NCBI GenBank assembly: GCA_964058805.1 | Contig: CAXKVV010000914.1 | Coordinates: forward strand, 1-46,399 | Length of the DNA stretch: 46,399 nt | Direction of reading: 5' to 3' | DNA from: Schoenoplectus triqueter | Taxonomy: Eukaryota; Streptophyta; Magnoliopsida; Poales; Cyperaceae | Part shown: in pieces, positions 1 to 46,399 of the stretch | Layout: the number at the start of each line of letters is the position of its first letter | Position numbering within the stretch: position 1 is the stretch's first letter | The notes under the pieces: generated by a model | The model's input: the letters and a program-made list of their open reading frames with translations, nothing else | Told to the model about the DNA's origin: nothing | Databases searched by the model: none | Made by a program: the position numbers and the translations under genes

Positions 1-696
1 TCATGGTAGGTAAGTGTCATCCTTGCAAATTTAATTTTTTCTTGATCCTGAGTAAATTATCAAATATAATTACTCTTGTAATTATACTGCTAGCAGATAA
101 TCTTACTCTATCAAGGGGTCCAGTGATGCTATAACTCATATAGAAATACGAGGGACAATAGTACTTTTGGCAAACCATCTCTTCCTCCGCATAAGTTATG
201 TATACCGAAGAGCTACCTTTATAGCTACATTTTACGAATAACGTTTGGTAGAAATCACACACATACATATCTTATGTAGGAAAGATGAATACCTCATACT
301 TTAGAATTTAATACTGAACGAAAACATTAATGACACGAACACAATTCCATTTAATGTTTCATTCGAGATCTATCAAATACGATGTTCCGTGAACATCTAT
401 CTATGTGATTAAAATGACAACTCTTTGTCTATGATCTGTAAAACTTGACCATCATTTAATCCACATACTAACCTGATAACGGTTAATTAGTATTCCTACT
501 AATTATCTTGGTTAGTGACTTTTAAGAGTATATTCTATATTATGAAGTTTCACAATTTCAGTCATGAACTCGGAATGATTCATAAATTCAATAATACTCA
601 AGGAAACAAAATATCGTTTAAATATCCAATTCATGAACAAAGTTTTATATAACCAATTTATCGTATTATTGACTTCAAGATTATTACAAACTAACA
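1..696 (-). mobile_element. LTR fragment of a long-LTR copia family
   Basis: Read on the minus strand, this begins at 696 with TGTTAG, a typical copia LTR start, and runs off the window edge. It is homologous over several hundred bases to the solo LTR at 33492-35164. Shared landmarks are the block around 430-540 (matching 33650-33750 in reverse complement), the block near 320-350 (a variant of GGATTGTGTTTGTGTCAT), and the block at 1-120 with a CCCCTTGAT motif and a CAAGGATGACAC motif. No polypurine tract precedes 696, so this is a 5' LTR or solo LTR rather than a 3' LTR. The short ORFs inside it are not genes. Confidence 0.75.
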
Positions 697-989
697 TCAA
701 TAACCGTTGTTAAACTTAATCAACAACCGTTGTCAAAGATGTTTTCTCATAGTAATTAATAAGAGTAGCTTTATGCAATTGACCGGATTACTTCTTGAAA
801 AAATATGGTTCTTTAATCATTTTAAAACGAATTCATAACAACATTCATTTAGAAATATAATATCTTGATATTTGACACGTAATCACAAGTTGATCGTTGT
901 GACGTCAATATTGGTGTGGGTATAACTATCTTAGAAAAGGTACCCTATCTTTTTAATTAAAAAAAAACTTAGAAAGGTTGTTCACAATT
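697..989. other. AT-rich spacer, nothing identified
   Basis: No coding potential, RNA gene or clear repeat boundary was seen between the LTR fragment and the next MITE. Confidence 0.5.
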
Positions 990-1312
990 TAGGAGTTTCA
1001 ATTATTGATTTGACCCGACGGGTTAATTCGATTCAACATAAATCTGACTCGACTCGATATGATCTGAACATAAACGGATTGAGTATGAATTTAATTTTTT
1101 GAACCCGAGCCCAACCCGATTAATTATATTTTTTTAAAATAATTTTATAATTTAGTACTAGTTAAATTTTAAATATACACTAATTAAAATTAATTATAAA
1201 TTAATTAATATTTAATTATTTAAAATTATAAAAAATAATTTATAATGTTTTTACCCGAATTTAAACGGATCAGGTTAAGATCAGATCAAAAAATAATAAA
1301 ATAATATGACCC
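990..1312 (-). repeat. Decayed MITE, second copy of the 13120-13572 family
   Basis: The left end (a degenerate TAGGAGTTTCAATTAT followed by GACCCGACGGGTTAA) matches the reverse complement of the right end of the element at 13120-13572. The AT-rich core and the inner right part (an AATAATAAAATAATATGA motif followed by CCGA) also match in reverse complement. The right terminal inverted repeat cannot be found, so this copy is truncated or eroded. Its right boundary is approximate. Confidence 0.65.
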
Positions 1313-1486
1313 GACTCACTCTATATAGACAAGATGAATAATAATAGAGGAAATAATTTTTTTTTCTAATCATGAAATTGTTTAATCTTAATTAATGGTC
1401 CTGACATTTTTTTAAATATTGTATCTGCATTTTTTTTCACTTGAAATGAATTGTGAATCTGACCGGATATAAAATCCCACCGACCA

Positions 1487-1698
1487 GAGGCGGATCCATA
1501 TATGGGCAAGCTCAAATCAGTGTCTTAGATTAGAATTTTTTTTATTCTAACCTATTAAATAAGTTAATACATTAGATACAGTGCCCAGCTTGATTAAAAA
1601 ATTAGGCCTCTAAATGTAAGTAATTGAGTTATTTGTAAATTTGAACTAGAAATATCAAATATGTCTAGACTTATTTAAAAGCTGGATCTGCTCCTTTG
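1487..1698. repeat. Small inverted-repeat element (GGCGGATCCA ends)
   Basis: A GAGGCGGATCCA-type end near 1487 faces a degenerate TGGATCTGCTCC end near 1687-1698. The ends resemble the GGCGGATNC termini at 3776-4210 and, more loosely, 7652-7770. There is no coding capacity. No target duplication was found, so the boundaries are approximate. Confidence 0.4.
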
Positions 1699-2856
1699 TT
1701 ATATATTTTTTTTCTTTTTGCAACTACCCATTTATCTAGAAGGTCATGGTCTTAACGGAAATCTAGTCGCCCAGCAAGAACAACTTTGACCCAAATGGCA
1801 ATTTTGAAAATAAAATATATATTATTGTTGGGATTGTTGTCACTGAATCACTCAATCGGTGTCTCTATTGCCACACCAATTGGCCTTTCTTGGTACCCAA
1901 GAGGCGAAATCAAAATTTGTTTTCTTCGTTTATTTTCTTCTGTCGGAGAGTAGTAGAACAAAACATAAAAAATGATCTCACATTATGTGTCTGTCGTATA
2001 ATTTATGGAGCACATTTGAATAATAAATAGATGTATAAAAAAGATTGAAAATGGAAAATATTTGATGCAGCGTAATTTTACATGGAAAGTTATAGAATAG
2101 TCTATTACAGTATTACCACAAAAGTACAAAAAGAAAAACAATTTTTCCAAAGAGAATCAGTGATCCAATTTTCTTGGGCCTTGTCTGAGTAGTTGATCCA
2201 GGCTGGTACAGACAGGATACAAATTGGGCTTGGTCCGAGTGAGGCTAAAACAACCCCAAGATTTCAGCCCAAATGAAAAAGGGCGCGGAATTATTATTTA
2301 TGGGTGTTCCTAAGATTCATGGCCGTTGCAAATTATTTATTTGTAATCATTGAATTTCAACATATATTTAGATTTAATTATTATGTTATTTTTTCAACTA
2401 AAATCATAACAATGCTAATATTGTATTTTATGTGGACTTAATCAATTATATTGCCAATAAAAATTAACATCACCAATAAATAACCAAATGAGATATAAAA
2501 AGAAAAAAAAAATATCACTAGGAGTGTAGCTCTATATATTCAATTTCAATAATAAACTTCTACAATATGTTAGCATAAAATATAATCACACAGAATGCCA
2601 TGTAACTTTAGGATGTGGATAAGAAAATTGATAAAAATAATTAAATTTAAATACATATTAAAATTTAGTAATTAAAAATAAATAATTTAAAATTCAATAT
2701 AATTTTCATATGTCTCAGAAAATTTGCCCCATCTTGATCTTTGAAAGTTGAAACCTATAAAAAAAACTGTTCGGATTCTGGACCGGAGAAGATGGTATCT
2801 TTTTAATGTTCAAGTAATGAAGCACAGCCCTCACAAAGTTTCACGCGAAATTAAAA
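1699..2856. other. Intergenic, no gene seen
   Basis: AT-rich DNA without a reading frame above background and without a recognisable RNA gene or repeat boundary. Confidence 0.5.
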
Positions 2857-3125
2857 GGGTGGGATCACTATAATTTTGACAATAAATTCTAAAATAAATA
2901 TTAAAAATTTTTAAAAATAAAAATATATTATATTTTTCATTTATAAAATAAAAATATTTTAAATTTCATATAATTTTATTATCATTTGATAATTCATCAA
3001 AAACTGATAATTTATAAATGTTATAAATTATGTAAAATATTAATGATCTTTGATAAATGATAAAATAATAATGAAATTATATTAATTTTAAAATATTATT
3101 AATCCATTGTCAAGTGATCCCACCC
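2857..3125. repeat. MITE, family A, copy 1
   Basis: A 269-bp element with perfect 13-bp terminal inverted repeats, GGGTGGGATCACT at the left and AGTGATCCCACCC at the right. The subterminal TTTTGACAAT-like sequence and the central block (TTTGATAAN followed by a poly-A/T foldback) match the element in the kinase intron at 10455-10845. The interior is strongly AT-rich and roughly palindromic. There is no ORF. Confidence 0.75.
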
Positions 3126-3267
3126 AAATAAAGGGTTGAAAGGTGGAGGCCCTTTCTTCTCTCTTTTTGACCCCTACAAGTCTACAACACGTTGGTCTAC
3201 ACGTGTCATCTACCGGTTTAACGCGAAGAACCTATCTAATAACCACACGGTATTCATAACTCGCTGC

Positions 3268-3285
3268 CATCATCATCATCATCAT
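3268..3285. repeat. (CAT)6 microsatellite
   Basis: Six uninterrupted CAT units. Confidence 0.9.
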
Positions 3286-3775
3286 GTCAAATAAGAATTC
3301 CTATTTTGTTATTATAAATAACACAATAATGTAAAGTTTATTGATGGTATCAGGGCGGAGCTTTTTGAAAAAGAATGTTGGAGAGGATTGCTGTGTGTTA
3401 ACCATTTTATGGGTAACCGTCTCCTCACTTCACGTGATTCAAACCGAAAAATGAAGTTACTTCCACTTTTTATCTAATGTTTGTACATTATACATTAATT
3501 ATGAAATCATAATGTTGATTGAATTTAATGATATTTGAGTTAAGTCATTTTTAAGAGTTTTCTTTTTCGAGTAAAGGTATATCTTAACACTCATTTTTTG
3601 TGTTCATGAAGACTTAAACTAATGATCTCTTTCAAATCATTTTACTTAGTTATCACTTGAATTATTTCATTAATTTGTATCACAATTTAAGAGTTTTACG
3701 AGATAACTATTAAAATTAAAAGTTTGAAAGAGCCCGTACGTTTGAAAGTTTTGGATTATGATAATAATTGCACTC

Positions 3776-4210
3776 AAGGGCGGATGCACACTAGCCTAGG
3801 GGGAGCAGTGCCCCCCCTGGATTTTAAAAAACAGTGTTTTTCAGTAATACTTTCGGTAGTTTGCTCCCCCTGAAAATTATTTTTGCCCCTTCCTAGATTT
3901 GTCTGATTAATTTTATTGAGAAAAAAATATTTAATATCATGTATAATGAAATAATTATGTAAAGATATCAAAATATAAAGTTTTATAGACGAAAATTTTC
4001 TTCATCAATTTGATTATTTATTATTTTGAGCTTTATTTTATTATTATTTTTAATATATAAAATGTTATTATTCTAATAATTTTTTTATTAGGTAAGAATA
4101 TATATTAAATTATTATTTTTTTATTTAGTACCCGATTAGTTAATGGATTTAAACCCGATAAGCTATTACAATCCGATATTTGTCTCCTGACTAAAATCCT
4201 GCATCCGCCT
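3776..4210. mobile_element. MITE-like element with 12-bp flanking duplication
   Basis: The sequence ATAATTGCACTC occurs immediately before (3764-3775) and after (4211-4222) this 435-bp segment. The segment has inverted ends, AAGGGCGGATGCA at the left and TGCATCCGCCT at the right. It carries no transposase. A perfect flanking duplication and matching ends indicate a real insertion. The apparent 12-bp duplication is longer than the 8 to 9 bp usual for hAT or Mutator elements, so part of it may be chance or part of the original site. Confidence 0.75.
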
Positions 4211-4222
4211 ATAATTGCACTC

Positions 4223-5057
4223 CGACTTGAAGTGCAAATGTCTTAGACAGTGCTCAAGAATTTGACAGAAAAAAAGGGATAAAATGAAAAAGGAAGAGAA
4301 TAAGAGAAAGATAAGTATTTACAGGAGCGGATTGTATTATATATTTTTATTTTATGTGGAGTATTAATCATCTCTAATTTATTAATTTTAATATTCTAGT
4401 AACATAAATCCACATCTTATTCATACACTAAAATTTTGATTTCGCTCCCGAATATTTAGCCCTCCAAATTAGAGATGAATAAATTTGAAAGAAATAGGAT
4501 TAACCTCCTATCATCTTATTTCACCTCCCATAACATCCATAAATTTGAATTCGGGAGCAAGATTAAACATTATTATTCTATTCATTGTCTTCACCTCCCT
4601 CTCTTTCACCTCTTCCACCGAAATAGGAAGCACACCTTTCAAATATATTTTGTCACTTACAAAAATTTAATTTATATTGCTGAATAAATTGTTCATATAA
4701 AAAATTTATGAGATATAAAAAATTATTAATTTTAGAATTTTCTAAATATTCATTTCAGATTTTCTGAGATAACTCTAAAATTTAATTTATATTTTATTTG
4801 AGTCATTATTAATGTAACAACAATTTGCACTTAAATTTAATAATATAGAGTGAGATTTCTCATGAATCGTTGGCAGAACAAAAATACTAAACAAAATGAA
4901 AACGTGGTGGACCTGAAGGCGAGTGAGCGGACCCCTGGGCCCTAGCGGTCAATAAATAAGCAAGCAAATCTCGTACTAGGTTTGCTCTTTTCCACCGAAC
5001 CGAACCCTTATATGTCAAGGAACAAACTGACAGGGTGAAGAGGAACTCATGTCCTCA
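4223..5057. other. Intergenic, no gene seen
   Basis: Two short overlapping ORFs around 4475-4687 have no recognisable domain and no good start context. A 9-bp inverted pair (GCTCCCGAA near 4443 and TTCGGGAGC near 4549) may mark another small foldback remnant. Confidence 0.45.
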
Positions 5058-5063
5058 TCTATA

Positions 5064-5416
5064 TCTATATTATTATATAATAAAACAGTTAAGAATTAAA
5101 TAAATCTATTTTTTTTATCATTTTTTTAATTTTTTATATCTCAAAATATCAACCATCTAATGATTTACATAAATTTTAACTAATTAGACGAACATGATAG
5201 TGTTCATCATTTTATATTCCGCTCTATTTCTTTGCCATATAGAAGGAAATAAATTAAAGGTCGAGAGAAATCATATAAGATTATATCTGATATAGCATCT
5301 ATAATTGATCTTACATTTATTGATTATTTTCATATTAAAACGACGTATATATTATCATGTGATATTTTTTTATATCTAAATAAAAAATTTGCTGCAACAC
5401 GCGTGTACACAACTAG
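5064..5416 (+). mobile_element. Non-autonomous Helitron-like element
   Basis: The segment starts with TC directly after an A and ends in CTAG directly before a T, the A/T insertion signature of Helitrons. A perfect palindrome, ACACGCGTGT, lies six bases before the terminal CTAG and can form the expected 3' hairpin. The interior is AT-rich with no ORF, as in short non-autonomous Helitrons. A second possible start lies at 5058. Without a second copy the 5' end is tentative. Confidence 0.5.
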
Positions 5417-6077
5417 TATATACAAATTACTTAATTACAGTGGTTGTAGCTGTGGCGATTCTCTCTCTCCTGCAGTCATGCGCATGTTTTATGCATAGTA
5501 ACAACACTCGCGAATAATTCATTTTTCATTCATAGCCGGATATTTCACAAATAATTCGTCAGTTTAATATACAGTGCATTTTTTAGGACAAAAAAACGTT
5601 TTATTCGTAAATTATTCGGCAAAAAAACACACTATATATTATTTTATATAGAATTTTATAGTTTTTAATATATTTTTAATATTTTATCAATATAATATAT
5701 ATTTTATTTATATTATGTGAAACGAACTATTTCCGAATTATACCTGTATTATATCCGAACGTTAAATTTTAATCTTACCAAATAATTTCCGAATCATAAA
5801 CTTGTTACTATAATTATGTTGCTTCACCTCCTCAGTTCTCTACTTCGCCTTTTAGTCAGAGCAAGCAACGTTCCAAGGTACAAAATGTAGACTTGGTGCC
5901 AATCTATGAGAAACGAAAGAGATATTTTATTTTTTTGGTTCATGCCAAAGTGAGGTCGGAATTCAGTGTGCTTCTTTTATATATTTTTATTTTTATTTTC
6001 CCGTTTCCTTTTCGCCCGTTAGATTTTTTGTTTTTTCGGGCGGTTTGTAATATACTTTTTCGGTTTGTTATTTTTGA
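5417..6077. other. Intergenic, no gene seen
   Basis: The ORF at 5893-6117 translates to a phenylalanine- and isoleucine-rich product of AT-rich DNA and runs into the adjoining MITE. I see no coding evidence. Confidence 0.5.
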
Positions 6078-6350
6078 AGAAAAATATTATCTTATTATTT
6101 ATTTTAAAAATATATAAAAAATCTGAAAAATAGAAAAAAAATATAAATATGCTCTTTTATTTGAAACCGTTATAAATATTAGTGAAAAACCGTTAAATTT
6201 TATCAATCTTTGATGAAGTATCAAATATTAATGAAATTACATGAAATTTAACAGGCTATCAATCGACAAATAAAAAAACATATCTATAATATTTTTCTAT
6301 TTTTCGGATTTTTTTTTCTATTTTTTCGAAATAAATAACAGGATTATATT
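6078..6350. repeat. MITE, family A, diverged copy
   Basis: The interior matches the foldback in the kinase intron: a TTTGATGAAGTATCAAA palindromic centre flanked by ATGAAATTACATGAAATTT-like and CTATCAATC-like arms, with poly-A/T outer arms. The GGGNGGGAT ends found in the other two copies cannot be located, so the boundaries are approximate. It ends about 100 bases before the tRNA gene. Confidence 0.55.
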
Positions 6351-6445
6351 CTTCTCACAATAACAGCATATTTGGACCCTACTTTTTCGTGGGGCTTTGT
6401 AATATACTTCTATTGGAGAAAGTAATGAGTTCTTCTTGTCAAAAC

Positions 6446-6517
6446 GGGTCCATAGCTCAGTGGTAGAGCAATTGACTGCAGATCAATAGGTCACCGGTTC
6501 GAACCCGGTTGGGCCCT
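6446..6517 (+). tRNA. tRNA-Cys (anticodon GCA)
   Basis: A complete 72-base cloverleaf. The acceptor stem GGGTCCA pairs with TGGGCCC through one T-G wobble and leaves discriminator T, as expected for cysteine. The D arm has AGCTCAGTGGTAGAGC, which is also the A box. The anticodon loop CTGCAGA carries GCA, and the T arm CCGGTTCGAACCCGG is the B box. There is no intron. The CCA tail is not encoded, as is usual for nuclear genes. A CAA motif at about -10 (in TTGTCAAAAC) matches the plant Pol III start preference. Confidence 0.96.
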
Positions 6518-6535
6518 GTTGTTGTTATTATTAAC

Positions 6536-6540
6536 TTTTT
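6536..6540 (+). terminator. Pol III T-run terminator of tRNA-Cys
   Basis: The first run of five T residues lies 18 bases downstream of the tRNA 3' end, the standard RNA polymerase III stop. Confidence 0.8.
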
Positions 6541-8159
6541 CTAATTTCTTTTAATCTAGTTTTGCATTAATAAATAGTGATTGATTGGTGATTTTTATTG
6601 TCCATCTGTGATTTTTGTTACTTTACAAATTTCTCAAGTCTAAAACAATCAATATCGACTTTCAATCATTATTACATTAATTTAAACATACACAAATTGA
6701 AATTAGGGATTCCGATTGGCTAACTTGATTTTAAATAATTGAATAAGTTATGTTAAAGTGTATGAGTGAAATCAGTCCCATTAATTCTTATTGACAAATT
6801 AATTGGTGCCAGATTTGTATCAATCCCATCAATAAAATTTTGAAGAAAAGTTTTAGGTGCGCTGTAGTTGTTAGGAATTAGAATAATTATTAACTAACCA
6901 ATAGGAAAGTTGATGATTTTCCTTTAGGAAAAGAGATGAAATTTATGCGATTTGTTGTCTCGCTAAACAACTGAGCTGGGATTCCCTTGATTCTCCATTA
7001 CTTGGAAATAACAAACACGAAGTTTCATCTAGACTTACCCTTCGTAATTTCTCCTACTGAGAGTTCAAAATAATGAAGGTAAAAAAGAATTATGCTTATC
7101 ATGCAGGAACGGTATAAGACACATTTATTGACAGTAAACTTCAGCACGGAAATGAAGGATTCTTTGTTCGCTTTTATGAATATGCAGAAAGGTTTAATTG
7201 AAGTCATCTTCGGTTTACATTATAAGAAATTAACACAATAAAGTTTGATTTACATGTCTGACTAAATCCTGTTGCTGTACGTTAACGGTACATCAACCCT
7301 GCATGCCTTTGTCAAGTATCCTAGCTCTTCCGAATAAACAGTTGAAACTCCAAACTACCCCACAAAATAACAAATTTGGGGAAAGAATTTACAAAAATAT
7401 ATTAACTCAAAACGCAAAAAAACATAGCTATCTTGCTCTCAAAAATAAAAAATAAATACAAATGACAGCATCTTAAACAGACTACCATTCTAACCTTAGC
7501 TAAGAAATGTACAACCAAGTTGCTCAGTTTTGGTACCTGGCGAACTGAGGGAAATATCTTATAGAACTGCTAAATTCTAGTAGGCTTAGTGCTATATTCG
7601 GTCAATGGGTAATACAGGACTTCCGGCATTAAGCCAAAGACGGAGCTCTTAAGGGCGGAGATGGGCTCCAGCCCCCTATCACTTTGAAAATTAATATACC
7701 TGTCAAAGATTTATGATATTTTATAGTGTAATTATGATAATTTTGTCATTTCACCCAAGCTCTGCCCCTACATTGAGCCTTCAATGTGACTGGTCTATTA
7801 TTACATGGCTGTTGACACACTGTTGAAAGCAACCTTTTCTATAGGAACTGATCTTTACAACTGGCAAATAAAATGAAGAGGACAAGTGACTGCTACCTCA
7901 ACTTTTTTTTTTAATTTTCAACAAGAGCATAGATTTCACTTCTGTATAATTTACCAAATCTTGCTATGAAATTAAGTAATACCTATCACCTACTTTCAGA
8001 ATTGCCAATATATCTTGAACCACCCCGATCATAGAAATATCCCAACAGTAATTATGAAGTGCAAGTCATTGCTGGAGATTGCTTATATCCGCTACATGGA
8101 TAAAATGATGGCATGGAACTTCAAAAAGATCTAATTGTACCTACCTAAATCTGTGGCCA
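6541..8159. other. Downstream flank of the kinase gene, no separate gene
   Basis: This contains the 3' UTR of the minus-strand kinase gene (running down from 8159; its poly(A) site cannot be fixed from sequence) and the small repeat at 7652-7770. The short ORF at 7025-7207 has no support. Confidence 0.5.
7652..7770. repeat. Short inverted-repeat element
   Basis: The AGGGCGGAG left end faces CTCTGCCCCT at the right, about 120 bp apart, with an AT-rich middle. It resembles the GGGCGGATGC-ended element at 3776-4210 in its terminal bases only. No clear target duplication. Confidence 0.4.
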
Positions 8160-12625
<4,466 letters not shown>

Positions 12626-12654
12626 GGAGGATCAACGCAGCTTCCAATTTCGAA

Positions 12655-12690
12655 TCAGGATCGATCGATAGAGAAATCAGTGGCTCGCAT
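12655..12690 (-). other. Upstream ORF in the probable kinase 5' leader
   Basis: An ATG at 12690 opens an 11-codon frame that stops with TGA 29 bases before the kinase ATG, in a different frame. It matters only if transcription starts upstream of it, which the position of the likely promoter suggests. It could lower translation of the main frame. Confidence 0.4.
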
Positions 12691-12839
12691 GTTCCCCCGG
12701 GTCAAATCAGGCACGGCGCCAGTCAGAACTAGAGATGGCGCCTAATTGGGGATAACTGAGAAGAAAAGATTAGAACTTTGAATCAGGTGGAGGCAGGTTA
12801 CCGTCTCCGGTGGCGGCGGAGGAGACTTCTCCTGTGGAT

Positions 12840-12935
12840 CTCTCCGGCGATGGAAGAGGCGGAGAGAGAGAGAAAGGGAGAGATATCCCTGGAGAAGCTG
12901 TAAAAAAGTTTGCTATTTTAGTGGTAGCATTATAC
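12840..12935 (-). promoter_or_regulatory. Probable kinase core promoter with CT-rich patch
   Basis: On the minus strand a TATAAT-like box (12929-12934) is followed within 45-75 bases by a long CT-rich stretch at 12855-12885, like the Y-patches of plant core promoters. The predicted leader is then GC-richer and runs to the ATG at 12625. There is no direct evidence for the transcription start, and a 5' UTR intron is not excluded. Confidence 0.35.
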
Positions 12936-13119
12936 TGAATTTGAGATTTGCCGCGAAAAGAAATGTGTGAAGGGGGGAGAGGAAAGGGCCAGAGAGGATC
13001 AGGGGAAGTAATAACGGGAACTAGAGGAGATGAGCAAATAGGGGTTGCATCCAGCTAGACTTTTTTAAATCCACAAGAGAAGTGCACCAATGTTTAAATC
13101 CAACTTGAAATGTGTTGTG

Positions 13120-13572
13120 TTGGGGTGTCAATGGTCAAGTCGGATCAGATTCCGATCGGATCATATTATTTTATTATTATTTTTGACCTGATCTGATTTA
13201 ATTCGGATCAAAAAATCTTAATCCATACCCGACCCGATCGGGTCACGGGTCGACCCGATCCGTGTAAAATAATTAATTATTTATCAATTATTTTTATATA
13301 ATTTTAAGCAATTAAATATTGATTAATTTATAATTAATCTTAATTAGTATATAATTAGTGTAGATTTAAGCTTTAATTAGTACTAAATCATAAAATTATT
13401 TCAAAAATCATAATTAATCGGGTCGGGTCGGGTTGACCCAAACCTGACCCGATCTGATTCGAGTCAAAAAAATTAAATCCATATCTGACTCATTTATCTT
13501 TGGGTCATTTCGAGTCGGGTCGGGTTCAGATCGGGTTAACCCGTCGGGTCGGGTCGATAATTGACACCCCTA
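13120..13572. mobile_element. MITE, family B, with GGGGTGTCAAT ends
   Basis: The left end GGGGTGTCAAT (13122-13132) and right end ATTGACACCCC (13560-13570) are perfect 11-bp inverted repeats. Subterminal arms carry runs of GGGTCGGGTCGGGT-type sequence and its complement (CCCGACCCGAT), around an AT-rich core. This end structure is common among hAT-like MITEs of plants. A decayed second copy lies at 990-1312 in the other orientation. It sits roughly 200 bp beyond the probable promoter of the kinase gene. No clean 8-bp target duplication was found. Confidence 0.8.
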
Positions 13573-16200
13573 GCTATGTGCTATATTATAATAGAGTTGT
13601 CTTTCGGATTTCATTCTAAAAATAAATTATTAAATAAATAATTTGAAATTTAAGTTCATAAAATACTTTTATATAAAATTTATATTAAGCAAAACTTGAA
13701 TATATATTCTTTAAAGTTTAAAGATGTGTAATGAAAATAATAATAAATAGTATAATTAAATACACAAAAATTTATACATAATAACATAAAAAAATATTAT
13801 TATAAGTAATAAGCTGCACTTTAGATATATTGCATTTATTTATTTTAAATGAAGGGAGAGAATAACTATAAATAATTATCGAATCAAGGTAGATGAAAAG
13901 ATTTAAACAAAATCAATAGTAAAAAAACAAAATCGATGATATGATGTAGCTGAGATTTGAATATGTAAAATCTTTTTATATATTATTATAAATTAAAAAT
14001 ATAAATTTAATGCAAAATTTAGTGATCTCTCAGAAATTTACCATATATCTGATATCAAATATATTTCATAGTTTTTTGTTTCGTCCATGGTATGTATAAA
14101 TTTCTTTTTTGTTCAGCTGATCGGAATAATCCTCCTTATACTATCGTTTTCCCGAATACCAGAGAAAAAAAGAGTAAAAACTTAAAATCATATTTATTAT
14201 TATTTATTCAGAATCAGTCACGTGACACTGAAAATATAGTGTACGATGTAGTTTTATGAACGGACTTTGATAATGATTAACTTAAAATCTTAAAAATAAA
14301 ATTATGTATATATTATATTATTGAAATTACAAACTGATTGTTTTATATTCCACACAATTTAAGGGTCAATATCGTTTTATAAATAACATTAAAAAAATAC
14401 ATGAACCCGTAATAATCTAAAGTACTCTCAAGTTAATGATCTCTAATGCAAAATAAAATATTACTTAAATCGTATGAAATTTGAAATAAAAAAATATCTA
14501 CAAGATGAAAAAAATATGTCTATAAATATTCTTTTATTTTATATTTTTTATAAAAGCAGACAAACATCTGCATATTACCATTGCTTCTCGAAAATATCAC
14601 AAGTTCATACAAAAGTATAACATCTAACAGTGAACAGAAAACTAACGAAGTCCAAATTCTAAATTATATGAATCATAAATATTACATGTTTATTTATTTT
14701 TTATTTTTTATTTATTTATTTATTTATTATTATTTTTGTTCATCATCATCGTTATTATCATTGATATTTGAGATTTCTGATTATATGTTTTCAAATTGGG
14801 TTTCATTTCTAATTTATCCTAATTTATTAGAGATTAAAGGCTTTGTTGTTGTAACACAGATAAGTAAAATAACATGACATAATGCAACAACAAAGTATGA
14901 AAAAAAATATATAAATGACATAAGAAACTACGAGTCAAATGAAGCAAGCAAATGTACCCCTGAATATTCTTCTATTTTTAAGAATTATTAAGATTCTTTA
15001 GTTTAGTTGAAATTCATTGCCAAGTCGCTTGTTAATGGATCTCAACTTCATTTTTATCTTAGATATTGAAAAGTATGATTAATTTTTATTCTGTGAATGA
15101 GTAATATTTATGAACCTTGTCTTTTTTTACGATTTTCTGAATTTTGAAATATAAAAATATGATATATTCTTGAACTTCTCAATTTTATGCAAAAAATAGT
15201 ATATCTAGAATTTTTATGATTGGGTGAAATTTAAAGAAGAATATACATTTAGTATATATTTCTTATATTATATGGTATTTAGTGTCGTTTTCTGTTAAAC
15301 AAAATATTTTATAAGAATGGTTTTGTGCGTTTTATTTTCAATTCTTAAATCTTTAATCTTTTTTTTTCTTTACTACGTAAAGTACAAAATTAAATATAGA
15401 TTTTTCCCCCACTAGACAAAAGCATTGTATAATATTCAAACTCCTCTGAAAAAGAACGAAAAAGAAGATGCAATGGGCCATAAATACTGTACCGACTACC
15501 GAGGTCCGATGCTGCTAAAAATGACTTGATAGTAACATTACCCATTAAGCACCGTCCTTATTGGGAACAACTTGACAATGTTAAAAATTGAAAGCAACAA
15601 AACAATGAATGCCCGCTAATTAGGATTTAGTTTTCATTTTTTTTTTCCTTTGCTCTACTGGTCTATGATGTTGAAATTTCATGATCAGTATCTGTGTGAA
15701 ATTTTCTTTTTGAAAGAAATATCGATTGAAAAGTTATCTTTATGTCGTTCTGAGACCCGTCCCTAAAATCTGGGCATCAACTAACTTTCGTTATTTATTT
15801 ATTTGCTTTTATTTAATATATGCTCTGGCATAACTTTAAATGAATCGCACAATTTAAATTCTTAGTAATCACACGAAAAAAAACTAAATTTGTAAAAATT
15901 GTTTTTAAGTTTGCACTTTATATTATCATTTTTTGGTGAATACATAAATGTTAAACTAAAGGAGACAAATTTATTCACTATTAACATGGTGTTCAGTATG
16001 AATGATCATTTAATCAGTGACACCAACACTATCATTAAAGTCATGAGTTCAAATCCCAAGACATACTAGAGAGGGGATATTAACACCTTAAAACAATTGA
16101 ACGTTGGCCCGACTTTTAAGTAGGCCTTCAGAAAAACAATTGACACTTGAAGTTAAAGTTTAAAATTAATATTAATATTTAGACCATGTTCTTTAAAGAA
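13573..16200. other. Long AT-rich gene-free stretch
   Basis: No coding exon, RNA gene or complete element identified. The 98-residue ORF at 14581-14877 consists of AT-rich low-complexity codons. Confidence 0.5.
14691..14740. repeat. (TTTA)n-rich microsatellite
   Basis: A tract of TTTA/TTTTTA repeats ending in ATTATT units. Confidence 0.8.
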
Positions 16201-16242
16201 AACTCTCTCTCTATATATATACATAGAGAGAGAGTTTGACAG

Positions 16243-16610
16243 TTTGTCTATTGTATTTCTAATAATACTTCGCCCAAAATACTACCGGCAATTTTTCATA
16301 CTTAAAACTTTAATTTAAGTAGCTCAATATATCATAATTTTATAGAATACTAATTTTTATCATGTTTAAAATTAGTTTATCATACTTAATAATTTTTAGA
16401 AAATTATCCTTTTTGACATATATTTTTTTATATTTTTTTATTATTTTAGAACTATCTTTCAAAAATTATTAACCAAAGTAAAATAATTCTAGACATGATA
16501 AAAATTACTATTCTATAAGATTATGATATAAAAATTTTATTGAGCTACTTAAATTAAAATTTTGAGCATAAAAAATTAAATTTGGATCGGCAGCTTTTCG
16601 GCCGAGTGCG
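16243..16610. repeat. Foldback element, first of two tandem copies
   Basis: The arms are inverted copies of each other: TAAGTAGCTCAATA on the left and TATTGAGCTACTTA-like on the right, with TAGAATACTAATTTTTATCA and its inverse further in. The middle contains TTTTTGACATA near a poly-T run. The outer ends (CTATTGTATTTCTAATAATA and a degenerate CGGCAGCTTTTCGGCCGAG) are more decayed than those of the second copy. Confidence 0.7.
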
Positions 16611-16631
16611 ATATATATATATATATAAATT

Positions 16632-17040
16632 TTGTCTATTGTGTTTCCAGTAATATTTTGTCCGGAATGCTATTGGTTCAAATTTTATTTTTTTATGCTC
16701 AAAATTTGAATTTAAGTAGCTCAATAAAAAAATTATATCATAATCTTATATATACTATTTTTTTATCATGTTTAAAATTTTTTTACTATACTTAATGAAT
16801 TTTAGAAAATGTCACTTTTTGACATACATTTTTTTTTATTTTTCTATTATTTTAGAGCTATCTTTCAAAAATCATTAAGCATAATAAAATAATTTCAAAC
16901 ATGGTAAAAATTAGTATTCTATAAGATTATGATATAAATTTTTATTGAGCTACTAAAATTAAAATTTTGAGTTTGAATAATTAAAATTTGTACTAGTAGC
17001 ATTTTGTTCAAAATGCCACTGGAAGCAGAATAAATAAATT
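16632..17040. repeat. Foldback element, second tandem copy
   Basis: Same family and orientation as the copy just before it. The terminal inverted repeats are about 45 bp: left CTATTGTGTTTCCAGTAATA with a following TTTTG and GGAATGCTA, right TAGCATTTTG and ATGCCACTGGAAGCAGAATA. The inner arms again carry GTAGCTCAATA and TATTGAGCTAC. (AT)n separates the two copies. No coding capacity. Confidence 0.75.
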
Positions 17041-17429
17041 CTCTCTCTATATATATGTATATATGGAATATATTTGAAAGCAATGGTGGCCGCATGGATA
17101 TAGTTAAATAGGGAATGTATATCTTTGTGCAAGTATATATCTATACTTCTATCCTATACAAATAAAGAGTGTATGAATTATTGAATTTATCCATTAATAT
17201 TATCAGATAATGTTTAATGACTGAAATACTCATAGTTTAATTTATAATTGAGATTGATTGATTTTATAAAAGTGACGGTTCAAATTTTAGTCAAATTTAG
17301 TTTTTTTTTCTCTATTTTATTTTGCTATTATTTTACCATAATTTATAGGAGGTCTAAAAAAATTATATATCCAATAAATTAAACATCAATTATTATGTTA
17401 TAAAAAAAAAGAAAATTTTGTGTTGTACA

Positions 17430-17795
17430 ACCATACTTAGAAAAGAAAAATTATTACATTTTGTACATCAAAATTTTTATCCAAGAACTTAAGAGTGTTT
17501 ATAATTGATTTAGATATAAATTATATGTAAGTAAAATATATTATTTATTTATAATAAAATTAGAGCTAAATATAATTAATTTATAAAAAGAAGTTGTATA
17601 TGAAATAAATTAAATTTTAACTATTATTTAGTTTTATTGTAAAAAAATATGCATTGTACATCATACTTACAAAAGAAAAATTATTATATTTGTTTATCAT
17701 CTTTTATTAAATAATAAATTGATTTTGGGCATTAACTATATTTAAGTAAAAATATGTCATTTATTTATAATAAAATCAGCGCTAAATATAAATAT
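17430..17795. repeat. Diverged direct duplication of about 220 bp
   Basis: CATACTTAGAAAAGAAAAAT near 17431 recurs as CATACTTACAAAAGAAAAAT near 17661. TTTATTTATAATAAAATTAG (about 17541) recurs as TTTATTTATAATAAAATCAG (about 17758), both followed by GCTAAATATAA. This is an old tandem duplication with no coding content. Confidence 0.6.
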
Positions 17796-17799
17796 TTTA

Positions 17800-19140
17800 A
17801 AATTTAAGAGAGTCACACAACGGACATATTCGATGCTAGTTTAGTAAAAAAAAAAGTCACTGCAAAATTATGTCTTTTTAAATTAACTAGAAAATAGTAT
17901 TTATTTGAAATTCTGTCTCATTATGTTGGCTCCATTTTGAAAGCAGAATAATTCTGTCACGGAAAGATGAAAGTAATTTGATTGATTTTTCTACTCTTCT
18001 GAACATATTCTTAAAATGTGACATCTCATTTGATCTTTATTATCTTCATTTAAATAATACACGTCCGTAGCAAGTCCGCAACATCTCTCTTAAAAAAAAA
18101 TGCTTTTATTTTTGAAAAATAAAACTGTGGTGGCGGTAGGATAATAAAGTTTAGTCCAATACCAACTCTACTTAGTTCAGACGTCCACACTCTTCCAAAT
18201 TAAAATTAATAAACTTATTCACGTTTGACTTATTAAAAAGTTACGGCTCTACTTTTAGTGACCAAAAGAATTGATCAAAACTAAAAGCTCATCAGCTTCA
18301 TTGTAATTGAAAATAAATATATGTGGTCACTTTCTATCTTAACTTCAGCTCTGTTCCTTTGACCCGGTACCTTGTTTTATTATATAAACTATATTTCCTT
18401 AATTGCGCAAAAATGGATATTTAATTATGAATTATTATGTAAGTTAAAGCCGAAAACATGAATATTAAACGACTAATTAGTCGAACAGATATGATGTTTG
18501 CAAAATGCAATTTGATCCTTTTTTTTTTTTTAATGTTGGCTCTGGCAATGACGCAGTGCAACTATTTATTAATTTATTATTATTCATTATTGGCTAACAC
18601 GAACACGGCCAGTTCATTAATTTGACTGGAGAGAACAAGAACACGTGATTCTTGGAGAATTTACTTTTGGATCGAACAAACCATGCAAAACCATGTGATG
18701 TGACAATTGTGCATGTGGTCCGAGTTCAAAGTTTCGTGCCAAATTGGAAGCTACCATGCACTATAAGAATTTTTCTTAAAAAAAATGGATGGCAATATAC
18801 TAATTTATTTTTTGACCATGGAAAAAGAACTGGCGTGCATAATTTAAAAAATATATAGTATGATTCAATATCATAAACTTGATCAGTTATTTAATTCAAT
18901 TCTGCATTGAGAACAATCAAATCGAAAGTTCTAATAAAAAAAAACCCGTCAATAATTCAATTAAAACTAGTGAACTGAATTGAAATTAATTAATCCATTT
19001 GAACACAAAATTCCCAATCCTAGAGATAATCACCGTTGAAAATTTACATTTCTGTTACTGGCAATTCATAACATCAGATCAGCAGAAAAGTAGTTTTTTT
19101 TATGGGCCCTCGATTTTGAACAAATAAAATAACCTATTGT
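17800..19140. other. Intergenic, no gene seen
   Basis: The ORF at 18652-18858 has no recognisable domain and stays unsupported. A G-box core CACGTG is present near 18642 and a W-box TTGACC near 18359, but with no gene close by. Confidence 0.45.
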
Positions 19141-19174
19141 AATTTGTAGAATTTTCCATATTTATACATCTAAA

Positions 19175-19236
19175 AGTCAAACAGTCATCAAACAAACAAA
19201 ATTTGACCTCTGACCTTTGACTCTTTGATAAATAAA
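19175..19236 (+). promoter_or_regulatory. W-box cluster and TATA-like box upstream of the VQ gene
   Basis: Three W-box hexamers occur within 48 bases: AGTCAA at 19175-19180 (TTGACT on the minus strand), TTGACC at 19203-19208 and TTGACT at 19218-19223. A TATA-like GATAAATAAAC follows at about 19226-19236, some 90 bases before the first ATG. W-boxes are WRKY transcription-factor sites. That use here is inferred, not shown. Confidence 0.5.
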
Positions 19237-19324
19237 CCTCACTTCCCCAATCCAAAAAGAGCACATACCAAATTCAAATCCTCTTTCTATCTCTCTGGAG
19301 CACACACTCTTTAAAACCTCCTCC

Positions 19325-19333
19325 ATGGAATAA
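19325..19333 (+). other. Two-codon upstream ORF before the VQ gene
   Basis: ATG GAA TAA, in frame with the VQ coding region and ending 27 bases before its ATG. Such minimal upstream ORFs can lower initiation at the next ATG. Confidence 0.5.
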
Positions 19334-19360
19334 TTGCTCCTCTGTGTCATCTCAAAATCA

Positions 19361-19759
19361 ATGCCTTCCTCAAAGAAGGGGATCCAAGGACCAAGGCCGA
19401 ACCCCCTCAGAATAACAAAAGATTTACAAAAGGCCAAAAAGCCCTCCGAAACACCGAGCCGACCACCAACAATTTTTTACGAGCATACTCCGAAGGTCGT
19501 ACATGCGAGCCCACAAGAGTTTATGGGAGTGGTTCAACAATTGACCGGCCGATCTTCGACGCCTGACAGCGGTAGAGGGTTTTTCCAGAGTCAAGATCAG
19601 ACGGATGGAAGTGATGATGCCATCGGTTCGGTCGATGATTCGATGCTTCTTCTCACTTTGGGCAGGCACCAGAATTTAGAGAAAGCCGGTTCAAGTATTT
19701 CTCCTAGCCTTCAATTTTCTTCTCCTAGCGTTGTTCAATATAGTTTCCAGAAGCCGTAG
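19361..19759 (+). CDS. VQ-motif protein (VQ8-like)
   Basis: A single-exon gene of 132 residues, which is usual for plant VQ proteins (mostly intronless and short). The defining motif FxxxVQxLTG is present at 54-63 (F54, V58, Q59, L61, T62, G63). The N-terminal GIQGPRPNPLRI (7-18) followed by a basic stretch and PPTIFYEHTPKVVH (35-48) resembles the Arabidopsis VQ8/VQ1/VQ10 type as I recall it. VQ proteins are nuclear or plastid cofactors that bind WRKY factors through this motif. A Ser/Thr-rich C-terminus and a short acidic segment (about 83-94) follow. The ATG at 19361 is chosen because the frame upstream has only a TTG after a stop at 19331-19333. Three W-boxes lie upstream, suggesting control by WRKY factors. 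Family assignment is firm; the subtype is tentative. Confidence 0.9.
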   Translation: MPSSKKGIQGPRPNPLRITKDLQKAKKPSETPSRPPTIFYEHTPKVVHASPQEFMGVVQQLTGRSSTPDSGRGFFQSQDQTDGSDDAIGSVDDSMLLLTLGRHQNLEKAGSSISPSLQFSSPSVVQYSFQKP

Positions 19760-21946
19760 GTTTAAAATTTATTTTATTTTCTTCTTCTTTTTCTTTTTCT
19801 GGTAATATCAGAGAGAAGGGAACCTAGTTGTTAATGTTTATAGCATGTGTAGGATGCATGGGAAGACTTAATTGTTATCTGTATACATGACGCACAATTA
19901 TTAATTGTGAAGCAATTCATGTATAATTATATAATTTTATATGCACGTGTCATTTGAAATACATGCTAGCTACCAATTTATGCTGACAATGTTGATGGAA
20001 AATCTATTATCGTTGAGATTGTAGAACGGTTACTACCTGTCCCAAATGAATGCATTAAGGGGGTTAAGGGGGTTAACATTAACTGAATTCATTAAGTTAA
20101 TGAATTCAGTTATTTTTTTAAGGTAAATGGGTTTAAGGGGGTTAACACTAACTGAATTCATTAATTGAAGACAAATTTGCTGACAATTTATTTCAAGGAA
20201 ATAGCAAACAAAAGAATTTTAAAACCAAAAAACCATATTAATACAGTTCATTTCGAAAATATGCAAGAAAAAGTGCTAATAGAATTAGATTATAAAGGAA
20301 TCATAACTTCATAAGTGTTGCTGCGGTTTAGTTAGATATTTTTCTGAAGAAGAAAAAAGAACAATAGTAACACTATGCATGCATGGTTACTAATGGGGTG
20401 AAATCAGAAACGATCGGTAGAATGTTCAAGTAAAAAAAAATGGAACATCCGAATAAAAACAAATATATTTTTTAGTAAATTAATAAAGTATCTGAACGTC
20501 GGTTAGTTTCTATCTTGATGCCGCCCCTGATTATTAGTGCACAAAAAACCTATATAATGGTACATGTTTTCTGAAAGTAAAGCTTTTAGTCACAATAAAA
20601 ATGGATGGAGAAATTACCACAAAAATGGATAGAGAGGGAGCAAGAGATGACTAGTCAAGTTCGGTTGTCTACCGACTATGGTGGGTGTAATTGTGGATGA
20701 TCAGTGATCACGGCTGTCTACATATATAACAAATTGCTACATTGGTTTGGGGCAAACGTGTAACAGCACTACACATTGGTGGTGACTGGTGATTGATTAC
20801 CCAACTTTTTATCTGTGTTTCATTTATTATTATTTTTTTTGTGGCCAATGTTCTCTTGTCCACCGACCACTGGTGAATTTTTCATATTCCTCAGTGATTT
20901 TCCACTTCTTTGCTTCTTGTTTTACTGAATTTATATTTTTTCTTTTTTTTATACGCGAGTATAAATAAGTTGGGACTTTAATTAGACTTCACGAACGACT
21001 TCTCTTTTTGAAGCCAATTTCAATGATTTTCTTAAAAAATGTAAAACAAAAGAGGACCAGTACATTGTGCATGAGTACAATTGATACTCGGTGGATCTAA
21101 CTGATGGAGAACATATTCGACAATTTTATATATTATATTGATCGATTACTACAATTGTAAGATAAATTAAACTTTGTTTGATATAACTCCATCCCAAATA
21201 AAATCGAGCAAACGGTTATAGTCAGAACTCCCAAAATAACTCAAGAGTTGGGGGGGTGTAAAGTAAATGTATGATTTGCACTTTATTCCCGCATTTCGAA
21301 TTTAGAAAAGAAAAAGGGTTTCTGTGCGTTCACTTCTTTTCTTAATCGCAGCAGCCGCAAAAGACGACTGCATGAATTTACGCACAATTTGAAGGTTGGG
21401 GCCGCATGCCATGAAATTTCAGTATAATATGAACTTGTATGACCTAGTATACTCGGTGTTTTTTTTAAATAAAAAATAAAAAAGGAAATGGTAGGCAAGA
21501 ATATTCGACATGAATGGTTCAAATTTTGAACTAATCGCCCCTGCTGACATAACAAAATAATTATCAGGACACTGATATTGACACATTGTTGTGCCCTTCA
21601 TCAGTTTACCTCTCCATTTTCATCCCCTGCTTCAAGATATTAGGATTAGACCCCGCTCTTTGCGGCGGAGGGGTACACTCACAAAGGCAAGTATCGATTT
21701 ATTTAACATCAATGTTTAGGTAATATATTGATGTTCATGGTAAGATAAAAGTATCATCTTTATCTACCTTGGAGTCACATATAATATCACATGAAACGTT
21801 TAAAACTCTAATATCCCACAAAACATTAAAAACTCACAGATAATATCTCTTGGAGTCACTTTAAACTCACTTTAAATTAAAAATACACGTCTAGTGACCA
21901 ATCACTTCATTTGTAAGATGACTACTGATAAAATAGATAAATTGAT
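19760..21946. other. Intergenic, no gene seen
   Basis: This includes the 3' UTR of the VQ gene at its left. The two overlapping minus-strand ORFs at 21283-21601 show no domain. The palindrome at 20080-20112 and its nearby repeat are listed separately. Confidence 0.5.
20080..20112. repeat. Perfect palindrome with 16-bp arms, third half-copy nearby
   Basis: TAACTGAATTCATTAA (20080-20095) pairs with TTAATGAATTCAGTTA (20097-20112) around one G. The left arm and its preceding TTAAGGGGGTTAACA recur as a direct repeat at about 20130-20162. There is no coding content. Confidence 0.85.
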
Positions 21947-22159
21947 TTACTTGGTTGACCAAAAAGTATGACATACACTTAGCTCCTCTTCATTTCTCAG
22001 GTGCTCGCCATTATCAGCTTGGTGGTGCACGACAATCACGTCTTCTTTTCTGCAATTCTGGGTCAATCTGACAGCAACCCTAAAGCCCAGTGGCATATCT
22101 GAAATGAACACCACAACCCCATCTCCTCCCTTGTTGTTCTCAGTGATTCTTGCTAACAT
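21947..22159 (-). CDS. Unrecognised exon-like open stretch
   Basis: A 70-residue frame with ordinary protein composition, unlike the AT-driven ORFs nearby: it contains NKGGDGVVVFISDMPLGF, then RKEDVIVVHHQAD and LRNEEEL. A possible 3' splice site (AATCCAG near 22167) precedes it and a GTATGT donor-like sequence follows LRNEEELS near 21980, so it may be an internal exon of a live or dead gene. I do not recognise the family, and no partner exon could be joined with confidence. GC-rich DNA at 22480-22680 on the same strand ends in a donor-like AAG-GTAACTT and could be an upstream untranslated exon. The state of the gene is unknown. Confidence 0.35.
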   Translation of the reverse strand: MLARITENNKGGDGVVVFISDMPLGFRVAVRLTQNCRKEDVIVVHHQADNGEHLRNEEELSVCHTFWSTK

Positions 22160-23280
22160 TGACTTTATGACTGGATTTTCATATTATGTCATTTCTGCAA
22201 CCGGCTTCAGCTAGATTTTGTTTCTGGCATGAGCCGCGAGCAGATCAAGTGAGTGGATTGTGAGATAGAATTGACCTGCTCCCAACATATTAAGCATCAT
22301 TGTAATGTGAATACATGGATTAGTAGCTGATTTGTCTCAGAACCAGTGTGTTATTCTTTTGAAGCACAAAAAACCACCTAACTCATGCAGGTACTATTTT
22401 ATGTATGTTAGATCTTTACTGTTATGGTCATGATCCTCTAGTGAACTCTAAATATAAATTAAGTTACCTTGATCTATGCTGTCAGTCTTCCAGAGAGACA
22501 CAACCCCGTTGATCACCAGACTCCTTTAGCCTTCCAGCGATCTTTCTCTAATCCGATGGAGTGATTGAGAGGACCGGCGTCAGACAGTTTCTTCTCTTCT
22601 GGAACAGTGTTAAGAGAGAGAGAGATATCTGGATCTGTTGAAAATGAAAGGGTGCCAGAAAGTGGAGAAATGAGAGATGTTAAAAATCAACTGTATCTCT
22701 GCATATATATGGACGTCCATATAACAGAGTGCAGTTATACCTTAACAGGTCCATATCAGATCCAGATTCTCTCTTAATGGATTCGCTACTTAATCAGAAA
22801 GCTGTCTATGGTTGTGTTCTCCAGGGACCATCACTAAATCATAAAATCATTAATACGCATTCTACACATTAAAGGGCTCACTTCTCATGATATATAATAA
22901 ACCCGATACAGAATTTGATCACTTCATTATGGGTATAATTTGACAGTCCATTATATAATGTATTTATTACATATAAGTCCATACATATTGTAATTAATAA
23001 TAATTAATTCCAACAATGTATATGTACCAGTTTAGGGCCAAATCAACAATTCAGAAATGTAAACATGGGAAATGTAAGCTCTAACTCTTAGCTGTTTATA
23101 CTCAATCATAATCTGAAAATATTATCTCCAGTTTGGAGAGAACAAAGGAAATTCTCTTATCCTAGATACCATTACATAATACAACTTTTTCCATACATAA
23201 ATTGCATTTCATTGTGGAATTAAATGAATTTAAGATAGGTGATTATGAAAAAGGAGAAATCTAAAGTCGAAATAAAGCGG
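22160..23280. other. No gene established
   Basis: The (GA)n-rich stretch near 22613-22630, CT-rich on the minus strand, and the donor-like site near 22467 could belong to a leader of the exon-like stretch at 21947-22159. Nothing firmer is visible. Confidence 0.3.
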
Positions 23281-23288
23281 ACAATTAC

Positions 23289-23379
23289 CTGATTTGGTGA
23301 TTTTGCCAATGGGGAGGCCGAGAGAGACAAGCTTGGGGCGGGCAATGGAGGTGTCATACTTGGCCAAAAAGAACATAAT
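23289..23379 (-). CDS. Second unrecognised exon-like stretch
   Basis: On the minus strand an ATG at 23379 opens MFFLAKYDTSIARPKLVSLG, continuing for about ten more residues up to a donor-like GGTAATT at about 23285-23291. The base composition is richer in GC than the flanks, and third positions in this frame are C-rich (CAC, ATC, CCC, CTC), which suggests real or once-real coding. I do not recognise it. It lies on the same strand as the stretch at 21947-22159 and could be a more upstream exon of the same gene. Confidence 0.25.
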
Positions 23380-23395
23380 AAGCATGAAATCAAAG

Positions 23396-23466
23396 AACAT
23401 AAACATCCAACACAGTAAGCATGATTTTTGACATCAAGAAACATAAACATCCAACACAGTAAGCAT
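23396..23466. repeat. Perfect 27-bp direct repeat
   Basis: AACATAAACATCCAACACAG followed by TAAGCAT occurs at 23396-23422 and again at 23440-23466, a 44-base period. It is a local duplication just upstream (minus strand) of the exon-like stretch at 23289-23379. Confidence 0.9.
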
Positions 23467-23499
23467 AAAATTCAATAATTAACATGCAAAAATCCATAA

Positions 23500-24471
23500 T
23501 GAGTATCTAGCTAGGCGCGGTTGCAAGAACTTTGCACTTGTGTTGCTTTGTTCCATTTTCGTACATGACTGACATAGAAGTATTGTGAGCATATGGCAGA
23601 GAAACTATGTAAACCTATAGACATCAGAGTTTTATATAACATCAAACATCTTTTTTGAGCTACAGGTTTTCATTTGATAATAATTTGCATCAACAACAGA
23701 AAAATCTATAGCTTAAAACTGAATAAAAAAAAGTTATAAATTAGAATTGGACCTCAAATCTATGGAGTCAGACTCGACCTCGGTGAGACTGACATCGAAG
23801 CATAAGGGCGTTCCAATATCACCAATATTAGAAATGAATCTTATAAAAAAAAAAGGCATGCTTTCAAATTCGGCTTGTGTTCCAAACCGCCTGTGCTGTT
23901 AATACAATATGATATTTATAATTACACTGTAATGAGATTATTAAATGAGATATGGTCTAAAGCTTGTTAGGGCTAAGGACAAAAAACCAACCTTCCTTTC
24001 TAGTTGTGTAGTATGATGCTTGATTACTGATCTCCAAAGGCTGCAACAGTGGTCTGCAAATGTGTAATGCACCATAGAAAGTGTGATAAAATTATCAGCC
24101 ATCAACAGTGATTTATAACAATATATATAAGATAACATTTGGTGAATAAGGAACATGAAGGTTGAGTAACTAATAGACAACCCACAAGTCATAACTGCAA
24201 CCGATCATCACCATTATGTGCTAGTTAATTTATTTGTCAAATAGAATTAGTTTTTTCATTTTACTATGACAGTATTAAATCTCAATATGTTTTCTTCTTC
24301 CCAAGAATTGGGATTCGGCTGAGAGCTGTTGCAACGTATTTCGAATTAAAATGGGCGCTAAAGATCATTTGGGCTTTAAGCAGTATGCAAATGCGTCCGG
24401 CCCAATTGTAGGAATCCATGTGACAATTAACAAGGGAGAGTGCAGGATCAACCAGGAGGCTCAATAAATTA
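23500..24471. other. Intergenic, no gene supported
   Basis: The ORFs at 23941-24192 and 24282-24464 have no recognisable domain. The stretch 24300-24420 is somewhat GC-richer and could be a gene or transposon relic, but I cannot identify it. Confidence 0.35.
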
Positions 24472-24830
24472 TGTCAGGAGAATATTATATGACTAAGATC
24501 TCAAACACTGAAGCATGAGCTAGTTATAATCTTTGGAGCCTTTTATTCCTTTCTTATTCAGTTTTTTCTATCTTGTCTTTAGCTAGGTCTATAAAAGAGC
24601 TGATGCCATTATGTGAGAAGCCATCGTTGATGTAATCAGAAATCCTAAAACTTATTTCAATTATCCTATTATGGCTTGCTCATCAGCAGCCACTTTCCTT
24701 TTCTTGCAATTTGCTAAGTTGTTATCCAATTTTATCTCATTTTATCTTAGTTATTTAGTTAGTTCATTCACTTTTACAAATAAGTTCGTGACATGCTACT
24801 AGTATGGAGTCGGTAAATTTTATCCTTGCA
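24472..24830 (+). mobile_element. Copia-type LTR (5' LTR of a lost element)
   Basis: The segment opens with TGTCAGGAGAATATT and closes with TATCCTTGCA; the ends are imperfect inverses of each other and carry the TG...CA of LTRs. A TATA box (TCTATAAAAG, 24589-24598) stands about 120 bases in. The next bases match a decayed tRNA-Met primer-binding site. No second LTR was found in the window, so the element is truncated downstream. Confidence 0.55.
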
Positions 24831-24842
24831 GTATCGGAGCCA
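24831..24842 (+). other. Decayed primer-binding site
   Basis: GTATCGGAGCCA follows the LTR directly and differs by one base from the common plant tRNA-iMet primer site core, GTATCAGAGCCA. Confidence 0.5.
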
Positions 24843-25029
24843 AGCAGTTCATAATGTTTGGTTCAATTGGGGCCAAGGAGTAAGAAGAAAGATTAAAGAA
24901 CTCATTGAGTGAGGATGCATGACAAGCACGATCGCACGGAGAAGGCACAACGATTTGCCTTCACTTTAGGCTCGACGAAAGCGTTACCCTCTCTAATGAC
25001 TCCAAAGAGAGGGGCGGCAGAGGGTGAGA

Positions 25030-25058
25030 CGCTCTTGCTCTTGCTCTTGCTCTTGCTT
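25030..25058. repeat. (GCTCTT)n hexamer microsatellite
   Basis: Four tandem GCTCTT units and a degenerate fifth. In the plus frame they encode a run of leucines, in the minus frame a Lys-Ser run. No gene is implied. Confidence 0.85.
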
Positions 25059-25083
25059 CGGGTTGGCCTCGCGTCAAAATTTG

Positions 25084-25113
25084 AAATGCAGCATCCGACC
25101 GGATGCTGCATTT
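25084..25113. repeat. Near-perfect palindrome with 14-bp arms
   Basis: AAATGCAGCATCCG and its exact inverse CGGATGCTGCATTT are separated only by AC. It lies in a GC-richer island (24900-25120) downstream of the copia LTR. Confidence 0.9.
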
Positions 25114-28100
25114 TGGTGAGGTGAGTGATCGGATTTAATATATCGGGTCAAACTCATCAAAGAAAAATTTTCATCTTTTTTTCTCAATAAAAAATAATCA
25201 AATAATTTAGAAGAGTCAGAAAATTGATCTAAAGGGTCAGATTAATAAAATTTTAATTTAAAATTATTATTTTTTAAAATTCAAAGGTGTCAATTGACAA
25301 TTGACCTCCTGATATACTTTGGATCCGTCCTTAGGCACAACATATCCGAGTTTGAACGGCCAAGAGCAGTAGAGGAGGGTAGTGTCAACAACATTGATTC
25401 ATGCAAAACATCATCTGGCTCTGATAGTTGCGCAGCAAGAGATCATATAGGAGAGAAATATGCTACTGAATGGGAAAGATGGAGGTGCTCTTATGATACA
25501 GAGGCGACACGGGCGGATCACGGGTCGTCATAGGATTTGCACAAAGAGGAGTGAGGGAGCCAAAGAGAAACAAATGAAGAAAGGATTTAGTTCGTATAAT
25601 TAATGCAACAGTCTAACCCGTGCTCAATAGACCATAACCATGAGATGGTCCACAACCATACTATATACACCCACTTAAATCTTAGCCATCCAATAAGAAA
25701 AGAATGAATTTTGAGGAAATCTACTCCTTTATCAAATCTCAACCATCCAACCATCAAAACAGACGGTACTTAGCTTCAAATCGCTTAAGGAGCCAGCATT
25801 CTCCCCACTTATTTACGGGTAGTTATTACAATGAATGAAAGATGTTTCCACTACTTTAAACCCAATCCGATTATATCAGATTAAAAATAAATTTTAGCTA
25901 ACTCATATGTTACCTAACTCAATTCAATCTATATATTTTTTTGTATATTGATTTTTAAGGGTTTTGTGGGTTGGTATTTTAATTAAATAATATATTATAT
26001 TTTTTTTATTAATATTAGATAATATATTTTTTTAAGGTTTGTAGACACCCAAAATTTTATAATTTCATAAAGTAATAGTTTTTTTAAAAAAAAACAAATA
26101 AAAAAAGGAAGGAAAAATGTGAATATATGAAGATCAAACTACATGTGAGGTACAAGGTATGTTCCTTGACTTATATTTATTTTTATTATTTTTTTAATTT
26201 TTTTTCTTTCTCGTTCTTCTGATATTGAAGATATGGAACTTGGCCTTTATTTATTTAAAATGGGGCAACACGTACGACTAATTAAAATTAAATAAAAAAT
26301 TCTAAAGTTTTACAAAATGAATTGAAAATGTGCATCTCCTGGTGCATCTAAGAGACTAGCGCTTTATTAAATCACATGGTAGGCCAATTTTATTATACAC
26401 ACCATATCATTTTTTTCATTACATTAAGGGATTCCTAAATGTAGCAATTTTATGCTTATAAATATTTTTTGACATAATAAGGAGTCGAATATCATATATG
26501 GAATACAACATTTAAGCATGGTTCATTTTGAATAGATTAATGATACAACGACAGCAAATCACCTCTAGAATTTTTTTGTCTTTAGTAATCATTGTGCCAC
26601 AATAAAAGTTTATATCCCTGAGAGCAAATTCGTAAAATCTAGTATTTTATGCAACACCCATATTAAAACTTTTACAGCTGAACACGATCTTGCTGCTTTG
26701 ACTAAAGCATTTGCACAAATCTGATAACTTGCTTCAACAAGTTACACTTTTCCTGTTGCCTGCCACATGAGAATAAATCAAATAATACACTAATTCCTAT
26801 GACATAAAATTAAAAATCAAACAATGAAATTTACTTACCCTGCCAAGTCATAACAACGTGACTTATTGATGTTAGCAAGATATTATTGACAAAATAAATG
26901 GGTTATGACCAGCAAATTAAATTACAACTTCGAATGTACCTAGTTTGTTCATTTCCTTTTCCCTGCACAAACAGAAGCACTATTTGTCCTTTTTCCTACT
27001 TTCTCTTTATGAACAAGCAAAAAATATTGAAATATTGTACCATAGTGATGAAAATACTAATTGCAGCATGTAAATTTTCTTAGCAAACAGAAAAGGACGA
27101 GGTCTAAATGGCAAATGGTATAGTGAAGATATTTATATTTCTGACTTAGATACCTTGCAGTAGATGAGAAGCGTGCTAGGACTTGACCTTTAATTTGCTG
27201 CATGAGGATGAGAGGACTGCATTTATGACATATCCTTTGATAAATAATTTATATAGTGGTGATATATGAAGATTCAAGACAAAAATACATCATAAAGTAA
27301 TAAACATACTTTAATTTAAGAATTTCATGATAATTATATCGCTATTAAGTTACCATAAAAACACAGTAATAATCCTTTAATTAAAACTTCTTAAGAATAA
27401 AAGTTTGATCTAATTTATAAGTTTGCTACTCTCTTTTTTTATATATCATCATTAATACACTTATATTTTTATGTCAGGAATATGAAGCACCTATGTTTTA
27501 TATGTTTTATGCATATTTTCACTAACTTTTGGACCTTAAAAATCCATAAAAAAATTCCATACGAATTTAAAAAAAATCAATCAAATTATCTATGGCAGGT
27601 GTGGTAAGACCAAAAAGGCACAAACTGTCATTTTTCATTAGTGACATGTTAACTTAACTAGAAGTCCAAAAGTAAATGTGAAAATTTGCATGAAATAAAT
27701 AAGATTAATGTTTTCACTTATTTCGAGAAATAGTGATTATAAACTGTAAAAAATAGTAAAACATTTCAGTAGACAAGCTTCTCTTATACTGTCATGGAAT
27801 CATTACAGTTCAACTATGTTTTTCAGCTTTTTTGTCTAAATTCAGTCAAATGTCTTAGACAGGTTCAGAGAGAAATGTACCATGCAAAGGACATATGCAT
27901 TAATGGCTTCAACTGCTAGAGCAGGCAAGCATATGCCAAGCGTATCACAATTTGATTTCCAGGAGGCTTCCCATCCACAATATAAATATAACCTGTTACT
28001 CTTCTTCTCCTTCATGGTTGGCAAAAGCATACTAAGCACTAGAGATTAAGCAATTTTCAGTTATTGAGAGAAAAATACAGAGTGTAGTTACAGCTCTAGA

Positions 28101-28380
28101 ATATTTTCATCAAATTATCATTGAGAAAATTGAGATGAAAATAAATGATGGATTGACCTGATACTTCCACAGAGCATTTGTCCTCCATAAGCCAGCCATC
28201 CAAGTTGAAAGACCGCTGTGATGTAACCATGATAAGAATCAGGATTTATTCAACTTGAAATCTTTTTTTAATCAATTTCTAATTTGTATTTTATTATATT
28301 TCTTCTTTTTTGCAATTTCTGCCTAAAATTTTTTGTAATTTATTTTTGCTGATTAATAATGAAATTTGAAAGCCAGAATC
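25114..28380. other. Gene-free stretch
   Basis: The open frame at 25294-25533 has no ATG start and no known domain, though its composition is less AT-driven than its surroundings; it may be a relic. The short minus-strand frames at 27842-28039 and near 28140-28215 are exon-like in length but unrecognised. The terminus CTTTGGATCCGTCCTTA near 25317-25333 resembles the right end of a GGCGGATNC-type element whose left end was not found. Confidence 0.35.
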
Positions 28381-28399
28381 AGTAGAGACCAAGTTTTTT

Positions 28400-28520
28400 T
28401 TGGGCGAGTGTGGTGCCTAACACCTTTCACATTCGTAATCAAGACACGAACCTATTATCCATGGGCTAAAATATATAATCTGATAATATTTCCCGTTATT
28501 TAGCGGGTGGCGACTCCAAA
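28400..28520 (+). mobile_element. Tail of an LTR retrotransposon (probably Ty3/gypsy)
   Basis: GGGCGAGTGTGGTGCCTAAC with ACCTTTC, then TAGCGGGTGGCGACTCC about 90 bases on, resemble motifs I recall from the 3' part of LTRs of a widespread plant Ty3/gypsy group. No coding part or second LTR is present here. The assignment rests on motif memory only. Confidence 0.4.
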
Positions 28521-28586
28521 AAAATAAAAAAGATCTAAAAATTACCTAAGTCGAGTCCTTCAGTTTTCGTAGCATACGGTAGCTAC

Positions 28587-29123
28587 AAGGTTCTAAATAG
28601 CGCCACTATAGCGATAGCATTTTTCAACCTCAAAAAATATGCTATGGATAAACATTAAGCTGTGTTAAACTATGACCGTTATAGCAGACACAATAAAACA
28701 TAGCACACAACAACAACTACGTGTTATTCGACATAATTTGTCATTGTTGTTCAAAAATTAATTTTGTACAACTTGAGAGATGAAAATTTATGTAATTATA
28801 GTATTGTGATCATTTTAATAAAGAAAATGATATATTTTACAGATATTTATATTATTTTGAATAAAAAAAATTAGTTACACTATCAGTGATATTTTGAATA
28901 ACAATTTCGAGTCTATATTGATTAATTATAACTTTACAACTTCTTAATCAATTTATTATTACTTGATTACTCTTTTAATCTCTAATTTATATAAAAATTA
29001 ATAAAAATATAGATTATAATTTTTAAATAATAAAAAATATAAAGTATAATAGCTTTCACTATAGCGCGATAGTTTTTTTTACAACACCACTATCATGGTG
29101 CCATAATTGTTATTTATAACCTT
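28587..29123. repeat. Foldback element with AAGGTT ends
   Basis: The left arm AAGGTTCTAAATAGCGCCAC and a following TATAGCGATAGC face a right arm containing ACTATAGCGCGATAGT and TTATTTATAACCTT. The arms are imperfect inverses, with an AT-rich core of about 400 bp. This is a common MITE layout in plants. No target duplication was found. Confidence 0.6.
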
Positions 29124-29189
29124 ACTATTTTTTAATGATAACACATTTTAAGAATAAAAAATAAAAATATATAAAAAATAATACCGGGG

Positions 29190-31092
29190 TCGTCGGGTCC
29201 AATTTTCATGTTTTGAGCTCTCGGACTCGTTTTCGGCGGTACTAAGGGCGCCAAACCCACTTTTTAGGTTTTGCGCTCCCGAACTCATTTTCGGCGGTAC
29301 CGAGGACGCCGAACCCCATTTTCATGTTTTGCGCTTTCGAACTCATTTTCGGCGGTATCGAGGGCGTCGGGCCCACTTTTGATGTTTTCCGCTCTCGAAC
29401 TCAATTTCGCGGTATCGAGAGTGTTGGGCCCAATTTTCATTTTTGCGGTACCGAGGGCACCAGGTTAATTTTTCATGTTTTGCGCTTCATGACTCATTTC
29501 GGCGGTACCGAGTGCTCCCGGCCTAGTTTTCAACGGTATCGAGGGCGCTAGGTCCAACTTTCATGTTTTGTGCTACCGAATTAGTTTTCGGCGGTACCGA
29601 CGGCGTCGGGCTTAATTTTCATTTTTTGCGCTCTAGGGCTCGTTTTGGGCAGTAACGTGAGCGTCAGATCCACTTTTCATGTTTTTCGCTCCCGGACTCA
29701 TTTCCAGCGGTATCGAGGGAGTCGAGTCCACTTTTCATGTTTTGCACTCCCTAGCTCATTTTTGGTGGTATCGAGGGCGTCAGGCCCACTTTTCATGTTT
29801 TACGCTCCTAAGCTCGTTTTCGGCGGTACCGCGGGCGCTGGGTCCACTTTTCATATTTCGCGCTCTTAGACTCATTTTCAGTTGTACTGAGGGCGCCAGG
29901 CCAGTTTTGATATTTTACGCTCCTGGGTTCATTTTCTGCGGTACCGGGGGCGTCGAGTCCACTTTTGATGTTTTGCGTTCTTATACTCGCCGGTGGTATC
30001 GAGGGCATCAAACCCACTTTTCATGTTCTGCGCTCCCGAACTCATTTTCGATGATACTGAGGGTGTTAGGCCCTCTTTTCATGTTTTGCGCTCCTGGACT
30101 CATTTTCGGCGGTACTGAGATTACCGGGCCTAGTTTTCATGTTCTGGGCTCTCCTACTTATTTTCGACGGTACTAAGGGCGTCGAGCCCACTTTTCATAT
30201 TTTAGGCTCGCGGGCTTATTTTCGGCGGTACCGAGGGCGTAGTGTCTAATTTTCATGTTTTGCGGTCCGAGACTCATTTTCGACGGTATCGAGGGCGTCA
30301 GGTCCAGTTTTATGCTCCCGGACTCATTTTCGATGGTACCGAGGGCATCGAGCCCAGTTTTCATGTTTTGCACTCTTAGGCTTATTTTCGGCGGTACCGA
30401 GGGCGTAGTGCCTAATTATCATGTTTTGTGGTCCGAGACTCATTTTCGACGGTATCGAGGGCGTCGGGTCCAGTTTTACGCTCTCAGACTCATTTTCGAT
30501 GGTACCGAGGGCACCGGGCCCAATTTTCATGTTTTGCGCCCTCAGGCTCGTTTTCGGGTGCATATCCTCTATAGTACTGTATTTTTTACAGTGGTCAGTT
30601 CAATCAATCTCAACCATTCAAAACGCTCAGCGCGGATCTTGATGTTGCCCGGGTACTATAGCAATTGCAGAAAATATGCCCAATATACACTTTAAAGTTG
30701 TTGCCCACTGTAGAGGATGTGAACTCCTCATTTTCAGCAGTATTGAGGGCATCAGACCCACTTTTCATGGTTTGCACTCACAGACTCGTTTTTGGCGGTA
30801 CTGAAGGCTTCAGGCCCACTTTTCTTATTTTACGCTCCCGGAATCACTTTCAGCGATACCAAGGGCGCTGAACCCACTTTTCATGTTTTGGGCTCCCGGA
30901 CTCTTTTTCGGCGGTATCGGTGTCGCCGAATTTATTTTTCATGTTTTACGCTCCCGGACTCATTTTTGGCAGTACCGAGGGCGTCAGACCCACTTTTAAT
31001 GTCATGCGCTCCTGAACTAATTTCAGACTGTACCGAGGGTGTCAGTCCCACTTTTCATGTTTTGGGCTGCCGGACTCGTTTCGGGCGGTACC
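29190..31092. repeat. 58-bp tandem repeat array (minisatellite)
   Basis: About 30 units of 55-60 bp, most exactly 57-58 bp; a typical unit contains CTCATTTTCGGCGGTACCGA, then GGGCGTCGGGCCCACTTTTC, then ATGTTTTGCGCTCCCGGA. The starts of successive TTTTCATG motifs fall at 29203, 29261, 29319, 29377, 29434 and so on; a few units are truncated (around 29434-29560). GC content is well above the flanks, and many units keep a GGTACC site. The array is broken by a small element at 30561-30721 and ends inside a unit at 31092, where the copia 3' LTR begins. The long ORFs on both strands (the longest 165 codons) are by-products of the repeat, not genes. Confidence 0.95.
30561..30721. mobile_element. Small inverted-repeat element inserted in the 58-bp array
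   Basis: A 161-bp non-repeat segment between array units, bounded by CATATCCTCTATAGT and CACTGTAGAGGATGTG, which are inverse copies matching at 13 of the first 15 positions. It has no ORF. The array on both sides carries the same part of the unit (TCGTTTTCGG before, TCATTTTCAG after), consistent with either a target duplication or different units at the break. Confidence 0.65.
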
Positions 31093-32766
31093 TATTGGGA
31101 TTTTATTGGGTGTGTAACTAGTATATAAGTTCAAAAAATTTCATCTCAAACACTAAAAGGATCTTGTATGTGACTTAACTGAACCAAATATAAGTTATAA
31201 ACTAAGTTAGTATACTTTTGAAGCGTGCTTGAGTCACCGAAAGGGCTAAAAATGATCGGGAGACGCGCACGACACCGAGAGACCAACCGAGATCTCCTCC
31301 AATGGTATCCACCAAGAACAACCAATAAATGTCATCTCAACATTTTGCTAGGGTAATTGAGAGTGTTCTCCTTGATCCTCTGGTCCTTCTCCACGAATTC
31401 TAACTCTTAGAGGTGGTGGAAAGGGTTCTCAACATGAGATAATCAAAACGAGTGCGACAAAAATTCAGCAGAACTTTCGCGCTTAAAAAAACAACTCAAC
31501 TCGTTAGGTTTCTACGAGGGGAGATACCCTTATATAACCTATCCAACAGGTGGAAGGGTGTTTTCCCACGTTTCAGAAGAACACCCACTAATTTTGGACA
31601 ACCAAAACATGTCGGTTTCTAAAAATAGCCTGAACTTTTCTTAATTAACTAAGAGAAAGTGGAGATAATAAAAATAGTGGATCATGCTTCATTTTTCATA
31701 TCTTACTCTCTCAAAATAGCCAAAAAGAGTGCAGTAGTGGAGAGTGGGTGTCTAATTTTAGTCATATCAACATATTACTAAATTTAGAATTTCCCGAAAT
31801 AGCATAATTTTCACTTAATAATGCCATGTCAATATACTATTAAAAAACGGGATATGAACTTTCTTAAAACTCTTTCATTTGAATATTATTAAACACTTTA
31901 ATAAGTTCAATAATTATTTATCTCATGTTATTTGATATGTTCAACACATTAACAGATCAAAAAATATTTATGGGCTATGTTTTTATACGGTTTGACCCTT
32001 TGGGACCTATATACACTTAGCAATGAGATTAAAACACTTTTAATCATCATAGATTACAAGCGGTACCTAGCAATATAGATATAATGTATGCTATGATCCT
32101 AGACGACGATAATCGTCCAGTGCTTAATTCATGTCACATGATATCCAGAACAGTGCAAAATAAGAACGTGTCATTCTTGCACTATATTCTTTATTTAGGG
32201 GTGCCCAATTTTGATACCATCGCTCACATCAACAAACGAGAGGGACATCGGTATTCTTGATTTGTACTTCTTCTTCATATAAAAGATATATATCGAGATA
32301 GAATATGTATGGCTGCCAATACAGACAATATTTGATAATATCCACAAATGTAAATCATTTGCATAAGAATAACACTTATCTCATACCTAAGAATTAGCAA
32401 GCAAATAAAATTATAATGACACAAACACAATCCTTATAGTATTTTATTACAGGTCAAGTCCAATAACATGACAACACATCATTTGTGTAATTGAGCCGAT
32501 AACACTTATCGTATGATTTGTGAAACACAATCATCACTCAACTTACACACTAATCTTAGTTAATTATTGTTCCTAGGTAATTAATAAATTAGAGATATTT
32601 TATACTTATTATTAATTAATATATATATATTTCACAATTGAGTCCAACTCAATATATAAATGATAAACAACTCAAGCACCAAATGATATATCATATATAG
32701 TCATTCTAATATATAAAATAAGTATAATCATCATATGATTGGCTGTAGATCACTCTAACACTAACA
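31093..32766 (-). mobile_element. 3' LTR of the minus-strand copia element
   Basis: Read on the minus strand this starts at 32766 with TGTTAGTG right after a polypurine tract, and ends at 31093 in a CCCAATA-type terminus at the edge of the 58-bp array. Its 1674 bases nearly equal the 1673 of the solo LTR at 33492-35164. The two share GCCAATCA near the start, GGATTGTGTTTGTGTCAT and GTATGAGAT, so they belong to one family although well diverged. The first host bases to the left are GTACC of the satellite unit. Confidence 0.8.
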
Positions 32767-32780
32767 GTCTCCCCATTGAG
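32767..32780 (-). other. Polypurine tract of the copia element
   Basis: On the minus strand CAATGGGGAGAC directly precedes the 3' LTR start TGTTAG. This is the usual plus-strand priming site in Ty1/copia elements. Confidence 0.7.
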
Positions 32781-33185
32781 CTAGAGTCAATCTCACACAC
32801 ATCAACATGCATAAAAGAAATATCTAACCAAATAGTAATCTCGAGTACATCACATGCACATGACTCAAATTTCACTGCCAATCCCGCATGAACCGGATGC
32901 CCATACCTGTTTGGAACTCTTTCAACTCACAACATCACCATTGAGTACGAACACAAATCATAATTGTGATCTTAGATCATCACAATCGGTCTGAAAACTA
33001 GCATCATTGTAACCCCTTACAACGACCTCAGTTTCACCTCTATAGACAAGAAACATATCCTTAGTCCTTCTCAAGTACTTCAGGATAGTTTTTACTACAG
33101 TTCAATGTGTGATACCTGGATTAGCTTGGTGCCAACTTATCACACTCAAAGCGTATGATACGTTTGGACGAGTACAAATCATAGC

Positions 33186-33461
33186 CTACATGATAGATCC
33201 AATTGCTGAAGCATATGGTATCTTCTTCATGGTCTCAATCTCAGCATTCGTCGAAGGACAATGCTTCTTGTCGAGATCAATGCCATGTGACATGGGTAAG
33301 TTTTCTTTCTTAGAATTCTGCATGTTAAACTTCTTTAACACATTATCAATATATATAGTCTGACTTAATCCTATAAGTCTTTGAGATCTATCCCTATAGA
33401 TCTTGATGTCCAAAACATAGATTGTCTCGCTTAAGTCTTTCATTGAGAATATTTTCTTCAA
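33186..33461 (-). pseudogene. Copia reverse transcriptase end / RNase H start (remnant)
   Basis: A 91-codon open piece with the conserved FSMKDLSETIYVLDIKIYRD block that follows the reverse-transcriptase active site in copia polyproteins, then LSQTIYIDNVLKKFNM and PYASAIGSIM near its end. The frame closes at 33186 with a stop; degenerate RNase H sequence (a CTRPNVSYALSV-like motif) continues with further stops toward 32800. Its upstream part lies on the far side of the solo LTR. Confidence 0.9.
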
Positions 33462-33491
33462 TGATGACTTAACCTCATCCGAGATGAGAAT

Positions 33492-35164
33492 TATTAGTTT
33501 TATGTCCTATGAGCCAATCAAATATTGATGGTTTTATATTTTATTCATGCATTGGATGATTTTATCATTTTGTTCCTTGAGTATTTTATTATAAATAGAC
33601 CATTTGGGTTGATGATTTGGAATTGCAAAACTATATTAAATAAATTAATAAATAATAAATACTCTAAATATCCCTAAATAAGATAATTAGCAGGAACACT
33701 AATTATCGGAGAAGATTAGTATGTGGATTAAAAGATGATCAGGTTCTGCAGATCATATGATAAGGCGTTATCAATTTAATCACATAAATAGCTAATAGCG
33801 ATTAGTTTATTGGACATAACCCAAATGAAATAATGAATGGATTGTGTTTGTGTCATCATTTTGTTTCATTAGTATTTTGAATTCTATGTATGAGATGGTT
33901 CATTTTTTTCACATAAAGATTGATCATAGTGAGTATTTTCTAACGCTGACCGTAACAGGCAGTCATAAGGATCATGCTTCTTTGTTCATGAATTGTGTAG
34001 GAATTAAGTTGTTCATCAAGAATACTATGTCTCTCATAATGAGTGATGATATCTTTGGGCCCCTTGATGAAGTATGATTGTAACTATGCAATATATATAG
34101 TTAAGTGATCAATTATATACAATCAGTTTTGGATCAAGAAATGAATAAATCGCAAGGATGACACATTCCTACATTGGATTATTCTTGATATCATGTGACA
34201 TAAGAATTAACACAATAAGAAATATATTTTCTTGTATAGGATCGTAATATTATAATGTAGATATTATTTGTGTCAATTGGGTAATCGTAATATGTTGCTA
34301 GATACCGCTTACGATTTGTAAAATTAAAAGGAGTTTTATTTTTATTGTCAACATAACATAGATCCTCCCGGATCACACCATATAGGCTATTAACTAACGT
34401 GACAAAATTCAGTCATAGAGATGACAACCTTAATCACTAATATGTGTAACATATTATAATATGAGAAATTAATTATTTGGGCCATAATAATTAATTGGAT
34501 TAATTGGGCCACAAATAATATATTGTTTGGGCCATAATAATTAATAGGACTAATTTGGCCACAAAACAATATGACCCATTGAAGGGGGCTGCCATGAGAA
34601 GAGAGAGAAAGACAAAAGTTATTTGATTGTATGAAAAGCAACAAATATGGTTGTATAAAAAGTTACAATAGCAATTAACCTTTTATCAAAAGTTGAAAAA
34701 GGTATAACTTTTTATTAATGAAAATATTTTGAAAGATCTCAAAATATGGGGATATAACCCCTTGGTTGTCCACCTCTCTCTCCATCCCATTTTTCTTCTT
34801 CTTGTTCTCTTATTTCTTGTTCTCATGTGTTGAGAAAAATCCAAAAAATTAAAGAGTTAATTTTGAAGGGTTGAAACCTTGATTAAGGAAAATACTAATT
34901 TGTTCTACTAGCATAGAACTATTAGTAGTTAGTTAATCCTATGTGGATACTTGGAGAGGCGTCATTCTTTTGGCGCTTGGGAAGATAGGAGAAGAGCTCA
35001 CAACCACCATCCTTGGAAGTCTACACCTTCGATTATGATATCGAAGGAGGTATGAGTTTCTTAACCCCTTTTCGGTTTAGTATAACTAGATAATAATGGA
35101 TCCTTGGTTGTTGCTTGTAAAATTTTTAAAATTTATACCATATGCATAACCTAAAATCCTAATA
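33492..35164 (+). mobile_element. Solo LTR nested in the copia element, opposite orientation
   Basis: A 1673-base segment with ends TATTAG and CTAATA (from an original TGTTAG...CTAACA type), flanked by a perfect 5-bp target duplication AGAAT at 33487-33491 and 35165-35169. The reverse-transcriptase reading frame of the host element stops at one side and resumes at the other once one AGAAT is discounted, proving insertion. There is no internal region, so it is a solo LTR left by recombination. It belongs to the same LTR family as 31093-32766 and 1-696. Confidence 0.93.
34476..34565 (+). repeat. 40-bp direct repeat within the solo LTR
   Basis: TTTGGGCCATAATAATTAAT, then ...GGCCACAAA, occurs at 34476-34515 and again at 34526-34565 with a few changes and a 50-base period. 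Confidence 0.85.
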
Positions 35165-36600
35165 AGAATGTCAATATCGATTAGCAATATGTCATTCACA
35201 TATAGAATGAGAAATACAATAATATTCCCACTGAATCGTTTATATACAGAAGGCTCTTCATCATATTTGATGAAGTCAAACTCTTTGATTTCTTTGTTAA
35301 AGCATTTGTTCCAACTCCTTGATGCTTACTTTAGTCTATAAATGGACCTCTTCAGCTTGCATACTTTGCTAGCGTTATTAGGATTTTTAAAACCCATCGA
35401 TTATGTCATGTATACATCCTCTTCTAAATCTCCATTTAGAAAAGAAATTTTGACATCAATTTTCCACATTTCATAATCATAAAAAGCGACAATTGCTAAC
35501 AAGATCCGAATTGATTTAAACATTGCCATGGGTGAGAAAGTCTCATCATAATCAACTCCTTGAATTTGTTTGAAACCTTTCGCAACTAGTCATGCCTTGT
35601 ATGTAGTTAAATTACCATCCATATCTAACTTCCGCTTGAAAACCTATTTATTTTCAATCGAACGAGCTCCTTCCGGGAGATCAATCAAGTTCTAAACTTG
35701 ATTATCGTACATAGACTGTATCTCAGATCACATGACTCTAAGTCATTATGCGGAGTCAGGCCGCACCATTGCTTCCGTATAGGTCAAATAATTCTCAGCA
35801 TCACATACCGATCCTTAATAAAGCCCCAATCATCTTTCAGGTGGATGACTTGATCTTGATGACCCGCGAAGTGCATGAGGCTCAGATGCTTCTTCCACAA
35901 CACCTTATGGAGCCGCATTTTGAATCATATCCTCATCACCATGAGAACTAGGTTTGGGAGTCCTACTCCCACTGGCCTCAACATCCATAGAAGGGATTAG
36001 AAGTCTCCACTGACATCACTCTCATGTGTAACTTAAATTTCTTCTAGTTGCACATTACTCTCACTACTTCCTCTTGTGAGAAACTTTCTCCAAGATACCA
36101 CATGTCTGGCAACAACTATCTTATTTTCAGACTTATAGTAAAAGTAGTACCCTTTAGTTTCCTAAGGATGTCCCACAAATATGCACGTATCAGACCTAAG
36201 ACTGAGTTTGTCAGACATCGATAGCTTGACATAAGCCTCACAACCCCAAATCTTGATAAAAGACACATTTAGAACTCTTTCAAATCATAACTCATATGGT
36301 GTCTTTTCTACGGACTTAGATGACACATGATTCAATATAAATACAGCAATTTCAAGTGCAAATCCCCAGAAAGAGCATGATAACTCAGTTTTGCTCATCA
36401 TAGAATGAACCATATCCAACAAGGTCTTATTCCTCCTCTCAGAGACACAATTTCATTGAGGTGTCCTGAAAAGAGTGAGATGTGAAACTATTCCATGTGC
36501 CTTTAGGTACCCCCTAAATTAATCGCTTAAGTATTCCCCACCTCGATCCATTATAAATTCTTTAATCTTCCTTTCGAGTTGGTTCTCAACTCCAGCCTTA
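35165..36600 (-). pseudogene. Copia reverse transcriptase and integrase C-terminal region (remnant)
   Basis: The active-site motif YVNDILLI is encoded at about 35181-35202, with the second position of the YVDD box changed to N. Further upstream on the strand, translated pieces recognisable as copia polyprotein (an SERRNKTLLDMVHSMMS-like integrase stretch near 36400, a KIWGCEAYVKL-like stretch near 36230) are interrupted by many stops in every frame. Confidence 0.8.
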
Positions 36601-36624
36601 AATTTGTTGAACTTTTCAAAGGAT

Positions 36625-36810
36625 TCAGACATATCTCATCAAGTAGACATAGCCATATCTACTGAAATCATCAATAAACGTGATAAAGTATCTCGATCCA
36701 TCTCTAGCATTTATACTCATAGAACCGCATACATCACTATGCACGAGTCCCAATAAGTCATTTGACCTTTCACCTTTCTTGGTAAAAGACGTCTTAGTCA
36801 TCTTACTCAA
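36625..36810 (-). pseudogene. Copia integrase core (remnant)
   Basis: A 61-codon open piece with LLGLVHSDVCGSM and YFITFIDDFSRYGYVYLM, which carry the first two Asp residues of the D,D-35-E integrase core. A zinc-finger-like HHRLGH with a CDSCL pair lies just upstream on the strand (36800-36920), but the stretch between protease and integrase contains stops. Confidence 0.9.
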
Positions 36811-37083
36811 TAAACATGAATCACATGTTGTTATACTAAATCAAAGCAACAAAGAAGTCCAACTCTTATAATTTCTTAATGCGCGTCTCATTTATATGAC
36901 CCAGACGGTGATGTCATATGAGAGTCTCACTCTCATGAGAAGATTGAAAAATTTTGTTATTAATATTAAGGACTTGATTATCTATTTTTAAAATATATAG
37001 ATCATTCACAACTTGAAAACTACCATAGAAAATACCATCTTTATAAAAAGGAAAAACATTGATCTTTAATAGAAAAGGTAAAA

Positions 37084-37323
37084 TCATCCATGTCCATATG
37101 AAATGGAAATAATATTTCTAGAAATAGAAGAAACAAAGTAAACACTACTAAGCTCTAAAATAAGTTCACTAGGTAATTGTAAATATAAATCTCCTACGGC
37201 AACAACAGTAACACTTGCTCCATTACCAATCCGGAGCTGCATCTCACCCTTCCCAAGCAATCTCTTATTCTTTAGTGCCTGCACATTTGAATAAATATGA
37301 GCACATGAACCGGTGTCCAACAC
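37084..37323 (-). pseudogene. Copia aspartic protease (remnant)
   Basis: The open piece starts around the protease motif LDTGSCAHI; the catalytic DTG is encoded at 37309-37317. The expected downstream LRIGNGASVTV and IISIS motifs of copia proteases follow. A stop upstream separates it from the zinc-knuckle frame, so the polyprotein is broken. Confidence 0.9.
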
Positions 37324-37418
37324 TCAGTCAGAAATAGAAGTAGCAAGGTTAATTTCAATACGAGTATACCTGAAGAAGAAGGGACATTCCCATTCATTTT
37401 GTCCTCCAGGAACTGAGG

Positions 37419-37460
37419 GCAATTACGTTTCCAATGTCTGCACTTTTTGCAGTAGAAACA
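37419..37460 (-). pseudogene. Gag zinc knuckle (CX2CX4HX4C)
   Basis: CFYCKKCRHWKRNC encodes a complete CCHC knuckle, the nucleic-acid-binding motif at the C-terminus of copia Gag. A basic Lys/Arg-rich stretch precedes it around 37520-37570. Confidence 0.92.
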
Positions 37461-37485
37461 CTCAACGTCGGAAACATCCTTGGAT

Positions 37486-38020
37486 TTAGAAGTGCTCGAA
37501 GTCATCACTTAAGCCTTCCCCCTTACCCTTACCCTTAGACTTGCGCTTAGAACGCTTCTTAATCTTCTTCCTGACCGAACTGACTGCGAGAACATTCCTA
37601 AATCCTTTGTTCATGTCCTCCTCAGCAGTCTTAAGCAAACCTAGCAACTCATCCAAGCTCTTTGACATTCCCATCATGTTATAATTCATAATGAATTTCG
37701 AATAGTGGGGAGATAATGATGCAAAAATGATGTTCGTAACTAGCTACGGGTCCCACTTGCAGCCTAGTTTCTCAAACTTACAGACTCATTATCGTGCATT
37801 GAGCACTTCATAAAGTGCTTTTATGAGATTGCACATCTCAGTTTGAGCCTTCTCTTGAAATATTTTCTTGAGTTGGTCCATTATGCCAAACGCACCACGA
37901 GTCTCGAACCTCTTCTGAAGCTCAGAACTCATAGTGGCAACCATCAGACATGAGACATCAAGATCATCATCTATGAACTTATTGTATTATCTCTGACAGA
38001 TTTCTCTGCCTTCTCACTTG
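37486..38020 (-). pseudogene. Copia Gag core (remnant)
   Basis: Pieces such as MSSELQKRFETRGAFGIMDQ (about 37880-37940) and the open frame 37486-37689 (SKSLDELLGLLKTAEEDMNK) match the UBN2-type Gag of copia elements as I recall it. Stops and frameshifts separate them. The N-terminus is lost toward 38100. Confidence 0.8.
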
Positions 38021-38100
38021 ATTTGTTAGGCGGGGCTTCAGTTAAGATGTATTTTTTTCTCGTGCCTCAAAACAATTTTGAGATAATGATGTCAATCCAT

Positions 38101-38554
38101 AAAATTTATTCCATCATATTTTATTTTTTCTTTGTCTAAGATAGAACGCAAGGAGAAAGAAGATTTTTTTGACATGATCTATAAATTAAAAGGTTTTGTG
38201 TTTTAGCTTATGTATAATTTATTTTATTTTATTAAAAATAAAACTCTCACTATAATTAATATTAAGTCCTGTATTTATAGTGAGTATAAGATCCCTATCT
38301 TCACTAAGACATAAACCAGCGGCAGCATGAAACTTAACTTAGCTATTTTAGGTAAGCAATAACTCGCTAATCACATCATGTGTGACTCTTGATTTCATTT
38401 CGAGCAGCCGATCTTAAGAAATAAAACTTCTCCCCAAAATGCAAAACTGGGCCAGCGGCGGCATGAAATCCTGAATCACACACCGTCAAGTAAATCTCTC
38501 TATTTGAGATGACATGTCTGACAAGCCCCACTTCACCAAGGATAAAATGCAGTG
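38101..38554. other. Junction segment between copia remnant and satellite
   Basis: Unassigned DNA. It contains a 10-bp inverted pair CTCACTATAA / TTATAGTGAG (38246-38255 and 38275-38284) that on the minus strand includes a TATAAATA box, and a 17-bp motif CCAGCGGCRGCATGAAA repeated at 38316-38332 and 38452-38468. The ORF at 38376-38576 has no recognised domain. It could be part of another transposon's leader or LTR. Confidence 0.4.
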
Positions 38555-39548
38555 TCATTAATTTTTCACAAAGCATAAGTAATATGCATTAAAAACAACT
38601 GTTTAAACGAGTTATTTGAGTTTTCAAAAAAATTAGTTGCATAACTACACATAATTTCTTATAAATTAAAATAATTACTCCTAAATATGCCTATTGTAAA
38701 ATTTTCTAATTAAAACTTCAATATGAATATTCTACGACACTAATTTTGCACAAAACATAAGTAAGATGCATTCAAACTGCTGTTTAAACAAGTTGTTTGA
38801 CCTTTTCAAATTTTTTGGCCGTACAACTGCACATAACTTCCTATAAATTAATATAATTACTCTTAATTACGTAATTTATAAGATTTTTCAATTAACACTT
38901 TGATATGAATATTCTATGATACTAATTTTTCATAAAACATAATTAAGATGCATTAGAAACTGCTATTTAAAAAAATTGTTTGAGTTTTCAATATTTTTTC
39001 CCCCATAACTATACATAATTTTGTAAAAATTAATATAACTACTCCTAATTACGCCTATTATAAAGTTGTCCAATTAAAACTTCGATATGAATATTCTATA
39101 GCGCTAATTTTGTACACAACATAAGTAAGATGCGTTAAAAATTGTCATTTAAACAAGTTATTTGGTTTTATGAAAAAAGTTTGCCGCACAACAACACATA
39201 ATTTTATGCAAATTAAAATAATTACTCCTCATGATGCCTATTATAAGATTTTCCAATTAAAACTTCGATATGGATATTCCATGATGCCAATTTTGCGCGA
39301 AATATAAGTTAGATGCATTAAAAATTGTTGTTTAAACAAATTTTTTGAGTTTTTCATAATTTTTGGCCGCATAACTACATATAATTTCATGCAAATTAAT
39401 ACACTTACTCCTAATTAGGCCTATTATAAATTTTTTTAATTAAAACATCGACATGATTATTTTATGATGCTAATATTGCATAAAATAAAAGTAAGATGCG
39501 TTAAAAGCTGCTATTTAAACAAGTTGTTTGGCATTATAAAAATTTATG
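38555..39548. repeat. Edge of the satellite array, diverged single monomers
   Basis: About five and a half tandem monomers of 180-184 bp, with equivalent positions at 38817, 39000, 39182, 39366 and 39549. A typical monomer contains CATAACTACACATAATTTC, TAATTACTCCTAATTATGCC, then CATAAGTAAGATGCATTA and GTTTAAACAAGTTGTTTGAG. These monomers differ more from each other than the monomers further right do between repeats, and show no higher-order period. Confidence 0.95.
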
Positions 39549-42500
39549 GCAGCAAAACTACACATAATTTCGAGTGAATTAAGATAATTGCTCCTAATTA
39601 TGTCTATAATAAGATAGTTCAATTAACACTTCAAAATGAATATTTTAGGACATTATTTTTCCTCAAAACATAAGTTAGATGCATTAGACACTGCTATTTT
39701 AAGAAGTTAAGTGTTTCAACATTTTGGGCCCCATAACTACATATAATTTCGTAAAAATTAATATAATTACTCCTAATTATGTCTATTAAAATATTAGCCA
39801 ATTAACACTTTGATATGGACATTCTACGACACTAATTTGGCACAAGACATAAGTAGGATGCATTAAAAACAGCTGTTTCAACAAGTTATTTGTGTTTTTC
39901 AAATAATTTGGCCGCATAAGTACACATAATTTCATGCAAATTAATATAATAACTCCTAACTATGCCTATTATAAAATTTTCTAATTAACACTTCGATATG
40001 AATATCCTACGACACTAATTTTTCATAAAACATAAGTAAGATATATTAGAAACTGCTGATTAAACAAGTTATTTAACATTTATAACATTTTTTGACTCAT
40101 AACCACACATAATTTCATGAAAATTAATATAATTACTCCTAATTATACCTATTAGAATATTATCCAATTAACACTCTGATATGAACACTGTACGACACAA
40201 ATTTTGCATAAAAGATTCATAAAAATAGTTTCTTAAAAATTGTTGGCCGCATAACTACAAATAATTTCCTGAAAATTAATATAATTACTCATAATTATGC
40301 CTATTATATATCATTGTTCAATTAAAACTTAGATAAAAATATTCTATGATGCTAATTTTGCATAGAATATAAGTAATTTGCATTAGAAACTGTTGTTTAA
40401 ACAAGTTGTTTAAGTTTTTCAACATTTTTTGCTTCAAAACTACACATAATTTTGAGTGAATTAAGATAATTGTTTCTAATTATGTCTATAATAAGATAGT
40501 TCAATTAACACTTCAAAATGAATATTTTAGGGCATTATTTTTCCTCAAAACATAAGTTAGATGCATTAGAAACTGCTATTTTAAGAAGTTAAGTGTTTCA
40601 ACATTTTTGGCCCCATAACTACATATAATTTCGTAAAAATAAATATAATTACTCCTAATTATGTCTGTTAAAATATTAGCTAATTAACACTTTGATATGA
40701 ACATTCTACGACACTAATTTCGCACAAGACATAAGTAAGAAGCATTAAAAACAGCTGTTTCAACAAGTTATTTGTGTTTTTCAAACAATTTGGACCCATA
40801 AGTATACATAATTTCATGCAAATTAATATAATAACTCCTAACTATGTCTATTATAAGATTTTTCAATTAACACTTTGATATTAATATCCTACGACACTAA
40901 TTTTTCATAAAACATAAGTAAGATATATTAGAAACTGCTGATTAAACAAGTTGTTTAACATTTTTAACATTTTTTGACTCATAATAACACATAATTTCAT
41001 GAAAATTAAAATAATTACTAATAATTATACCTATTAGAATATTATACAATTAAAACTCTGATGTGAACACTGTACGGCACAAATTCTGCACAAAAGATGC
41101 ATTAAAAATAGTTTTTTAAACAAATTGTTTAAGTTTTTTAAAAATTATAGGCCGCATAACTACAAATAATTTCCTAAAAATTAATATAATTACTCCTAAT
41201 TATGCCTATTATATATCATTGTTCAATTCAGACTTAGATACAAATATTGTATGATGCTAATTTTGCATATAGAATATAAGTGATTTGCATTAGAAACTGT
41301 TATTTAAACAAGTTGTTTAAGTTTTTCAAAATTTTTTACTTCAAAACTACACATAATTTCGAGTGAATTAAGATAATTGCTCCTAATTATGTCTATAATA
41401 AGATAGTTCAATTAACACCTCAAAATGAATATTTTAGGGCATTATTTTTCCTCAAAACATAAGTTAGATGCATTAGAAACTGCTATTTTAAGAAGTTGAG
41501 TGTTTCAATATTTTTGGCCCAATAACTACATATGATTTCGTAAAAATTAATATAATCACTCTTAATTATGTCTATTAAAATATTAGCCAATTAACACTTT
41601 GATATGAACATTCTACGATACTAATTTCGCACAGGACATAAGTAGGATGCATTAAAAACAGCTGTTTCAACAAGTTATTTGTGTTTTTCAAACAATTTGG
41701 CCGCATAAGTACACATAATTTCATTCAAAATAATATAATAACTCTTAACTATGCCTATTATAAGATTTTCCAATTAACACTTCGATATGAATATCCTACG
41801 ACACTATTTTTTCTTAAAACATAAGTAAGATATATTAGAAACTGCTGTTTAAACAAGTTGTTAAACATTTTTAACATTTTTTGACTCATAACCACACATA
41901 ATTTCATGAAAATTAATATAATTAGTCCTAATTATTCATATTAGAAAATTATCCAATTAACACTATGATATGAACACTGTACGGCACAAATTTTGCACAA
42001 AAGATTCATTAAAAACAGTTTTTTAAACAAAATGTTTGAGATTTTTGAAAATTGTTGGCCGCATAACTACAAATAATTTCATGAAAATAAATATAATTAC
42101 TCCTAATTATGCCTATTATGTGATTGTTCAATTAAAACATAGATAAAAATATTCTATGAGGCTAATGTTTCACAGAATATAAATAATTTGATCAGAAAGT
42201 GTTGTTTCAACAAGTTGTTTAAGTTTTTCAACATTTTTTGCTTCAAAACTACACATAATTTCGAGTGAATTAAGATAATTACTCGTAATCATATCTATAA
42301 TAAGATAGTTTAATTAACACTTAAAAATGAATATTTTAGGGCATTATTTTTCCTCAAAACACAAGTTAGATGCATTAGAAACTGCTATTTTAGGAAGTTA
42401 AGTGTTTCAACATTTTTGGCCCCATAACTACATATAATTTCGTAAAAATTAATATAATTACTCCTAATTATGCCTATTAAAATATTAGCCAATTAACACT

Positions 42501-45500
42501 TTGATATGAACATTCTACGACAATAATTTCTCACAAGACATAAGTAGGATGCATTAAAAACAGTTGTTTCAACAAGTTATTTGTGTTTTTCAAATAATTT
42601 GGCCGCATAAGTACACATAATTTCATGAAAATTAATATAATAACTCCTAACTATGCCTATTATAAGATTTTCCAATTAAACCTTCGATATGTATATCCTA
42701 CGACACTCATTTTTCATAAAACATAAGTAAGATATATTAGAAATTGCTGTTTAAACAAATTGTTTAACATTTTTAAAATTTTTTGACTCATAACCACACA
42801 TAATTTCGTGAAAATTAATATAATTACTCCTAATTATACCTATTAGAATATTATCCAATTAACACTCTGATTTGAACACGGTACGACACAAATTTTGCAC
42901 AAAAGATTCATTAAAAATAGTTTTTTAAACAAATTGTTTGAGTTTTTTAAAAATAGTTGGCCGCATAACTACAAATAATTTTCTGAAAATTAATATAATT
43001 ACTCATAATTATGCCTATTATATATCATTGTTCAATTAAAAATTAGATAAAATATTCTATGATGCTAATTTTGCATAGAATAAAAGTAATTGGCATTAGA
43101 AACTGTTGTTTAAACAAGTTGTTTAAGTTTATCAACATTTTTTGCTTCAAAACTACACATAATTTCGAGTGACTTAAGATAATTACTCGTAATCATATCT
43201 ATAATAAGATAGTTTAATTAACACTTCAAAATGAATATTTTAGGGCATTATTTTTCCTCAAAACACAAGTTAGATGCATTAGAAACTGCTATTTTTGGAA
43301 GTTAAGTGTTTCAACATTTTTGGCCCCATAACTACATATAATTTCGTAAAAATTAATATAATTACTCCTAATTATGCCTATTAAAATATTAGCCAATTAA
43401 CACTTTGATATGAACATTCTACGACACTAATTTCTCACAAGACATAAGTAGGATGCATTAAAAACAGTTGTTTCAACAAGTTATTTGAGTTTTTCAAACA
43501 ATTTGGCTGTATAAGTACACATAATTTCATGAAAATTAATATAATAACTCCTAACTATGCCTATTATAAGATTTTCCAATTAAACCTTCGATATGTATAT
43601 CCTACGACACTCATTTTTCATAAAACATAAGTAAGATATATTAGAAATTGCTGTTTAAACAAATTGTTTAACATTTTTAAAATTTTTTGACTCATAACCA
43701 CACATAATTTCGTGAAAATTAATATAATTACTCCTAATTATACCTATTAGAATATTATCCAATTAACACTCTGATTTGAACACTGTACGACACAAATTTT
43801 GCACAAAAGATTCATTAAAAATAGTTTTTTAAACAAATTGTTTGAGTTTTTTAAAAATAGTTGGCCGCATAACTACTAATAATTTTCTGAAAATTAATAT
43901 AATTACTCATAATTATGCCTATTATATATCATTGTTCAATTAAAAATTAGATAAAAATATTCTATGATGCTAATTTTGCATAGAATATAAGTAATTTGCA
44001 TTAGAAACTGTTGTTTAAACAAGTTGTTTAAGTTTTTCAACATTTTTTGCTTCAAAACTACACATAATTTCGAGTGAATTAAGATAATTGCTCCTAATTA
44101 TGTCTATAATAAGATAGTCCAATTAACACTTCAAAATGAATATTTTAGGGCATTATTTTTCCTCAAAACATAAGTTAGATGCATTAGAAACTGCTATTTT
44201 AAGAAGTTAAGTGTTTCAACATTTTTGGCCCCATAACTACATATAATTTCGTAAAAATTAATATAATTACTCCTAATTATGTCTATTAAAATATTAGCCA
44301 ATTAACACTTTGATATGAACATTCTACGACACTAATTTGGCACAAGACATAAGTAGGATGCATTAAAAAACATCTGTCTCAACAAGTAATTTGTGTTTTC
44401 CAAAAAATTTAGCCACATAAGTACACATAATTTCATGCAAATTAATATAATAACTCCTAATTATGCATATTATAAGATTTTCCAATTAACACTTCGACAT
44501 GAATATCCTACGATACTAATTTCTCATAAAACATAAGTAGGATTTATTAGAAACTGCTGATTAAACAAGTTGTTTAACATTTTTAACATTTTTTGACTCA
44601 TAATAACACATAATTTCATGCAAATTAATATAATTACTCATAATTATACCTATTAGAATATTATCTAATTAACACTCTGATATGAACACTGTACGGCACA
44701 AATTCTGCACAAAAGATGCATTAAAAACAGTTTTATATACAAATTGTTTGAGTTTTTTGAAAATTGTTGGCCTCATAACTACAGATAATTTCCTGAAAAT
44801 TAATATAATTACTCCTAATTATGCCTATTATATGATTGTTCAATTAAAACATTGATAAAAATATTCTATGAGGCTAATGTTTCACAGAATATAAATAATT
44901 TGATCAGAAAGTGTTGTTTCAACAAGTTGTTTAAGTTTTTCAACATTTTTTTGCTTCAAAACTACACATAATTTCGAGTGAATTAAGATAATTACTCGTA
45001 ATCATATCTATAATAAGATAGTTTAATTAACACTTCAAAATGAATATTTTAGGGCATTATTTTTCCTCAAAACACAAGTTAGATGCATTAGAAACTGCTA
45101 TTTTAGAAAGTTAAGTGTTTCAACATTTTTGGCCCCATAACTACATATAATTTTGTAAAAATTAATATAATTACTCCTAATTATGCCTATTAAAATATTA
45201 GCCAATTAACACTTTGATATGAACATTCTACGACACTAATTTGGCACAAGACATAAGTAGGATGCATTAAAAACAGCTGTTTCAACAAGTTATTTGTGTT
45301 TTTTCAAACAATTTGGCTGCATAAGTACGCATAATTTCATGCAAATTAATATAATAACTCCTAACTATGCCTATTATAAGATTTTCCAATTAACACTTCG
45401 ATATGAATATCCTACGACACTCATTTTTCATAAAACATAAGTAAGATATTTTAGAAACTGCTGTTTAAATAAGTTGTTTAACAATTTTTGACTCATAACC

Positions 45501-46399
45501 ACACATAATCGTGAAAATTAATATAATTACTCCTAATTATACCTATTAGAATATTATCCAATTAACACTCTGATATGTACACTGTACGACACATATTTTG
45601 CATAAAAGATTCATTAAAAATAGTTTTATAAACAAATTGTTTGAGTTTTTTAAAAATTGTTGGCTGCATAACCACAAATAATTTCCTGAAAATTAATATA
45701 ATTACTCATAATTATGCCTATTATATATCATTGTTCAATTAAAACTTAGATAAAAATATTCTATGATGCTAATTTTGCAAAGAATATAAGTAATTTGCAT
45801 TAGAAATTGTTGTTTAAACAAGTTGTTTAAGTTTTTCAACATTTTTTGCTTCAAAACTACACACAATTTCGAGTGAGTTAAGATAATTGCTCCTAATTAT
45901 GTCTATAATAATATAGTTCAATTAACACTTCAAAATGAATATTTTAGGGCATTATTTTTCCTCAAAACATATGTTAGATGCATTAGAAACTGCTATTTTA
46001 AGAAGTTTAGTGTTTCAACATTTTTGGCCCCATAACTACATATAATTTTGTAAAAATTAATGTAATTACTCCTAATTATGCCAATTAAAATATTAACCAA
46101 TTAACACTTTGATATGAGCATCCTACGACACTAATTTCGCACAAGACATAAGTAGGATGCATTAAAAACAGCTGTTTCAACAAGTTATTTGTGTTTTTCA
46201 AACATTTTGGCCGCATATGTACACATAATTTCATGCAAATTAATATAATAACTCCTAATTATGCCTATGATAATATTTTCCAATTAACACTTCGATATGA
46301 ATATCCTACGACACTAATTATTTATAAAATATAAGTAAGATATATTAGAAAATGCTGATTAAACAAGTTGTTTAATATTTTTAACATTTTTTGACTCAT
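39549..46399. repeat. Satellite with 5-monomer higher-order repeat of about 904 bp
   Basis: Five monomer types of about 181 bp recur in fixed order. Landmarks are: type 1, CGAGTGAATT and TTTTCCTCAAAACA; type 2, GGCCCCATAACTACATATAA and GCCAATTAACACTTTGATAT; type 3, GCATAAGTACACATAATTTC and AACTCCTAACTATG; type 4, GACTCATAACCACACATAAT and ACCTATTAGAATATTATC; type 5, TATATATCATTGTTCAATTA. The type-1 landmark falls at 39571, 40453, 41360, 42262, 43166, 44071, 44975 and 45870, giving spacings of 882, 907, 902, 904, 905, 904 and 895. The two short spacings are explained by small deletions (around 40210 and 45480). Seven full units and a partial eighth are seen; the array continues past the window end. 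It is AT-rich and has no coding content. Confidence 0.96.

Follow-up and report, generated by a model that had tools for sequence, protein, structure and literature searches.

The window, the whole stretch of DNA that was analysed, is a complete contig of 46,399 bp (C892, CAXKVV010000914.1) in the Schoenoplectus triqueter assembly (GCA_964058805.1). It contains genes, transposon fragments and tandem repeats. By protein similarity, a CDPK gene occupies positions 8761-12631, with the first residues at 12,631 and reading downwards; its N-terminal 112 residues match the protein of Carex littledalei at 73%, that of Rhynchospora pubera at 67% and that of Juncus effusus at 47%. A VQ-motif protein (Pfam PF05678) is encoded at 19,361-19,759, with 79% identity to R. 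pubera and 60% to J. effusus, against about 40% for grasses (no more than 42% for any listed grass protein aligned over most of its length). The two proteins together place the plant in the sedge family, Cyperaceae. The J. effusus counterparts of both genes carry consecutive locus tags (LUZ60_005176, LUZ60_005177) and the two are neighbours in the window too, forming a small conserved gene block. Close copies of the CDPK and VQ proteins (98-99%) were also found in JGI contigs. A tRNA gene is present at 6446-6517 (Rfam RF00005, 72.6 bits), and a minus-strand frame at 21950-22183 gives a UPF0113 PUA-domain match (26.4 bits), being probably an exon of another gene.

Two kinds of repeated sequence precede the array that is our main subject. 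A GC-richer tandem repeat of 58 bp is found at 29,199-31,092, with 50,100 matches in the genome (up to 3 mismatches) and 0 for the controls. Its 29-bp halves look related by eye, recalling the 29-31 bp satellites of Carex, and the same repeat adjoins an array of the ~182-bp satellite described below on another contig (C44). On the minus strand, Ty1-copia fragments at 32961-37986 stop a short way from where the satellite starts. One of them, from the reverse transcriptase, reaches 29.7 bits, just under the Pfam cut-off of 31.6; the others were identified by eye, and a search for an LTR pair flanking the remnant (31,501-38,600) found none.

From 38,547 to 46,397 the window consists of ~182-bp monomers, as delimited by a profile search with a profile built from the array itself, and TRF places a tandem repeat of 183 bp at 38,559-46,373. 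Self-comparison of the window gives peaks at lags of 1809, 2713 and 904. On the forward strand, between 39,576 and 46,397, there are 38 monomers of ~181 bp belonging to five types in a fixed cyclic order, with a unit of 904 bp. Seven whole units (39,576-45,903, with pairwise identity of 88.8-98.2% and a mean of 91.6%) are followed by part of an eighth. The first copies of the types lie at 39576..39756 (type 1, 8 copies, mean identity 0.949), 39755..39939 (type 2, 8 copies, 0.937), 39936..40122 (type 3, 8 copies, one of them cut by the contig end, 0.882), 40119..40274 (type 4, 7 copies, 0.887) and 40271..40454 (type 5, 7 copies, 0.923), all on the plus strand. The first copy of type 4 has 156 bp and the other six have 179 bp.

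From 40,119 on, mean monomer identity is 91-92% at offsets of 5, 10, 15 and 20, against 70-72% at the remaining offsets within 1-20. Considering all 38 monomers (39,576-46,397), the mean at offset 5 is 0.921, while the top mean at any offset from 1 to 10 was 0.815 in 2000 shuffles of the order. Means within types vary from 0.88 to 0.95, and the mean between types is 0.71, with a maximum of 0.79. In a FastTree phylogeny each of the types 1 to 5 is monophyletic (support of 1.0, 0.71, 0.996, 1.0 and 0.996, type 2 being the weakest), and the five clades follow each other in cyclic order. The first-pass annotation had proposed exactly such an array: a plant satellite of ~181-bp monomers in five types, forming a regular 5-mer higher-order repeat with a period of ~904 bp over at least seven units. 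These results bear it out. It had also noted that the array runs off the window, which is correct, since the window end is the contig end and the 5-mer array is cut there. Its extent needs one correction: the 5-mer register does begin at 39,576, but divergent monomers extend the array about 1 kb further to the left, to 38,547. This edge (38547..39573, plus strand, delimited by profile matches and identity) holds one partial and five whole divergent ~182-bp monomers that are out of the 5-mer register. Their best identity to other monomers of the window is 0.79-0.82, at offsets mostly not multiples of 5.

The satellite, which is AT-rich, occurs in many separate arrays of the source assembly (G000; 82.09 Mb, 2,086 contigs). 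Allowing up to 2 mismatches, an 18-mer of the monomer, ATAACTACACATAATTTC, has 9,599 matches and its reversed control 16. Exact matches number 121 for a 41-mer and 49 for a 57-mer, with 0 for the controls of both. The pooled match lists place the monomer on at least 43 contigs, so the family is genome-wide, and the outcome that would have spoken against the earlier annotation, an array at one short locus only, is not seen. We calibrated the 18-mer rule on fetched stretches holding 262 near-whole monomers, where it gives 197 matches, and therefore estimate ~12,800 monomers, 2.3 Mb or 2.8% of the assembly, a rough figure since these stretches were picked via consensus-like words. Of the 4 contigs scored for the 904-bp unit, the window alone contained it. 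A 35-mer of the satellite had no match in viral or prokaryote contig collections.

Units were read on 24 contigs, 3 of which repeat a unit from elsewhere (C8 with C79, 98.6%; C51 with C1690, 96%; C1147 with C566, 98%), leaving 21 arrays. The contigs were mostly picked through consensus words, so the sample favours homogenised arrays. The unit, taken as the period divided by 182.7, varies from 5 to 22 monomers: 5 in the window, 7 in C44 and C394, 10 in C1108 and C151, 14 in C1190, C315 and C134, 15 in C566, 16 in C1690 and C79, 17 in C20 and C116, 18 in C1354, C239 and C1895, 20 in C22, C272 and C354, 21 in C434 and 22 in C1505. In C239, C394, C315 and C1895 the profile count is one higher than the period count because the closing overlap adds a copy. 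Identity from unit to unit is far above that from monomer to monomer, with 0.92 against 0.71 in the window, and in-register identities of 1.00 in C79, 0.97 in C44, 0.94 in C51 and 0.93 in C1690 against medians of 0.75-0.77. The first 95-100 bp are repeated one period on at 99-100% in 15 of the 16 newly fetched contigs and at 94% in C151. Even distant units are nearly the same, with 99.8% in C79, 99.4% in C22 (over 700 bp) and 99.2-99.75% in C272. Two contigs depart from this pattern. In the 5 kb read from C277 (164500-169500) we found no internal repeat above 79%, this being a diverged array without a higher-order unit and perhaps a decayed one. C1260 is a mosaic with no clean unit, its best offset being 17 at an identity of only 0.84.

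The units are largely private. In 14 of the 21 arrays the best match to any other array does not exceed 89.5% (83.1% for the window), the three repeated contigs (the C8, C51 and C1147 pairings) having been left out of this count. The other 7 units have relatives of 91-95% and form three families (C44, C394 and C315; C22 and C354; C1690 and C1190), which indicates that the isolation of arrays is incomplete; families of related units are likewise found between chromosomes in human alpha satellite. Out-of-register monomers within one array (median identity by offset of 0.717-0.771) are about as unlike as monomers from different arrays (mean identity of 0.727-0.768), and thus homogenisation acts on the block and not on the monomer. 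C22 carries two arrays 598 kb apart with differing units, their sequences being 76.8% alike, which argues for units specific to the array and not to the chromosome. Divergent blocks have been amplified in register, array by array, at different ages.

The arrays are not uniform in size, those of C22 and C187 having ~20-24 kb and those of C239, C1505 and C79 being longer. In C22 (1.009 Mb), array 1 spans 376,289-396,239 (19.95 kb), with non-satellite sequence at both edges, and array 2 starts at 994,477 and continues at least as far as 999,969. The 598 kb between them is the single interval available for array spacing, and intervening arrays could have been missed. Array 2 opens with ~3 kb of divergent monomers (994.5-997.6 kb) ahead of the unit zone, where the sequence is then 99.9% identical to the C272 unit over 2,247 bp. 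Since C272 starts inside an array in the same orientation as array 2, C22 and C272 probably share one array. Judging by orientation, a single array may likewise extend across C8 and C79, with one flank on each, and another across C51 and C1690. The array of C187 (15,799-40,102, 24.3 kb) was measured at both edges, while matches extend over 7.4-56.3 kb in C239 and 0.4-56.4 kb in C1505. In C79 the satellite extends from the contig start to at least 131,985 (at least 132 kb), interrupted by non-satellite stretches, and this array seems to be broken by large insertions. The sequence is non-satellite at 60000-60400 and 110000-110400, the second resembling a Ty3/gypsy RNase H region by eye. Compared at two points, the C79 gaps are not alike, so they are not simple duplicates at those points. 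The higher-order unit continues close to the right edge in C272, C22 array 1 and C44, and unordered edge monomers are present in the window and in C22 array 2.

Four linked columns (correlations of 0.47-0.75), picked for linkage and not for alternation, sort 323 monomers into 198 of class A, 120 of class B and 5 undecided, although the classes are not sharply separated (silhouette of 0.08 for two clusters). Among these 323 monomers, B is next to B 19 times, against a mean of 41.1 and a minimum of 29 in 2000 shuffles. After overlap trimming, the count for the 21 arrays is again 19 (shuffled mean of 41.8, minimum of 26, 5000 shuffles), and A/B alternations number 201 (shuffled mean of 153.4, maximum of 185). 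The deficit of BB neighbours persists with one array per family (17 against a mean of 32.1 and a minimum of 20 in 5000 shuffles) and when C1505, which has a run of six B, is left out (12 against 27.9, minimum of 16). A 44-base consensus of class B had no exact match.

Human alpha satellite has a 171-bp monomer and chromosome-specific higher-order repeats. The sedge satellite is similar to it in having divergent monomers within the unit, near-identical units, divergent monomers at the edges of some arrays, unit families and two classes of monomer with a tendency to alternate (human features from PMC8997354 and PMC8122249); in human, A and B monomers usually alternate (PMC8997354). On the other hand, the arrays reported here have tens of kb and not megabases, belong to a plant with an unrelated sequence, and carry differing units on one chromosome segment. 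Among plants, switchgrass has higher-order units of 792, 886 and 1,131 bp, built, as those found here, from ~160-180-bp monomers, and such repeats are also known in sorghum (PMC4053949). Higher-order unit lengths in Papaver and Arabidopsis are reported to follow a negative exponential distribution (PMC11406182). In the sedge, by contrast, a single long unit prevails in every one of the 21 arrays that were read.

Closer at hand, Tyba is the 172-bp holocentromeric satellite of Rhynchospora (Cyperaceae). Both satellites come from the sedge family and have AT-rich monomers of nucleosome length in dispersed arrays; the two of ours in which both ends could be delimited have about 20 kb. They differ in the monomer, of ~182 bp in our case, and in the centromere role, including CENH3 association, which for our arrays is putative. 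Higher-order units are present in our arrays, while the excerpted descriptions of Tyba arrays mention none. In the little Tyba sequence compared with the satellite, two primers (PMC5049389) and a 50-base oligo, no similarity was detected: the scores of the primers were reached by 0.62 and 0.96 of 500 shuffles, and that of the oligo by 121 of 300. In Carex, the satellites CR1-CR3 (31, 29 and 30 bp, CR1 also with multiples of its period) share with ours the sedge family and the dispersed arrays but have much shorter monomers, and no ~182-bp family is given among the three largest satellites that the excerpted report lists for two Carex species (PMC9526063). Satellite-based holocentromeres are described in Rhynchospora, Luzula, Chionographis and others (PMC11538461, PMC10264360).

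We consider it slightly more likely than not that the ~182-bp arrays are holocentromere units, bearing CENH3, interspersed with genes and each homogenised locally. Sedges (Cyperaceae) are widely holocentric, and for a holocentric plant one would expect centromere arrays dispersed in large number instead of a single block on every chromosome. This role is favoured by the sedge lineage, the dispersal, the length of the monomer and the size of the C22 and C187 arrays, which is comparable to that of the Tyba arrays of R. breviuscula (median of 17,424 bp, with a median spacing of 354,850 bp; PMC10954556). Units of the Rhynchospora kind would be expected to have ~15-25 kb and to recur on each chromosome at regular intervals of ~350-400 kb; C22 array 1 and C187 fall in this size range, C239, C1505 and C79 exceed it, and the one interval, on C22, is 598 kb. 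Points against the role are the uneven array sizes, the absence of a clean unit in C277 and C1260, the 91-95% relatives of seven units, the more frequent 58-bp satellite, the 29-31 bp periods of the Carex satellites and the lack of similarity to the little Tyba sequence compared. Within Cyperaceae, moreover, Scirpus has been listed as monocentric and Bolboschoenus as mixed in character (PMC11583847). Each centromere unit would begin as diverged monomers, and local unequal exchange or break-induced replication, both proposed as models for human arrays (PMC8997354), could then amplify one block until it filled the array, leaving older unordered monomers behind at the edge. Homogenisation would hardly act between arrays, and because of this each array would drift to its own block. 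That each holocentromere unit evolves as its own small alpha-satellite-like array, with private or family-level units of 5-22 monomers and a primate-like alternation of A and B, is a proposal that we make tentatively and place somewhat short of an even chance.

Alternatively, the ~182-bp satellite could be dispersed but non-centromeric, its units recording local amplification only, with the holocentromere lying on the 58-bp GC-richer satellite, on another sequence or on no repeat at all. We regard this as a serious rival, though less probable than the centromere reading. The 58-bp satellite is the commoner one by its 50,100 matches (0 in the control), and the short Carex satellites CR1-CR3 are spread over all chromosomes and have been suggested to be possibly associated with centromeres (PMC9526063); the CDPK of the window is nearest to Carex. 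Against it, the ~182-bp monomer has nucleosome length, its array sizes are near those of Tyba, and it is homogenised much as known centromeric satellites are. The differing units between contigs could also be expected if the plant were effectively monocentric and each chromosome had its own higher-order repeat, as in human, and some arrays are indeed long (at least 132 kb in C79, with interruptions) and other sedge genera are called monocentric (PMC11583847). This is improbable when C22 alone carries two arrays with differing units ~600 kb apart and matches occur on 43 contigs or more in an assembly of 82 Mb. It is more improbable still that the regularity is an assembly artefact of collapsed or wrongly repeated units. 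Many arrays do lie at contig ends, but the units of the window differ mutually by ~8%, each keeping its own changes, and a C22 array has both edges in unique sequence inside a 1-Mb contig.

Plant higher-order repeats and satellite-based holocentromeres are already known. We found no report of array-specific long units on dispersed arrays in the open-licence literature; the main Rhynchospora papers lie outside that search and may describe Tyba arrays in such terms. Most work on why centromere satellites form higher-order repeats concerns primates, where a chromosome has about one active array. Should the many small, separate arrays of this plant genome each show the process at its own age, models such as unequal exchange, break-induced replication and centromere drive could be tested on replicates within one species. 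If these arrays are holocentromere units, they would give sedge holocentromeres a second satellite family, and the alternation of A and B would represent convergence, to be explained without CENP-B as known in mammals. If each unit also evolves on its own, a single genome would offer dozens of independent replicates of centromere satellite evolution at all stages, with C277 as a decayed example, the window (92%) as an old one and C79 (99.8%) as a fresh one.
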